Part shown: positions 1-64,000 of the stretch, in pieces
How the letters are laid out: each line of letters starts with the position of its first letter
Position numbering within the stretch: position 1 is the stretch's first letter
Source: an uncultured Holophagaceae bacterium
GTDB lineage: Bacteria > Acidobacteriota > Holophagae > Holophagales > Holophagaceae
Direction of reading: 5' to 3'
Assembly: GCA_903840385.1 (NCBI GenBank)
Contig: CAIMFT010000158.1
Location: 1 to 64,000 of the forward strand
DNA: 64,000 nt
The notes under the pieces: generated by a model
Seen by the model: only the letters and a program-made list of their open reading frames with translations
Told to the model about the DNA's origin: nothing
Databases searched by the model: none
Program-made: the position numbers and the translations under genes

Positions 1-246
1 CTGCGGGAGAAGGCCATCGAGCGCTACGGCCTCACCCGCTGTGCCATCCACCACCGCCTCGGTGTGGTGCCCCTCACCGAGGCGGCTGTCATCGTGGCCA
101 CCAGCAGCGCCCACCGCGCCGAGAGCTTTCAGGCCGCCGCCTGGGTCATGGACGAGATCAAGCAGCGCGTGCCCATCTGGAAGCGCGAGAAGTATCGGGA
201 TGGGTCCGAGAGCTGGGTGGAGTGCACCCACCGGTTTCAGATGTAG
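1..246 (+). CDS. moaE: Molybdopterin synthase catalytic subunit MoaE (C-terminal part, truncated by window start)
   Basis: Open from base 1: LREKAIERYGLTRCAIHHRLGVVPLTEAAVIVATSSAHRAESFQAAAWVMDEIKQRVPIWKREKY...W, typical MoaE C-terminus. Confidence 0.9.
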   Translation: MREKAIERYGLTRCAIHHRLGVVPLTEAAVIVATSSAHRAESFQAAAWVMDEIKQRVPIWKREKYRDGSESWVECTHRFQM

Positions 247-276
247 CTGCGGCTTCGGCTCCGAGTCTATGTTCGC

Positions 277-309
277 CACACCGCAAACCGCGCAGCGGTT
301 TGCGGTGTG
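277..309. terminator. Hairpin terminator-like inverted repeat after moaE
   Basis: CACACCGCAAACCGC-GCA-GCGGTTTGCGGTGTG, 15-bp perfect stem. Confidence 0.6.
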
Positions 310-686
310 AGCTTCGCTCTGATTAATTCTTAAGTGATTCGATTTTATGTATTGACAATCTCTCTTCTGAACGGAAGATGGGTGTGTCGGGCCGTCTGCC
401 CACTCGCTCTGGAGTCCCTCTTGCGCTGCCTGTGCTGCTGTTGATGCCTCTGGGACCCCCGGGGCCTAGCTGTCGTTGCAGGGCAAGCACCACGGCCAAG
501 GACCTCGCATTTATTGCCTTAGGGGTCGGATATGGTCTCTGGCGACTCGCAAGTAATGTATAGATATCGTCTTTTGATATATAAAATCGCTTAAGAAATA
601 AATGGACGAAATGGGAACCTCGACTATTATTTCGTCACTTGGTCCCCCACAGTCCATCCAGTGACACTGAGTCTCAATCAGTAACA

Positions 687-696
687 CCCCCCCCCC
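687..696. repeat. Homopolymeric C10 tract upstream of TonB-dependent receptor
   Basis: gtaaCaCCCCCCCCCCgaat read directly. Confidence 0.9.
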
Positions 697-736
697 GAAT
701 CAGCGGCGACCGCCGCTCCTCATGAAGGAGTCCCTC

Positions 737-3700
737 ATGTACCTCTCACCCTCCAGGATGGCCCGCACAACGGCCCTCCTTGTGGCGATGGGCGCTACGC
801 TCACCGCCGCTGGTGACGGTGGCATCGCCGTCACTGTGAACAGCACCGCAGGCGCTCCTGTTGCGGGCGCCGTGGTCACGATCTCCAGCGCCACCCAGAT
901 CGGTGGTGCCCGCTCCGAGGTCACGGACGCCCAGGGCAAGGCCCGCTTCCTGCGCCTGACCCCTGGCCGCTTCAAGATCACCGTCACGGCCAAGGACCAC
1001 CAGGCCGCCACCATCGAGAAGGTGGACGTGCTGGTGGACCAGACCCAGAGCGTGAACGCCCGGATCGCCCCCGTCGGGGCGGCCATCGTGGAAGTGGTCA
1101 GCTCGGTCTCTGCGGTGGACATGTCCACCATCACGGCCGGCACCCAGATCACCCAGGAAGAGCTCTCCAGCCTGCCCATTGCCCGCAACCAGCTGGCCAC
1201 CATCACCCTGGCCCCCGGTGTCATCAGTGTGGGTGGCAACCCCTCCCTGGCGGCCGGCCTGAACCGCGATAACTTCGGCAACAACGGTGCCCGCAACAAC
1301 ACCTACATGGTGGACGGCGTGGACGTGACCAGCCCCGAGGCTGGCACCTACCGCACCACCATCGCCCCGGAGCTCATCTCCACCCAGGACATCAAGACCG
1401 GCGCCATCACGGCGGAGTACACCGCCCGCGCCGGCCTGTTCTCCAACGTGACCACCATCTCCGGCTCCAACGAGTACACCGGCGGCCTCACCACCGCCTA
1501 CCGCAGCTCCTCCATGTGGAGCAAGGTCGGCATCAACCGCCTCACGGTGGTGCCCTCCCAGCTCCTGGACCAGACCCTCTTCTACTCTGGCCCGATCCTG
1601 AAGGACACCCTCTGGTTCGTGGCCTCGGCCCAGAAGGTCAAGGAGACCGGCGAGATCACCGTGGATCCCACCGCCACCCTGACGCCCGGAGAGACCCGGA
1701 CTGCCACGATCAACGACGAGCAGCGCTACTTCTTCAAGCTGACCTACGCCCCCGCCCCCGGCCACACCGTGGTAGCGGGCGTCAGTCGCAACCCAGGCAA
1801 GTTCAACAACCTCAGCAACCCGGTCACGCCCACCTTCTGGGCCACCCAGACGGAGCGGGGCGGCAACAACTACAACCTGTCCTACACCTGGCAGGAGTCC
1901 AAGTGGATCCTGGACGCCCGCTTCCTGCGCCATGAGGAAGCTGACACGACCCTGGCCGCCTACTCCTCTGCTGGCCCCAACATCACCCTGGAGACGGACA
2001 ACACCGCTGGCGCCGTGCCAGCCATTCAGCGCTCCTTCGGCAACAGCTCCGCCGGCACGGGCCGCAAGTACACGGTCGACAATGGCCGGGTGGACCTGAC
2101 CTATCTCTTCGACGGAGCTGGCACCCACACCCTGAAGCTGGGCCTGCAGACGGGCAAGTCTCAGCTCGCCCAGTCCATCTTCATCTCCGGGGGCTCCTTC
2201 TACGACAACCTCAGCGCAGTGGGCAACGTGGCCGCCAACGGCGGACCCACCTTCGCCTACGCCAACCTGAACTACAACGGCTTCGTCCCGGGCACCGGCA
2301 GCCGCATGGTCTCCGCCATCAACAACCAGAGCGCCTACGCCACCGTGAAGACCCTGCTGGACACCAACCACGACGGCACGGTGGATCAGACCGAGCTGGG
2401 TGCCTACCGGTTCAATGAGCTCTACGATCCTGCCCGTCCCTACCTTGGCTACTACGGCTACCGCCGGGCTCTGGCCTCCCAGGCCACCTCGGTGCCCAAG
2501 CTGGAGACCCAGGGCGGCTATGTCCAGGACTCCTGGCAGATCGACCACTTCACCTTCACCCCTGGCATTCGCTTCGACAGCTACGAGTACAAGGCTGACA
2601 ACGGCCAGAGCCTCTTCAAGACCGGCCTCAACTGGGCACCCCGCATCGGCCTGACCTGGGATGTGAACGGTGATGGCCGCACCAAGGCCTACGCCTATGC
2701 CGGCCGCTACATCGATCCCATCAAGCTGGACATGGTGCGCTTCACCGGCAGCCTCACCAGCTCGGTGCAGACCGAGGACATCCGCATCGGCGGTGTGTGG
2801 GTGACGGAAAACACCCGCGGCGGCAGCAAGGTCGTGGACGCGGTCTTCGCCGATAGCTTCAAGCTCCCCAAGACCGACGAGCTGCGGGTCGGCCTGGCTC
2901 GGGACTTCGGCAACAACTGGTCCATCGAAGGCACCTACACCTACCGCCGGGACTTCGACATCGTCGAGGACTGGGATCCCACCCTCTACACCGATGCCAG
3001 TGCGCTGGAGGCTGAGGCCCGCTCGATCTGGACCCTCGCCAACGGCAACACGGCGGCTGGCATTGCCAAGGCCGTGGCGGCCTTCCGCGGCCTGGTCATC
3101 GATCCCAGCTACTTTGCGGGCGGTGGCTTCACGGGGGCCCAGAACGTGGCCCGCGTGAACGCCGGCACCCTCAACTTCGTGCTGGCCAACCTCCCCGGCG
3201 GCTTCCGCGTCTTCAACAGCTTCGACCTGACGCTGACCAAGAAGTACTCGGATCACTGGGGCGGCTTTGCCACCTACACGCGCACCCGGGCCACCGGCAA
3301 CACCAACAGCTCTGGCAATGCCGACTTCCAGGGTGACCTGGCCCGCTTCGACCCCCGCCTGGCCTACAACAACGGCGCCCTCGAGGGCTCCGTGGACTGG
3401 ATGGGCAAGGGCTACGGCTACTACAAGTGGGACAGCGGCCTGCTGATCGGTGCCACCTACAACGTGGTCTCCGGCTACCACTACACCTCGAACGCCCAGA
3501 TCCTCTCGACCCGCCTCCTGGTGAAGCCGCCCACGGACGCCAACCTCATCAACACCGAGACCCTGGGCTCCGCCATGAGTCCCCGCTACGACACGATGGA
3601 TGTCCACGTCCAGTTCGACTTCAAGGCCTTCGGCAAGATCAGGCCTTCCGTCAGCCTGGATGTCTTCAACTTCTTCAACCGGCAGTCGGTGACGGACCTC

Positions 3701-3802
3701 GCCGCGGTCAGCAACTTCCCCGTGAGCGGGAAGGCCGTGGGCGAAGCCTACGGCTGGATTCCGCCCCGCCGCTACAACCTGGGCGTGAAGATTCTCTTCT
3801 AG
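737..3802 (+). CDS. TonB-dependent receptor, Oar-like, with N-terminal carboxypeptidase-regulatory-like domain
   Basis: 1026-aa ORF (722 start possible; 737 ATG has AAGGAG upstream); signal peptide, GAAVTI..ARF regulatory-like domain, plug motif NNTYMVDGVDVT, C-terminal RRYNLGVKILF. Confidence 0.88.
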   Translation: MYLSPSRMARTTALLVAMGATLTAAGDGGIAVTVNSTAGAPVAGAVVTISSATQIGGARSEVTDAQGKARFLRLTPGRFKITVTAKDHQAATIEKVDVLVDQTQSVNARIAPVGAAIVEVVSSVSAVDMSTITAGTQITQEELSSLPIARNQLATITLAPGVISVGGNPSLAAGLNRDNFGNNGARNNTYMVDGVDVTSPEAGTYRTTIAPELISTQDIKTGAITAEYTARAGLFSNVTTISGSNEYTGGLTTAYRSSSMWSKVGINRLTVVPSQLLDQTLFYSGPILKDTLWFVASAQKVKETGEITVDPTATLTPGETRTATINDEQRYFFKLTYAPAPGHTVVAGVSRNPGKFNNLSNPVTPTFWATQTERGGNNYNLSYTWQESKWILDARFLRHEEADTTLAAYSSAGPNITLETDNTAGAVPAIQRSFGNSSAGTGRKYTVDNGRVDLTYLFDGAGTHTLKLGLQTGKSQLAQSIFISGGSFYDNLSAVGNVAANGGPTFAYANLNYNGFVPGTGSRMVSAINNQSAYATVKTLLDTNHDGTVDQTELGAYRFNELYDPARPYLGYYGYRRALASQATSVPKLETQGGYVQDSWQIDHFTFTPGIRFDSYEYKADNGQSLFKTGLNWAPRIGLTWDVNGDGRTKAYAYAGRYIDPIKLDMVRFTGSLTSSVQTEDIRIGGVWVTENTRGGSKVVDAVFADSFKLPKTDELRVGLARDFGNNWSIEGTYTYRRDFDIVEDWDPTLYTDASALEAEARSIWTLANGNTAAGIAKAVAAFRGLVIDPSYFAGGGFTGAQNVARVNAGTLNFVLANLPGGFRVFNSFDLTLTKKYSDHWGGFATYTRTRATGNTNSSGNADFQGDLARFDPRLAYNNGALEGSVDWMGKGYGYYKWDSGLLIGATYNVVSGYHYTSNAQILSTRLLVKPPTDANLINTETLGSAMSPRYDTMDVHVQFDFKAFGKIRPSVSLDVFNFFNRQSVTDLAAVSNFPVSGKAVGEAYGWIPPRRYNLGVKILF

Positions 3803-3821
3803 CCTTGGGCCCAAACATAAA

Positions 3822-3851
3822 GAAGGGGAGGCTCCGGCCTCCCTTTTTTTT
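3822..3851 (+). terminator. Rho-independent terminator
   Basis: GGGAGGC-TCCG-GCCTCCC followed by T8. Confidence 0.85.
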
Positions 3852-3891
3852 GGCTTCGTCCCCCGCCGGAACCAGCGGATCATTCCCGCAG

Positions 3892-5115
3892 ATGATTCCC
3901 TACCTCCGTGCTGTTTCCTCGGACCTGCGTGGGCTGGCACGGCTGGCTGTGGAGGGGACTGTCGGCGTGACCGACCTGGTGGAGTCCATGCACGAGGGCA
4001 TCCAGCATCCGCTGTCGGCGGGCAAGCCCCGCCATGCGGTGGGGGGCCGGGGCCTCAGTGGGCTGGTCTATGGGACCATCCGCGCCCTGACCCGGACCGT
4101 GGGCCTTGGGGTGGAGGCGGCCCTGGCGCCCCTGGACACGCTGGAGGGGGCACCGCTGCCCTCGCCCCAGCGCGAGACCCTGCTGGCGGCCCTGAACGGC
4201 GTGCTGGGTGATCACCTCGCCGCCACAGGCAACCCCCTGGCCACGCCCATGCGCCTGTACCACGCGGGCCTGCCCCTGGTCTTGGAGGCCGCCGCCCTTC
4301 GCGCCGCCCTACCCAAGCCTGGCACCCACCTGCTGGTTCTGATTCATGGGCTGTGCCACAACGAGCGGCAGTGGGGCCAGAGTGGGTTCGATCACGGGGT
4401 GGCCCTGGCCCGGGACCTGGGCTGCACGGTGCTCTACCTGCGCTACAACACGGGCCTGCACATCTCCACCAATGGGAAGGCCCTGGCCGACCTGCTGGAG
4501 ACCCTGCTCACCCAGTGGCCGGAGCCTGTGGCCCGCCTGGACCTCCTCGCCCACAGCATGGGCGGTCTGGTGGCCCGCAGCGCCTGCCACCAGGCCCAGG
4601 TGGCCGGGCTGGCCTGGCCAGCCACCCTGCGCCACCTCGTCTTCCTGGGCACCCCCCACCATGGGGCCCCCCTGGAGCGGTGGGGGCACTGGTTCGAGCG
4701 GGTCCTGGAGGCCAGCCCTTTCGCCAGCCCCTTGGCGCGCCTGGGCAAGGTCCGCAGCGCCGGCATCACCGACCTGCGCTACGGCAACCTCCTGGAGGCG
4801 GACTGGCAGGGCCAGGACCCCCACGCCGAGGGCAAGGACCGGCGCGTGCCGGTGCCCCTTCCCGCCGGGGTGCGCTGCTGCGCCGTGGCGGGGACAGCGG
4901 GAGCGGATGCCGACTCCTGGAAGGGCCGCCTGTGGGGCGACGGCCTCGTCTCCGTGGACAGCGCCCTCGGCCGTCACCCGGACCCCCAGCACGACCTGGC
5001 CTTTCCTGAGAACCAAACCTGGACCGGCCAAGGCCTGGGCCACCTGGACCTGCTGACCCGGCCGGAAGTGTATGCGCAGGTTCGGAGATGGCTGGAGGGG
5101 GCGGGGACGGGATGA
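3892..5115 (+). CDS. Alpha/beta hydrolase (PGAP1/lipase-like)
   Basis: LVLIHGLCHNERQW and nucleophile elbow LLAHSMGGLVAR; start at 3892 MIPYLRAVSS preferred over upstream ORF start 3427. Confidence 0.8.
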   Translation: MIPYLRAVSSDLRGLARLAVEGTVGVTDLVESMHEGIQHPLSAGKPRHAVGGRGLSGLVYGTIRALTRTVGLGVEAALAPLDTLEGAPLPSPQRETLLAALNGVLGDHLAATGNPLATPMRLYHAGLPLVLEAAALRAALPKPGTHLLVLIHGLCHNERQWGQSGFDHGVALARDLGCTVLYLRYNTGLHISTNGKALADLLETLLTQWPEPVARLDLLAHSMGGLVARSACHQAQVAGLAWPATLRHLVFLGTPHHGAPLERWGHWFERVLEASPFASPLARLGKVRSAGITDLRYGNLLEADWQGQDPHAEGKDRRVPVPLPAGVRCCAVAGTAGADADSWKGRLWGDGLVSVDSALGRHPDPQHDLAFPENQTWTGQGLGHLDLLTRPEVYAQVRRWLEGAGTG

Positions 5116-5202
5116 ACTAGGCCCCCTAACCAGGTAGTTTTAAAATCGCAGGTTGTATTTCGCTAAATTTTCGCCATACTTGGATCCCCTCTGGAGGTTC
5201 TG

Positions 5203-6354
5203 GTGCTGGCGATGTGGGTTCCTGAGCTGCCGTTCCAGCTGGCCTGCGGGCGGGATGGGGCCCTGCGGGAGCGGCCCCTGGCCTTCCTGAACCCGGAGAC
5301 GCCCCGCACCCCCAGCCTCTGGTTTGTGAACCGCCTGGGCCGCGCCGAGGGCCTGGCGCCGGGCCTGCCGCTGGACCAGGCCCTGCGGACCCTGCCGAGC
5401 CTGCGGGTGCTGGACCCGGCCCCCCAGGTCTGGTGGGAGGCCCAGGTCTCCCTGGGGGACTTCCTGCAGCAGTGGACCCCCCAGGGGCAGCTGCTGCGGC
5501 TGGGGGAGGCCCTGGTGGAGCTGCAGGGCACCCAGGGGCTCTTCGGGCCCCTGCCAGACACTGCCGAGCGCATCCGCCAGGAGCTGAGCCGGCGGCATGG
5601 CTGGGAGGGCCATGGGGGGCTGTCCCTGAGCGCCACCGCCGCCCAGTTCGCCGCCCGCACCGAGCATGGGCTGGCCTGCGTGGGGGAGGGGGCTGAGGCC
5701 GTCTTCCTGGCCCCCCAGCCCCTGGTCCGCCTGGCCGACCTGGCCCCGCGCCTGCGGGAGCGCCTGCACCGCCTGGGGCTGCGGTCTTTCGGCGACCTGC
5801 AGCCCGTGCCCCTGCCCGTGCTGGTGGAGCTGACGAACCCCAAGCTGGCGCCGGACCTGCGGGCCCGGGTGCGGGGCGAGGACCGGCCCCGCCTGCCCCT
5901 GCTGGCGGAGCGCCCGGGCCACGCCCGCCACGGCTGGCGCCTCCAGCCCCCCTGCCTCCCCGAGGAGGCGGGCCTCGCCGCTCGCTGCCTCCACTGGCTC
6001 TGGTCCGATCCCCGCAGCCCCCGCCGCCTGGCCCTCCGCTGGTGGGATGTGGATGGGGAGCTGCACAGCTGGCGGGCCGCCTCGGAGGACCTGGCGGCGC
6101 CGCCCCTGGCCCTGGCCCGCCGCATCCAGGAGGCCTTCCTGGCGGGGGCCACCCGCCGGGTGCTGGTGCGGGAGGCGGAGCTGCGCCTGGCCTGGGGCCT
6201 GGGGCAGGAGCGGGCGCTCTTCCAGGACCCCCTGCAGGCCCGCCTCGACCGCCTGGAGCCCGTCCTGGCCCGCCTCCGCCGCCGCTTCCCCGACCAGGCC
6301 ATCCTCCCGGGCTGGGCCGGACGGGGTGACACGACGCTTGAAACAAGCCAATAA
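5203..6354 (+). CDS. imuB: ImuB-like Y-family DNA polymerase homologue
   Basis: MLAMWVPELPFQLACGRDGALRERPLAFL... Y-family/ImuB-like; immediately upstream of dnaE2-like gene. Confidence 0.72.
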   Translation: MLAMWVPELPFQLACGRDGALRERPLAFLNPETPRTPSLWFVNRLGRAEGLAPGLPLDQALRTLPSLRVLDPAPQVWWEAQVSLGDFLQQWTPQGQLLRLGEALVELQGTQGLFGPLPDTAERIRQELSRRHGWEGHGGLSLSATAAQFAARTEHGLACVGEGAEAVFLAPQPLVRLADLAPRLRERLHRLGLRSFGDLQPVPLPVLVELTNPKLAPDLRARVRGEDRPRLPLLAERPGHARHGWRLQPPCLPEEAGLAARCLHWLWSDPRSPRRLALRWWDVDGELHSWRAASEDLAAPPLALARRIQEAFLAGATRRVLVREAELRLAWGLGQERALFQDPLQARLDRLEPVLARLRRRFPDQAILPGWAGRGDTTLETSQ

Positions 6355-6359
6355 AAGCC

Positions 6360-9284
6360 ATGTTCGCCCTCGGCATCTCCGACTTCAGCACCGGTGAAGG
6401 TGTGTACCAGACTTCCCAGCTGCTGCGGGTGGCCCGGGGCTTGGGCTACCGGGACCTGGTCTGCTGGGACCGGGGCACGGCGGCCTACCCGAAGCTGCGG
6501 GAGAGCCTGGCCTGGTTCCACCGCTCCCGGGAGCTGGAGGGTCTGCCCCCGGACCCGGCCTGGACGGGCTTCCGCCTGCACCTGGGCTGTCGCTTCAGCT
6601 GGCGGGGCCACGGCTACGGTGCCATCCCCAGTACCGATGCCGGCCACGGCGCCCTGAACCGCCTGCTGTCGGCCCAGGCCCACGGGGCGCGGCCGGAGCT
6701 GGCGGTGCCGGGCCTGGGGGTTGGCGAGCCGCCCCGGGACTGCCTGCTGCTGGCGGAGGACCGGGCGGGCCTGGACGCCCTGCTGCGGGAGGGCTTCGAG
6801 GCGGCGCTGCTGGGTCATCCCCTGCGGGTGCAGGAGGCCCGGGCCGCCCTGGCCCAGGGCCTGACGGTGGTGGCCCCCCAGGTGCTGCGCTTCCGCACGC
6901 CTGAGGGCCTGGCGCTGCACCGCCTCAAGCGGGCCATCGCCGGGCAGTCCACCCTGGTGCGCACCGAGAGCCTGTGGGCCCCCGCCGAGGCTGCCGTGCC
7001 CCGGGCCGAGTGGGAGGCGCGCTTCCCCGCCGCCGAGCCCGCCGTGGCCCGGAGCACCGCCGCCCTGCTGGCGCGCCTGGGGGACTGGGCCATCCCCTGG
7101 GGCACGTGGGTGGTGGCCCGCCCCCTGGGCCTCGAGGACGCCGACCTGGACGCCCTGCTGCGGGAGCGGGCGCAGGCGGGTCTGGTGACCCGCTTCCTGC
7201 GGCCAAGCGGGGCGCACCTGGCCCGCCTGGACCAGGAGCTGGACCTCATCTCCCGCAAGGGCTTCGCCCGCTACTTCCTGCTGGTGCAGGACATCGTCCA
7301 GGCCCTGAAGCACGAGGGCATCCCCAGCCGCATCTGTGGGCGGGGCAGCGGGGCGGCCTCCCTGGTGGGCTATGCCCTGGACCTCAGCAACGTGGACCCC
7401 GTGGACACGAACCTGCTGTTCGAGCGCTTCCTCACCATGGAGCGGAAGGACCCGCCGGACATGGACATCGACTTCCCCTGGGATGAGCGGGACCGGGTCA
7501 TCCAGGCGGTCTTCGAGCGCTACGGCCGGGAGCGGGTGGCCATGGTGTCCAACCACACCTTCTTCAAGGCCAAGGGGGCCCTGCGGAGCGTGGCTCAGGC
7601 GCATGGGCGGCCCGCCAACGAGCTGAAGCAGCTGGCCCGGCTGGTGCGGGGCTGGGAAGGGGGGCTGGGCCGCGCCGGGGAGAACCCCGCCTGGGCGGTG
7701 CTCCTCCACCAGGCCGCGGCCCTGGAGGGCCACTTCCACCAGTTCTCCGTGCACCCCGGCGGCACCCTGGTGACGCCGGGGCCCCTGTGGTCCCACGTGG
7801 CCTTCCAGCCTGCTCCGGCCAAGGAGGGTGTGTCCATCACGGCCTGGGACAAGGATGGCGTGGAGAACTACGGCCTGGTGAAGATCGACCTGCTGGGCAA
7901 CCGCAGCCTCGCCGTGCTGCGGGATGCCTACGCCGTGCTGGGCGACGCCGTGCCCCGGGACCCCGGCACCCACTCCCGGAAGGACCCCGCCACCCAGGCC
8001 CTGCTGGCCCGGGGCGACAGCATCGGCGTCTTCTACGTGGAGAGCCCCGCCACCCGCCAGCTGCAGCAGCGGGTGGGGAAGGGCGACTTCGAGACCCTGG
8101 TGATCCACTCCAGCCTCATCCGCCCCGCTGCGCACCGCTGGGTGGACCGCTACGTGCGGCGCTCCCGGGGCGAGGAGGCCTGGACGCCCAGCGATCCGGT
8201 TTTTGGACAGTTGCTGTCGGAAAGCCACGGCGTGCTCGTCTATCAGGAGGATGTGCTGAAGGTGTGCGTGGCGCTGGCGGGGTGGACCCACCACGAGGCC
8301 GATCAGCTGCGCAAGCTGCTGGGCAAGCCCGGCTGCGAGGGGCGTCTGCCGGCCTTCGAGGCCCGCTTCCGGCGGGGCTGTGCGGACCGCGGGGTGCGTC
8401 CGGAGGTGGTGGAGGAGGCCTGGGACATGATCCGCACCTTCACGGGCTACTCCTTCTGCAAGCCGCACTCCGCCAGCTATGCCCAGGTGAGCTTCGAGAG
8501 CGCCTGGGTCAAGGCCCACCACCCGGCGGCGTTCTTCGCGGCGGTGATCACCAACCAGGGCGGCTTCTACCCGGCCATCGCCTACCTGGGGGACGCCCGC
8601 CGCCACCGCCTGGTGGTGCGGGGCCCGGATGTGAACGCCTCCGCCTGGCCCTTCACGGCCGAGGGCGAGCAGGGCCTGCGGGTGGGCCTCATGCAGGTGC
8701 ACAGCGCCCTGGAGAAGGAGGTCCGCGCCCTGCTGGAAGAGCGGGAGCGGCACGGCCCCTTCGTCAGCCTGGACGACCTGCTGGGCCGGGTGGCGCTATC
8801 GCTGCCTACTGCGGAGGCCCTCTGCGCCGCCGGGGCCTTTGACCGCTGGGCCCCGGACGGTGACCGCACCCGCCTGCTGTGGACCCGCCTGGGGGGCGTG
8901 CCACCGGGCGTGCGGCCGCGTCCCACGGACCCCTTCGACCGGGCCGACCTGGAGCTGGCCACCCTGGGCCTTACTCTGGAGCTCCATCCAGCTGCCTTGG
9001 CCCGGGTGCGGAAAGGCGGCGGGTCTGACCGCGCCGCCGATGCCGCGCAGCCCGGCCGCCGCCTGCAGTTCTGGGCCCTGGTGGTGGCCGATAAGGACGT
9101 GGCGACGGAAAAGGGCGAGCGCATGCAGTTCATCACTTTTGAAGATGAAACGGGCCTTTGCGAGGCGGTGGCCTTCCCAGATGTGCTCCGCCGCCGCCAG
9201 CGGCCCTTCCGGGTGGGGGACCTGGTCCCCGTGGCGGGCAAGAGCACCCTCCAGGATGGCCTTCCAGTGCTTGAAGTGGGCTGA
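6360..9284 (+). CDS. dnaE2: Error-prone DNA polymerase III alpha subunit (DnaE2 family)
   Basis: GRGSGAASLVGYALDLSNVDPV, DPPDMDIDFPWDERD catalytic motif, C-terminal OB fold; 5 bp after imuB stop. Confidence 0.88.
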   Translation: MFALGISDFSTGEGVYQTSQLLRVARGLGYRDLVCWDRGTAAYPKLRESLAWFHRSRELEGLPPDPAWTGFRLHLGCRFSWRGHGYGAIPSTDAGHGALNRLLSAQAHGARPELAVPGLGVGEPPRDCLLLAEDRAGLDALLREGFEAALLGHPLRVQEARAALAQGLTVVAPQVLRFRTPEGLALHRLKRAIAGQSTLVRTESLWAPAEAAVPRAEWEARFPAAEPAVARSTAALLARLGDWAIPWGTWVVARPLGLEDADLDALLRERAQAGLVTRFLRPSGAHLARLDQELDLISRKGFARYFLLVQDIVQALKHEGIPSRICGRGSGAASLVGYALDLSNVDPVDTNLLFERFLTMERKDPPDMDIDFPWDERDRVIQAVFERYGRERVAMVSNHTFFKAKGALRSVAQAHGRPANELKQLARLVRGWEGGLGRAGENPAWAVLLHQAAALEGHFHQFSVHPGGTLVTPGPLWSHVAFQPAPAKEGVSITAWDKDGVENYGLVKIDLLGNRSLAVLRDAYAVLGDAVPRDPGTHSRKDPATQALLARGDSIGVFYVESPATRQLQQRVGKGDFETLVIHSSLIRPAAHRWVDRYVRRSRGEEAWTPSDPVFGQLLSESHGVLVYQEDVLKVCVALAGWTHHEADQLRKLLGKPGCEGRLPAFEARFRRGCADRGVRPEVVEEAWDMIRTFTGYSFCKPHSASYAQVSFESAWVKAHHPAAFFAAVITNQGGFYPAIAYLGDARRHRLVVRGPDVNASAWPFTAEGEQGLRVGLMQVHSALEKEVRALLEERERHGPFVSLDDLLGRVALSLPTAEALCAAGAFDRWAPDGDRTRLLWTRLGGVPPGVRPRPTDPFDRADLELATLGLTLELHPAALARVRKGGGSDRAADAAQPGRRLQFWALVVADKDVATEKGERMQFITFEDETGLCEAVAFPDVLRRRQRPFRVGDLVPVAGKSTLQDGLPVLEVG

Positions 9285-9646
9285 TTTATCCCCAGGCGCA
9301 CCGGCGTAACTGCCTCGGAAATGTAGCAATACAGATGCGTTGCGTGTCCAGGAATACATCGAAAAGGAATTATGAAAAAACAATGATCAAACCGTAACAG
9401 GTTTAATTAAATCCTACCGATAACGTTCGATTGTAAGGAATTGCTAGAACCCTGCATTGTCAATCATAAGTCAAATTTAATTAGTAATTTGCATTGCTTG
9501 TTCAAGGTTGTATTGGTAGTAAAAAAAATACAAAACACCGATGAATCGATTGAAAAATTTACATAATGTCGAGATTTATTGTGTGGATAATGCGTCAAGG
9601 AATCCTGAGTCTATCCGAACTAAATTTATGGACGGAGGACCAAAAA

Positions 9647-10489
9647 ATGAAAGACGGCACACTGCTCAGCATCGGGGATATCTGCTCTGAGACGGGTCTG
9701 ACTGTGGATGTGATTCGTGCCTGGGAGCGCCGCTATGGCTTCCCTGTGCCCCTGCGTCTGCCCTCGGGGCACCGGCGCTATACGGAGGCCGACTTGGCCA
9801 GGCTGCGCCTCATGGCCCAGGCCGTGTCCAATGGCCACCGGGCCAATCGGGTGGCGAAGGCGGAGGATGTCGGCCTGCGCCACATGATCCTCCCGGCCTC
9901 GAACCCCAACGTGGAAGCCCTGTTTACCCATGTGCTGGCCATGGACGGCGAGGCGGTCGGGGCCTGCCTGCGGGAGCACCTGCTGGTAGCGGAGTGGGAC
10001 GAGGTCCTCCGGGACCTGGTCGCCCCCCTGCTGGACCGGTTCAGTGTTGCCTGGGCCGATGGCCTCGTCGAGCCCCACCATGAGCACCTGCTGTCCGAGG
10101 TCCTGGAGGACTTCCTGCGCAACCTGCGGCGGGAGTACCACCCCCTGCCGGGGCGGGGCAAGGTCCTGCTCTGTACCCTGCCCGGAGAGCGGCACCGCCT
10201 GGGCCTGCTCATGGCCGCCATGGCCTACGCGGCCAATGGGGCGCGGACAAATGTGCTGGGACTGGACCTGCCCCTTGCCAGCATCGCCCATGCGGCCAAG
10301 GCCCTGGGGGTGGATCGGGTGGCGGTGTACATGTCCGTCCAGTCCTCGGGCGAGACCGTCCGGCGCATGCTCGATGACCTGCGGGCTCGCCTGCCGGAGG
10401 ACTGCCGGCTCCTGCTGGGGGGCAAGGGTGCGGCCCGCACCCGCAAGGTCAAGGGCGCTGAGAGGGTCGATGACCTGAACGTGGCCTAG
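9647..10489 (+). CDS. MerR-family regulator with B12-binding domain (CarH/LitR-like)
   Basis: N-terminal MerR HTH (LSIGDICSETGLTVDVIRAWERRYGFPVPLRLPSGHRRYTEADLARL); C-terminal WADGLVEPHHEH (W-x9-EH) and GERHRLG (ExHxxG). ATG 9647 preceded by GGAGG. Confidence 0.85.
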   Translation: MKDGTLLSIGDICSETGLTVDVIRAWERRYGFPVPLRLPSGHRRYTEADLARLRLMAQAVSNGHRANRVAKAEDVGLRHMILPASNPNVEALFTHVLAMDGEAVGACLREHLLVAEWDEVLRDLVAPLLDRFSVAWADGLVEPHHEHLLSEVLEDFLRNLRREYHPLPGRGKVLLCTLPGERHRLGLLMAAMAYAANGARTNVLGLDLPLASIAHAAKALGVDRVAVYMSVQSSGETVRRMLDDLRARLPEDCRLLLGGKGAARTRKVKGAERVDDLNVA

Positions 10490-10523
10490 CCCGCCGGGGG
10501 TCGAGTCTCGCTACCCTCGGTAC

Positions 10524-11306
10524 ATGGAACCCGCCACCCTCCGCGCTGTCATGGCCGTCCTCCGGAACCCGGAGAACGGCTGTCCCTGGGACCTGAAGCA
10601 GGACCACCAGAGCCTCGCCCGCTACCTCCGGGAGGAGGCTGCGGAGGTGCTGGAGGCCCTGGCGGCCCACCGCCCGGGCGACCCGGCCACGGAGGCCCAC
10701 CTCTGCGAAGAGCTGGGTGACCTCTGGCTGCAGGTCGCCTTCCATGCCCAGATGGCTGCGGACCGCGGTGCCTGGGACCTCCATGACGTGGAGCAGGGCG
10801 TGGTAGACAAGCTCGTGCGGCGGCATCCACACATCTTTGGCGAGACGGCGGTGGCGGGGGCTGAGGAGGTCCTCACCAGCTGGGCGGCCATCAAGCGCGA
10901 AGAAAAAGGTGAGGTGTCCGAGCCTCGCCTGCTGGCGAGCATCCCCGCCACCCTCTCGCCCCTGGACGAGGCCCTGGAGATCGGCCGGCGCTGCGCCAAG
11001 GTGGGCTTCGAGTGGCCCGACCTCGAAGGGGTGCTGGACAAGGTGAAGGAGGAGGTGGCTGAGCTGCAGGCCGAGTCCGATCCCGTGCGGGTGGAGGAGG
11101 AGTTCGGCGACGTGCTGTTCAGCCTCATGCAGTGGGCCCGCAAGAAGGGTGTGGACCCCGATGCCGCCCTGCGCAGCCAGATGCTGCGCTTCCGCACGCG
11201 GTTCGCGGCCGTTGAGGACGACGCCCGGGCCAATGGCGGCTGGGAAGCCCGCACCCTCGACCAGATGGAGGCCGCCTGGCAGGCCGCCAAGCGGCGCAGC
11301 GGCTGA
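10524..11306 (+). CDS. mazG: Nucleoside triphosphate pyrophosphohydrolase MazG
   Basis: CPWDLKQDHQSLARYLREEAAEVLEAL, EELGDLWLQVAFHAQMA, EEFGDVLFSLMQWARK. Confidence 0.93.
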   Translation: MEPATLRAVMAVLRNPENGCPWDLKQDHQSLARYLREEAAEVLEALAAHRPGDPATEAHLCEELGDLWLQVAFHAQMAADRGAWDLHDVEQGVVDKLVRRHPHIFGETAVAGAEEVLTSWAAIKREEKGEVSEPRLLASIPATLSPLDEALEIGRRCAKVGFEWPDLEGVLDKVKEEVAELQAESDPVRVEEEFGDVLFSLMQWARKKGVDPDAALRSQMLRFRTRFAAVEDDARANGGWEARTLDQMEAAWQAAKRRSG

Positions 11307-11309
11307 TTC

Positions 11310-12419
11310 CTACCCCTTGCCCTGGGCCTTCATTTCCACCAGGCGCTTGGCCTCGCGGCGGAGCAGGTCGGCCACGTTCCGGTCCTTCATCAGCAGCTTG
11401 AGGTCGCTCTCGAACAGCCGCTTGAAGTGAGTCATGGCCACGGGCAGCGGCGTGCGCGGGTTGAGGACCAAGGACTTGGTGATGGGGTACTTCTTCATCC
11501 ACTCCCGGCTGTTGGAGATGATGCGGAGGACCTCTTCGTTGATGGTGCGCATCTGGGCGATGTGCGCCACCTCTCCCTCGGTGATGCGGCCATTGCGGAG
11601 GACGTTGACCTGCACCAGGCGGTTGGCTTCGCGGATCAGGAGGGTGCGCTCCTCCTTCCCGCCCTTGATGGCCAGCATGATCTTCTGGTTGGTGCTGAGG
11701 CGGGCCACCCGCTGGGTGATGGTGAGGTTGATCTCCTGGCCATCGTCGCCCAGGGGTGGTCGCAGCGCCAGCAGGCGCCGCTCGGCCGCCATCTCTTCGG
11801 TCTCGTACTCAGCCTCGGCCTCCTCCGGCGTGGGGGTCATGGGCAGGGGCAGCTCCGCCCAGGCCCGGTCCAGGCGGCCGGCTTCCACCTCGGCGATGAT
11901 CTCGAGGCGCTCCCGCTTGACCTCTTCCGGGATGAGGCGCAGCACCTCGAAGCGGAACTCATTGATGCGCCGCTTGATGGTGTAGTCGCCCTCGGGGTGC
12001 TCCTCCAGCAGGTCAAGGATGAGGGGGCGCTCCATCCACAGCACCTGGTTGTTGACCACGATCTCCAGCACGCTCCCCGGCAGGCTGGGAATGGAGGCCT
12101 CGACGATCGCAGCCGTCAGACCCGGGTTCAGCAGCGCCATCTCGAGGACGGCCGGCTCTGGCCGGTGGCACAGGATGAGCTGTAGGGGCGCCGGCGGCTG
12201 GATGGGCTGATCCAGGAGCCCGGACAGGAGAGACTCAGGCAGGGTCTGCAGGGTCTCCACGGCCGCCTTAGCCTGCGAGGTTCCGGAGAGAGCGGCGTGG
12301 GCCAGGGCCTGCAGCAGGTCCGGGGTGGGGACCGGCAGGCGCCCCCCCACCAGGGCCTGGGCGATGGGTTCCGGGAGGCTGCCCTGGAGGTAGCGGTCAA
12401 CGAAGGGATGCAGGCTCAT
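11310..12419 (-). CDS. Conserved hypothetical protein (helical-repeat-like)
   Basis: 369-aa ORF overlapping upstream gene by 4 bp; C-terminus ITKSLVLNPRTPLPVAMTHFKRLFESDLKLLMKDRNVADLLRREAKRLV; no family assigned. Confidence 0.75.
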   Translation of the reverse strand: MSLHPFVDRYLQGSLPEPIAQALVGGRLPVPTPDLLQALAHAALSGTSQAKAAVETLQTLPESLLSGLLDQPIQPPAPLQLILCHRPEPAVLEMALLNPGLTAAIVEASIPSLPGSVLEIVVNNQVLWMERPLILDLLEEHPEGDYTIKRRINEFRFEVLRLIPEEVKRERLEIIAEVEAGRLDRAWAELPLPMTPTPEEAEAEYETEEMAAERRLLALRPPLGDDGQEINLTITQRVARLSTNQKIMLAIKGGKEERTLLIREANRLVQVNVLRNGRITEGEVAHIAQMRTINEEVLRIISNSREWMKKYPITKSLVLNPRTPLPVAMTHFKRLFESDLKLLMKDRNVADLLRREAKRLVEMKAQGKG

Positions 12420-13240
12420 GGGGCTTCGTCCTCGTCATCCGGAACCGGGGGCTCGTCCGGCGCTGGCGTGGGTGCTGGTCGCAGCCACCGGCCTTCGGCA
12501 TCGAAGCGACCCGTCCAGGGCTCCCCCTCGTGCTGGCCATGGCGGATCCGCCGTCCGGCCACATCGAGGAAGGCCACGCCAGCGTTGGCGAGGGTGACCA
12601 CGAAGGCACCCTTCACCCGGAGGCGCAGGGGATCGGACACCTGGAGGGTCTTGTCCAGGGGCGGCAGGCCCCCTTCCAGGAACTCGATGTGCACGCCGCA
12701 GGCATCCATGGCCCGGAGGGTCAGCAGGGCCCCCTGGTCGTTCAGGGGGGCCTCCGGCAGGTACTCGCCCAGCACCGGATAGGGCGAGGCCGTGGGCTGG
12801 GGCGGGGGCGGCAAGGCTGGGCGGCCCATGGCCAGGGTGCGGGCCGGGGTGGGCCGGCGGCCCAGGGAGGGGCCCGGCACCACCAGCCAGAGGCCGATGG
12901 CCACGGAGGCCACCATCAGCCCGACCTGCACGAGGTGCTCCTGGCGCTCCCGGCGGGGGTCCGGTGGGGGCGGGGGCTCCGGGGCACCGGGCACCACCCG
13001 GTAGGAGCTGGTTCCGAAGTCAATGGTGGTGCCGAGGCGTTCGGCCATCTGGCGCGCCAGGGGGCGGATCCGCCCCGGGGGGATCAGCTCCCAGGCATCG
13101 TCCTCGATGGCCACCACATGGCGGAGGGGCAGGCTGAGGTCCTGGGCCAGCTCTTCCCGGGTGAGTTTCCGGGCTTCCCGGGCCTGCCGGAGCAGGGTCC
13201 CCATGGAGGGCTGGGGGTCCTGGAGGGGGACCTCGCTCAT
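12416..13240 (-). CDS. RodZ-like protein: N-terminal HTH, single TM segment, C-terminal domain
   Basis: MSEVPLQDPQPSMGTLLRQAREARKLTREELAQDLSLPLRHVVAIEDDAWELIPP HTH plus VGLMVASVAIGLWLVVPG TM; start at 13240 overlaps upstream stop by 4 bp. Confidence 0.75.
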   Translation of the reverse strand: MSEVPLQDPQPSMGTLLRQAREARKLTREELAQDLSLPLRHVVAIEDDAWELIPPGRIRPLARQMAERLGTTIDFGTSSYRVVPGAPEPPPPPDPRRERQEHLVQVGLMVASVAIGLWLVVPGPSLGRRPTPARTLAMGRPALPPPPQPTASPYPVLGEYLPEAPLNDQGALLTLRAMDACGVHIEFLEGGLPPLDKTLQVSDPLRLRVKGAFVVTLANAGVAFLDVAGRRIRHGQHEGEPWTGRFDAEGRWLRPAPTPAPDEPPVPDDEDEAP

Positions 13241-14208
13241 GGGGCCCACCCCACAGGCACATCGCGGAGGACCTTGGCCAGCTGCTCCCGGCGCTCGCTG
13301 CGGCTGAGGCGGCGGTCGTCCAGGCTGCCCCGGTGGGCCAGGGTGTCTGCCAGGGTCTGCTGCAGGTCGTCTGGTGTGACGAAGCCTCGCCCGGCCAGCC
13401 AGGCCTCGGCCTGAGCCAGGCCCAGCCAGTGCTTGGCCGCCCGGGTGGAGCAGAACGCCCCGCTGGCCCGGACCCGCTCCACCACGCGCTCCACGTAGTC
13501 CAGCACGGCGTCCCCGGTGGTCACGCCCCGCACGCCCGCCCGGGCCTGGCGCCACCCCTCCAGGGGCATGGCCGGGACGAGGGTGTCCAGACGGCCGGCA
13601 CCGGCCTCCTCCTTGAGGATGCGGCGCTCGGCGGCCCGGTCTGGGTAGCCCAGGTGGACGGTACAGGAGAAGCGATCCAGCTGGCTCTCAGGCAAGGGGA
13701 AGGTGCCGGCGTGATCCAGCGGGTTCTGGGTGGCAACCACGAAGAACGGCTCAGGCAGGGCATGGGTGCTGCGGTCCAGGGTGACCTGTCCCTCTACCAT
13801 GGCCTCCATCATGGCGCTCTGGGTCTTGGGGCCGATGCGGTTCAGCTCGTCCAGCAGGAGCACATGGCAGAAGATGGGGCCCGGCTGGAAGCGGAAGGTC
13901 TGGGCCTGGGCATCCCAGAGGTGGACGCCCAGGAGGTCAGAGGGCAGCAGGTCGTTGGTGCCCTGGACCCGCTGGAAGGTGCCGCCCAGGATGCGGGACA
14001 GTCCCTTCGCGAGGGTGGTCTTGCCCACGCCCGGCAGGTCCTCCAGCAGCACGTGGCCCCCGGCCAGCATGGCGGCAAAGGCCCGACGCACCTGGGCATC
14101 CTTCCCCACCACCACGCCCTGGAGCGCCGCCAGCCCGGCCTGGGCGGCACGGCGCACCGACTCAGGGGCGGGGACTGCGGGAAGGGGGTGCTGGGACAGC
14201 TCGGTCAT
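13237..14208 (-). CDS. MoxR-family AAA+ ATPase
   Basis: LLEDLPGVGKTTLAKGLSRIL Walker A; FCHVLLLDELNRIGPKTQSAMMEAMVEGQVT; FVVATQNPLDHAGTFPLPESQLDRF. Confidence 0.92.
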   Translation of the reverse strand: MTELSQHPLPAVPAPESVRRAAQAGLAALQGVVVGKDAQVRRAFAAMLAGGHVLLEDLPGVGKTTLAKGLSRILGGTFQRVQGTNDLLPSDLLGVHLWDAQAQTFRFQPGPIFCHVLLLDELNRIGPKTQSAMMEAMVEGQVTLDRSTHALPEPFFVVATQNPLDHAGTFPLPESQLDRFSCTVHLGYPDRAAERRILKEEAGAGRLDTLVPAMPLEGWRQARAGVRGVTTGDAVLDYVERVVERVRASGAFCSTRAAKHWLGLAQAEAWLAGRGFVTPDDLQQTLADTLAHRGSLDDRRLSRSERREQLAKVLRDVPVGWAP

Positions 14209-15458
14209 GGGGTCATCCCAGTGGGTGGGGCAGACCCATCTTCCAAAGGGATGCCCTGGTCCCGCAAGCGCTGAGTGAGGACTCGCAGGCTCACGCCCAG
14301 GTGCTCGGCGGTGCGGGGCAGGCTGCCCCGGGCCTGGAGCAGGGCCCGCTGCAGCAGGTCCCGCTCGGCACTGTGGGCGATGGTGCGGAGCATGGCCTCC
14401 AGGGACCCCGCCTCGGGCCAGGGCAGACAGAGGGGCCGGTTCTCCAGGCCCAGGTCCGGGAAGCCACGGATGGCCGGGCTCGGGCTGGCGAGGAGGGTCC
14501 GCTCGACGACCTCTTCCAGCTCCTGGACATTGCCGGGCCAGCGGTGGTCCAGCAGCTGCCGCTCGGCAGCCCGCTCCAGCCAGGGGGCGGTGCGGCCCAG
14601 GCGCCGGGCGCCCCGCTCCAGGAGGAGGCGGGCCAGGGCCAGGATGTCCTCCCGGCGGTCCCGCAGGGGCGGCACCCGCAGCTCAAGGGCATCGAGGCGA
14701 TGGGCGAGCTCAGGGGGCAGCGCGGCATCCGAAGCGATGCCGCCCATCCAGGTCAGGGCCTGGCCCGCCGGGGAGGCCATGGCCTGGGCCAGCGGCGCGG
14801 TGGCCTGGGCGGAGAGGTGCTCCAGGCCCGCCAGATAGAGACTCCCCCCCCGGAGCAGCTCCAGGAGGATGGGGTCAGGACCGGCCGGCCCCAGCTCCGA
14901 GGCGGGTAGCGAGCGGAAGGGCAGGGCCGGGTGGCGGAGGGTGTGGAGGCGGCGAGCCGAGCGGGCCCGGCCCGCCCCCTGGTCGCCTCGGATGAGCACC
15001 GGCAGGGTGGTGCTGGCGGCCTTCCCCAGGGCCTTGTCCAGGGCCTTCATGGGGCCACTGTGGGCCACCCAGAGCTCCGCGGGGTCCGGCGGCGGCGCCC
15101 CCACCAGGGCCCCCAGGCGCTCCAGCAGGGCCAGGAAGGCGTCAAGGTCAAAAGGCTTGGCCAGGAAATCGTCGGCCCCCAGGCGCATGGCCTCCACGAT
15201 GTCCCGGGGCTCGGCAAAGGCCGACATGAGCACCACCCGCAGGGACGGCTGCAACTGCCGGGCGCGCCGGATGAGCTCGAGGCCACTCATGCCCGGCAGG
15301 CGGAGGTCGGTGACCATCAGCTGGACCGGGTCTGCCTCGAGCAGACGCAGCGCCTCCAGGGGATCGGCTGCGGCCGCCACCGTCCACGCAGACCCTTCCA
15401 GCGCCTGGGCCAGGAGGCGGCGGAAGCTGTCCTTGTCCTCGACCAGCAGAAGGCGCAT
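14205..15458 (-). CDS. NtrC-like response regulator with degenerate AAA+ domain and Fis-type HTH
   Basis: Receiver MRLLLVEDKDSF...VTDLRLPGMSGLEL...LAKPFD; AAA remnant WPGNVQELEEVVERTLL; C-terminal Fis-like HTH; Walker A reads GDQGAGRA, no GAFTGA. Confidence 0.82.
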   Translation of the reverse strand: MRLLLVEDKDSFRRLLAQALEGSAWTVAAAADPLEALRLLEADPVQLMVTDLRLPGMSGLELIRRARQLQPSLRVVLMSAFAEPRDIVEAMRLGADDFLAKPFDLDAFLALLERLGALVGAPPPDPAELWVAHSGPMKALDKALGKAASTTLPVLIRGDQGAGRARSARRLHTLRHPALPFRSLPASELGPAGPDPILLELLRGGSLYLAGLEHLSAQATAPLAQAMASPAGQALTWMGGIASDAALPPELAHRLDALELRVPPLRDRREDILALARLLLERGARRLGRTAPWLERAAERQLLDHRWPGNVQELEEVVERTLLASPSPAIRGFPDLGLENRPLCLPWPEAGSLEAMLRTIAHSAERDLLQRALLQARGSLPRTAEHLGVSLRVLTQRLRDQGIPLEDGSAPPTGMTP

Positions 15459-15466
15459 GTATTAAA

Positions 15467-15526
15467 GCTATCAGCTGTCGGCGGTCGGCTGTCAGGTGTT
15501 GGCTGTCAGCTATCAGCTATCGGCTA
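15467..15526. repeat. Heptanucleotide tandem repeat (about 8.5 units)
   Basis: GCTATCA GCTGTCG GCGGTCG GCTGTCA GGTGTTG GCTGTCA GCTATCA GCTATCG GCTA. Confidence 0.85.
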
Positions 15527-15620
15527 AAGCTCCCGCAACGATCGGGCAAGCCTAGCCTCGGCGATCTTGGCATTAGCTGGCCGGTTCCAGAGCGGCCCCT
15601 CAATCCCGCCGAGCCCATCT

Positions 15621-15654
15621 TGGCTGATAGCTGACAGCTGACAGCCGATAGCCC
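15621..15654. repeat. Second heptamer array in inverted orientation
   Basis: TGGCTGA TAGCTGA CAGCTGA CAGCCGA TAGC (reverse complement of the 15467-15526 units). Confidence 0.8.
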
Positions 15655-15668
15655 CTAACAGCGGGCTC

Positions 15669-17045
15669 TCAGCCATCCGCTGGCAGTCCGCCACAACCCT
15701 CAATAAACCGTCGGCTCTGGGCCTCCGCCTGGGCGTCGAAGAGGTCCGCGCCGGCTACCAGCTGCAGGCCGGCTTGCCGGGCCCAGAGGGCGAAGGCGGT
15801 ATCCTCTTTGTAGATCCACTCCACGGCCCAGTGGGCGGTGGTGCGGGCTGCGGCCAGGAGCTCGGGGAAGGGGGCCGGATCTTCCGCAGCCATGCCCAGG
15901 CTGGTGGCCTGCACCAGGCCTACAGGGCCAAAGGCCGCCACGGTCTCGGGAGCAAGGGCGGTGCGGCGGGAGGCCTGCAGGACCGTGCGTCCGGCGGCTT
16001 CCAGGAGGGTGCGGGTGGTGCGGCCCACCCCGCCATCCCCCAGGACCAGCACCGGTCCGGGTTCCAGGTCAGCCAGGGCCGCCTGGAAGGCCTCGGCATC
16101 GGTGTTGGCGCCCTGCCAGGGCGCGCCGGGCGTGCGCCGCCAGAGCGTGTTCAGGGGGCCTTCCAGTCCGAGGGCCTGGGGCAGGGCGAGCTTCAGGGGG
16201 GCCGTGATGCTGAGCCCCAGAACCCCGAGGGCCTCCAGGGCTGCCACGGCCTCCTGGGCATCGCCGGAGAGCAGGGGCAGGTAGATCAGGTCCTTCAGGG
16301 CCCGCTGGAAGCGGGGATTGTGGAAGGCCGGGCCCCGGGAGTGCAGGACGGGATCGCCGATGACGCCGCAGAGGCTGAAGCCCCCGTGAAGACGGGAGCA
16401 GCGCCACTCCCGGAGCAGGGCGAGGGGCAGCTGTCCCGGTGCGGCCGGGGGCCCATCGTCCGGCGCGGCGTAGGTGAAGGCGCCGCCCCAGGCGGCTTGC
16501 AGGGCACGGGTAGCCAGGCCCTTGGGTCCCATAAGGAAGGCGGCGAGGGGGATGCCGCGATCCCGGGCCCAGGCCAGCGGCCCCCGCAGGCGGCCCCCAT
16601 CGGCCAGGCTGCCGGCCCAGCCCACCCACTTGAAGGCCTCGCCCTCGGGCAGGTTCTGCAGGCGGTCCTCCAGGTCGAAGACGCCGGGGGCGACATGCAC
16701 AGAGCGGAGCAGACGCAGGTAGGTGCGGGCGGTCTGGAGCTCGGGAGGAATGGGCAGATCCCACTCCAGGTCCAGCCACTGGGGCTTGCCCTTGAGAGCC
16801 TGCACCAGGCGGGCAATGCGGCCGGCCTCATCGGCATCGGGCCAGCGCCCCCCTTCGGAGACCCGGCGACAGGTGACCAGGCAGTGCCGCCGCAGGGCGT
16901 CCACCATGGCCTCGGGATCCAGGTCGGGGAACAGGTCCAGGCGCAGCTCCGGCAGGGCATCATCGCCCAGGCTGCGGGCGCAGGCCAGGGCATCCTCCCA
17001 GGTGGGGTGCGTGAGGGTGACCAGGTGGAAGGGGAGGGTGTTCAA
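15669..17045 (-). CDS. aroDE: Bifunctional 3-dehydroquinate dehydratase (type I) / shikimate dehydrogenase
   Basis: N-terminal DHQase-like (LPELRLDLFPDLD, CRRVSEGGRW, LEWDLP, AFKWVGWA); C-terminal AroE (CGVIGDPVLHSRGPAFHN, LGLSITAPLK, NTDAEAF, VLGDGGVGRTT). Confidence 0.88.
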   Translation of the reverse strand: MNTLPFHLVTLTHPTWEDALACARSLGDDALPELRLDLFPDLDPEAMVDALRRHCLVTCRRVSEGGRWPDADEAGRIARLVQALKGKPQWLDLEWDLPIPPELQTARTYLRLLRSVHVAPGVFDLEDRLQNLPEGEAFKWVGWAGSLADGGRLRGPLAWARDRGIPLAAFLMGPKGLATRALQAAWGGAFTYAAPDDGPPAAPGQLPLALLREWRCSRLHGGFSLCGVIGDPVLHSRGPAFHNPRFQRALKDLIYLPLLSGDAQEAVAALEALGVLGLSITAPLKLALPQALGLEGPLNTLWRRTPGAPWQGANTDAEAFQAALADLEPGPVLVLGDGGVGRTTRTLLEAAGRTVLQASRRTALAPETVAAFGPVGLVQATSLGMAAEDPAPFPELLAAARTTAHWAVEWIYKEDTAFALWARQAGLQLVAGADLFDAQAEAQSRRFIEGCGGLPADG

Positions 17046-17200
17046 GGGGGCATCCGGCTAAGGTCATCCTACCCGAATACGCTGGAATCCAGGACAGGTG
17101 CGGCTCCGCGAGTCTCGGCTGAGCGAATGAGCAGCGGGGACAGCTAGCAGCAAAGCAAACCGCAGATGACGCAGATTTCGCCGATGGCCAGTCGTCCAAG

Positions 17201-17242
17201 CACAGAAAAAAGCCCCACCACTCAGTGGGGCTTTTTTCTGTG
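17201..17242. terminator. Bidirectional terminator
   Basis: CACAGAAAAAAGCCCCAC-CACTCA-GTGGGGCTTTTTTCTGTG. Confidence 0.9.
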
Positions 17243-17252
17243 CGGCGGTTGA

Positions 17253-19022
17253 CTACCAGAGGCCCAGGACCTTCCACCACAGGCCGCCCACGCCCACCCA
17301 GATGACGATGTTCACGACGCTGATGAGCAGGCCCATGCGCCACCAGGTACCCAGCTCCACATAGCCTGTGCCGAAGAGCACCGGCGCTGGTCCCGTCCCG
17401 TAGTGCGTCATGCCGGCGAACAGGTTGCTGAAGAAGGCCAGCACCAGGGCGGCCAGCACCGGGGGAGCGCCGGCGACGATGGAGACGCCCAGGAAGGCCG
17501 CATACATGGAGGCCACGTGGGCCGTGTTGCTGGCGAAGAAGTAGTGGCTGTAGAAGTACACCAGCGCCAGCACCAGGAAGGCGAAGAGCCAGCCGTGTCC
17601 GGCGACCATGCCGCCCATGGTCTTGCTGAACCAGGGCACCATGCCCAGCTTGTTGAGGAAGCTGGCCATCATCACCAGGGCCGCAAACCACACCAGCGTG
17701 TCCCAGGCACCGGTCTCAGCCTTGATGTCCTCCCAGTTGAGGACGCCCGTGAGCAGCAGCACCGCCAGGCCTGCCAGGGCAGAGGTGGTGGCGTTGATGT
17801 CCCCCAGCTGCTTGGCGAAGATCCAGAGCACCAGCAGCATCACGAAGACGCCGAGCATCATCCACTCCTGGCGCTTGATGGGGCCCAGGTCGCGCAGGTG
17901 GCCCTTGGCCATTTCCACCGCCTCGGGGGTCTCGGTGATCTCCGGGCGCATGAGCTTGTAGATCAGGAGGGGGACCAGGATCAGGGCCACGAGGCCCGGA
18001 ACCAGGGCCGCCAGGGCCCACCCGCCCCAGGTGATGTTCACCTTGAGGTCGCCCGCCAGCTTCTGGGCCAGAGGATTGGCAGCCATGGCCGTGAGGAACA
18101 TGGCGCTGGTGATGCAGTTCACCTGATAGGCCGTCAGGGTCAGGAAGGCGCCCATCTTCTTTGAGCTGGCGTCCCCGGGGTTGCTGCCGTAGGCGCGGGC
18201 CAGGGAGGCCATGATGGGCATGATGATGCCGCCACCCCGGGCCGTGTTGCTGGGGATGGCGGGAGCCAGAACGAGGTCCGTGGCCGCCAGGCCGTAGCTG
18301 AGGCCGAGGGTGCGCCGGCCCAGCAGGGCCATGAAGGAATAGGCGATGCGGGCGCCGAGGCCGGTCTTGATGAAGCCGCGGGAAATAAAGAACGCCAGCA
18401 CAATGAGCCAGATCACCACGTCTGAGAAACCACTCATGGAGTCGGCGATGCTGAGGGTGCCGCTGAGGGCCGTCACGGCGATGCCGATCATGGCCACGGC
18501 GCCCATGGGCAGGGCCTTCAGGATGATGCCGGCGATGGTGGTAACGAAGATGGCGAAGAGGTGGAGGCCCTTTACCCAGTCCGCCTTGCGCTTGGTCTCG
18601 GCTTCCACCTTGGCCTTGGCATCGGCCTCGGCCTTCACCTTGGCGTCTGCGTCAGCCTTGACCTTGGCGGCGGCTTCCACCTTCAGGCGGGCCTCGTCAT
18701 CGGCCTGGGCCTTGGCGGCGAGCTGGGCCTTGGTCAGGGGCTTGGCCGGTGCGGCAGGTGCTGCCGCAGGCTTGGCCGGGGCCGCCGCTGCGGGCTTGGC
18801 TTCGGGTTTGGGTGCGGGCTTGGCTGCTGGGGGGGCGGCGGGCTTGGCGGCCACCGGCACACCGGCAAAGACCTTCGCATCGGGTACAGGGACCACGCCG
18901 GGCAGCCCAAAGTAGAGCACCAGGCCCAGGGCCAGGGTGGCCAGGGCGGGCAGGGGGCGGGCGCCCTGCCAGCCGGGCAGGTCTCCAGACGGAACCGCTC
19001 CGGAATTGGAATCAACACGCAT
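17253..19022 (-). CDS. DASS/SLC13-family anion:sodium symporter with Ala/Lys/Pro-rich N-terminal insertion
   Basis: Multiple TM segments; SNTARGGGIIMPIMASLARAYGSNPGD, FLTAMAANPLAQ; start at MRVDSNSG (19022). Confidence 0.85.
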   Translation of the reverse strand: MRVDSNSGAVPSGDLPGWQGARPLPALATLALGLVLYFGLPGVVPVPDAKVFAGVPVAAKPAAPPAAKPAPKPEAKPAAAAPAKPAAAPAAPAKPLTKAQLAAKAQADDEARLKVEAAAKVKADADAKVKAEADAKAKVEAETKRKADWVKGLHLFAIFVTTIAGIILKALPMGAVAMIGIAVTALSGTLSIADSMSGFSDVVIWLIVLAFFISRGFIKTGLGARIAYSFMALLGRRTLGLSYGLAATDLVLAPAIPSNTARGGGIIMPIMASLARAYGSNPGDASSKKMGAFLTLTAYQVNCITSAMFLTAMAANPLAQKLAGDLKVNITWGGWALAALVPGLVALILVPLLIYKLMRPEITETPEAVEMAKGHLRDLGPIKRQEWMMLGVFVMLLVLWIFAKQLGDINATTSALAGLAVLLLTGVLNWEDIKAETGAWDTLVWFAALVMMASFLNKLGMVPWFSKTMGGMVAGHGWLFAFLVLALVYFYSHYFFASNTAHVASMYAAFLGVSIVAGAPPVLAALVLAFFSNLFAGMTHYGTGPAPVLFGTGYVELGTWWRMGLLISVVNIVIWVGVGGLWWKVLGLW

Positions 19023-19158
19023 GGGTGTCCTCCTCGGGAAGGCTTGCGGGGCATACTTTACTCTTTTAATGCATGCAGGGAAGTCCATTTCCTACTTTCC
19101 GGTAATCTTTAAGCTGCGCCTCTGGCGCACGCTCCGTTTTTCTTCTGAGGAGGTCCCT

Positions 19159-20214
19159 GTGCGTGACTACCGCATCGCTGTGATTCCGGGTGATGGCATC
19201 GGCAAGGAAGTTGTGCCCGAAGGCATCCGTGTGCTGGACGCCGCAGCAGACAAGCATGGGCTTCGCTTCCACTGGGAGGCCTTCCCCTGGTCCTGCGAGA
19301 CCTACCTCGAGACCGGCCGCATGATGCCCGAGGATGGCCTGGACCAGATCCGCCACCACGATGCCATCTTCCTCGGCGCCGTGGGCTTTCCGGGCGTCCC
19401 GGACCATGTCTCCCTGTGGGGCCTGCTCATCCCCATCCGCCGGGGCTTCCGGCAGTACGCCAACCTGCGGCCCGTGAAGCTCATGCCTGGTGTGCCCTGC
19501 CCCCTGGCGGGGCGGCAGGTGGGCGACATCGACTTCATGGTGGTGCGGGAGAACAACGAGGGCGAGTACTCCAGCATCGGTGGGCGCCTCTACGAGGGCA
19601 CGGACCAGGAGATGGCCGTGCAGCAGAGTGTCTTCACCCGCCAGGGCGTGGACCGCATCCTGAAGGTGGCCTTCGACATCGCCCAGTCGCGGCCGAAGAA
19701 GCACCTCACGTCGGCCACCAAGTCCAACGGCATCGCCATCACCATGCCCTACTGGGATGAGCGCGTGAAGGCCATGGGGGCAGCCTATCCCGAGGTGAAG
19801 GTCGATCAGTTCCATGTGGACATCCTCACCGCCCACTTCGTGCGCAACCCCCACTGGTTTGACGTGGTGGTGGGGTCGAACCTCTTCGGCGACATCCTGT
19901 CGGATCTGGGCCCCGCCTGCACGGGCACCATCGCCATCGCCCCCAGCGCGAACCTCAACCCCGAGCGGGAGTATCCCTCCATGTTTGAACCGGTCCATGG
20001 CTCGGCGCCGGACATCTACGGCAAGGGCATCGCCAACCCCGTGGGCCAGATCTGGGCCGGGGCCATGATGCTCGACCACCTGGGCTGTCCCGAGGCCGCC
20101 GCCTCCGTCATGGCGGCCATCGAGAAGGTGCTGGCCGAAGGTCCCCGCACCCCCGACATGGGCGGCACGGCCTCCACCGCCGACATGGGCAAGGCCATCG
20201 CCGCCGCCGTCTAG
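19159..20214 (+). CDS. Tartrate dehydrogenase / D-malate dehydrogenase (decarboxylating), isopropylmalate-dehydrogenase family
   Basis: GTG start after GGAGG; IAVIPGDGIGKEVVPEGIRVL, DFMVVRENNEGEYSSIGGR, DILTAHFVRNP, GSNLFGDILSDLG, EPVHGSAPDIYGKGIANP. Confidence 0.88.
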   Translation: MRDYRIAVIPGDGIGKEVVPEGIRVLDAAADKHGLRFHWEAFPWSCETYLETGRMMPEDGLDQIRHHDAIFLGAVGFPGVPDHVSLWGLLIPIRRGFRQYANLRPVKLMPGVPCPLAGRQVGDIDFMVVRENNEGEYSSIGGRLYEGTDQEMAVQQSVFTRQGVDRILKVAFDIAQSRPKKHLTSATKSNGIAITMPYWDERVKAMGAAYPEVKVDQFHVDILTAHFVRNPHWFDVVVGSNLFGDILSDLGPACTGTIAIAPSANLNPEREYPSMFEPVHGSAPDIYGKGIANPVGQIWAGAMMLDHLGCPEAAASVMAAIEKVLAEGPRTPDMGGTASTADMGKAIAAAV

Positions 20215-20267
20215 CCTCCCAAGGGGGCGGCCTACACCGGAGGGATTTCAACCCCAGCCATTTCCAC

Positions 20268-20313
20268 CTCCAAATCAATAGGCCCCCAACAACGGGGGCC
20301 TATTGATTTGGAG
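20268..20313. terminator. 20-bp perfect hairpin shared by convergent dehydrogenase gene and tRNA-Gly
   Basis: CTCCAAATCAATAGGCCCCC-AACAAC-GGGGGCCTATTGATTTGGAG. Confidence 0.75.
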
Positions 20314-20383
20314 CGGGCGATCGGGATTGAACCGACGACATTCAGCTTGGGAAGCTGACGTTCTACCACTGAACTACGCCCGC
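20309..20383 (-). tRNA. tRNA-Gly (anticodon CCC), CCA encoded
   Basis: GCGGGCGTAGTTCAGTGGTAGAACGTCAGCTTCCCAAGCTGAATGTCGTCGGTTCAATCCCGATCGCCCGCTCCA; cloverleaf folds. Confidence 0.95.
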
Positions 20384-20429
20384 GGCAGGGGTCCATCCTA
20401 GCGCAGGTGGCCTCCCGAGGGCCAGCCCA

Positions 20430-21146
20430 TCAGCCCAGGTAGGCGGCGATGACGCGCTCGTTGCGGCTCAGCTCGGCGGGGGTGCCCTCGACGGCGATGC
20501 GGCCGCGCTCCATGACGTAGGCGTAGTCAGCCACTTCCAATGCGCTCTTGGCGAACTGCTCCACCAGCAGGAGGGTGATGCCCTCGGCCTTGAGGCGGCT
20601 GATGGTGCGGAAGACCTCCTGCACGATCACGGGGGCGAGGCCCATGGAGGGCTCATCCAGCAGCATGACCTTGGGGCGGGCCATGAGGGCGCGGCCAATG
20701 GCGAGCATCTGCTGCTCGCCGCCAGAGAGGGTGCCGGCGGCCTGGCCGCTGCGCTCCCGGAGCTTCGGGAACAGGTCGTAGACCCGGTCCAGATCGGCGC
20801 TGGCCTTGGCCCGGTAGCCCAGGAAGCGGGGCAGGCGGGAGTAGGCTCCCAGCAGCAGGTTGTCCTCCACCGAGAGCGGTCCGAAGACCTTGCGCCCCTC
20901 GGGGGAGTGGGCTAGGCCCAGGCGGGCGATGGCGGAGGCGTCGAGGCCCTGCACTTCCTTGCCATCCAGCACCACCCGGCCCTTGGTGGGGTGGATGCCG
21001 CCGGAGATGGCCCGCATGGTGGTGGTCTTGCCGGCGCCATTGGCGCCGATGAGGGCCACCACGGTACCGGGCTTCACCGCCAGGGTGGTGCCGGTCAGCA
21101 CCTCGCTGGCACCGTAGCCCGCATGGAGATCTTCCACCAGCAGCAT
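20430..21146 (-). CDS. livF: Branched-chain amino acid ABC transporter ATP-binding protein LivF
   Basis: LIGANGAGKTTTMRAISG, LSGGEQQMLAIGRALMARPKVMLLDEPSMGLAP. Confidence 0.93.
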   Translation of the reverse strand: MLLVEDLHAGYGASEVLTGTTLAVKPGTVVALIGANGAGKTTTMRAISGGIHPTKGRVVLDGKEVQGLDASAIARLGLAHSPEGRKVFGPLSVEDNLLLGAYSRLPRFLGYRAKASADLDRVYDLFPKLRERSGQAAGTLSGGEQQMLAIGRALMARPKVMLLDEPSMGLAPVIVQEVFRTISRLKAEGITLLLVEQFAKSALEVADYAYVMERGRIAVEGTPAELSRNERVIAAYLG

Positions 21147-21156
21147 GGGAGCCTCC

Positions 21157-23112
21157 TTAGGCGGGCTGCGGCGCAGGGCCGCCGTCGAGTTGGGGTTCTG
21201 GCGGCTGGCCCAGGTAGGCCTCCACCACCTTGGGGTGGCGCTTGACCTCTTCCGGTGTGCCCTCGGCGATGATCCTGCCGCCGTCCAGCACCGTCACCAT
21301 GTCACAGAGCTCGCTGACCACATCCATGTGGTGCTCGATGAGGATGATCGAGACGCCCCGCTGGTGGATCTTCTGGATGATGGCGATCTGCTGGAGCATG
21401 TCCGGATGGGCCAGGCCGGCGGCGGGCTCGTCAAGGATGAGCAGGTCAGGCTTGCGGGCCAGGGCCCGGGCGATCTCGAGGAAGCGCTGGGCGCCGTAGG
21501 TGAGGTCCTTGGCCTTGGTGAGGGCCTGGTCGCGCAGACCGATGAGCTCCAGGAGGGCCAGGGCTTCGGCCTGGGCCCGGCGCTCCTCGCCCCTGGCCAA
21601 GCCGAAGAGCACCATGGGCAGGGAGCTCTGGTAGACACCCTTGAGGGCCACCAGGATGTTCTCCATGGCCGTGAGCTCACCGAAGAGCTGGAGGTTCTGG
21701 AAGGTGCGGGCCACCCCGGCCTGGGCCACCCGGAAGAGGCTGCCGGAGGGCAGCACCACGCCACGCAGGGCGATGGTGCCGTCGGTGGGGGTGTAGAGCC
21801 CGGAGATCACATTCACGACGGTGCTCTTGCCGGAGCCGTTGGGGCCGATGAGGCCGTGGATGCTGCCGGAGCGGACCGTCATGGTGAGGCCATCCACGGC
21901 CTTCACGCCCCCGAAGTAGCGCTTGAGGTCGTCGATGACGAGCAGGGGGGTGCCATCCGAAGGCCGCAGGGGCAGGACCGCATCGATGTCGGCGGGCTCG
22001 GGCAGGGGGGCATGGGGCACGCGGAAGAGCTTGGCCAGGAAGATGGCCAGGAAGCCCATGAGGCCCTCGGGCAGGCCCACCACGACGGAGAAGAGCATCA
22101 GGGAGAAGATGGCCTTGCGCCAGTCTTCGGTGTTTGGCACGAAGAGCCCACCCACCACGAGGATGCCCATGGCCACCACCGGTGCGAGGGCCTGGAAGGG
22201 CCGGGTGGTCTTCTTGTAGAGCCCCTGCAGGCCCGCCGCCAGGGCCGCTGCGAAGCCCAGGCCGGAGAAGACCTGGAAGAGCAGGCGGTTCGAGAGCAGG
22301 TTGGGCAACAGGACGATGACCGAGGCACCGACAAAGGCACCCCAGAGGCTCTTGCGGCCCCCCAGCACCACGCCCAGCAGCAGGATGATCATCAGGTCGT
22401 AGGTGAAGCTCTGGGGCTGGAGGTACTGGAAGTTGAAGGCATAGAGGCCACCGGCCAGGCCGCCCAGGCCAGAGCCCAGGGCGAAGGCCGCCACCTTGTG
22501 CCGGTATGTCCCCACACCCATGGCGTCCGTGGCGATGGGGCTGTCCCGCAGGGCCTCGAAGGCCCGCCCCCACTGAGAGGCCAGCAGGTTCCGCATGAGC
22601 ATCCACACCACGGCCAGGAGCGCCATGCAGAGCCAGTAGAAGAGGGGCGGCGTCAGGACCTGGCCGAAGATGGGAGGACGGTTCAAGCTGAGGCCCTGGG
22701 CACCGCCGGTGAGTCCTTCCAGTTCGTTCAGTGCCGTGGTGCTGAGGGCGGAGAAGCTGAGGGTGGCCAGGGCGAACTGAGGCCCTTCCAGGCGCAGGGC
22801 AGGGAGGGCCAGCAGGCCACCCAGCAGCAGGCCAACGGCCAGGGCCGCAAGGAGGGCGGGGGCCATGCCCAGGCCCAGCTTGGTGACCACGAGGCCGGCC
22901 GTGTAGGCGCCCAGGCCGAGGAAGGCGACATGGGCGAGGTTCACCTGGCCCAGGTAGCCCACGGTGACATCCAGCCCGATGAGGAGGATGCCGTAGATGG
23001 CCAGCAGCGTGAGCAGGCCCAGGGCGTAGGGGTTCACCACCCACAGGGGGATCATGGCCAGGAGGCCAAAGACCACAAGCTCGGCACCGCGGAGGAGGAG
23101 GATGCGCTTCAT
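21157..23112 (-). CDS. livMG: Fused branched-chain amino acid ABC permease (LivM) and ATPase (LivG)
   Basis: N-terminal LivM TM domain (GLDVTVGYLGQVNLAHVAFLGLGAYTAG); C-terminal LivG (LIGPNGSGKSTVVNVISGLYTPTDG, DEPAAGLAH) in one 651-aa ORF. Confidence 0.92.
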   Translation of the reverse strand: MKRILLLRGAELVVFGLLAMIPLWVVNPYALGLLTLLAIYGILLIGLDVTVGYLGQVNLAHVAFLGLGAYTAGLVVTKLGLGMAPALLAALAVGLLLGGLLALPALRLEGPQFALATLSFSALSTTALNELEGLTGGAQGLSLNRPPIFGQVLTPPLFYWLCMALLAVVWMLMRNLLASQWGRAFEALRDSPIATDAMGVGTYRHKVAAFALGSGLGGLAGGLYAFNFQYLQPQSFTYDLMIILLLGVVLGGRKSLWGAFVGASVIVLLPNLLSNRLLFQVFSGLGFAAALAAGLQGLYKKTTRPFQALAPVVAMGILVVGGLFVPNTEDWRKAIFSLMLFSVVVGLPEGLMGFLAIFLAKLFRVPHAPLPEPADIDAVLPLRPSDGTPLLVIDDLKRYFGGVKAVDGLTMTVRSGSIHGLIGPNGSGKSTVVNVISGLYTPTDGTIALRGVVLPSGSLFRVAQAGVARTFQNLQLFGELTAMENILVALKGVYQSSLPMVLFGLARGEERRAQAEALALLELIGLRDQALTKAKDLTYGAQRFLEIARALARKPDLLILDEPAAGLAHPDMLQQIAIIQKIHQRGVSIILIEHHMDVVSELCDMVTVLDGGRIIAEGTPEEVKRHPKVVEAYLGQPPEPQLDGGPAPQPA

Positions 23113-23122
23113 CGACGTCTCC

Positions 23123-24025
23123 TCACACTTTCCGGATCGTGGCTTTGCCGAACACGCCCGTGGGCCGCAGGGCCAGGGCGAGGATCAGCAGGACCAGGCC
23201 AGGTGCTTCGCGCCAGCCGCTACCCAGGTAGAAGCTCGCCAGGCTCTCCAGGGCCCCCAGGAACATGCCCACGAGGACCACGCCGAAGCCCGAGTCCAGG
23301 CCCGCCACAACGGCCACGGAGAACGCCTTGAGGATGATGGCCGAGGCCATGGTGGGACCCACGGTGGTGATGGGGGAGACCAGGATGCCGGCCAGGGCTG
23401 CCACCGAGCCGGACAGGCCATAGGACAGCATGACCGTACGAGTGGCGCTGATGCCCATGAGCTCAGCGGCATCGCGGTCGGCAGACACCGCCTCGAAGGC
23501 CTTGCCCAGCAGGGTCTTGCGCTTGAGCAGCTCGATGAGACCCATGATGCCGAGGACGCCAACGGCTACGGCCACCTCTCGGGGACCAATGGCAAGACCC
23601 AGCACATGGAAGGGCTCTTCCGGAATCGGAGTGGGGAAGGGGCGGTCATCCCGACCCCAGATGTTTTCGGCCGCCGAGAAGAAGAACAGGCCGAGGATGA
23701 TGCTGAGCAGGATCCAGCCTTCGCTCTTCTGCTCCAGGGCGAGCCGCACGCCGGCCCGCTCCACCACGAGGCCCATGATGGCCCCGAAGATCAGCCCGCC
23801 GGGGACCATCAACCCATAGGAAAGGCCCAGGCCCCAGTGCTGGGAGAGGCCCAGGTTAGTGAGGGTCAGGCTGAAGAACGCCGACACCATGACCAGCTCG
23901 CCCTGGCCGAAGTTGATGCTCTTGCTGGTGGCGTAGGTGAGCTGGAAGCCGTAGGCAATGAGGGCGTAGACCAGCCCCATCAGCGCGCCGCTGATGGCCA
24001 TCTGTCCAATGATCGCTGCGTTCAT
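23123..24025 (-). CDS. livH: Branched-chain amino acid ABC permease LivH
   Basis: MNAAIIGQMAISGALMGLVYALIAYGFQLTYATSKSINFGQGELVM. Confidence 0.9.
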   Translation of the reverse strand: MNAAIIGQMAISGALMGLVYALIAYGFQLTYATSKSINFGQGELVMVSAFFSLTLTNLGLSQHWGLGLSYGLMVPGGLIFGAIMGLVVERAGVRLALEQKSEGWILLSIILGLFFFSAAENIWGRDDRPFPTPIPEEPFHVLGLAIGPREVAVAVGVLGIMGLIELLKRKTLLGKAFEAVSADRDAAELMGISATRTVMLSYGLSGSVAALAGILVSPITTVGPTMASAIILKAFSVAVVAGLDSGFGVVLVGMFLGALESLASFYLGSGWREAPGLVLLILALALRPTGVFGKATIRKV

Positions 24026-24054
24026 AACAGGCCCATTTCTGGAAGCAGAGGAAA

Positions 24055-24080
24055 ATCCGGGGGGCCGAAGCCCCCCGGAT
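24055..24080 (-). promoter_or_regulatory. Intercistronic C(UUCG)G-type hairpin between livK-like and livH
   Basis: Minus strand ATCCGGGGGGC-TTCG-GCCCCCCGGAT, 11-bp stem; no T-tract. Confidence 0.7.
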
Positions 24081-24095
24081 CGGCGAGTGCGGGAC

Positions 24096-25343
24096 CTACT
24101 TCTTCTTGGTCTTGGCAGGGGTCGCCGTGGTGGCCGACTTGATGAGGCGGGCGCGGTCGGCATCGTTACCGAACACCACCTTGCCGTCCTTGACCATGCC
24201 CATGACCGTCTGCTCGCGGCGGAAGGCCTCGTGAGTTGTCACGTCCGCGGGATCCCACTTGGTGAAGGGGTGGTTCCAGGTGGCGATGACACCCTTCACT
24301 GGCTCCTTCAGGTCTTCCAGGGCTTCCTTGATCTTCTTGGTGTCCGTGCTGCCGGCCTGCTTGATGGCGGCGGCCATGAGGTAGACGCTGTCGTAGCCCT
24401 GGGCAGCGGCCACGGGGGAGGGGATGCGGTCCACCTTGTAGGTCTTGTGGTAGCCATCGATGAAGGCCTTGGCCTTGGGGGTGATGGGCTCTTCAATGAA
24501 GGTCTGGGGCATGAGGGTGCCGTTGCCGTTCTTGCCGGCGTTGTCGATGAAGTTGGACATGGAGAGCGTCCAGCCGCCGATGAGGGGAGCCTTGATGCCG
24601 ATCTTGGCCATGCCATTGGAGACGGCGGCCAGCTCAGGGCCGATGCCCCAGATCAGGATCGCCTGGGCGCCGGCCGACTTGGCCCGCAGCAGCTGGGCGG
24701 TCATGTCCTTGTCGCCGATGTTGAACTTCTCCTGGGCCACCACCTCGAGCTTGTTGCCCTGCTTCTTGATCTGGTCCAGCATGTCGTCGCGGCCGGAGAC
24801 GCCGTAGTTGGTGGAGTCGAAGACCACGGCCACCTTGGTGAACTTGCGGTTGATGGCTTCCTCGACCACCATGGCCGCCTGGATGCCGTCATGGGCGGCG
24901 AAGCGGAAGATGGAGAGATCCTTGACGCCGGCCTTGCTCCACTGGGTCATGGAGGCGGAGCCTGCGGCGGGGCAGATGATCTTGGTGACGCCCTTTTCCA
25001 TCAGGTGCTTGTCGCCGGCCATGCAGACGCCGGTGTTCACGGTGCCAATGACGCCGGAGAGGTCGCTCATGGCGGCCAGCTCCTGGGCGATGAGGGCGCC
25101 GCGCTCGTTCTTGGCCTCGTCATCGCGCTCGATGATCTCGATCTTCATCTTCTTGGCGCCCACCTGGATGCCACCCGCCGCATTGATCTCGGCAATGGCG
25201 AGCTTGGAGCCGTCCCGAGCGGACACGCCCATGGGCGCGGAGCCGCCGCTGAAGGGGCCGGTGAGGGCGATCTTGACGGTGTCGGCTGCGCTCAGGCCAC
25301 TGGCGGCCAGCAGCATCATGGCGACTGCGGTTTGTCTGATCAT
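24096..25343 (-). CDS. livK: Branched-chain amino acid ABC substrate-binding protein
   Basis: Signal peptide; TVKIALTGPFSGGSAPMGVSARDGSKLAIAEINAAGGIQVGAKKMKIE. Confidence 0.9.
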   Translation of the reverse strand: MIRQTAVAMMLLAASGLSAADTVKIALTGPFSGGSAPMGVSARDGSKLAIAEINAAGGIQVGAKKMKIEIIERDDEAKNERGALIAQELAAMSDLSGVIGTVNTGVCMAGDKHLMEKGVTKIICPAAGSASMTQWSKAGVKDLSIFRFAAHDGIQAAMVVEEAINRKFTKVAVVFDSTNYGVSGRDDMLDQIKKQGNKLEVVAQEKFNIGDKDMTAQLLRAKSAGAQAILIWGIGPELAAVSNGMAKIGIKAPLIGGWTLSMSNFIDNAGKNGNGTLMPQTFIEEPITPKAKAFIDGYHKTYKVDRIPSPVAAAQGYDSVYLMAAAIKQAGSTDTKKIKEALEDLKEPVKGVIATWNHPFTKWDPADVTTHEAFRREQTVMGMVKDGKVVFGNDADRARLIKSATTATPAKTKKK

Positions 25344-25430
25344 GGTTCCTCCTTGGAGGCGGAAGGTGGAAGGGGACAGTTGGGCGCAAGCATAGCCTCC
25401 CCTGGGGTTGCCGGGAAGGCTAGGGATTCA

Positions 25431-26474
25431 CTACGAAGGGGTGATTTGCTCCAGGCGGGTGATCACCCAACCCAGCAGGTCACTGCCACCCAGGACCGAC
25501 TGCTCCGCCACCCAGAGCGGCAGGTTCAGAACTGCCGCGTGGGCGGGGCCGAGTTTTACGGAGTCCTTCGCCGTGCAGACTAGCCATTCTGCGCCCTCGG
25601 CCTGGGCGCGATACTGGAAGCGGCGGAGGTCCACAGTGGACGGCGCCCGGTGATCCGGCAGGCTGTGGGTGCCCACCCAGGCCTGGCCAGCCAGGAGCAG
25701 GTCTGCATAAAAAGCTTCCGGGTGACCCAGGCCGCACCAGGCGAAGGCCGGTCCGGCCTCGGGCAGGGGCAGGGGGGCCACCTCGCCAGAGGGCCACCGT
25801 CGGAGGCCGCCCAGGGCAAAGTCGATCCAGAAGATGGGGCCACCGGAGCCAACCTTTTCCCACCAGGCCAGGACGGCCGCGCGGTCCTCCACGCGGGCCG
25901 CCCGGGTCACCACCAGGGCGTGGGCGCGGCGGGCGCTGGTCTGGGGCTCCCGCAGGTCCCCGAGGGGCAGCATGTGGCCGTCTCCCCAGAGCCGGACGCC
26001 ATCCAGGAGCAGCAGGTCCAGGTCCCGGTGGAGGGCCCGGTGCTGGAAGCCATCGTCCAGCAACAGGGTGCGCAGACCCGGTCGCTGGGCCAGGGCCCTC
26101 AGGGCTGCTGCATGGCGCTGCCGTCCCACCACGACCCGCTCAGGGCCCAGGGCGCGGGCCAGCAGGAGGGGCTCGTCCCCCGTCAGGCTGGGGTCCGAGT
26201 CCGGCTCGACACTCATGGGATCCACCGGCCTCCGGCCACCATAGCCCCGGGACAGGACGGCATTGGACCACCCGGCGGCCTCCAGGCCCTGGGCCAGGAA
26301 GAGCGTGAGGGGTGTCTTGCCTGTGCCACCAGCGCTGAGGTTGCCCAGAGAGACCACGGGCACCGCCGCCCGGGTGGCCCGGCTGGGGTGGGCATCGAAG
26401 CTCCAGTTCCGGGCGCGCACCACGGCCCCATAGAGGGGAGCCAGGGGCGCGGCCATTAGGCGCAGAATGGACAT
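25431..26474 (-). CDS. lpxK: Tetraacyldisaccharide 4'-kinase
   Basis: VVSLGNLSAGGTGKTPLTLFLAQGL, LSRGYGG, LLLDDGFQHRALHRDLDLLLLD. Confidence 0.95.
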   Translation of the reverse strand: MSILRLMAAPLAPLYGAVVRARNWSFDAHPSRATRAAVPVVSLGNLSAGGTGKTPLTLFLAQGLEAAGWSNAVLSRGYGGRRPVDPMSVEPDSDPSLTGDEPLLLARALGPERVVVGRQRHAAALRALAQRPGLRTLLLDDGFQHRALHRDLDLLLLDGVRLWGDGHMLPLGDLREPQTSARRAHALVVTRAARVEDRAAVLAWWEKVGSGGPIFWIDFALGGLRRWPSGEVAPLPLPEAGPAFAWCGLGHPEAFYADLLLAGQAWVGTHSLPDHRAPSTVDLRRFQYRAQAEGAEWLVCTAKDSVKLGPAHAAVLNLPLWVAEQSVLGGSDLLGWVITRLEQITPS

Positions 26475-26551
26475 GGACTAGAGTGTCCAACCAAATCCCG
26501 ACGAGGTCACGAGGGGTTTTGATTGAACACCCTTGCTGTACCGGAGGAACC

Positions 26552-27073
26552 ATGAGCGAAGGCATCCTGCTGCCCAAGGTGGTCCGGGGCACCTTGCTGC
26601 CAGAGGCGGCCCGGGTGGCTCGGCTGCGGGAGGCCCTGCCCCAGATCGAGGCCGCCGTGGCGGGCGAGACGGATGTCGTGGCTGTGGAGGCCACCCTGGC
26701 CTGCCTGCTGTGGGAGGCCCTCCCTCAGGCCAACTGGTGCGGCTTCTACCGCCGCGTGGGTGATCGGATGCTGGCAGTGGGACCCTACCAGGGCGGCATG
26801 GGTTGCCTGCGCATCTCCTACGAGCGGGGCGTGTGCGGGGCCTGCGCTCGTTCCGGAGAGACCCAGCGGGTGCCTGACGTTCACGCCTTCCCGGGGCACA
26901 TCGCTTGCGATGGGGCCACTCGGAGCGAGCTGGTGCTGCCCCTGCGGCTGGCGGGCGAGGTGGTCGGCGTGCTCGACCTGGACAGCCCCCACCTCGACGG
27001 CTTCTCGGAAGCAGAGGCCAGGATCCTGGAGGAGCTGCTGCTCCGGGCCTTCGCCCGGGTTGCCAGCGTCTGA
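26552..27073 (+). CDS. GAF-domain free methionine-(R)-sulfoxide reductase-like protein
   Basis: NWCGFYRR...LAVGPYQGGMGCLRISYERGVCGACARSGETQRVPDVHAFPGHIACDGATRSELVLPL; fRMsr cysteines present. Confidence 0.85.
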   Translation: MSEGILLPKVVRGTLLPEAARVARLREALPQIEAAVAGETDVVAVEATLACLLWEALPQANWCGFYRRVGDRMLAVGPYQGGMGCLRISYERGVCGACARSGETQRVPDVHAFPGHIACDGATRSELVLPLRLAGEVVGVLDLDSPHLDGFSEAEARILEELLLRAFARVASV

Positions 27074-27126
27074 GATCCCCGCAGGCTTGGGGCATGGGGT
27101 AACCTAGGGGCCACCCCGGGACGTCC

Positions 27127-27849
27127 ATGGCTGAACCCAGCTTCATCGAGCAGAGCAAGCTGCGCTTTCGAGAAGGCGAAGTGGTGTTCCGCAAGAACGA
27201 GATGGCCCAGCAGATGTATGTCATCCTCTCGGGCCGCGTGCGGCTCTATGTCTCAGAGGAGCCCAAGGGCGATTGGGTTGAGGAGCTGACCAAGGGTGAC
27301 TTCTTCGGCGAGGCCAGCCTGCTGGAGGCGCTGCCGCGGCAGCACACCGCCATCGCCCTGGAGGACTCGGACCTCATCGCCATCAACCGGGGGACCTTTC
27401 TCCGCATGATCCGGCAGAGCCCGGAAGTCGCCGTGAAGATGATGCAGCGCCTGGTCCAGCGGCACCGGGAGCTGGGCGAGCGGGTGGAGGCCCTGGATGC
27501 CACCCGGCCCGCCAAGGCCACCAACGGTCCGGTGGCCAACCTCGTGTCCGTGTTGAGTGGCAATCCCTTTCCGATCCTGTCCCACGGCTCCCTCGTCGGT
27601 CGCTTCGATCCCGCCACCGGCGTGCACCCGGACATCGACCTCACGGAGGAGGACCACAACCTCAGCGTGTCCCGGCGCCATGCCCGCATTCTCTGTGAGC
27701 ACGGGCTCTACTTCCTGCTGGAGGAACCCGGCGTGGCCAACGGCACCTTCGTGCGCGGCGAGCGCATCCTGCCGGGCGAGCCCCGCGAGCTCAAGCATGG
27801 CGACCGGGTCGGCTTCGGGATGGTGGTGCTGTTCTTCGAAAAGACCTAA
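27127..27849 (+). CDS. Cyclic nucleotide-binding domain fused to FHA domain
   Basis: N-terminal cNMP fold (YVILSGRVRLYV, GDFFGEASLLEALPRQHTAIA); C-terminal FHA (LVGRFD, HNLSVSRRHARI, ANGTFVRGERI). Confidence 0.85.
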   Translation: MAEPSFIEQSKLRFREGEVVFRKNEMAQQMYVILSGRVRLYVSEEPKGDWVEELTKGDFFGEASLLEALPRQHTAIALEDSDLIAINRGTFLRMIRQSPEVAVKMMQRLVQRHRELGERVEALDATRPAKATNGPVANLVSVLSGNPFPILSHGSLVGRFDPATGVHPDIDLTEEDHNLSVSRRHARILCEHGLYFLLEEPGVANGTFVRGERILPGEPRELKHGDRVGFGMVVLFFEKT

Positions 27850-27884
27850 CCTTGCGTGGGCTGGGCCCAGGCGGGGAGGAGACC

Positions 27885-28112
27885 ATGGGAACCGATCTGC
27901 GCGTGGAAGTGTGGCGGGATGAGCTGGGGATCATCCGGGAGATCGTCCAGTTCGGGCTGGATGAGATCGGCGGCTCCTGCATCATCCGAGAGCGCAACAC
28001 CCTGGATGCCCTCGACGGCGATGGCTATGAGGGCGATGAGGTCGTGGCCCGCTTCGGGGACCTGGAAGCGGCCCGGGACTTCCTCCTGGACGAAGGCTTC
28101 GAGCCCCTCTGA
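27885..28112 (+). CDS. Small hypothetical protein
   Basis: 75-aa ORF with GGGGAGGAG RBS; MGTDLRVEVWRDELGIIREIVQFGLDEIGGSCIIRERNTLDALDG. Confidence 0.6.
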   Translation: MGTDLRVEVWRDELGIIREIVQFGLDEIGGSCIIRERNTLDALDGDGYEGDEVVARFGDLEAARDFLLDEGFEPL

Positions 28113-28148
28113 GGGGTCCCCCATCCCATACGACCCTGGAGGCTCCTG

Positions 28149-28598
28149 ATGCATTCCCTCTTCGTTCCCGCCGATCGGGAGGCCTTGGCCCTGCGCCTGG
28201 CTTCCCTCCAACCGGACACGGCCCGCCGCTGGGGCACCATGGACCCCGCCCAGATGCTGCTGCACTGTGCCCTGGCTCTGGAGGTGGCCACGGGCGACCG
28301 CCCGGCCCAGCAGACCTTCCTGGGCAAGCTCTTCACGCCCTTCATCCGGAGCCTGGTGCTGGGCGACAAGCCATTCAAGAAAAAGGTGCCGACAGACCCT
28401 GGCTTCGTGGCCTCCGGCGCCCGGGATTTCGAGGTGGAACGCACCCGCTTTGCCACGATCCTCGACCGCTTTGTCCGCCGGGGTCCCGAGCAGGCGGCCC
28501 AGGCCACCCACCCCTTCTTTGGCCGCCTCAGCGGCGAAGAGTGGGGCCGCCTGGGCTACAAGCACCTTGATCATCATTTGCGGCAGTTTGGGCTTTAG
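28149..28598 (+). CDS. DUF1569/DinB-like protein
   Basis: RRWGTMDPAQMLLHCALALEVATGD ... HPFFGRLSGEEWGRLGYKHLDHHLRQFGL. Confidence 0.75.
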   Translation: MHSLFVPADREALALRLASLQPDTARRWGTMDPAQMLLHCALALEVATGDRPAQQTFLGKLFTPFIRSLVLGDKPFKKKVPTDPGFVASGARDFEVERTRFATILDRFVRRGPEQAAQATHPFFGRLSGEEWGRLGYKHLDHHLRQFGL

Positions 28599-28610
28599 GT
28601 CTGTCCTCTG

Positions 28611-28654
28611 CTCCAAAACAATGGCCCGGCAGTCGCCGGGCCATTGTTTTGGAG
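28611..28654. terminator. Bidirectional terminator between convergent genes
   Basis: CTCCAAAACAATGGCCCGGC-AGTC-GCCGGGCCATTGTTTTGGAG, 20-bp stem. Confidence 0.85.
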
Positions 28655-28667
28655 ATGGGAAGAATCC

Positions 28668-29639
28668 TTAGTTGGAACCGATGCCCATCCCTTGGGCGGA
28701 CTTGGTGAGCTCGGGGACGACTTCGAAGAGGTCGCCGACGATCCCATAGTCCGCCAGCTTGAAGATGGGGGCCTCGGGGTCCTTGTTGATGGCGACGATG
28801 AACTTCGAGCCGCTCATGCCAGCGATGTGCTGGATGGCGCCGCTGATGCCGCAGGCGATGTAGAGGGTGGGGCTGACGACCTTGCCAGTCTGGCCCACCT
28901 GCATGCTGTGGGGCAGGCCCCAGCCCGCATCCACGGCGGCCCGGGAGGCACCCACCACGCCGCCGATGGCGTCGGCCAGGGCTTCGAGCAGGCCAAAGTT
29001 GGCACCGTCCTTCATGCCGCGGCCACCGCTGACGATGATGTTGGCTTCACTGAGGTCCACCTTGCCGGACGCCTTGGCGAGGATCTCCTTGACCACGGAC
29101 TTGAAGCCGCCAGCAGGCGCGGCGACAGCTTCAGCCGCACCGGCACCGGCCTTCTCGGCCAGGGGGAAGACGTTGGGTCGGGTGGTGGCCACCTGAACCG
29201 CACTGGCGAAGCTGGTGGTGGCGAAGGCCTTGCCGGCATAGACCGGGCGCACGGCCTGGAGCTTGCCGCCGACCATGGCCAGACCGGTCACGTCGGAGGC
29301 ATAGCCAGCACCCAGGCGGGCGGCGGCGCGGGGGGCCACATCCTTGCCCACGGCCGTGGCGGCCGCCAGCAGGACGGTGGCGCCCTTGGCCTGGACGGTG
29401 TCGGCCAGGACCTGGGCGAAGCCATCGCTGGAGTAGGAGGCCAGGGAGGCGCCCTCGGCGCAGTAGATCACGTCGGCACCGTACTTGGCGGCATCGGCGG
29501 AGCCCGCGCAGGAGGCTCCTGCGAAGATCGCGCCGAGCTTCAGCCCGGCGGCGTCGGCCAAGCGGCGGCCTTCGCTGAGGGCCTCCGCGCTGGGCTTGCG
29601 GATCGTGCCTTCTTTGAGCTCACAGAATACGAGAATCAT
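28668..29639 (-). CDS. etfA: Electron transfer flavoprotein alpha subunit
   Basis: [76 protein letters not shown]. Confidence 0.95.
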
Positions 29640-29677
29640 GGGGTTTCCTTATCAGTCGGAGGTTCGCTGGAGGGGAG

Positions 29678-30427
29678 CTAGAAGACCTTGGCTTCGTCCT
29701 TGAGGGCCTGGAGCAGGGCTGCGGCCTGGGCCGGGGCCTCGCCCTCGAGGCGGCGCCCGGCGGCGCGCTCCGGAGGCAGGGCCAGGGTGGTGACGCAGGA
29801 ACCGGCGGTGGTCGGAGCCGCATCGGCTTCCTCGATGGTCTTCTTCTTGGCGGCCATGATGCCCTTGAGGCTGGCGTAGCGGGGCTCGTTCAGGCCCTTC
29901 TGGGCGGTGATCACGGCGGGCAGGGCGCCTTCCACCACTTCGCTGCCACCCTCGACCTCGCGCTCGGCCCGGAAGGTGCCATCACCCAGCTCGAGCTTCA
30001 CCACCACATTGGCCTGGGCCACGTTGAGCAGCTCCGCCAGCATGGGGCCCATGGCGGCATTGTCCCCGCCCAGTCCCTTGTTGCCGCAGAGGAACAGGTC
30101 AAAGCCCTTGTCCTTGGCATAGGCGGCGATCATCTGAGCCACCGCATAGGCGTCGCCCTGGCCATCGCCCTTGAGAAGCACCGCCGAGTCGGCGCCGAGG
30201 GCGAGGGCGTTCTTCAGCACATCGCGGGCGGCCTCGCCGCCCACGGTCAGGGCAACGACTTCAGCGCCCTTGCCCTCCTTGATGCGGATGGCCTCTTCCA
30301 GTGCGTATTCGTCGTAGGGGCTGATGATCCACTTCACATCAGCAGGATCGAGGGAACAGCCGTCGGCGGCGACCTTGATCCGGGACTCGGTGTCGGGGAC
30401 CTGCTTGATGGCGACGAGGATCTTCAT
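29678..30427 (-). CDS. etfB: Electron transfer flavoprotein beta subunit
   Basis: MKILVAIKQVPDTESRIKVAADGCSLDPADVKWIISPYDEYALEEAIRIKE. Confidence 0.95.
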   Translation of the reverse strand: MKILVAIKQVPDTESRIKVAADGCSLDPADVKWIISPYDEYALEEAIRIKEGKGAEVVALTVGGEAARDVLKNALALGADSAVLLKGDGQGDAYAVAQMIAAYAKDKGFDLFLCGNKGLGGDNAAMGPMLAELLNVAQANVVVKLELGDGTFRAEREVEGGSEVVEGALPAVITAQKGLNEPRYASLKGIMAAKKKTIEEADAAPTTAGSCVTTLALPPERAAGRRLEGEAPAQAAALLQALKDEAKVF

Positions 30428-30613
30428 GGGCACTCCCAGGGGCGTTTCGGACCGGTCGGACAATCGCCGACGCATAGGTAGAGTTTAGCCCGAGGGAGGC
30501 CTCGGACTCACCTCCCAACACGGAATTTTGTGTCCAGCGTCATGCTGCCTTGGGGTAGGGTCCAGCCCGGGCCCTGGGTCGGAAGCCAGGCTCTGCGTTA
30601 AGGTGAAGAAAGC

Positions 30614-31696
30614 ATGAGCGATGCCTTGCCCAGATTCCGGGATGCGCTCGTCCTCACCGGGGGCGGGACCGGGGGGCATTTCTACCCGGCCATCGCCCTG
30701 GCAGAAGGTGCCCGGGCCCGGTGGCCGGCGCGTCCCATCGCCTTTGTGGGGGCCCAGCGGGGCATCGAGGCCCGGGAGCTGCCAGCCAGTCCCTGGCCTC
30801 ACCTGCTGCTGGATGTCGAAGGGTTCCTCGGGCGCTCTCCCCTGCGGGTGGCCAGGTCCGCCTGGAAGCTCTGGCGGGCCATGGCCCACCTCAAGGCCCT
30901 CTGGCGCCAGGAGCGGCCCTGGGCCGTGGTGGGCACCGGCGGTTATGGCGCTGCCCCGGCCCTGCTGGCGGCCCGCACCCTGGGCATCCCCTTCTTCCTG
31001 CACGAGAGCAATGCCGCCCCCGGCGCCCTGATCAAGCACCTGGCTCCCGCCGCTGGCCGGGTGTGGTGCGGCATGGAGGCCGTGCGGCCCCTCCTGCCCA
31101 AGGCGGACTGCCGGGTGGTGGGGACGCCGGTGCGAGATGCCTTCCTGCGCAGCTTCCCCCCTGCGGACGCCTTGACAGGCCCCTGCCGCCTGCTGGTGCT
31201 GGGGGGCAGCGGCGGCGCCCGGGCCATCAACGAGGCGGTCCTGGGGCTGGCTCCGGTCCTGCTGGAGGCCTTCCCCGAGTGGGAGGTGCTCCACCAGGCC
31301 GGCCCCGCAGAGTTCGCCCGCTTGGCCGAGCGACCCCGCCACGCCCGCCACACCCTGGTGCCCTTCATCGCCCGGGTGGATGAGGCCATGGCAGCGGCCA
31401 GCCTGGTGCTGAGCCGCTCCGGGGCCAGCACCTGTGCCGAGCTCAAAGCCGCGGGCCGGGGCTCGGTCCTGGTGCCCCTGCCCACCAGCGCCAACGATCA
31501 CCAGCGCCAGAACGCCGAGGCCATGGTCGCCGAAGGGCGGGCCCGCCTGGTGGAACAGGGCGAGGGCTTTACCGTGCAACTGGAGGAGGCGCTGCGGGGG
31601 TTGCTGAACAGTGCCTCGGAGCGACAGCTCCTATCGAAGGCGCCAGAGATAAACCGCTCCGTGGCTCAGTGCCTGGATGACCTCGAGGGACTCTAG
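30614..31696 (+). CDS. murG: UDP-N-acetylglucosamine transferase MurG
   Basis: LVLTGGGTGGHFYPAIALAEG, HESNAAPGALIKHLA, LVLGGSGGARAINEAV, SRSGASTCAEL. Confidence 0.95.
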   Translation: MSDALPRFRDALVLTGGGTGGHFYPAIALAEGARARWPARPIAFVGAQRGIEARELPASPWPHLLLDVEGFLGRSPLRVARSAWKLWRAMAHLKALWRQERPWAVVGTGGYGAAPALLAARTLGIPFFLHESNAAPGALIKHLAPAAGRVWCGMEAVRPLLPKADCRVVGTPVRDAFLRSFPPADALTGPCRLLVLGGSGGARAINEAVLGLAPVLLEAFPEWEVLHQAGPAEFARLAERPRHARHTLVPFIARVDEAMAAASLVLSRSGASTCAELKAAGRGSVLVPLPTSANDHQRQNAEAMVAEGRARLVEQGEGFTVQLEEALRGLLNSASERQLLSKAPEINRSVAQCLDDLEGL

Positions 31697-31812
31697 GGGT
31701 TGTACCGGTTTGGGCCCTCCCTGTTTCTTGTGTCTTTCTTTGAAAACAGGGATGAAGGGGATAGGACGGGCTTCCCGCTTATCCGGTCTTGTTAACCTGA
31801 CCCTGTGTCCCG

Positions 31813-32583
31813 CTACTTGGGCTGGCGGGGTTCGGCGAGCCAGGCCACGATGACGGAGACGAAGTAGAGGCCCAGCAGCACCACACTGAAGAACAGGGTG
31901 GTGACCACCACATCGCCCGGGGTGAAGAAGGCGCTGAAGATCAGGATGGCCATGGTGGCGTGGCGCCAGTACTTCAGCATCAGCCTGGCGGTCACGATGC
32001 GGAACCGGGCCAGGAAGAAGAACAGCACTGGCAGCTCGAACATGATGCCGGTGATGAGCAGGGTGGAGATGAACAGGTCCAGGTAGTCCGAGACGTGCAG
32101 GTTGGCCCGGAGGCCGGCGGTGGCGGCTTCCTGGAAGAGGATGTCGCCCAGGAACTTGAAGGCCTGGCTGTAGGCGAAGGCGGCGCCCCCGAGGAAGCAG
32201 CCAGAGGTCACCACCACGAAGGGGATGACGAGGCGGCGCTCCTTGGGCAGCAGGCCGGGTCGGATGAAGGCCCAGAGCTGGTAGAAGAGGAAGGGCGCAA
32301 CAAGGAAGGCGGCGGCCCACAGAGAGAGCCGCATCATGCTGAAGAAGGGCTCCGTGAGGTCGGTAAAGGCGAAGGGATCCAGCGCAGCGACGGGCTTCTG
32401 GGTCTGGCGGGCCATGGCCTCCAGGAAAGGCTTCTGCGCCCAGAGCCAGAGCTTGAAGCGGAAGGCGTAGGTCACCGCAAAGCCCACGGCCACGATGAGC
32501 AGGGAGCGGACGATGCGCACCCGCAGCTCCTGCAGGTGCTCCCAGAAGCTCATCTTGTCGGGAGGCGTATCGGGTAGGCCCAT
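31813..32583 (-). CDS. tatC: Sec-independent protein translocase TatC
   Basis: MSFWEHLQELRVRIVRSLL; FELPVLFFFLARFRIVTARLMLKYWRHATMAILIFSAFFTPGDVV. Confidence 0.95.
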   Translation of the reverse strand: MGLPDTPPDKMSFWEHLQELRVRIVRSLLIVAVGFAVTYAFRFKLWLWAQKPFLEAMARQTQKPVAALDPFAFTDLTEPFFSMMRLSLWAAAFLVAPFLFYQLWAFIRPGLLPKERRLVIPFVVVTSGCFLGGAAFAYSQAFKFLGDILFQEAATAGLRANLHVSDYLDLFISTLLITGIMFELPVLFFFLARFRIVTARLMLKYWRHATMAILIFSAFFTPGDVVVTTLFFSVVLLGLYFVSVIVAWLAEPRQPK

Positions 32584-32640
32584 GGTCCTCGCGCAGTCAG
32601 GGGGCCGGTCCAGCCGGCAGGCAGTGGACGAAGGCCGGTG

Positions 32641-32838
32641 CTACTTCTTGTCGTGGTCCTTGTCCTTATCTGCCACGACGTCATCCTTGACGGCGTCGGT
32701 CAGTTCCTTGCTGGCCTTCTTGAACTCCTGGATGCCCTTGCCCAGGCTCTTGCCCAGCTCCGGCAGGCGCGAGGGCCCGAAGAAGATCAGCAGGGCGATG
32801 CCGATCAGCAGAATCTCCATCATTCCGAGGTTGCCCAT
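32641..32838 (-). CDS. tatA: Sec-independent protein translocase TatA/E
   Basis: MGNLGMMEILLIGIALLIFFGPSRLPELGKSLGKGIQEFKKA. Confidence 0.92.
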   Translation of the reverse strand: MGNLGMMEILLIGIALLIFFGPSRLPELGKSLGKGIQEFKKASKELTDAVKDDVVADKDKDHDKK

Positions 32839-32977
32839 GGGGGTCTCCGTATCGGGTGGTGCCGGTTCAGGTGGGTGGCCGCTTCAGCGCAGGGTGGCCG
32901 AAGGGGCTGGGTCCATTCTAAGCACGAGGAGTCGGTGACGTTGCCCCGCAAAGCCACTTTTCTCAGGCAGGCGCGAG

Positions 32978-34333
32978 TCAGGGCCCCTGCACAGCCCGGC
33001 GACCCAGGGAGTGGTAGGTCCAGCCGGCGGCCTCCATGACCTCTGGCCGGAACAGGTTGCGGCCGTCAAAGATGCGACGGGCCTTGAGGGCCTTGCCCAC
33101 GGCCTCCAGGTCGGCCTTGCGGTAGTCCGCCCACTCGGTGGCGATGAGCAGGGCATCGGCGCCCTCACAGGCCTCCAGCGGCGTGGCGGCATAGCGCACC
33201 CGGTCGCCGATGCGCGCCTGCACGGCTTCCATGGCGGCGAAGTCGTGCACCACCACCTCGGCCCCCAGGTTCACCAGGCCATCGATCAGCTCCAGGGCCA
33301 TGCTCTCCCGGATGTCGTCGGTGTCGGCCTTGAAGGCCAGTCCCCACAGGGCGAAGCGGCGGCCCTTGAGGGGCGCGGGCGTGCCGCCCTGCACGCCGAA
33401 GTGGGCCTTCACCTTGCGCAGCAGGACCTGCTTCTGGTGGCGGTTGGCTTCCACAGTGGCCGCCAGGGTCATGAGCGGATGCCCCTGCTCCCGGCCGACC
33501 TTGAGGAGGGCCTGCAGGTCCTTGGGGAAGCAGGAGCCGCCGAAGCCCGGGCCCGGATTCAGGAAGGCCGGGCCAATGCGGTGATCGGCACCGATGGCGG
33601 TCTTCACATGGTCCACATCGGCCCCAACGGACTCCGCCAGGTTGGCGATCTCATTGATGAAGCTGATGCGCAGGGCCAGCATGGCATTGGCGGCGTATTT
33701 GGTGAGCTCGGCACTGGGGGGATCCATGCGGAACCACTTGCCGCCGCTGCGGTCCAGGAAGGGCTGGTAGAGGGCCTTCATGAGGGTCTCGGCGAAGTCC
33801 GTGCGGCAGCCCACCACCACCCGGTCAGGCTCCAGGAAGTCGCCCAGGGCCGAGCCTTCCCGCAGGAACTCGGGATTGCTGACCACCTCGAAGGCCCGGT
33901 TCGTATGGCGGGCAATCTCCGCATGGACCCGGGCCGCGGTGCCCACGGGCACGGTGCTCTTGTCCACCACCACCAGGGGCGGGGCGTCCGGAGAGCGCAG
34001 GGCCATGCCCTGGCCGATCTCTCCTGCGACAGCCAGAACGTACTTCATGTCGGCGCTGCCGTCTTCGCTCTGGGGCGTGCCCACGCAGATGAAGGCCACA
34101 TCCACATCGCCCATGGCGGGCATCAGCTCCGTGCTGAAGCGCAGGGTCTTGGCAACCAGGTGCTTCGCCAGCAGCTCCTCCAGGCCCGGCTCAAAGATGG
34201 GGGACTTGCCCTTGGACAGGGCAGCCACCTTGGCTCCGTCCACATCCACCCCGAGGACCTGGTGCCCGCCCTCGGCAAAGCAGACGGCGGCCACCAGCCC
34301 CACATACCCCGAACCGATGACCAAGACCCGCAT
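32978..34333 (-). CDS. ugd: UDP-glucose 6-dehydrogenase
   Basis: MRVLVIGSGYVGLVAAVCFAEGGHQVLGVDVD; DKSTVPVGTA; NPGPGFGGSCFPKD; GLAFKADTDDIRES. Confidence 0.93.
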   Translation of the reverse strand: MRVLVIGSGYVGLVAAVCFAEGGHQVLGVDVDGAKVAALSKGKSPIFEPGLEELLAKHLVAKTLRFSTELMPAMGDVDVAFICVGTPQSEDGSADMKYVLAVAGEIGQGMALRSPDAPPLVVVDKSTVPVGTAARVHAEIARHTNRAFEVVSNPEFLREGSALGDFLEPDRVVVGCRTDFAETLMKALYQPFLDRSGGKWFRMDPPSAELTKYAANAMLALRISFINEIANLAESVGADVDHVKTAIGADHRIGPAFLNPGPGFGGSCFPKDLQALLKVGREQGHPLMTLAATVEANRHQKQVLLRKVKAHFGVQGGTPAPLKGRRFALWGLAFKADTDDIRESMALELIDGLVNLGAEVVVHDFAAMEAVQARIGDRVRYAATPLEACEGADALLIATEWADYRKADLEAVGKALKARRIFDGRNLFRPEVMEAAGWTYHSLGRRAVQGP

Positions 34334-34400
34334 GGCTACCTCACGCAAACCTGTCGAGTGTAGCGCATTAGAGCCGCTATGATGACCTCACGGAGGCGGC

Positions 34401-35096
34401 ATGGCGATGCTGGCAGCACCCACGGGTGGCGAGGTCAATCTGCTGGAGGTCATGCTCCATGCGGGCTTGGTTTCGAAGGCCGTGCTCCTGATCCTGATGG
34501 TCTTTTCCCTCCTGAGCTGGGTGGTGATCATCCGCAAGGGCCTGCTCTATCACCGCAGCCGAGCTGTCTCCGAGACCTTCCGGACCGCCTTCAAGCAGTC
34601 CACGGACTGGCGCGAGTTCAAGCAGCAGGTGGAGGGCTACGCCCTGAGTCCCCTGGTGGGCCTCTTCATGGCGGGCTACAGCGAAGTGACCTATCAGCTG
34701 AAGCAGGTGGGCCAGGACGGCCGGGCGACGCTGCGCAGCATGGAGGCCGTCGAACGGAGCCTGCAGCGAGCCAGCGTGGTGGAGATGGGTCGGCTGGAGC
34801 GCTCGCTGGGAGGCCTGGCCACGGTGGCTGCAGTGAGCCCCTTCATCGGCCTCTTCGGCACCGTGTGGGGCATCATCGATGCTTTCCGCGGCATCGGCGC
34901 CACGGGCAACGCAAACTTAGCCACGGTTGCCCCCGGCATCTCCGAGGCCCTGGTGGCCACGGCCATCGGCCTGGTGGCGGCCATTCCGGCCCTCATGGCC
35001 TACAACTTCTTTCAGGGTCAGCTGAAGCAGTTCCAGACCGAGCTGGATGACTTCTCGCTGGAGTTCATCAGCCTCTCCGAGCGGAACTTCACCTGA
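34401..35096 (+). CDS. tolQ: MotA/TolQ/ExbB proton-channel family protein (TolQ-like)
   Basis: LSPLVGLFMAGYSEV; VSPFIGLFGTVWGIIDAFRGIG; APGISEALVATAIGLVAAIPALMAYN. Confidence 0.87.
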   Translation: MAMLAAPTGGEVNLLEVMLHAGLVSKAVLLILMVFSLLSWVVIIRKGLLYHRSRAVSETFRTAFKQSTDWREFKQQVEGYALSPLVGLFMAGYSEVTYQLKQVGQDGRATLRSMEAVERSLQRASVVEMGRLERSLGGLATVAAVSPFIGLFGTVWGIIDAFRGIGATGNANLATVAPGISEALVATAIGLVAAIPALMAYNFFQGQLKQFQTELDDFSLEFISLSERNFT

Positions 35097-35911
35097 GCCT
35101 GCGTCGCCTCCCGCTCTCCCTGGACTGGGAGGACTGGTTCCAGCTCTGCTGCCCGCCCTTCGACGCCCCGGGTGCCCTGGACCACTTCGAGTGCCGTCTG
35201 CCCCTGGCCACGGAGCGGGCCTTGGCGCTGTGTGCGGACCTGGGGGCCACGGCCACCTGGTTCTGCCTGGGGGACCAGGCGCGGCGCCATCCGGACCTGC
35301 TCCGGAGCATCACCGCAGCGGGCCACACCGTGGCCCTCCACGGCCTCTCTCATCGCCGGGCCTTCCTCCTAGACCGCTCGGCCTGGCGGGACTCCCTGCA
35401 GGATGGCAAGGCCCTGCTGGAGGACCTGACCGGGACCCCCGTGGTGGGCTACCGGGCACCGGAGTGGAGCCTGCGCGGGCCGGCCGCCGAGTGGTGGCAG
35501 GACCTGCCGGAGCTGGGCTTCCGCTACGACGCCAGCCGGGCGCCGCTGGCGGTCATCGGGGACAGCACCTGGCCCCGGCGCCCCTACCTTCTGACCGAGG
35601 GCTTCTGGGAGCTGCCGCCGCCGGTGCTCTGGCGCGGTCCACTGCAGTCGCCGCTGTGGGGCTGGGGCCCTCGGGTCCTGCCCTTCGGGCTGGTGCGCCG
35701 GGCCCTGGAGACCCTGGCCCTGGAGGACGCCGGCACCCCGCTGGTGCTCCATCCCTGGGAGCTGGACGACGCCCAGCCGGACCTGCCCGGCGCCAGCCTC
35801 GGCCATCGCTTTGCCCACAGTGCCGGCCTGCGCGGCTATGGGGATCGCCTCCGCGACCTGCTGGCGGGATTCCACCTGGTGAGTCTGGAAGCCTGGGTGG
35901 CCTCCCGATGA
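35093..35911 (+). CDS. Polysaccharide deacetylase, probable CTG start
   Basis: LSLRRLPLSLDWEDWFQ...TATWFCLGDQARRHPDLLRSITAAGHTVALHGLSH...GYRAPEWSL; catalytic DWEDWF motif lies upstream of the first TTG (35222); frame opens after TGA at 35048. Confidence 0.75.
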   Translation: MSLRRLPLSLDWEDWFQLCCPPFDAPGALDHFECRLPLATERALALCADLGATATWFCLGDQARRHPDLLRSITAAGHTVALHGLSHRRAFLLDRSAWRDSLQDGKALLEDLTGTPVVGYRAPEWSLRGPAAEWWQDLPELGFRYDASRAPLAVIGDSTWPRRPYLLTEGFWELPPPVLWRGPLQSPLWGWGPRVLPFGLVRRALETLALEDAGTPLVLHPWELDDAQPDLPGASLGHRFAHSAGLRGYGDRLRDLLAGFHLVSLEAWVASR

Positions 35912-36630
35912 AAGCAAAGCCCCTCATCCTCCTGGCGCCCTCCGAGGACAAGGCCCCGGGCGGCGCACCGGGCCGCCTGCGGGAGACGCCGGCCCAGCGC
36001 TGGGTACGCGAGGCCCTGGTGGACCTGGCGCAGACCGCCTCCCCCGCCGCCCTGCAGAAGGCCCTGCAGGTGAAGGGTCTGGCTCTGGACCGGGCCCGCG
36101 CCGAAGCCCTGGCCCTGGGAGTCCGGGTGCCCCTGCTGCCCGCCCTGGCCCGCTACACCGGCGTGGCTTTTCAGGCCCTGGATGCCGCCACGCTGCCGCC
36201 GGCTGCCTGGGGCCAGGTCCACATCCTGTCCAGCCTGCGGGGGCTGGTGCGGGGCGATGAGCTGGTGCCGCCCTACAAGCTGAAGCTGAGCGCCCTGCCG
36301 GGCCTCAAGGCCCACTGGCGGCGAGCCCTGCCGGCCCAGCTGGACGCCCTGCCAGAGGGCCCCCTCTGGGAGCTATTGCCGGGCGATGCAGCGGACCTGC
36401 TCAAGGGCTGGACTCGCCCCCGGCACTCCGTGGAGATCTACGAAGCCGAGGGCCGCGCCATGGGGCACTTCTCCAAGAAGTTTCGGGGCCTGGTGGCCCG
36501 CTGGCTCCTGAGCAGCGGGCAGGGGGATCCCCACCAGGTCCTGCGGGGCCGCATCCCCGGCTGTTCCTGGGTGGGCGTGGTGGACAATGACCAGGGTGGC
36601 TTGACCCTGAAGCTGCTGGTGGACCCATGA
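35908..36630 (+). CDS. yaaA: YaaA/DUF328-family protein
   Basis: MKAKPLILLAPSEDKAPGG...YTGVAFQALDA...HILSSLRGLVRGDELVPPYKLKL...IYEAEGRAMGHFSKKFRGLVARWLL. Confidence 0.82.
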   Translation: MKAKPLILLAPSEDKAPGGAPGRLRETPAQRWVREALVDLAQTASPAALQKALQVKGLALDRARAEALALGVRVPLLPALARYTGVAFQALDAATLPPAAWGQVHILSSLRGLVRGDELVPPYKLKLSALPGLKAHWRRALPAQLDALPEGPLWELLPGDAADLLKGWTRPRHSVEIYEAEGRAMGHFSKKFRGLVARWLLSSGQGDPHQVLRGRIPGCSWVGVVDNDQGGLTLKLLVDP

Positions 36631-37403
36631 GCGACGCGTGCAACCGCACCCCCTTCTGGCAGCGCCAGCCGCTGCTGCCGGTGGCCATCCACGAGGTCCT
36701 GCGGGAGCGCCTGGAGGCCGCCCTGGCGGCCCCGGCCGCCCGGGAGGGCCTGATCTGGCCCACCATCCTGGGGGCACCTTCCCTGCGCGGCGAGCACCCG
36801 GAAGGCCTGCCGCAGGACCACCTCCTGGCCCATGCGGCGCGCCTGCTGGCCCCCCTGGGCTGCACGGAGCCGGCGGCCGCCTGGCAGCGGGAGCAGGCCG
36901 CCCGACCGGACACCGCCCTGGCTGGTCCTGGCGGCTGGCTTCCTGGGGCCACCTGGGGGGCCTGGGGTCCCCTGGTGAGCCTCCGCTGTGGGTGGACGCT
37001 GGCGGCCCTCACGCCGCTCGCGCCGGGGGAGTCCTACCCGCTGGCCTGCGGGGTCTCCCTCTTCAACCACGGCCTCTTCCACGAGTGCCACGACGCCCTG
37101 GAGCCGCTCTGGGGCGCCGCTTCAGGTCCGCTGCGGGAGGGCCTCCAGGGCTTGATCCTCATGGCCGGCGGCTACCACCACCTGCAGCAGCACAACCGCT
37201 CCGGTCTGCTGGCCCTGTGGGAGGAAGCCCGGGTCCGACTGGAGGCCTGCGGCGGGGTCGTGGGCACGCCCTGGGGCCAGGTGCGGGCCGATGTCGCCCT
37301 GGACCTGACCATCCGTCGACTGGACGAGGGTCGGCGCATGAACGATGATTCGGATCTGGCACCCCTGTGGGCGCTGGATCGCCCCACCTGGGAGCTGGCA
37401 TGA
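36627..37403 (+). CDS. DUF309-domain protein
   Basis: C-terminal FNHGLFHECHDALEPLWGAASGPLREGLQGLILMAGGYHHLQQHNRSG. Confidence 0.7.
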   Translation: MSDACNRTPFWQRQPLLPVAIHEVLRERLEAALAAPAAREGLIWPTILGAPSLRGEHPEGLPQDHLLAHAARLLAPLGCTEPAAAWQREQAARPDTALAGPGGWLPGATWGAWGPLVSLRCGWTLAALTPLAPGESYPLACGVSLFNHGLFHECHDALEPLWGAASGPLREGLQGLILMAGGYHHLQQHNRSGLLALWEEARVRLEACGGVVGTPWGQVRADVALDLTIRRLDEGRRMNDDSDLAPLWALDRPTWELA

Positions 37404-38974
37404 CCATCAAGGCAGACCTGCTGGTGCTGGGCGGCGGCATTGCCGGCTGCGCTGCCGCCTTGCGAGCCGCTGATCTGGGTGCCTCGGTGGTCCTGGTGGC
37501 CAAGGACGAGCTGGGTCAGACCAACACCGCCTGGGCCCAGGGCGGAATCATCGGCCTGGCGCCGCCGGAGGAAGGGGACTCCCCGGACCTGCTGGCCGCT
37601 GACATCGAGGCAGCCGGTGGCGGCCTCTGCCGCTCGGAGGCCGTGCGCCTGCTGGCGGAGGAGGGGCCCCGCCTCTGCCGCAGCTTCCTCTGGGAGCGCC
37701 TGGGTGTGCCCTTTGATCTGGGCAGCACCGGCACGCCGGACCCCACCGCCGAGGCCGCCCACAGCGCCCGGCGCATCTACCATGCCAAGGACGCCACCGG
37801 GCTGGCCATCCAGAGTGCCCTCAGCGAGGCCGTCCGCAGCCACCCCAACATCCAGGTGCGGGAGCACCTCGTGCTGGTGGACCTGATCACCAGCCCCCAC
37901 CACTGCCTCAATCCCGTGCGGGTCTACGAGCCCATCCGGGTGCACGGTGCCTTCCTGTTCGACCCCGCCACTGGGGCCGTGGAAGGCCTCCTGGCCCGGC
38001 GCACCCTGCTGGCCACCGGCGGCCTGGGCTACCTCTACCTGCACACCACCAACCCCCCCAGCGCCACCGGGGATGGCCTGGCGGCGGCCTACCGGGCCAG
38101 CGCCCGCATCGTGAACTGCGAGTACATCCAGTTCCATCCCACGGCCCTCTATGTGCCGGGCAAGCCTCGCACCCTGCTCACCGAGGCCCTGCGCGGCGAG
38201 GGGGCTCGCCTGCTGAACCGCAAGGGCGAGCGGTTCATGGCGAAGTACGCTCCGGAGCACCTGGAGCTGGCTCCCCGCGATGTGGTGAGCCGAGCCATCT
38301 TCCAGGAGATGGCCTCCAGCGGCGAGGCCTGTGTCTACCTGGACCTGGGCCCTGTGGCCGCCCGGCTGGACCTGGAGACCCACTTCCCGACGGTGCTGGC
38401 CGCCTGCCGCGCCGAGGGCCTGGACCCCCACCGCCAGCCCATCCCCGTGGTGCCCGCCGCCCACTACTTCTGCGGCGGCGTCCTGGTGGACCTGGAAGGC
38501 CGCACCAGCCTATCGGGACTCTTTGCGGCGGGGGAGGTGGCCTGCACAGGCCTCCACGGCGCCAACCGCCTGGCCTCCACCAGCCTGCTGGAGGGCCTGC
38601 TCTGGGGCTTCCGGGGCGCCGAGGCCATCGTGGCGGAGCTGGCCGGCCCGGCGGATCCGGACCCGGGTGAGCTGGCCCACTGGCACACGCCGGAGGCACC
38701 GGAGAGCACCGATCCCCTGCTCATCGACCAGGACTGGGGTCTCATCCGCAGCACCCTCTGGAACTACGCCGGCATCGTCCGGACCGGTGGGCGCCTGCAC
38801 CGCGCCAAGGCCGATCTGCACTACCTGGCGCACCGCATCGAGCGCTTCTACCACGAGTCCCTGCTCAGCCGGGAGCTGCTGGAGCTGCGCAGCGGGATCC
38901 TCTGCGCAAAGCTCATCCTGAACGCCGCCCTGCAGAACCCCGAGAGCCGGGGCTGCCACTACCGGGTGGACTGA
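37400..38974 (+). CDS. nadB: L-aspartate oxidase
   Basis: DLLVLGGGIAGCAAALRAADLGASVVLVAKDELGQTNTAWAQGGI; EYIQFHPTAL; HYFCGGVLVDLEGRTSLSGLFAAGEVACTGLHGANRLASTSLLEGL. Confidence 0.95.
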   Translation: MTIKADLLVLGGGIAGCAAALRAADLGASVVLVAKDELGQTNTAWAQGGIIGLAPPEEGDSPDLLAADIEAAGGGLCRSEAVRLLAEEGPRLCRSFLWERLGVPFDLGSTGTPDPTAEAAHSARRIYHAKDATGLAIQSALSEAVRSHPNIQVREHLVLVDLITSPHHCLNPVRVYEPIRVHGAFLFDPATGAVEGLLARRTLLATGGLGYLYLHTTNPPSATGDGLAAAYRASARIVNCEYIQFHPTALYVPGKPRTLLTEALRGEGARLLNRKGERFMAKYAPEHLELAPRDVVSRAIFQEMASSGEACVYLDLGPVAARLDLETHFPTVLAACRAEGLDPHRQPIPVVPAAHYFCGGVLVDLEGRTSLSGLFAAGEVACTGLHGANRLASTSLLEGLLWGFRGAEAIVAELAGPADPDPGELAHWHTPEAPESTDPLLIDQDWGLIRSTLWNYAGIVRTGGRLHRAKADLHYLAHRIERFYHESLLSRELLELRSGILCAKLILNAALQNPESRGCHYRVD

Positions 38975-38986
38975 GCCGCCCTGGCT

Positions 38987-39745
38987 GGAGTGACCATGCG
39001 AACTCTTTCCGCTCTCCTGCTGGCTGTTCCTGCCCTCCTGGTGGGGCAGGCCGCTCCGCTGGACGGCGGCCGCCTCGATCCCGCCTGGTTCGGCTCGGCT
39101 GCGGTGTTCACCCCCTCCACCGCCCTCGGCCTGCAGTGGGTCAAGCCGGGCCTGGATCTGAAGGGTCGCACCCTCCACGTGCGGGACTGGCAGCCTGCGA
39201 TCTGGCTGCTGGGAAAGCGGGCCACCCATGACGAGCACCTGCTGATGCGCATGGCGCCCAGCCTCGTCCCGGGGCTGGCGAAGGGCCTCGCCAAGGGCCT
39301 CAAGGGGGCGCTGCCGGTCTCCCACACCGCCGGGGACCTGTTCCTCCTGGGCCGAGTGGTGGATGCCACCGGAGGCTCAGGCGATGAGCAGTTCGCCACC
39401 CAGCCCTGCACCCTCACCTTCGACCTGAAGCTGGTGGATGCCGACTCCGGTGAGCTCCTTGCAGCCTTCCACCACACGCTGGAGGCGGCGAACGCAGACT
39501 ATATGGCCCTCCGGCACACCCGCTGGAGCGAGGATCTGGGCCGCCTGCTGAGCCAGTCCGTGGGAGCCCGCCCTGCAGCGCCACCCAAAGCCGCTGCTCC
39601 AGCCCCGGTCCATCCCGCCGAGCCGCCCTTCGACCTGGAGGGGGCCCTGCGCCGCATCGAGGGGCTCAAGCGGGATGGCCTGCTCAGCGAGGCCGAGTGC
39701 GAGGCCCTGCGCCGGAAGGCTACCGCACGAGGCAAGCCGTCATAG
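38987..39745 (+). CDS. Secreted hypothetical protein with C-terminal SHOCT-like motif
   Basis: Signal peptide LSALLLAVPALLVGQA; C-terminal DLEGALRRIEGLKRDGLLSEAECEALRRKAT. Confidence 0.65.
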   Translation, partial: GVTMRTLSALLLAVPALLVGQAAPLDGGRLDPAWFGSAAVFTPSTALGLQWVKPGLDLKGRTLHVRDWQPAIWLLGKRATHDEHLLMRMAPSLVPGLAKGLAKGLKGALPVSHTAGDLFLLGRVVDATGGSGDEQFATQPCTLTFDLKLVDADSGELLAAFHHTLEAANADYMALRHTRWSEDLGRLLSQSVGARPAAPPKAAAPAPVHPAEPPFDLEGALRRIEGLKRDGLLSEAECEALRRKATARGKPS

Positions 39746-40342
39746 AGGCCAGGGCCCGGCTCCCAGCCGAACCAGCTCGGGCTCGTCCCCACAGAGGTCC
39801 AGGATGGTGCTGGGGATGCCCTCGGGCTGGCCGCAGTCTACGATGAGCTCCAGGGCGTGCCCCAGCTCCTCTTCCAGCTCCCAGGCGGTGTTGAGCATGG
39901 CCTGGCCCGGCAGCACCACGCTCGTGGTGATGATGGGCTCGCCCAGCAGGGTCAGCAGGGCCTTGCAGAAGGGGCTGTCCGGGATGCGCAGCCCGACCAC
40001 CTGCTTGTTCTGCAGGTACCGGGGGACCTCCCGGCTGGCTGGCAGGAGCACCGTGTAGGGTCCGGGCAGCAGCTGCTTGAGGATGCGGAAGGTGGGCGTG
40101 TCCAGGTGTCGCGCGTAGCGGGAGAGCATCTCCAGGTCGGCGCAGAGCATGGACATGGGCTTCTTGGGATCCCGGACCTTGAGCTGCTGCACGCGGTCCA
40201 CGGCCTTCTTGCGCGAGGCCAGACAGCCCAGGCCAAACAGGGTGTCCGTGGGGTAGGCGATGACCCCATCCCGCTGCAACACCTCGGCGATGCGCTCGAG
40301 GTGGCGCACCTGCGGGGTGTCGGGGTGGAGGGTGAGGATCAT
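39740..40342 (-). CDS. Sua5/YciO/YrdC-family protein (threonylcarbamoyl-AMP synthase-like)
   Basis: GVIAYPTDTLFGLGCLASRKKAVDRVQQLKVRDPKKPMSMLCAD; LLPGPYTVLLPAS; STILDL. Confidence 0.9.
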   Translation of the reverse strand: MILTLHPDTPQVRHLERIAEVLQRDGVIAYPTDTLFGLGCLASRKKAVDRVQQLKVRDPKKPMSMLCADLEMLSRYARHLDTPTFRILKQLLPGPYTVLLPASREVPRYLQNKQVVGLRIPDSPFCKALLTLLGEPIITTSVVLPGQAMLNTAWELEEELGHALELIVDCGQPEGIPSTILDLCGDEPELVRLGAGPWPL

Positions 40343-41013
40343 GCGGGGTCCAGGTTCTGCCACCGGGCTCGTCCCGGGGCCGGGTGCTCCGTGGGGCGCT
40401 GGAAGAAGCGCTCTGCCAGGGCTGGCTCCAGAGCGGCTGCGATGCCCGTGCGCCGGGCCTGCAGGGCCAGCAGCGCCACCACGGTGGGGCCGTCCGTGAG
40501 CTCACCGCGGAGGACCCGCCGCAGGCAGTCCGCAAAGGGCTCGCGGTGGACCAGGAGTTCCTCGTCGTCCTCGGGCTGGTGGGTCAGCGCCGGCGCCAGG
40601 TCCGTGGCCAGGAAGAGGAAGGCCTCCTCATCCGTGGAGGAGTTGCTGGGATGGAAGAAGGCCAGGGGCTCCCAGAACCGGGCCGTCAAGCCCGCCTCTT
40701 CAGTCAGCTCCCGGCGCATGGCCTCGAAGGGGCTCTCGGAGGGATCGCCGCCGCCCTCCGGCAGCTCCCGGGAGTAGGTCTCCAGGGGGTAGCGCCACTG
40801 GCCCACCAGCACCACGCGGTCCTCCGCATCCAGAGCCAGGACGCCGCAGGCCGAGCGCACGAAGCCGCAGACGGCGTAGCGCCCCTCGGCGCCCCGCCGA
40901 TGGCGGAAGCGGTCTTCCCGCAGACGGATCCAGGGCGAGTCATAGAGGGGCTGCCGGTCGGACACCGTGTACGGATCGGGCTGGGCGGGGCGGGGCAGGG
41001 GCTGCAGGTCCAT
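40339..41013 (-). CDS. NUDIX hydrolase (ADP-ribose pyrophosphatase-like)
   Basis: ELPEGGGDPSESPFEAMRRELTEEAGL Nudix box. Confidence 0.88.
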   Translation of the reverse strand: MDLQPLPRPAQPDPYTVSDRQPLYDSPWIRLREDRFRHRRGAEGRYAVCGFVRSACGVLALDAEDRVVLVGQWRYPLETYSRELPEGGGDPSESPFEAMRRELTEEAGLTARFWEPLAFFHPSNSSTDEEAFLFLATDLAPALTHQPEDDEELLVHREPFADCLRRVLRGELTDGPTVVALLALQARRTGIAAALEPALAERFFQRPTEHPAPGRARWQNLDPA

Positions 41014-41027
41014 CCTTCGAACATAAC

Positions 41028-41056
41028 GAAAAAACGCCCGCGGATGCGGGCGTTTT
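41028..41056 (-). terminator. Terminator downstream of rpsO
   Basis: AAAACGCCCGC-GGAT-GCGGGCGTTTT; minus strand runs into T tract. Confidence 0.85.
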
Positions 41057-41073
41057 CAAGGAACCGGAAGGGC

Positions 41074-41343
41074 CTAGCGGCGGAGGCCGAGGCGCTCGAT
41101 GAGGGTGGCGTAGCGCTCCTTGCTCTTCTTCTTGAGATAGTCGAGCAGGCGGCGGCGCTGGCCGACCATGATCATGAGGCCGCGGCGGCTGTGGTAGTCC
41201 TTGGTGTGGATCTTGAAGTGCTCGGTCAGGTCATTGATGCGCTTGGTGAGGATGGCCACCTGCACCTCGGGCGAACCCGTGTCCGACTCGTGCTGCTTGA
41301 AGTCGTCGATGATGATCTTCTTCTGGTCTACGTTGAGGGCCAT
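41074..41343 (-). CDS. rpsO: 30S ribosomal protein S15
   Basis: [73 protein letters not shown]. Confidence 0.98.
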
Positions 41344-41500
41344 GGTGGCTCCTTTTCGGGGGTCGCTCCCGTCACCCGCTGCCAACGCTGCGCGTTGCCA
41401 GATATCGCCTGCGGCGAAAATCCTCAGTCCCGTACCAAGGAAGGGTCGAACCTGGGAAAGGCCAGGTACCTGTTATCAACTGCATTTTTGCTGTTCTGCT

Positions 41501-41537
41501 CACCAAATTTTGTCGGCAAAGCCGCCAAAATTTGGTG
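41501..41537 (-). terminator. Hairpin abutting tRNA-Leu 3' end
   Basis: CACCAAATTTTG-T-CGGC-AAA-GCCG-C-CAAAATTTGGTG; 12-bp outer stem. Confidence 0.7.
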
Positions 41538-41618
41538 CGGATAGAGGGACTCGAACCCCCACGTCTTGTGAACACTAGCACCTGAAGCTAGCGCGTCTAC
41601 CAATTCCGCCATATCCGC
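41533..41618 (-). tRNA. tRNA-Leu (anticodon CAG), CCA encoded
   Basis: GCGGATATGGCGGAATTGGTAGACGCGCTAGCTTCAGGTGCTAGTG...GGGGGTTCGAGTCCCTCTATCCGCACCA; long variable arm. Confidence 0.95.
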
Positions 41619-41704
41619 TTGAAAGAGCACTCCAGTCCCCGCAGGTTCCGGAATATGCGAACCCCAAGCCTAGCGTGATTGGCCGATGGAGGCAACCGCC
41701 ATTC

Positions 41705-42163
41705 TCACCACTCCCGGTAGGGTATGCCGTTCATCCCCGTGCCCTGGTTGAGGGTGTAGACGTCGTAGACATGGCCTCCGCCCCAGGAAGTGCTGGTGGC
41801 TTCGTCGCTGGTGTTGCGCATGCCCCACTCCGCCTTGCCGGTGAGGGGATCCATGGGGATGCGCCGCAGGAAGCGCATCTTTCGGCTCAGGGAGCCGCTG
41901 ACGGGCACGCCGTCCACCAGGACCTCCAGGCTCTCCGGGTAGAAGTTGGCATCCGCCGGGGGCGGCTTGATCTTCATCTGCTCGGCGGCTTTCTTGTAGG
42001 TGTCGATGGCCAAGCGCATCTCCCGAAGGGACCGCCGCAGCTCGAGCTCCGACTGCCGCCGCAGGCCATTCTTGGCCAGGGGGACCACCACGGAAGCCAG
42101 GATCATCAGCACGGTGGCGGTGACCACCAGCTCCAGCAGGGTGAAGCCGCGCTGGGACTTCAC
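41705..42163 (-). CDS. Type II secretion/type IV pilus pseudopilin (GspG-like)
   Basis: MKSQRGFTLLELVVTATVLMILASVVVPLAKN prepilin signal; FLRRIPMDPLTGKAEWG. Confidence 0.88.
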   Translation of the reverse strand: MKSQRGFTLLELVVTATVLMILASVVVPLAKNGLRRQSELELRRSLREMRLAIDTYKKAAEQMKIKPPPADANFYPESLEVLVDGVPVSGSLSRKMRFLRRIPMDPLTGKAEWGMRNTSDEATSTSWGGGHVYDVYTLNQGTGMNGIPYREW

Positions 42164-44529
42164 TGCACCGTCACGAGGGCGTTGGACCAGCGCCCTGAGA
42201 CGGGGCTGGTGCCGGCCATGAACTGACCGCTCTGGATGAGCACCGGGGCGTTCCCGGCGGTGAGGCCCTCCAGCTCAAGGGTGGCGAAGGGACCACTGTC
42301 GGAGCCAGCGGGACTGCGCCGGAAGGTCACCTTCAGGATGCCGTCCTTGCCTGGAAACTGCTCCAGTCCGCCGCCATCGCCCGTGAGGAAGTCGCCGGGG
42401 GTCAGGTTGTTGAGACGCAGGCCCGGGGGCAGGCGGATCTCCAGGGTGCCCGAGCTGATGCCCTTGCCACCGCTCACGGTGAGGGTGATGCGGGCCTTCT
42501 CGCCGGCCTTGATCTCCGACACCGTGGGGGCCATGAAGATCACCAGATCGGAGGGGACAGGCGCCACCTCGGCGGCGCCAGCGGGCTTCTTCTCCTGGAT
42601 GGCCTCAGAGGGCTGGACCGGGGCCGCTGCGGGGCTAGGCGGGGCCACCTGGGGGGTCTGGGCTGGCGTCTGTGGGCCGGGCTTGGTCGCTGGCGCTGGG
42701 GCAGAGGCTGCGGGGTTGGTGGAGCCAGGCTGGGGCGCCACGGCCGGGGCTGCCGTTGGGGGCTTGGCCGCTGGGGTCGTCGGCGCCTTCTTGGAGGCTT
42801 CGGCTGTGAAGGGGCCAGAGCGGGAGTTGGCATCCTCGGGGTTGAAGGGGGCCATGTCCTGATCGGTGAGCACAGGCTTGCGGACCAGCACGGCGCGGAT
42901 GGTGAGGATCACATCGGTCTTGGCCTGGCTGTTGTGGGTGTTGCCGAAGAGACGACCCAGGAAGGGAATGTCAGCGAGGCCCCAGATGCCCTGGAGGCTC
43001 TTCTGCTCCTCGTCCTTGAGGAGGCCGCCGAAGATGGCCGTCTCGCCGTCCCGCAGGCGGGCGGAGGTCTTGATCTCGCGCTGGCCCAGGTCGGGGCGAC
43101 CCGGCGTGGAGCCGGACTTCAGGGTGGTGACCGTGCTGTCGATCTTGAGCGTGATCTCGCCGTTGTGGTGGACCCGGGGCTCCACCTTGATCTTCACGCC
43201 CACGTTCTCGTAGGAGAAGGAGGTCTGGCCCACGCCGCCCAGCAGGGAGGAGGACAGGGCTGACGTGCCGGTGCTGCCCGTGGAGGGCATGGACAGCTGG
43301 CTCTGGGTGGTGGAGATCTTCTCGCCGATGTTGACCTCGCCGGTCTCCCCGGACAGCACCCGCACATTGGGGCTGGCCACCAGGCGGGCATCCCCATTGC
43401 CCTTGAGGAAGTCGAGGGCCAGGTTGGGGAAGAGCACCCGCAGGTCAGCGGTGTGGATCTTGGTGAACCCGGAGTTGGTGTTCATGCCCGAGGTGTTGTT
43501 TACCGTGGTGGCACCCATGCGGTAGGTGCCGGAGGTGTCGGAAGCATTGAGCACGGGCAGCAGGCCCACCTGCTCCAGGCTGTTCTCGGTGACTTCCATC
43601 AGCTCGAGGTAGACCATGACTTCGGCCTTGGGCTTGTCCAGCGTGCGGATGACCTGGTCCACGATGGCCAGCTCCAGGGGCTTGGCCTTCACGATGAGGG
43701 CATTGACCCGCTTGTCCGTGAAGACGCGCAGCTGGGGGTTGATGGTGGTCAGGGTGGAGCGCAGCTCGTTGGGATCGGCGTTGGACAGGTAGTAGGTCTT
43801 GATGATCTGGTTCTCGTACTGCTCGCGGTTCTGCGGGGTGGCCTTGAAGACCATGATGGTGTTCTTGTCGATGACCTTGTAGAACAGGTCGTTCTGCAGC
43901 ATGAGGGTGTCCAGCACGCGCTGGAAGGGCAGCCCCCGCAGGTCGATGGAGACCGTCGCATCCTGGAAGGAGGTGTGGGGGATGATGTTCACGCCGGAGG
44001 CCTTGCTCAGGGTCGCGAAGATCTCCCGGATGCTGGTGCGGCGGGCGAAGTTGAGGTCGATGCCATCGATGGTGCGGGGGTTCAGCTGGAGGGCATTGAC
44101 CGCATCGGCCTTGGTCTTCATGGCCTCCAGGTCTTCCAGGGAGTCCGACTCGGCCCGGTCCCGGGCGGCCTTCTGCTCCAGCTTGAGGAGCCAGTCCTGG
44201 GCGATCTGGTTGTCCGGATCCAGGACCAGGGCCTTGCGCACTTCCGCCAGGATGGTGTCCGTGAAGCCCCGGCTCTCGGCCTGCCGGGCCAGGGACAGGT
44301 GCAGCTCGGCAGCCCGCTGGGAGGCCCGCTTGATGCCGATGCGCGCCTTCGTGTTGGTGGGATCGCTCCGGAGGGCGTTGCGGTATTCGGTGACAGATTC
44401 GTCGTAGCGCCCTTCCTCGAAGGCCTTGTTGGCCCGGTGGAGGGAGCAGCCGAGCGCCATGAGCAGGACTGCCGCCACCAGAAGGCAGCGGCGAAGGAGG
44501 GCGAAGGAGGGAATCAGCATCGGGGGCAT
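42160..44529 (-). CDS. Secretin (GspD/PilQ family) with N-terminal lipobox/TPR and C-terminal cohesin-like domain
   Basis: LMALGCS lipobox; TPR; DLRGLPFQRVLDTLMLQNDLFYKVIDKNTIMVF; secretin core VASPNVRVLSGETGEVNIGEKI, GGLLKDEEQKSLQGIWGLADIPFLGRLFG; Pro/Ala linker then cohesin-like SGGKGISSGTLEIRLPPGL. Confidence 0.88.
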   Translation of the reverse strand: MPPMLIPSFALLRRCLLVAAVLLMALGCSLHRANKAFEEGRYDESVTEYRNALRSDPTNTKARIGIKRASQRAAELHLSLARQAESRGFTDTILAEVRKALVLDPDNQIAQDWLLKLEQKAARDRAESDSLEDLEAMKTKADAVNALQLNPRTIDGIDLNFARRTSIREIFATLSKASGVNIIPHTSFQDATVSIDLRGLPFQRVLDTLMLQNDLFYKVIDKNTIMVFKATPQNREQYENQIIKTYYLSNADPNELRSTLTTINPQLRVFTDKRVNALIVKAKPLELAIVDQVIRTLDKPKAEVMVYLELMEVTENSLEQVGLLPVLNASDTSGTYRMGATTVNNTSGMNTNSGFTKIHTADLRVLFPNLALDFLKGNGDARLVASPNVRVLSGETGEVNIGEKISTTQSQLSMPSTGSTGTSALSSSLLGGVGQTSFSYENVGVKIKVEPRVHHNGEITLKIDSTVTTLKSGSTPGRPDLGQREIKTSARLRDGETAIFGGLLKDEEQKSLQGIWGLADIPFLGRLFGNTHNSQAKTDVILTIRAVLVRKPVLTDQDMAPFNPEDANSRSGPFTAEASKKAPTTPAAKPPTAAPAVAPQPGSTNPAASAPAPATKPGPQTPAQTPQVAPPSPAAAPVQPSEAIQEKKPAGAAEVAPVPSDLVIFMAPTVSEIKAGEKARITLTVSGGKGISSGTLEIRLPPGLRLNNLTPGDFLTGDGGGLEQFPGKDGILKVTFRRSPAGSDSGPFATLELEGLTAGNAPVLIQSGQFMAGTSPVSGRWSNALVTVQ

Positions 44530-44537
44530 CCTTCGGT

Positions 44538-45185
44538 TCAGAATTGGTTCGAAGCCGCGCCGCCAGAGGCTTCGCGGGTCTCCAGGACCAACTTCAGGTC
44601 CGGGTAGGTCAGGTTCTGGAACTCGGCACGGGTATCAAGGACGGCAACCAGCTTCCAGCGCTCCCGGACCACCGTTCCCGGGGTCAGGGTGACGGCCTCT
44701 TCGCCCTTCATGAAGGCACCGACAATGCCCGAGGGCGTGCCCTTGAAGAAGCCGAGGTACCGCAAGTCCTGGGGCCGGGTGGCGAACTCAGCAGCCTTGG
44801 CCTGGGCCTTGCGCTGAGCCTCGACGTCCGCCGGGGTGGGCGGTGGTGGAGGCGGTGGGGGTGGGGGCGGCTTCACCGGCACGGGCGGGGCTTCAAACAT
44901 GAAGACATCCCGCAGCACCTTGGGCTTGGGTGGGAGCTCCCCCGCGAGGTCCAGGGCGGCGAGGTCCGGCAGCTTGCGGAGGCCTTGAATCTGCCGGGAG
45001 TCCAGGTTGGCACCCGTGCGCCCATCGGCCGCGCGGCGGCTCTTGGGGGCGTCTGGGACAAACACGGTGTAGATCAGCAGGCCCAGCGTGAGCGCAAAGG
45101 CCGCCAGGGCCGCCTGGGTCTTGCGGTTGCTGCGCAGCTCCTGGAGCATGCCCTGGACATCGGTGCCGCGGGGGGAGGTGCTCAT
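44538..45185 (-). CDS. PilP/GspC-like inner-membrane protein with polyproline tract
   Basis: Single N-terminal TM, VPVKPPPPPPPPPPPTP, synteny with pilMNO. Confidence 0.6.
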   Translation of the reverse strand: MSTSPRGTDVQGMLQELRSNRKTQAALAAFALTLGLLIYTVFVPDAPKSRRAADGRTGANLDSRQIQGLRKLPDLAALDLAGELPPKPKVLRDVFMFEAPPVPVKPPPPPPPPPPPTPADVEAQRKAQAKAAEFATRPQDLRYLGFFKGTPSGIVGAFMKGEEAVTLTPGTVVRERWKLVAVLDTRAEFQNLTYPDLKLVLETREASGGAASNQF

Positions 45186-45763
45186 GCCTCACCCTCCTCT
45201 CGGTCCGGCGTACCGGTCTTGCGGAAGGCGCGGAGGATGATGTTCAGGCGGGCGCCCTCGGGGCTCTCCTCCAGGCGGCCATCTCGCACGGCAAAGGGCA
45301 GGCCCGAGCCTTCCAGCTCCAGCATGAAGCTCTTGTGGTCGGCGTAGAGGCCCAGGGCGACGAACTCCACCTCGACGGCCTCCAGGTCGGAGCCGCGTGC
45401 ACCCTCCTTGCTGGGCAGGCCGTACTTCACGGTCATCAGGCGGAGGTTGTGCTTCTTGGCCAGCTGATGGAGGGTCTTGCTAAGGCTCCACTGCAGCTCG
45501 CCGGCAGACCCGCGGGGCAGGCGGGCCTCCAGCCCAGCCAGGGCCTGCTGGCCGCGGCGGAGGCGATCGGCCAGGGTCTGGAGCTCCTTGAGGTGCTCGA
45601 CCTGCTGGTTGCGGCCCTGCTCGGCATCCCGTCGGGCCTTCAGCTGCTGAGAGAGCTGCTGGGAGGCGTTCGGCAGCAGAAAGAGGGCCACGGCCAAGCC
45701 CAGCGTGGTCCCCAGGATGCCCAGGGCCAAGCGGAGGCGGCTCGCGCGGAGGGGACTGGTCAT
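45182..45763 (-). CDS. PilO-like protein
   Basis: N-terminal TM, coiled coil, synteny. Confidence 0.6.
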   Translation of the reverse strand: MTSPLRASRLRLALGILGTTLGLAVALFLLPNASQQLSQQLKARRDAEQGRNQQVEHLKELQTLADRLRRGQQALAGLEARLPRGSAGELQWSLSKTLHQLAKKHNLRLMTVKYGLPSKEGARGSDLEAVEVEFVALGLYADHKSFMLELEGSGLPFAVRDGRLEESPEGARLNIILRAFRKTGTPDREEGEA

Positions 45764-46647
45764 CGGGGGGGCCTCGGAGCGGTGGGACGGATGCGGGTCT
45801 GGCGGACGCGGCCGGTTTCCTCCTCCTCGGCGGGCGGCAGAGCGGCCGCCTGGGGCGGTGGCTGGGGTGCCTGAGGCGCCAGGCCTGCAGCAGGGCGGCC
45901 TTGGGCGGGCTGCACCGAACCGCTGGAAGGCTGGGTGGGCCGAATGGGCTTCACAGGCTGGGGCGGGGTTGGCAGAGCCACGGCCACGGGACGGCTGGGC
46001 TTCGCTGCCACCGATACCCGGGCTGGGGCAGGGGCTTGGCCAGCGGGAGCCTGGTTGATGGCCTTGATCTTGAAGGGCGGGGGGACGGCTGCCGCGGGGA
46101 GGGTGACCTCGAAGTCCCAGCCGCCGCCGTTGCGCTCGGACTCGCGCTCCAGGACCACCTGGGCGAACACTGGCGTCCCGCGCAGGGCCTCCACGAAGGC
46201 CGCCTCAGCCTCCCGGGTGCGGGCCTCGGCCTTGAGCTTGAGGACCACCTGCTGGGCGCTGCTGCGGGCCCGCTGCAGGCCCTTCAGCCGCATGTCTGGC
46301 ACCATGCACTGCTCCAGCTCCGCCGTGAGGCGGGACCAGGGCAGGGCGCGCTCCTGGAGGATGCGCTCCGCCAGCTTCCAGCGGGCCTGCTCCTTGGCGG
46401 CGTCCATCTCCTGGAGCGAGGCCTGGATCTGCTGCTCCTGGCGGGAGGCCCGCCGGGCTTCCTCGGTGAGGCTGACGGCATCCCGGCCGGCGCGGTCCGC
46501 CTGGTGGTAGGCCCGCCAGGTGAAGCCGATGCTCCCCAGCAGGACCGCAGTGCCGAAGGCCAGGGCCGCCCAGCCCAGGCTCCGGTGGCGCTGCCGCCAG
46601 AGGCTGGGGCGCGGGGCCAGGTTGAGGGAAAGGACCGGTACGGCCAT
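45760..46647 (-). CDS. PilN-like protein
   Basis: LNLAPRPSLWRQRHRSLGWAALAFGTAVLLGSIGFTWRAY (NLLP-like start, TM, coiled coil), synteny. Confidence 0.6.
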   Translation of the reverse strand: MAVPVLSLNLAPRPSLWRQRHRSLGWAALAFGTAVLLGSIGFTWRAYHQADRAGRDAVSLTEEARRASRQEQQIQASLQEMDAAKEQARWKLAERILQERALPWSRLTAELEQCMVPDMRLKGLQRARSSAQQVVLKLKAEARTREAEAAFVEALRGTPVFAQVVLERESERNGGGWDFEVTLPAAAVPPPFKIKAINQAPAGQAPAPARVSVAAKPSRPVAVALPTPPQPVKPIRPTQPSSGSVQPAQGRPAAGLAPQAPQPPPQAAALPPAEEEETGRVRQTRIRPTAPRPPR

Positions 46648-47378
46648 CAGCGCACCTCGCCCAGGACCGCACGGTCATCGAGGAAGCGGATGGGCAGGTC
46701 GGCCTGGGGCCAGGTGGCGGCGCCCCAGATGTAGAGCTGCTGAGGCTTGCGGGACTCCCGCTGGAGGAAGGCTGCGCTGGGCGCAATGCGCTCCTCCAGC
46801 CAGCCTTCGGGGGAGAGGGGCTCGGTCCACTGCCGCAGCAGGCAGAGCGTGCGGCCCCAGGCCACCAGGGTGCCCGCGAAGAGGCCGGGCTCCATGGGGC
46901 TCAGGCTCAGAAGCAGGCCCGGCATGGTGAGAGAGGGGGCGAGCTGGTTGTAGAGGTGCAGCCAGCGCGGGGTCAGGGCATGGACGACGCGGTCGGTGCG
47001 CAGGGCTACCTGCAGCAGCTCGTCGCGGAAGTCCTGGCGGATCCCGGCGGTCAGCCAGAGGCCGGACTCGACCTCCAGGGCCTGCACGAAGTGCGGCTCT
47101 TCCAGGGAGAGGATCTGTGCGAACCGCCACCGGAAGAAGGCCTCCTGCGCCTCAGCGCCCTTGGGGAGCTCCGGGATGTCGCGGATCAGGACCGAGGGGC
47201 ACCACAGGTCGTCCACCACCCACCGAGAGGGGCCCGGGGGCAGGGCGGCGAGGGCCTGGAGCAGCACATCTTCGCTGGGCGGCCCCTGGATGACGTGGTT
47301 GAAGGATCCCGCCAGCACCCGGTGGGCCTCCAGCCAAAGCAGCGATGCCTCGGGGGTGGTGAACAGGGGGTTCTTCAC
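46647..47378 (-). CDS. PilM/GspL-like protein, highly divergent
   Basis: Position at head of pilMNOP-secretin cluster; no obvious actin-like ATPase motif. Confidence 0.45.
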   Translation of the reverse strand: MKNPLFTTPEASLLWLEAHRVLAGSFNHVIQGPPSEDVLLQALAALPPGPSRWVVDDLWCPSVLIRDIPELPKGAEAQEAFFRWRFAQILSLEEPHFVQALEVESGLWLTAGIRQDFRDELLQVALRTDRVVHALTPRWLHLYNQLAPSLTMPGLLLSLSPMEPGLFAGTLVAWGRTLCLLRQWTEPLSPEGWLEERIAPSAAFLQRESRKPQQLYIWGAATWPQADLPIRFLDDRAVLGEVR

Positions 47379-47610
47379 GGCTGGACCCCATCTTCATGCC
47401 CTCGCTGGCGGCCAGGGGCCGCAGGGTCCTGCTCGAGGGCTTGGCAAGGCTGCACAGGTGGCTCCGGACATGGCCTGGGAAGAACCGAGTCTACCGGGCT
47501 TCGGGCCGATTCCCAAGGGGACCCCCGCTGGATAGCGGACCCGGATTCCTCTTCCGTTATGGGATGATGAATGGGAATGTTCCCCACCCCCTCACCGGAG
47601 CACTGACTCT

Positions 47611-50600
47611 GTGCGTCTGATTTCTCTCGAACTTCACGGATTCAAGTCCTTCGCCGATGCCCAGAAGCTCAGCTTCCCGGGGGGCATGACGGCGGTGGTG
47701 GGGCCGAACGGCTGTGGCAAGTCCAACATCTCGGACAGCCTGGCCTGGGTGCTGGGCGAGCAGCGGCCCTCCATGCTCCGGGGCGCTGAGATGTCAGATG
47801 TGATCTTTGGCGGGACCGCCCAGCGGCGCCCCATGGGCCTGGCCGAGGTGAAGCTGGTCCTGGAGATGCCCGATCCCACCCTGCCCGGTGCCGTTCGCGA
47901 GGTGGGCATCTCCCGCCGGCTCTACCGGGACACGGGGAGCGAGTACCGCATCAATGGCCGCGAGGCCCGCCTCAAGGATGTCCAGGATCTGCTGCTGGAC
48001 ACGGGCATGGGCACCCGGGCCTACAGCTTCATCCAGCAGGGCCAGATTGACCTCATCCTCAGCAGCCGCCCCAAAGACCGCCGCCTCCTGCTGGAAGAGG
48101 CCGCGGGCATTACCCGCTACAAGCTGCGCCGGGGCGAGGCGGAGCGCCGCCTGGATGAGACCCGGGCCAACCTGCAGCGGCTGGATGACATCCTCTTCGA
48201 GCTCAACAAGCAGATGGAGTCCCTGCGCCGCCAGGCCGCCCGGGCCCGGAAGGCCAAGGAGCTGGACAGCGAGATCAAGGCCACCCAGCGCATCCTGCTG
48301 GCGGGCAAGGCCGTGGAGCTGGAAGCCGCCAAGGAGCGCATCCTGGACCAGCTGGACCAGGCCGAGCGGCGGGTCGCCGAGCTCACGGCCCAGGTCTCTG
48401 AGAAGGCCTCCGAGGTTGAGACCCTCCGGCTGTCCGTGGATGAGCAGCAGCAGGCCCAGGCCCGCCGGGCCGCCGCCATGCTGGGGCTCGACCAGAGGCT
48501 GCAGCTGGCGGACCAGGAGCGCGGCTTCCAGATCGAGCGCCGGGAGGAGGCTCAGGCCCAGGGCCAGCGCCTCAGTGAGCGGATCCAGGCCCTGACGGAC
48601 CGCCTGTCCGAGACCGGGGACTCCTTCACCGCCCTGGAGGCCCTGGTCCTGGAGGCCGGTGCTCGGCTGGCGACCTGTGAGGGCAGGCTGGCGGCCGCGG
48701 AGGAAGCCGTGGGCCTGGCCCAGGGAGCCCTGCGCCACGAGGAGGCCGGCCTCCAGGGGCTGAAGAACCAGAAGGCCGCCAGCCAGCAGGAGGCCCTGGT
48801 GCGCCAGCGGCAGCGGCTGGGTTTCCAGAGCCAGATCGCCCAGCTGGAAGGCCGGCTGGATGCCCTCAACCACGAGGAGTCCATTCGGGCCCCGCGCCTG
48901 GACGGCCTGCTGGCGGAGGCCGCCACCCTGGCCCGCAGCCTGGAGGGGCTGCAGAGCCAGCTGGAGGGAGCCGAGGACGGCGCCCTGGAGCAGCGCAGGC
49001 AGGCCGAGACCCTCGAGGAAGCCCAGCGGACTCTGGAGCAGGAGCGCCAGCGCACCGAAGGTGAGCTGGAAGCCAGCGAGCGCCGCCTGCGCCAGCTGTC
49101 GGACCTGCTCTCCCGGGCCTTCGGGGATGCGGAGCTGCAGAAGGGCCTGGGCTGGCTGAAGGAGCAGGGCCTGCGCCCCTCCGCCCTGGTGGAACTGCTC
49201 TCCGTGGACGAAGCCCAGCGCCCTGACCTGGAGCGGCTGCTGGGAGTGTGGCTGCAGGCCCTCGGTGCCGATGCGGCCCTGGCGGCCCGCTCTGCCGGAG
49301 CCCCGGGGCACCTGCTGCTGGCCCTGGAGGCCACTGCGCCGGTCCCGGAGACGCCCCCGGGCTGCGAGCCTCTCCGTGCCCACCTGCGCTGGGCCTCCAG
49401 CCAGCGGCCTCTGGGCGTCCTGCTGGACCGCGCCTTCCGCTGCGCCGACGCCGACCTGCCGGCCCTGGCCCAGCTTCACCCAGACCTCGCCTTGGTCTCC
49501 CCAGCCTTCATCCGCCTCCCCTACGGCCCGCTCCAGCTGGGCGTCTCGGCGCCCGCCGCCTCGCCCCTGAAGCTTCGGGCCGAGCAGGAAGCGGCCCAGA
49601 CCAGCCGGGAAGCCCTGCTGGACCAGCTGGAGGCCCTGGAGGCCCGCCGCAGCCAGGCCGGTGCCGAGGCCCGGGCGGCCCGGGCGCGGTCCCTGGAAAT
49701 CGACGAGGACCTGCGCGGCCTGCGGCGCCGGGTGGAGACCCTCAAGGGCCAGGGCACCTCGGTGCAGGCTCAGCTGGGCGAGATCCAGGCCGCCAGCGAG
49801 CGGGCGGATGCTCTGTGGGAACAGATTGAGACGGAGATCCAGCGCCTCCAGGACCTGCTGCGGGAGCTGGACAGCCACCCAGAGGAGGCCGTGGACGCCG
49901 CCCTGGAAGAGGCGATTCACCAGGCTGAGGATGGCGTTCGACAGGCGCGGCTCCGCATGGATGAGCGCCGGGACGAGCGACTTGAGGCCGCCCGCAGCCG
50001 GGATGCCGCCTGGGCCGAGCGGGATGGGCACGAGCGCCACCTGCAGCTGACCCAGCGGGGCCGCTTTGATCTGGAGACCGAGCGCCAGGGCCTGGAGGCC
50101 GAGGTTGCGGGCCAGACCGAGCGTGGGGAAGGCTGCACCCGCCGCCTGACGGAGCTGGAGACCGAGTCCCAGACCCTGCTGGAGGAGCGGGCCGGGATCC
50201 AGGCCCAGGCGCAGGAGGCCCAGCCCAAGCTAGAGCTGGCTCAGGAGGCCCTGAGGGTCCAGGAGCGAGGCGCTCGGGAGTTCCAGGAGGCCCTGGAGAA
50301 CGCCCGGGCCCAGCACCAGGAAGTGCTCCTCCATGGGGCCCAGGTGCAGGGCAGCCAGGAGGCCCTGTCCAAGGAAGTCGAGCTGGCCCTGGGGCTGGAG
50401 GTGCCGGCCTTCCTGGCGGGTCTGGACGAGGCGGAGCGCCTCGCATGGGAAGAGGGCGAGCTGATCCACCAGACGCACCTCAATGAGCTGCAGGGCCGCC
50501 GCCTGGAGCTGGGTGGGGTGAACCCCCTGGCCATCCAGGAACTGGAAGAGGCAGAGGCCCGTCTGGCCTTCATGAATGAGCAGCGGGCCGATGTCACCGC

Positions 50601-51120
50601 TGCCATCGGCAACCTCGAGACCACCATCCAGGAGATCAACGCCACCAGTGAGGAGCGCTTCCAGGAAGCCTTCGACTACATCAATCTGCGCTTCCAGGAA
50701 GTCTTCCGGGAAGCCTTCGGCGGTGGGAGTGCGCAGCTGATCCTGGAGGATCCCCGCAACCTGCTGGAGTGCGGCATTGAGATCACCGCCCAGCCGCCGG
50801 GCAAGTCCGCCAAGTCCCTCACCCTGCTCAGCGGTGGTGAGAAGGCTCTCACGGCCATCTCCCTGCTCTTTGCCATCTTCCACTTCAAGCCCAGCCCCTT
50901 CTGTGTACTGGACGAGGTGGATGCGCCCCTTGATGAAGCCAATGTGGGCCGGTTCGCCGCCATGGTGCAGAAGATGAAAGCCGACACGCAGTTCATCGTC
51001 ATCACCCACCAGAAGCCCACCATGGTGGCCGCCGACACCCTCTACGGCGTGACCATGGAGGAGGCCGGGTGCTCCCGGTTGGTCAGTGTTCAGCTGCGCG
51101 AGGCCGAATCCCTCGTATGA
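47611..51120 (+). CDS. smc: Chromosome segregation protein SMC
   Basis: GTG start; LELHGFKSFADAQKLSFPGGMTAVVGPNGCGKSNISDSLAWVLGEQ; C-terminal LLSGGEKALTAISLLFAIF...VLDEVDAPLDEANVGRF. Confidence 0.96.
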   Translation: MRLISLELHGFKSFADAQKLSFPGGMTAVVGPNGCGKSNISDSLAWVLGEQRPSMLRGAEMSDVIFGGTAQRRPMGLAEVKLVLEMPDPTLPGAVREVGISRRLYRDTGSEYRINGREARLKDVQDLLLDTGMGTRAYSFIQQGQIDLILSSRPKDRRLLLEEAAGITRYKLRRGEAERRLDETRANLQRLDDILFELNKQMESLRRQAARARKAKELDSEIKATQRILLAGKAVELEAAKERILDQLDQAERRVAELTAQVSEKASEVETLRLSVDEQQQAQARRAAAMLGLDQRLQLADQERGFQIERREEAQAQGQRLSERIQALTDRLSETGDSFTALEALVLEAGARLATCEGRLAAAEEAVGLAQGALRHEEAGLQGLKNQKAASQQEALVRQRQRLGFQSQIAQLEGRLDALNHEESIRAPRLDGLLAEAATLARSLEGLQSQLEGAEDGALEQRRQAETLEEAQRTLEQERQRTEGELEASERRLRQLSDLLSRAFGDAELQKGLGWLKEQGLRPSALVELLSVDEAQRPDLERLLGVWLQALGADAALAARSAGAPGHLLLALEATAPVPETPPGCEPLRAHLRWASSQRPLGVLLDRAFRCADADLPALAQLHPDLALVSPAFIRLPYGPLQLGVSAPAASPLKLRAEQEAAQTSREALLDQLEALEARRSQAGAEARAARARSLEIDEDLRGLRRRVETLKGQGTSVQAQLGEIQAASERADALWEQIETEIQRLQDLLRELDSHPEEAVDAALEEAIHQAEDGVRQARLRMDERRDERLEAARSRDAAWAERDGHERHLQLTQRGRFDLETERQGLEAEVAGQTERGEGCTRRLTELETESQTLLEERAGIQAQAQEAQPKLELAQEALRVQERGAREFQEALENARAQHQEVLLHGAQVQGSQEALSKEVELALGLEVPAFLAGLDEAERLAWEEGELIHQTHLNELQGRRLELGGVNPLAIQELEEAEARLAFMNEQRADVTAAIGNLETTIQEINATSEERFQEAFDYINLRFQEVFREAFGGGSAQLILEDPRNLLECGIEITAQPPGKSAKSLTLLSGGEKALTAISLLFAIFHFKPSPFCVLDEVDAPLDEANVGRFAAMVQKMKADTQFIVITHQKPTMVAADTLYGVTMEEAGCSRLVSVQLREAESLV

Positions 51121-51438
51121 CGAAGCAGAAAAATTTGCGGATGTTTTGGTGACCTGCCGGGCGTGATTTCAGCCTTCCCCATGGCATTGCTGGGGAAAAG
51201 TCATTGTGGAAAACCCAGAATCTGGCCAAATTTTCAAATCCTACCGATGTAATCTATACAAACAATGCAAACAATAAAGATGCATAGACTACAACACATT
51301 GCTATTGAGGTAGGAAACCTATACCTGGACAGGGTTTAGGCTGTTCCAATTGGCCATATCCGCAGGCTTTTCCACAGGGGACTGGAGCCCGTCTGTAAGT
51401 ATTTGGCAACGTTCATGTGACAGAGTCGTGACGGGAAA

Positions 51439-52980
51439 TCAGGACCCCACTTCGCCTTCCAGGAACTCCACCCGGACCCACTCGGCCAGGGTGCTCTCGG
51501 GGACTCCCAGCATGGTCAGGTGCTCCATGGCCATCTTCATGCTCTGGCCTTCCTCCTGGCAGATGAGGAGGCGCTGCTTCCAGGCTTGAACGGCCAGAGG
51601 CCGCAGCTCAGGCTCGCCCTGGTCCATGCGCTTTTCGAGGATGAAGCCCAGGTTGTTGGCGGCCTTCCGGTGCTGGGGCTCCAGGGCCAGGGCCCGCTCG
51701 TAGGCGTCCGTGCCCTCCTTCAGGTGCCCGGTGACTTCCAGGGCCACGCCCTTGGCATTCCAAACGTCAGCGTCCTGGGGGGCCAGGGCAAGGGCCTTCT
51801 CCACCATGGCCATCTGGTCTTCCCGGCGGTTGGCGAAGCGGTACACCTCGGAGAGGCCCAGGTAGGCGCTGTACTCACCGGGATCCTGCTCCAGGGCCTC
51901 CAGGAAGGTCTGCTCGGCGGCCTGGGACTGCTGGGTCTCCAGCAGGACGTAGCCCAGCTGAACCTGGAGGTCCGCGGCGTCGGGTTCCCGCAGCAGGGCC
52001 TCGCGGTAGCAGCGCATGGCATCGTCCCAGCGGCTCTCCTCGCGGGCCATGTCACCCAGGGCGGCCCAGGGGTTGGCAGCCTCAGGGTCGGTCTCGGCGG
52101 CGAGGGTGAAGTAGGACAGGGCTCCCTCCCGGTCGCCCTGGTCCCGCTTCAGCTCACCCAGCAGAGCCTGGGCCTCGGCCAGCACGGGAGCAGGAGGGGC
52201 AAGCAGCATGAGCGTGTGCAGCTGACCCTGGGCCAGCTCCAGGTGCCCCTGCTCGCTGAAGGTCTCCGCCAGGATGAAGTAGCTGGCGGGATCCGTGACA
52301 TGCAGGCTGCGGGCCCGCTGGATGCAGCGCAGCCCCTCGGCCAGCTCGCCACGGTTGAGCAGCAGCTCGCCCAGGGCATGCCAGCCCCAGTAGTAGCACT
52401 CCTCGGCCTGGAGGGCCGCCACCAGCTGGGCCTCAGCGCTGGGGTGGTCGCCCAGCTGCTCCATGGCGATGGCCAGGAGGCGCAGGGTGCGGGGGTCCTT
52501 GGGGTTGAGGCTCAGGGCCTTGAGCAGCCAGGCCTTCCCCTCAGCGGGGTGGTTCAGGTGCAGCTGGACCAGCCCTGTGAGCTCGAGGGCCTTGGCATCC
52601 TGGCCATTGCGCACCAGGGACTGCCGGAGGTCTTCCTCAGCGCCTTCGGGATCTTGCATGAGCAGGCGCAGGTAGCCCAGGTTGCGCAGGTGGCCGCCCT
52701 CGGCAGGATGCTCGTCCCGGAGGGACTCGAGCTGGCCCAGGAGCTCCGGACCCTCCCCGCTGCGGTCATGGTCGCTGAGGCAGAGGAGGCGCTCGAACCA
52801 GGCCTCCACGTGACTCCGGTCTTCGGCCAGGAGCTGGTCCAGGATCTCCCGGGCCTCCTCGTGGCGAGCGCGGCTGTTGAGGGCGCGGGCGTAGGTCAGC
52901 CGGCCGTCGAAACCAGTTCCCGTGGCAGCTTTCAGAGCCGTCAGTGCGGGGTCCAGCAGCTTGATCCAGGGTCGTGCCAT
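51439..52980 (-). CDS. TPR-repeat protein
   Basis: Repeated TPR units, e.g. AANPWAALGDMAREESRWDDAMRCYREALLREPDAADLQVQLGYVLLETQQ. Confidence 0.85.
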   Translation of the reverse strand: MARPWIKLLDPALTALKAATGTGFDGRLTYARALNSRARHEEAREILDQLLAEDRSHVEAWFERLLCLSDHDRSGEGPELLGQLESLRDEHPAEGGHLRNLGYLRLLMQDPEGAEEDLRQSLVRNGQDAKALELTGLVQLHLNHPAEGKAWLLKALSLNPKDPRTLRLLAIAMEQLGDHPSAEAQLVAALQAEECYYWGWHALGELLLNRGELAEGLRCIQRARSLHVTDPASYFILAETFSEQGHLELAQGQLHTLMLLAPPAPVLAEAQALLGELKRDQGDREGALSYFTLAAETDPEAANPWAALGDMAREESRWDDAMRCYREALLREPDAADLQVQLGYVLLETQQSQAAEQTFLEALEQDPGEYSAYLGLSEVYRFANRREDQMAMVEKALALAPQDADVWNAKGVALEVTGHLKEGTDAYERALALEPQHRKAANNLGFILEKRMDQGEPELRPLAVQAWKQRLLICQEEGQSMKMAMEHLTMLGVPESTLAEWVRVEFLEGEVGS

Positions 52981-53090
52981 GGGATGCCTCTCAGTGACAG
53001 TCAGGGTAGCACCTGGGCGGGAAAGGAACGATGGGCCCCACGGCGCCTAGCGGGCCAGGCCGGCGGAAGTACGGTCAGGGACCCGCGGAC

Positions 53091-53678
53091 TCACCGCTGC
53101 AGGGCTTTCAGGGCCTGCCGGATGGCGTCGGCCAGGGGCGGCTTGGCGGCGCGCATGCTGGCCACGATGGGCAGCACGGCGTCCTCGCGGAAGCCGAGGT
53201 TGGTGAGGGCTGAGCGCAGGCTCTCTTCCCATGGATCACCGCCAGGGCCGATGGCAAGGCCGTCCAGGCCGGAGAGCCCGCCCAGCTTCTCGGAGAGCTC
53301 GAAGCAGACCTTCTCGGCGGTCTTCTTGCCCACCCCCGGGATGCGCGTAAGGGTCTTGACGTCCCGGCCTCGGATGGCCTGCACCAGGTCCTCGAGGGAG
53401 AGGGCGCCCAGGGCCGCCAGGGCCAACCTGGGGCCCACACCATCCACCTTCACCAGCAGGCGGTAGAGCTCCCGCTCCTGGGGGGCGGAGAAGCCCAGCA
53501 GGGAGATGTCGTTCTCCCGCACCAGCAGCTCGGTGTGCAGGACCACCTGGCTGCCCACCTCCGGCAGCAGGCCATAGGTGGAGAGGCTGATGGCGGCGGC
53601 GTAGCCCACCCCTGCACACTCCACGAGGGCAAGGTTGGGCAGCTTCTGGATGAGTTCCCCGCGGAGGCGTCCGATCAT
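53091..53678 (-). CDS. ruvA: Holliday junction DNA helicase subunit RuvA
   Basis: MIGRLRGELIQKLPNLALVECAGVGYAAAISLSTY; LLVKVDGVGPRLALAALG; IPGVGKKTAEKVCFELSEKL. Confidence 0.95.
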   Translation of the reverse strand: MIGRLRGELIQKLPNLALVECAGVGYAAAISLSTYGLLPEVGSQVVLHTELLVRENDISLLGFSAPQERELYRLLVKVDGVGPRLALAALGALSLEDLVQAIRGRDVKTLTRIPGVGKKTAEKVCFELSEKLGGLSGLDGLAIGPGGDPWEESLRSALTNLGFREDAVLPIVASMRAAKPPLADAIRQALKALQR

Positions 53679-53845
53679 GCTCCGAGGATACCGGAACCGA
53701 CGGCGGCGGCGCGGCTGCCTAGCCACCTTGGATGCAGCACTTCGACAGGGGGCCGGCGCGGGTGGACGGTTATTGGTCACAAGTCCCAGTGGTTGCAGCG
53801 CCGCCTTGCTAGGATCACAGCCAATTCCTTCTCAGAGCGTGCCCC

Positions 53846-55246
53846 ATGGCCCAGCAGGCATTTGTCCAATCCCTTCGGCAGATTGTTGGGGACGCCAACG
53901 TCCTCGACTCGGATGTCCACCTCCAGCTGTATCAGTACGACGCCTATCTGGAGGAGCGCCGTCCGGACGCCGTGGTCTTCGTGCACTCCACGGAGGAAGT
54001 GGCCCGCGTGGTGAAGGTCTGCCATGACTATGGCGTGCCCTTCGTCCCTCGGGGCGGGGGCACCAACCTGAGCGGCGGCACCATCCCCTTCAAGGGCGGC
54101 GTGGTGCTGGAGATGATCCGCATGAACCGCCTCCTCGAGGTGGACAAGGCCAACCTGCGGGCTCGTGTTCAGCCGGGCATGTTCAACCTGGAGCTGGGCA
54201 ATGCCCTGGCGCCCCTGGGCTACCAGTACCTGCCGGATCCCGCCAGCCAGAAGGCCGCCACGCTGGGTGGCAACGTGGCCGAAAACTCCGGTGGGCCGCA
54301 CTGCTTCAAGTACGGCGTGACCACCAACCATGTCACGGGCCTCACGGTGGTGCTCTCGGACGGTGCCGTTGTGACGCTCGGGGGCGAGGCCCCCGATGAG
54401 CCCGGCTACGACCTGACGGGGGTCTTCGTGGGGAGCGAAGGCACCTTCGGGGTGTGCACCGAGGTGGTGGTGCGCATCGTGCGCCAGGCCGAGGGCGTGA
54501 AGACCATGCTCGCCATCTACGACAGCATCGAGAAGGGCAGCGAGACCGTGTCTGCCATCGTGGCCGCCGGCATGGTTCCGGCGACGCTGGAGATGATGGA
54601 TCAGCTCGTCATCCAGGCCGTGGAGAAGTCCCTCTCCTGCGGCCTGCCCCTGGACTGTGCGACGGTGCTCATCATCGAGGTGGACGGACTGAAGGACGAC
54701 CTCGAAGCCCAGACCGAGGCCATTGAGCGCCTCTGCCTGGCCCACGGTGCCCGCGAGGTGCGGGTCGCCAAGAATGATGCGGAGCGGGCCCTGCTGTGGG
54801 CCGGGCGGCGCGGGGCTTTCGGGGCCGTGGCCCGCCTCACGCCCAGCTACCTGGTGTGCGATGGCACCGTGCCCCGCACGGCCCTGCCCGAAGTCCTGCG
54901 GAAGGTCGCCGAAGTCGGCGAGAAGTACGACCTGCGCATTCCCAATGTCTTCCATGCGGGCGACGGCAACCTGCATCCCCTGATCCTGTTCGACTGGCGG
55001 GATGCGGAGCAGAAGGAGCGGGTCATGAAGGCCGGGATGGAGATCCTCGCCCTCTGCGTGCAGCTGGGCGGCACCATCAGCGGGGAGCACGGCGTGGGCC
55101 TGGAGAAGATGGACGCCATGCGTCTGGTCCTCAGCGAGGCCGACATCCGCTGCCAGCTGAAGCTGAAGCAGGCCTTTGATCCCAGCGACCTGGCGAACCC
55201 GGGGAAGATCTTCCCAGCTCCCCTGGAGGTGGCCCATGTCCAGTGA
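53846..55246 (+). CDS. glcD: FAD-linked oxidase, glycolate oxidase subunit GlcD
   Basis: VPFVPRGGGTNLSGGTIPFKGGVVLEMIRMNRLLEVD; GGNVAENSGGPHCFKYGVTTNHVTGL; ISGEHGVGLEK. Confidence 0.92.
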   Translation: MAQQAFVQSLRQIVGDANVLDSDVHLQLYQYDAYLEERRPDAVVFVHSTEEVARVVKVCHDYGVPFVPRGGGTNLSGGTIPFKGGVVLEMIRMNRLLEVDKANLRARVQPGMFNLELGNALAPLGYQYLPDPASQKAATLGGNVAENSGGPHCFKYGVTTNHVTGLTVVLSDGAVVTLGGEAPDEPGYDLTGVFVGSEGTFGVCTEVVVRIVRQAEGVKTMLAIYDSIEKGSETVSAIVAAGMVPATLEMMDQLVIQAVEKSLSCGLPLDCATVLIIEVDGLKDDLEAQTEAIERLCLAHGAREVRVAKNDAERALLWAGRRGAFGAVARLTPSYLVCDGTVPRTALPEVLRKVAEVGEKYDLRIPNVFHAGDGNLHPLILFDWRDAEQKERVMKAGMEILALCVQLGGTISGEHGVGLEKMDAMRLVLSEADIRCQLKLKQAFDPSDLANPGKIFPAPLEVAHVQ

Positions 55247-56603
55247 GCTCGCTGCCTTCCGCGCCACCCTTGCCCAAGCCATCGGTGAGGACCATGTCCT
55301 GGCCGCCGTTGAGTCCACCGCCCCATACGCGGTGGACGGTGTCTGCCCGGCCCTGGTGCTCCGGCCCGGCACCCAGGACGAAGTCGCCCAGGTGGTCACG
55401 GCCTGCGCTGCCGCCAGAGTGGCTCTTGTCCCCTGGGGTGGCGGGACCTCCATGACTGCGGGGAATCCCCCCAAGCGGCTGGATGCAGTGCTCTCGCTGG
55501 AGCGCCTGGACCGGGTCGTGGAGTTCGACGCCGACAACCTCTGCATCACCGTCGAGGCTGGCCTGACTCTGGCCCGCCTTCAGGCCCTGGTGGCTGCGAA
55601 ACAGGAGATCCTGCCCCTCGATCCACCCGCGTCTGACCGAGTCACCCTCGGGGGCCTGGTGGCCGCCAACCTGAGTGGACCCTCGCGCCTGCTCCACGGC
55701 ACCGCGCGGGACTGGGTGCTGGGCCTGCGAGTGGTGCTCCCCAGCGGAGAGCAGATCCGCTGCGGTGGCCGAGTCATCAAGAACGTCACGGGCTACGACA
55801 TGAACAAGCTGTTCATCCGCAGCTTCGGGACCCTGGGAGTCATCACGGAGGTCACCCTCAAGCTGCTGCCCATGCCCGAGACCCGGGCCAGCGTGCTGGG
55901 CCTGTTCCCGACCCTGGCGGCGGCGAAGGCTGTGCTGGAGGCTGTGCAGGCCTCCTTCCTGCTGCCCGAGGCCATGGACCTGCTGGACCCCGCCGCCGCC
56001 GGCCTTCTGCTACCGGCCCTGGGCCTGGCGTCCCCCACGGGCCATCTCCTGGCCACGGCCTTCTCCGGCAGCCAAGCCACAGTGGACCGCCAGGTGCGGG
56101 ACCTGGAGGCGCTCGTCGCCGAGCAGGGTGGACGGGGGCTGACGCTCCGGGAAGCTGCGTCGACCCAGGCTTGGCAGGCCATCACCAACGTGCTGGGCAG
56201 CGTGCCCCCCGCTTCCCTGCGGGTGCTGATCCAGGTGTCTGTACCCATCGGTCGCACTGCGGGGATGCTGGCCAGTGTCTCTGCCCGGGCAGCAGAACAG
56301 GGCCTCAGCGCCGCCGTGACCTGCCACGCCGCCAGTGGCCTCCTGCGGGCGGCCCTCCTGCCCGCCCCTGAGCTGCCAGCAGACGCTGCCCTCGAGGCCC
56401 TGGCCGCCGCCACCCTGGCCCTGCGGGACGAGGCTGTGGCCCTGGGTGGCAGCCTCACCGTCCAGGCGGGCGTGCCCGCCTTCAAGGCCCGGGTGGACGC
56501 CTGGGGCACGCCGGGCTCCGGCTTTGCCACCATGCGCCGGATCAAGGATGCCTTCGACCCTCATGGTCTCTGCAGTCCAGGGCGCTTCCTGGGCGGAATC
56601 TGA
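55236..56603 (+). CDS. glcE: FAD-binding oxidoreductase, GlcE-like
   Basis: VALVPWGGGTSMTAGNPPKRLDAVLSLERLDRVVEFDADNLCITVEAGLTL; DPHGLCSPGRFLGGI. Confidence 0.87.
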   Translation: MSSELAAFRATLAQAIGEDHVLAAVESTAPYAVDGVCPALVLRPGTQDEVAQVVTACAAARVALVPWGGGTSMTAGNPPKRLDAVLSLERLDRVVEFDADNLCITVEAGLTLARLQALVAAKQEILPLDPPASDRVTLGGLVAANLSGPSRLLHGTARDWVLGLRVVLPSGEQIRCGGRVIKNVTGYDMNKLFIRSFGTLGVITEVTLKLLPMPETRASVLGLFPTLAAAKAVLEAVQASFLLPEAMDLLDPAAAGLLLPALGLASPTGHLLATAFSGSQATVDRQVRDLEALVAEQGGRGLTLREAASTQAWQAITNVLGSVPPASLRVLIQVSVPIGRTAGMLASVSARAAEQGLSAAVTCHAASGLLRAALLPAPELPADAALEALAAATLALRDEAVALGGSLTVQAGVPAFKARVDAWGTPGSGFATMRRIKDAFDPHGLCSPGRFLGGI

Positions 56604-56617
56604 AGCGGAGGCCCACC

Positions 56618-57892
56618 ATGGCGACCCCTGAACTCCTTCCCCTCTTCGACACCATCGCCCAGTGCAACCGCTGCGGCTTCTGCCAGGCGGGCTGTCCGGT
56701 CTTCCGGGTCAGCGGCCAGGAACACTCCCTGGGGCGGGGGCGCCAGTCCATCGCCCGCAGCCTCATCCTCGGGAACATGGAACTCAACGCAGAGGTCATC
56801 GAGGCCCTGGACGACTGCCTCCTCTGCCGCGGCTGCACCGCCCACTGCTTCCCGGGCATCCGCACCGACCAGATCGTCACGGCCATGCGCCACGCCTACA
56901 TCAAGCGGAACGGCCAGCCCACCTGGCGGCGCCTCCTCTTCCGGAAGATCCTCTCGGACAGCAGCCGGCTCGAGTCTGCCGGTCGGATGGCCCTCTGGGC
57001 GAAGCGGCATGGACTGTCAGCCCTGGCCTCGAAGGTCACCCTGGGTGGCCTGGACCAGCAGGTGAAGGCCGCTGAAATGAAGCTCCCCCCCATGGCTGGC
57101 CTCCCCTTCCTGCGGGGCGACAAGGCCTCGGTGCCGCAGCCCAGGAGGCGGCTCCACAAGGTCGGCTACTTCGTCTCCTGTGGCCTCAGCTTCCAGTACC
57201 CAGAGGTGGTGGCAGCCACCCTGCGGGTGCTCGCCCGCCACGGCTGCGAGACTGTGGTGCTGGACAACACCTGCTGTGGCCGACCTGCCCACGCCTATGG
57301 GGACCTGGACTCGGCCCAGGACATCGCCCGCAAGAACCTGGACCGCATGACCGAGGCCCTGGGCTACGACGCCATCCTCTCGGAGTGCGGCAGCTGCAGC
57401 AGCTTCCTCAAGGAGTACGGCGAGCTGCTCAAGGACGACCCCACCTATGCCCGGAAGGCCGAAGCCCTGGCTGCCAAGGTCCGGAGCTTCAGCGAGTTCC
57501 TGGTGGCGGCCAACACCGGGGATCCCATGGGTGCCCTGGCCGGCACGGTCACCTACCACGACCCCTGCCACCTCTCAAACCGGTTCTCCAAGGTCACGGC
57601 CCAGCCCCGGGCCCTCCTCAAGGCCATCCCCGGCCTCACCTACAAGGAGATGCCCGAGGCCGACTGGTGCTGCGGGGCCGCCGGCAGCTACACCTTCCGC
57701 CACCCCACCGAGGCCAAGGGCGTCCTGGACCGCAAGATGGGCAACGTCGCCAAGACCGGGGCCACCATCCTGGCCACCGAGTGCCCCGCCTGCATGATGC
57801 ACCTGGACTACGGCGTCCGGGACCATGCCCTCGGCATGCAGGTGCGACACCTGAGCCAGCTCCTGGACGAGGCCCACCAAGCCGCAGACTGA
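56618..57892 (+). CDS. glcF: (Fe-S)-binding protein, glycolate oxidase iron-sulfur subunit GlcF-like
   Basis: CNRCGFCQAGCPVF, CLLCRGCTAHCFPG, CCG-type motifs SCGLSFQYPEVV / NTCCGRPAHAYGD / EADWCCGAAGSY. Confidence 0.88.
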   Translation: MATPELLPLFDTIAQCNRCGFCQAGCPVFRVSGQEHSLGRGRQSIARSLILGNMELNAEVIEALDDCLLCRGCTAHCFPGIRTDQIVTAMRHAYIKRNGQPTWRRLLFRKILSDSSRLESAGRMALWAKRHGLSALASKVTLGGLDQQVKAAEMKLPPMAGLPFLRGDKASVPQPRRRLHKVGYFVSCGLSFQYPEVVAATLRVLARHGCETVVLDNTCCGRPAHAYGDLDSAQDIARKNLDRMTEALGYDAILSECGSCSSFLKEYGELLKDDPTYARKAEALAAKVRSFSEFLVAANTGDPMGALAGTVTYHDPCHLSNRFSKVTAQPRALLKAIPGLTYKEMPEADWCCGAAGSYTFRHPTEAKGVLDRKMGNVAKTGATILATECPACMMHLDYGVRDHALGMQVRHLSQLLDEAHQAAD

Positions 57893-57913
57893 CCCCAATA
57901 GGCTTTTCCCCAG

Positions 57914-57949
57914 CAAAGAAACGCCCGGCATTCGCCGGGCGTTTCTTTG
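57914..57949. terminator. Bidirectional terminator
   Basis: CAAAGAAACGCCCGGC-ATTC-GCCGGGCGTTTCTTTG. Confidence 0.9.
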
Positions 57950-57964
57950 TCAGGAAAAACCAGA

Positions 57965-59116
57965 CTAGCGAGTCTGTACTGGCTCGCGGAGCCCCACTTC
58001 GGTCAGCGCGGTCGCGAGGAACGCCACGGTGCGGTCCACGTTGTGGAGCTTCTCCAGGCCGAAGAGGCCGATGCGGAAGGTCCTGAAGTCCGCAGGCTCA
58101 TCGCACTGCAGGGGGACGCCTGCGGCCACCTGCAGGCCGGCGGCGAGGAACTTCTTCCCGCTCTGGATGTCAGGGTCGGTGGTGTAGCTGACCACCACGC
58201 CCGGGGCCTGGAAGCCCTCGGCGGCCACGCTGGGCAGGCCGCAGCTCACCAGCAGGGCGCGGGCCTTGGCGCCCAGGTCAGCCTGCTCAGCCCGCAGCTT
58301 CTCGAAGCCGTAGGCCTCCATCTCCTGCATCACCGCACAGTCCTTGGTCAGGGCGTCGGTGGGCATGGTGGCGTGGTAGGCATGGCCACCGGCGAGGTAG
58401 GCATCCATGATCGCGGACCACTTCTTCAGGTCGGCAGCGAAGCTGGTGCTGGTGGTGGTACCCATGACGACCTTGGCCCGCTCGGAGAGCATCACCATGG
58501 CGGCGCAGGGGGAGCCGCTCCAGCCCTTCTGGGGGGCACTCACCAGGACATCGACCCCGATGGCTTCCATGTCGATCCACATGCAGCCCGAGGCGATGCA
58601 GTCGAGCACGAACAGGCCGCCCACGGCATGGGTGGCCTCGGCCACGGCCTTGAGGTAGTCATCCGGCAGGATGATGCCGGCGGCGGTCTCCACATGCGGG
58701 GCAATCACCACCTCGGGGCGCTCATAAGAGATGGCGGCCACGACCTCGGCGATGGGGGTCGGCACCCAGGGCGACTGACTGTCCGTGCCCGTGCGGCGGG
58801 CCTTCAGCACGATGTGGGAGGAGGGAATTCCACCCATGTCGAAGATCTGGGTCCAGCGGTAGCTGAAGAACCCATCCCGGATCACCAGGGCCTTCTTGCC
58901 GGTAGCAAACTGCCGGGCCACGGCCTCCATGCCGAAGGTGCCGCCGCCGGGCACCAGCACGGCAGCATCCGCGTGGTAGACGGACTTGAGGATGCGGTTC
59001 ATCTCCCGCATGACCTGCTGGAACTTCTTGGACATGTGGTTCAGGGCGCGGTCGGTGTAGACGACGGAGAACTCCAGCAGTCCGTCGGGGTCGATGTTGG
59101 GGAGCAGTGCGGTCAT
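57965..59116 (-). CDS. Class V aminotransferase (serine-pyruvate / alanine-glyoxylate aminotransferase-like)
   Basis: LVPGGGTFGMEAVARQFATGKKALVIRDGFFSYRW; HVETAAGIILPDDYLKAV; LVSAPQKGWSGSPCAAMVML (PLP Lys). Confidence 0.85.
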   Translation of the reverse strand: MTALLPNIDPDGLLEFSVVYTDRALNHMSKKFQQVMREMNRILKSVYHADAAVLVPGGGTFGMEAVARQFATGKKALVIRDGFFSYRWTQIFDMGGIPSSHIVLKARRTGTDSQSPWVPTPIAEVVAAISYERPEVVIAPHVETAAGIILPDDYLKAVAEATHAVGGLFVLDCIASGCMWIDMEAIGVDVLVSAPQKGWSGSPCAAMVMLSERAKVVMGTTTSTSFAADLKKWSAIMDAYLAGGHAYHATMPTDALTKDCAVMQEMEAYGFEKLRAEQADLGAKARALLVSCGLPSVAAEGFQAPGVVVSYTTDPDIQSGKKFLAAGLQVAAGVPLQCDEPADFRTFRIGLFGLEKLHNVDRTVAFLATALTEVGLREPVQTR

Positions 59117-59139
59117 GGTTGATCCTCTTGAGAGTGGGC

Positions 59140-59547
59140 TCAGAGCCAGTTGATGTCGGTGCCGGTGGGCAGATGGGGCGCGAAGATGGAGATGAACTGG
59201 AGGTCCGCCTCCGGGGCCCGGGTGCTGTGGACGATGCCGCGGGGGCAGACATGGACGTCGCCCGCCCGGACGGGTTTCCACTCGCCATTGATGAGGAGCT
59301 CGCCACGCCCACCTGTGATGACCACGACCTCGTCGCACACCGTGTGGAAGTGGCCCGCGATGGTGGAACCCTTGACGAGGGTGCGGATCATCAGCTGGGT
59401 GCGCGGGGATTCGAAAGCAAGGTGGCTGTCCACTCCGGTGTCGGGCAGGGTCCGACCCGCATGGTGCTGCGCCAACTCAACGAGCAATGACTCGCTGGGA
59501 GTGGAATCAATCAGGCCTTTTAAATCCCCAGGGGCGTAAGCCAGCAT
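59140..59547 (-). CDS. Cupin-domain protein
   Basis: GSTIAGHFHTVCDEVVVITGGRGELLINGEWKPVRAGDVHVCPRGIVHSTRA. Confidence 0.85.
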   Translation of the reverse strand: MLAYAPGDLKGLIDSTPSESLLVELAQHHAGRTLPDTGVDSHLAFESPRTQLMIRTLVKGSTIAGHFHTVCDEVVVITGGRGELLINGEWKPVRAGDVHVCPRGIVHSTRAPEADLQFISIFAPHLPTGTDINWL

Positions 59548-59876
59548 GAGGCACCTCCTTCGGCGATAAGGCTGAACCTGATTCCCTTAGAATACAAGTC
59601 CATCAAGAAAGGAATTTCCAGCGGTAAAGAACTGCTCTAAGCCAATCATGCCCGAGTTTCCCCAAGTGGTTGCTGGTGCAACAGACCAGGCAGAAAAAGG
59701 CGGCAAGGCAACCATTCGGTTCACTGCGCTAAAGGTCTGGCCGTGGCCCTCCTGGGTGGAGAAGTGGCTCCCCTGGCGGCAGCGGCCTGGTTTAGGGACG
59801 GTCTCCGCCAGCCGATAGGTATCCATTGCCAGGGGGTGTCGTGGTCCGATCGGCTCGGTACGGTTGGCATGGAAGG

Positions 59877-61460
59877 ATGGCCCCCTTCAGCATCCTGATG
59901 TTGATCTGCCTGAGCTTGCTCCGGTGCGGGGGTGGTACGGCCGCTTCTGCTCCAGCGCCCCTACCCACGATTACCCAGTTCACAGCTTCCCCCAGCCTGA
60001 TCACTGCGGGGAGCTCCGCCACCCTTGGGTGGGCGGTCTCCGGCGCCACGACCCTCCGCATTGACCCCAGCGTGGGTGCGGTGAGCGGCACGACCTCTCT
60101 TGTCGTGCCCGGCATCACCACTGCCTACACGCTCACCGCAGCAGGTGCTGGCGGCACCGCAACGGCTCAAGTCACCGTGACCGTGGTCCCATCGACGCCC
60201 TCTCCCATGCTCCCCGCCTCAATCACCAGTGGCATCGATACCATTTATTCGTTCGCCAACGGTGCCAACGCGGGCAAGCCAGGTGGGATGGTCGCCGTAG
60301 CCCTCGATGGCAAGATCATCTATCAGAAAGCCTATGGCATGGCCCAAGTCGCCGAAGGGGTACCCAGCGATGCCGGGGCGCCCTACTATCTGGCCTCCAC
60401 GTCCAAGCAATTCACTGCCATGGCGGTCTTGCTGTGCCAGGAACGCGGCTGGCTCAAGACCACCGATGAGCTGCGAGCCCACTTCCCGGACCTTGATCCG
60501 GTGTTCGACGGCATCAAGCTCCAGAACCTCCTAAACATGAACAGTTCCATCTACGATGTCGGTACTGGGAACCAGACCGCAACCACAGCCCAGATGTACC
60601 AAACCCTCAAGGATGAGGGGGCCTATGGTGTCGTGGTCACCGAACGCCCAGCCGGCAGCGTTTACAAATACACCAACATGAATTACGCACTGTTGGCGTT
60701 GATCGTGGAAAAGGTCTCTGGACAGTCCTTTCGAAGGTTCGTCCAGACGGAGGTTTTCGACAAGCTTGGCATGTCGCATTCCGTTGTCCATGACGATCCG
60801 GCCTTGGCGGTGCCAGGGCAACCCCATGGCTACGATGAGAGTCTGAACCTCTGGTCCACGGCAGCCACCACCTCTCCAGCCTTTGGAATGACTGGGGTGA
60901 TCACCACGGTCAACGATCTGCTGCTTTGGGATGAGAATTTTTACGCCAACCAGCTGGGGAGCCAGAGTCAGGCTTTGATCACGCTCATGGAGAAGCCCTC
61001 CTTGGGAAACTACGCCTGCGGCCTCATCGTCGACACCGCAGGAGGCTACAGGAGGGTTCAACACACCGGTCGCTGGCTGGGCTTCTTGACCGGTCACTAT
61101 CGCTATCCGACCCTGAAAATGACCGTTTTCGTGCTGCTCAACCGTGATGATCAGCGGTTGCAGCTTCCCGGGCACAACATCGCAACGCTATTCATGAATA
61201 CGGTCTGTTTTGTCAGCAGTGTGCCTGCCGCGGCAAAGCTCGCCGTGCCCTATCACCATGCCTACTCAGCCACCGGGGCTCCCCGCCCGACCTATTCCCT
61301 CCTCAGCGGCACCCTACCCCCGGGACTGGTCCTTTCCGCTGCCGGCGTCCTCTCCGGCACGCCCACCACCGCTGGAACCTACAGCGGTGTGGTCCAAGCG
61401 CTGAGTGGCACCAAGTCGGCCACGCAAAATGTGAGCCTGGTGGTAGCCACCAACCCTTGA
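59877..61460 (+). CDS. Serine hydrolase (class C beta-lactamase family) lipoprotein with flanking Ig-like domains
   Basis: LLRCGGG lipobox-like; STSKQFTAMAVL (SxxK); YTNMNYALLALIVEKVSGQSF; C-terminal YSLLSGTLPPGLVLSAAGVLSGTPTTAGTYSGVVQA Ig-like. Confidence 0.87.
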   Translation: MAPFSILMLICLSLLRCGGGTAASAPAPLPTITQFTASPSLITAGSSATLGWAVSGATTLRIDPSVGAVSGTTSLVVPGITTAYTLTAAGAGGTATAQVTVTVVPSTPSPMLPASITSGIDTIYSFANGANAGKPGGMVAVALDGKIIYQKAYGMAQVAEGVPSDAGAPYYLASTSKQFTAMAVLLCQERGWLKTTDELRAHFPDLDPVFDGIKLQNLLNMNSSIYDVGTGNQTATTAQMYQTLKDEGAYGVVVTERPAGSVYKYTNMNYALLALIVEKVSGQSFRRFVQTEVFDKLGMSHSVVHDDPALAVPGQPHGYDESLNLWSTAATTSPAFGMTGVITTVNDLLLWDENFYANQLGSQSQALITLMEKPSLGNYACGLIVDTAGGYRRVQHTGRWLGFLTGHYRYPTLKMTVFVLLNRDDQRLQLPGHNIATLFMNTVCFVSSVPAAAKLAVPYHHAYSATGAPRPTYSLLSGTLPPGLVLSAAGVLSGTPTTAGTYSGVVQALSGTKSATQNVSLVVATNP

Positions 61461-61538
61461 CCAACCCGGACCCATAACGCCTGGGTCTCATCTACGCCTC
61501 ATCGAGCCATTCCTGACCTCGTTGGTTGGCAAAAAATA

Positions 61539-61562
61539 AACCCCCTGACGAATCAGGGGGTT
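61539..61562 (-). terminator. Terminator with UUCG loop on minus strand
   Basis: AACCCCCTGA-CGAA-TCAGGGGGTT; minus strand continues TATTTTTTG. Confidence 0.85.
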
Positions 61563-61584
61563 ACTGGTGGACCTGATCAGGATC
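61563..61584. repeat. Direct-repeat copy of tRNA-Ala 3' end (second copy 61729-61750)
   Basis: ACTGGTGGACCTGATCAGGATC present exactly at both positions. Confidence 0.9.
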
Positions 61585-61730
61585 AAGGGGCCCGCCTCCG
61601 ATCCCGCAGGGAGCGGGAGCAGGCTCCAGTGGAGCCTGCGATAGGTGGGATGACGACCTCTGCCTTCAGAATCGGCGAGGTCGTCCACGAAACGAGAACG
61701 GCGGCCCGAAGACCGCCGCACTGTCTGGAC

Positions 61731-61806
61731 TGGTGGACCTGATCAGGATCGAACTGACGACCTCTGCATTGCGAACGCAGCGCTCTCCCAGCTGAGCTAC
61801 AGGCCC
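61731..61806 (-). tRNA. tRNA-Ala (anticodon CGC), CCA encoded
   Basis: GGGCCTGTAGCTCAGCTGGGAGAGCGCTGCGTTCGCAATGCAGAGGTCGTCAGTTCGATCCTGATCAGGTCCACCA. Confidence 0.93.
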
Positions 61807-61890
61807 TGGGCCCTCCAGTCTAACGGACCCCGGATCAGCGTCAATCCGGAGGGTGTGACCGAGCACTGGCTGGGGCCCAAAGGCCGACAA

Positions 61891-61927
61891 AGACAGAGGC
61901 CCGGGAACAGGTCCCGGGCCTCTGTCT
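61891..61927. terminator. Terminator of TonB receptor
   Basis: AGACAGAGGCCCGGGA-ACAGG-TCCCGGGCCTCTGTCT. Confidence 0.75.
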
Positions 61928-61941
61928 GGGTGCTGCTTTGC

Positions 61942-64000
61942 CTAGAACACGAACCGCAGGCCGAACTGGGTGCGGCGCGGGGCGTAGAGGCTGGTGGGCT
62001 GGCCGAGCGAGCTGCTGTGCATGCTGGGCTGGAAGTTGTACCCGGTCTGCTTATTGGCCACGTTGTAGACATCGATCATGCCCTCCATGCGAGAGAGCTT
62101 GGTCTTGAAGATGGTCTGGATGTAGCTCAGGTCCATCTGGTAGTGGGAGGGCGTGACGCGGGAACCGGCGGGCTCAGAATAGCGGTTGGTGTCGATGGTG
62201 CTGGTGCTGCCCTGGGTGGTGCGGTCCGTCAGGTAGGCCTCATAGCTCGAGTACTGCCAGGGCTGGCCGGACTGGTAGATGAAGTAGGCGCCGATCTTGG
62301 CCTGCCAGGGCAGCTCGTAGGTGCCGAAGACCTTCAGCTTGTGGCGACGGTCGCCGGACAGGTTGCCGTACTTGTTGTTCCACATCTGCCGGCCGAAGTC
62401 GTCACCGATGTTGGAGGAGCCCACGAAGATGTTGGAGTCATTGCCGTTGGCGGCAGTGGAGTTGTCCTGGTCAAAGTTGCCGTAGTAGTGGCTCCAGGAG
62501 TAGGAGGCGTTGAGGTAGGTCTTGGCGCCCTTGTACTCGAGCTCGGCGGTCAGCTCGTAGTACTTGGTGAAGGAGCCATCCAGCTGGGCCACGATGAAGG
62601 TGCTCTTGGTGGCGGCGATGTTGGCCAGGGCTGTGTTGCCGTTGAGCTGGTTCAGCATCAGGTCCAGATTGGGGATGTAGTAGGTCTGGGGGCCGTAGGG
62701 GTTGTTGAACATGACCCGGGCACCGTTGTCGGTGTCTTCCCAGAAGTTGACACTCTTGCGGTAGCGGCCGTAGAAGCGGCCAGAGAGGCCCTTGCCAAAG
62801 TCCTTGGTGGTGCCGAGCAGGAACTCATCCGTGTGGCGGGGCTTCATGCCCGGGGTGAAGAGCTTGCCGGTGGAGGAGGCGTCCGTCTGGTGGTCCACCT
62901 GGGTGCCGGTGGCATTGAAGTACACGTTGACGGTGGCCGCCAGGTTGCGGTCCCAGGAGGCAGCGCGGGGCAGCGAAGACACGGAGGGCACGAAGCGGGC
63001 GTAGTTGCCGTAGACCGTGTCTTCCTTGGCATAGTTCCAGGTCACGCCCAGGCGGGGCTGGAGGGTATCGGCAAACTTGATCTCCTTCTCCAGGTACTTG
63101 TTGCCCCGGGCCAGGACATAGCCCGAGAGCTGGGTGCTGTCTTCCCGCAGGCCGGACCCATAGAGCTTGTCATCGCTGATGACCAGGCCGACGTTGAAGG
63201 TGAAGCTCTGCCACTTGATCTTGTCGTTGATCTCGTAGTTGGTGGCCACGTACTCGGAGTGGATCACGGGCACGCCCGAAATGCCCTGCTGGTTCACGGC
63301 CGCCACGTAGCTGTAGGGCAGGCGGGCGATGGGGGACAGCGGGGGGTAGACGGCGGTGGAGCCGCTGCCCGAGGGCGCTGCCAGGGAGATCAGGCCCCAG
63401 CCGTTGGAGATGCGGTAGAGGTCTTCCGCTTCCTTGGACCACTGGACGCCAGCGTGGATCGTGTGGGTGACGCTGCTGCCAAAGACGCCGTCGTAGGCCA
63501 GTTCGTGGCTGCGGCGGAAGAAGTTCTGGTTGTTGATGGAGTTGTAGCCGCCCACATAGCCGCCACCGGTGGGGAGGCCTGTGGTGGGGCTGATGTAGCC
63601 GTACTTCGTGGTCAGGGGAGCGATGAAGGCGTTGTAGGCCGCCTGGGCGGTGGAGGGCGCGCTGCCACCAAGGGCCGAAGGCACCAGGAACTGGCCCTGG
63701 GTGTTGAGGGCCGTCACGTCGAGGCTACCGGTGAAGGAGGCCGTCACAGGGGAGCGGTAGTCCGGGTGGTCCGCAGCCTTCAGGATGAAGCTGGTGGACT
63801 TGAAGTTGATGAAGCTGTTGTCCGTGACGTTCCAGCTGGCCTCGATGGTGCCGATCTTCATCTTGCTGTTGGCGCCCACGCCGGTGGTGTCGGCATAGGC
63901 GTTGGAGGCATAGCCGGAGTGCTGGACCGTCTCATCCGAGTCCCGGTAGCTGGCGTGGATCAGCAGGTTGGACACCGGCGCATAGGTCAGCTTGCCGAAG
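61942..64000 (-). CDS. TonB-dependent receptor (N-terminus beyond window)
   Basis: Frame open to window edge; beta-barrel features, C-terminal SLYAPRRTQFGLRFVF. Confidence 0.85.
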   Translation of the reverse strand, partial: FGKLTYAPVSNLLIHASYRDSDETVQHSGYASNAYADTTGVGANSKMKIGTIEASWNVTDNSFINFKSTSFILKAADHPDYRSPVTASFTGSLDVTALNTQGQFLVPSALGGSAPSTAQAAYNAFIAPLTTKYGYISPTTGLPTGGGYVGGYNSINNQNFFRRSHELAYDGVFGSSVTHTIHAGVQWSKEAEDLYRISNGWGLISLAAPSGSGSTAVYPPLSPIARLPYSYVAAVNQQGISGVPVIHSEYVATNYEINDKIKWQSFTFNVGLVISDDKLYGSGLREDSTQLSGYVLARGNKYLEKEIKFADTLQPRLGVTWNYAKEDTVYGNYARFVPSVSSLPRAASWDRNLAATVNVYFNATGTQVDHQTDASSTGKLFTPGMKPRHTDEFLLGTTKDFGKGLSGRFYGRYRKSVNFWEDTDNGARVMFNNPYGPQTYYIPNLDLMLNQLNGNTALANIAATKSTFIVAQLDGSFTKYYELTAELEYKGAKTYLNASYSWSHYYGNFDQDNSTAANGNDSNIFVGSSNIGDDFGRQMWNNKYGNLSGDRRHKLKVFGTYELPWQAKIGAYFIYQSGQPWQYSSYEAYLTDRTTQGSTSTIDTNRYSEPAGSRVTPSHYQMDLSYIQTIFKTKLSRMEGMIDVYNVANKQTGYNFQPSMHSSSLGQPTSLYAPRRTQFGLRFVF

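Follow-up and report, generated by a model that had tools for sequence, protein, structure and literature searches.

What kind of element fills the space between a tRNA-Ala gene and the strong terminator that follows it? In the window, by which we mean the whole 64,000-nucleotide stretch that was analysed, both features lie on the minus strand, and the initial annotation had proposed a structured RNA between them with four hairpins and a tRNA-like, CCA-bearing 3' segment. The tRNA gene (61731-61806; anticodon CGC, CCA encoded; found by ARAGORN and Rfam) has just 5' of it a promoter-like site, TTGACG-16-TAGACT, at 61817-61844, a consensus match of which one was found against 0.1 expected in shuffles. 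A 166-bp tRNA-linked repeat unit (61565-61730), hereafter the Ala unit, begins with the first base behind the tRNA's CCA and closes with the CCA of a copied 3' end. It contains, in order, a terminator-like hairpin 1 (T1, 61698-61719), which reads GCGGCGGTC-TTCG-GGCCGCCGT then TCTCGTTTC; hairpin 2 (61652-61685), in which GACGACCTC, the inverse of GAGGTCGTC in the tRNA, is paired with a degenerate direct copy, TTCTGAAGGCAGAGGTCGTCA; body B (61585-61650), a REP-like double hairpin made up of hairpins 3 (61639-61619) and 4 (61618-61602); and a perfect direct repeat of the 3' end of tRNA-Ala, from T-loop to CCA plus GT (61563-61584, repeat family D1). The strong intrinsic terminator (T2, 61539-61562, then TATTTTTT) follows. 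No terminator-like sites other than hairpin 1 and this terminator turned up on the stretch, which makes two against 0.3 expected. Folding of the 193-nt stretch gave -103.7 kcal/mol, compared with -76.1 +/- 4.8 for dinucleotide shuffles (z = -5.8, 0 of 200). All four hairpins, the CCA-ended segment and the strong terminator that the initial annotation had described lie where it placed them, the terminator at 61562-61539, and it was right that a structured, CCA-ended element is co-oriented with tRNA-Ala.

The surroundings of the locus were also noted. Between tRNA-Ala and the end of a minus-strand ORF (61942-63975) that looks like a TonB-dependent receptor lies a 29-nt inverted repeat (61878-61940), which is probably the terminator of that ORF. 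On the other side, a convergent ORF at 59826-61460 resembles a serine hydrolase/beta-lactamase-type protein. Several relatives have a different convergent gene in its place, so the DNA past the Ala unit varies between species.

We found two pieces of the upstream tRNA inside the unit. The first is the copied 3' end: 61563-61584 equals 61729-61750, an exact 22-bp direct repeat at a spacing of 166, of which the last 20 nt of the tRNA to CCA occupy 61584-61565 and the GT makes up the 22 bp, at 100% identity. The second is degenerate, with 86% identity over 21 nt (61651-61671 against 61755-61775); it is the 3' arm of hairpin 2, running from the anticodon loop to the T-stem, and the hairpin's 5' arm is reverse-complementary to part of this copy. 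The inverted tRNA copy in the Ala unit spans the variable loop/T-stem strand, not the T-loop and acceptor. No full tRNA fold was found inside the unit by ARAGORN or Rfam, which find tRNA-Ala alone. A ruined complete second tRNA was considered and rejected, the tRNA-derived pieces being 21 nt and 22 nt long with a REP-like repeat between them. The CCA-ended segment of the initial annotation is real as a piece of sequence, but it is an exact copy of the tRNA-Ala end with no independent tRNA-like fold. That it copies the upstream tRNA was a point missing from that annotation, as were the dispersed REP-like repeat that holds hairpins 3 and 4 and the units behind many other tRNA genes. An Rfam search of the window and 20 tRNA-downstream loci returned nothing but tRNAs above threshold, and RtT (RF00391) had no match in the window. 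Sub-threshold hits, anti-hemB among them (24 bits, cut-off 49.5), were judged to be terminator likeness.

Homologues were searched for in the window's genome and 59 relatives, with loci read in tRNA orientation. The genus is Geothrix (Holophagaceae, Acidobacteriota), and in about a quarter of Geothrix genomes the same tRNA is trailed by a homologous unit, with half-units or empty sites elsewhere. The full Ala unit was observed in G000, G031, G006, G004, G025, G018, G013, G008 and G032, and in the more distant SZAS-17 (L112). Geothrix fermentans DSM 14018 and G. terrae SG184 are strains that have the Ala unit. The first half alone (hairpins 1 and 2) was present in G035, G015, G036, G060 and G068, and in a third state a plain terminator stands directly after the CCA, with no unit. 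G018, which has the unit, and G026, which has none, share the common flank AAGGAAAAGCCCCCTGTCGCC, so one unit was precisely gained or lost. The window locus holds one unit, and about 1.5 units in tandem were found in G004, G013 and G032; the last units of tandem loci are truncated. On an rpoB tree of 31 genomes the full units need at least four changes and show no clustering beyond chance. Many close relatives are without the Ala unit, so it is dispensable. Among ten aligned Ala units, hairpin 1 was kept in all ten, and 98% of the cells in the predicted structure pair. The compensatory changes in homologues, whose absence would have counted against the initial annotation, were present: 6 of the 40 pairs changed on both sides, most of them in REP-like hairpin 3. 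Hairpin 2 and the last helix are nearly invariant in these units, and covariation says nothing either way there.

Exact repeats 166 bp apart at a tRNA gene might also be the attL and attR of a tiny or deleted element that a tyrosine integrase had placed in tRNA-Ala. Sequence comparison marks tRNA-Ala(CGC) as an integration hot spot in Geothrix, and tRNA islands are known to use T-loop/T-stem crossovers (PMC4383910). Displaced tRNA 3' halves of ~45-51 bp were seen roughly 6-30 kb from the tRNA at L040 (G020), L041 (G002), L039 (G029) and L042 (G007). However, the att repeats of the islands (45-51 bp) start at the anticodon loop, while the copy in the Ala unit starts at the T-loop, and a plain integrase scar was rejected on this difference. 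No integrase was found between the 22-bp repeats, and a gap of 166 bp is too small for an integrase or other gene. In G032, G036, G068 and L236, islands lie between the tRNA and the unit, which indicates that the unit belongs to the host site. Moreover, the layout recurs behind 25 of 75 tRNA genes and includes inverted copies, which are no product of integration. We regard an integrase scar as very unlikely.

That recurrence was observed in the 600 nt downstream of the 75 tRNA genes of G000 and G018, with a threshold score of at least 13 for a copy of the gene's own tRNA. Own-tRNA 3'-end copies lay behind 19 of the 44 genes in G018 and 6 of the 31 in G000, while swapped-tRNA controls gave 0.3% for direct and 1.7% for inverted copies. 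None of 46 tRNA genes had such copies in G074, from another genus of the family. In G039, which represents another family, 2 of 32 had long direct copies, in neither case with an inverted one; partial direct copies near tRNA-Thr and tRNA-Arg in this genome are at L322 (C1:1132500-1133650) and L330 (C1:727700-728650). The usual order is tRNA, terminator, inverted T-arm, structured body and direct T-loop-to-CCA copy, often repeated, and the copies in Geothrix units are up to 26 nt long. A dense array of ~25 tRNA genes, many of them low-scoring, at G018:C14:157281-163603 is like the tRNA arrays of phages or integrative elements.

Two large body families were recognised. Class I bodies (GGTAG...) sit behind Ser, Cys, Gly, Gln, Glu, Val and Met tRNAs (model R2), and class II bodies (GAGTGG...) sit behind Pro, Arg and Thr tRNAs (model R1). 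Among the 93 genomes of the taxonomic class, R1 matched 50 and R2 61, all of them Holophagaceae; across the phylum, R2 matched 13 of 149 genomes, 12 of these Holophagaceae. Units are nearly universal in Geothrix according to these searches, which scored a limited set of initial candidates and so give minimum numbers for each genome. A same-strand tRNA precedes 48 of the 60 best loci, mostly at 35-63 nt, and its T-arm is found as an inverted copy to their left and as a direct copy to their right. Among the other 12, a contig end or an N gap truncates the tRNA at L217, L218 and L253, L236 has a displaced tRNA-Thr half, and several begin at contig ends. The Ala unit of the window matched neither R1 nor R2 at E <= 0.01, and its body is classed as a third type.

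Pairing is conserved in both families: two-sided changes affect 15 of 22 pairs in one and 21 of 29 in the other, a level that 0 of 500 shuffles reached and that no slid alignment came near. The main rival explanation concerns the source of these paired changes. It holds that duplication and template switching pile up palindromic or REP-like DNA behind tRNA genes, with no RNA role, and that the paired changes stem from quasi-palindrome correction rather than selection on RNA. The 43 G-U and 29 A-C cells in the two larger alignments are close to even and give no clear preference to RNA over DNA structure. This agrees with the explanation, as do the truncated last units, the patchy presence on the rpoB tree and the nature of body B as a dispersed REP-like repeat. 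Against it, the elements are found on the tRNA strand, just behind its terminator and with their parts in fixed order, and PMC8144298 reports transcription and processing of their E. coli counterparts rrA/B/F. We consider a repeat acting at the DNA level possible, though on balance somewhat unlikely.

Matches to body B were found in 39 of 47 Geothrix genomes, for example at G000:C100:21166-21218. REP-like double hairpins also adjoin or lie in class II units behind tRNA-Pro and tRNA-Arg (L095, L096, L100, L187), so REP capture is not limited to the Ala unit. Such hairpins in body B could suggest a REP element moved by a RAYT (Y1) transposase, and the GGTAG before the palindrome in one body family recalls GTAG-tagged REPs (PMC3733652). 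The Y1_Tnp domain (PF01797), however, was found in 5 of the 47 Geothrix genomes and was absent from the other 42, including both G000 and G018, even though the units themselves are nearly universal. RAYT transposition was rejected because Y1 is absent from most genomes. A unit was also closer to units behind the same tRNA in other genomes than to those behind other tRNAs in its own (0.81 vs 0.70 for class I, 0.74 vs 0.70 for class II). There is thus no sign of recent bursts, and the higher same-tRNA likeness speaks for inheritance in place with rare spread. Movement by a RAYT is, in our assessment, the least probable of the explanations considered.

Repeats of this kind, tRNA-linked repeats (TLRs), have been known in E. 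coli since 1978 and are still without an agreed function. PMC8144298 describes them in E. coli and the Enterobacteriales, without known function, and gives 22 units at ten loci in E. coli (Rudd 1999, via PMC8144298). There, the 3' 18-19 bp of a TLR repeat the 3' end of the tRNA or rRNA that precedes it, one to several units stand in tandem, and an early claim of a role in starvation recovery was retracted. The paper also reports that transcription passes T1 into rrA, rrB and rrF, which stand behind 5S rRNA, and that their RNAs are processed and bind Hfq and CsrA; recognition of the copied 3' end by RNase E is the authors' proposal for rrB.

In every sequence feature of TLRs that we examined, the Ala unit is one of them. 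It stands directly behind a tRNA on the same strand, its end is identical to the last 20 nt of that tRNA (100%; 18-19 bp in the E. coli units), a copy of the kind that marks the class, and tandem units (~1.5 in G004, G013 and G032) occur along with several loci per genome. The position directly behind a tRNA or rRNA gene, the copied 3' end and the one to several tandem units are all shared with the E. coli TLRs as given in PMC8144298. The Geothrix units differ in belonging to another phylum, in having copies of up to 26 nt and several unrelated body families, and in standing behind ~40% of the tRNA genes in G018. Behind tyrV of E. coli K-12 (L284, NC_000913.3:1285900-1287600) we found three 178-bp rttR units. 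Each of them combines an inverted T-arm segment (GGGGAAGGAT...CTTCGA) with a body and a 19-nt copy, AATCCTTCCCCCACCACCA. The inverted T-arm left of each tyrT/tyrV unit goes without mention in the consulted part of PMC8144298. The rtT/RttR units (RF00391) and the Ala unit share an inverted T-arm on the left, a structured body and a direct 3'-end copy on the right, but their bodies are unrelated, and the Ala unit opens with a terminator hairpin and is REP-like in its body. The RF00391 covariance model matched none of 41 genomes, with a positive E. coli control, so the likeness to the E. coli units is one of layout, not sequence. RrA/RrB/RrF, as described in PMC8144298, are flanked by a leaky first and a strong second terminator, with an end set by the copied 3' end of a stable RNA, as is predicted for the Ala unit; they follow 5S rRNA and bind Hfq/CsrA, whereas the Ala unit follows a tRNA. 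GTAG-/CGTC-tagged REP palindromes (PMC3733652) are also dispersed palindromic repeats, partly clustered, but the Geothrix units are tied to tRNA genes and tRNA copies, and most of the genomes are without RAYT.

The position of the Ala unit, its copied end, the two terminator-like hairpins around its body and the conserved pairing in the wider family are established. We think it likely that the Ala unit is a TLR of Geothrix, transcribed by read-through from tRNA-Ala past a weak terminator as far as a strong one, and cut back at the copied 3' end to an RNA of ~166 nt. Read-through of T1 would yield transcripts carrying the unit, the copied T-loop/acceptor 3' segment would be cut by the tRNA 3'-maturation enzymes, and a stable ~166-nt RNA would be released, its level tracking tRNA transcription. 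A local duplication at the 3' end of the tRNA is the most likely origin of the copy, the body would have captured a REP-like repeat, and gain and loss may proceed through recombination between the 22-bp repeats. More doubtful is a joint reading of the Holophagaceae units as a propagating family behind tRNA genes, whose terminal stem (inverted plus direct T-arm) comes from the local tRNA, so that one body family would have many tRNA-specific ends. As part of this, the copied Ala end together with an upstream GGGCC could fold into an alanine minihelix that ends in CCA and has G-U as its third pair, perhaps recognised by tRNA enzymes.

Any cellular role of the Ala unit is probably modest and optional, because close relatives do without it. 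The literature that we found using the term TLR concerns E. coli or bacterial pathogens. Geothrix provides comparative material: its units stand behind as many as 40% of tRNA genes, their bodies covary, sites are found both filled and empty, and the ends match the respective tRNAs. Whether the units act as RNA or DNA, how they arise, and whether the copied 3' end serves to direct processing become questions open to comparison, and units behind many different tRNA genes make the old TLR riddle testable.
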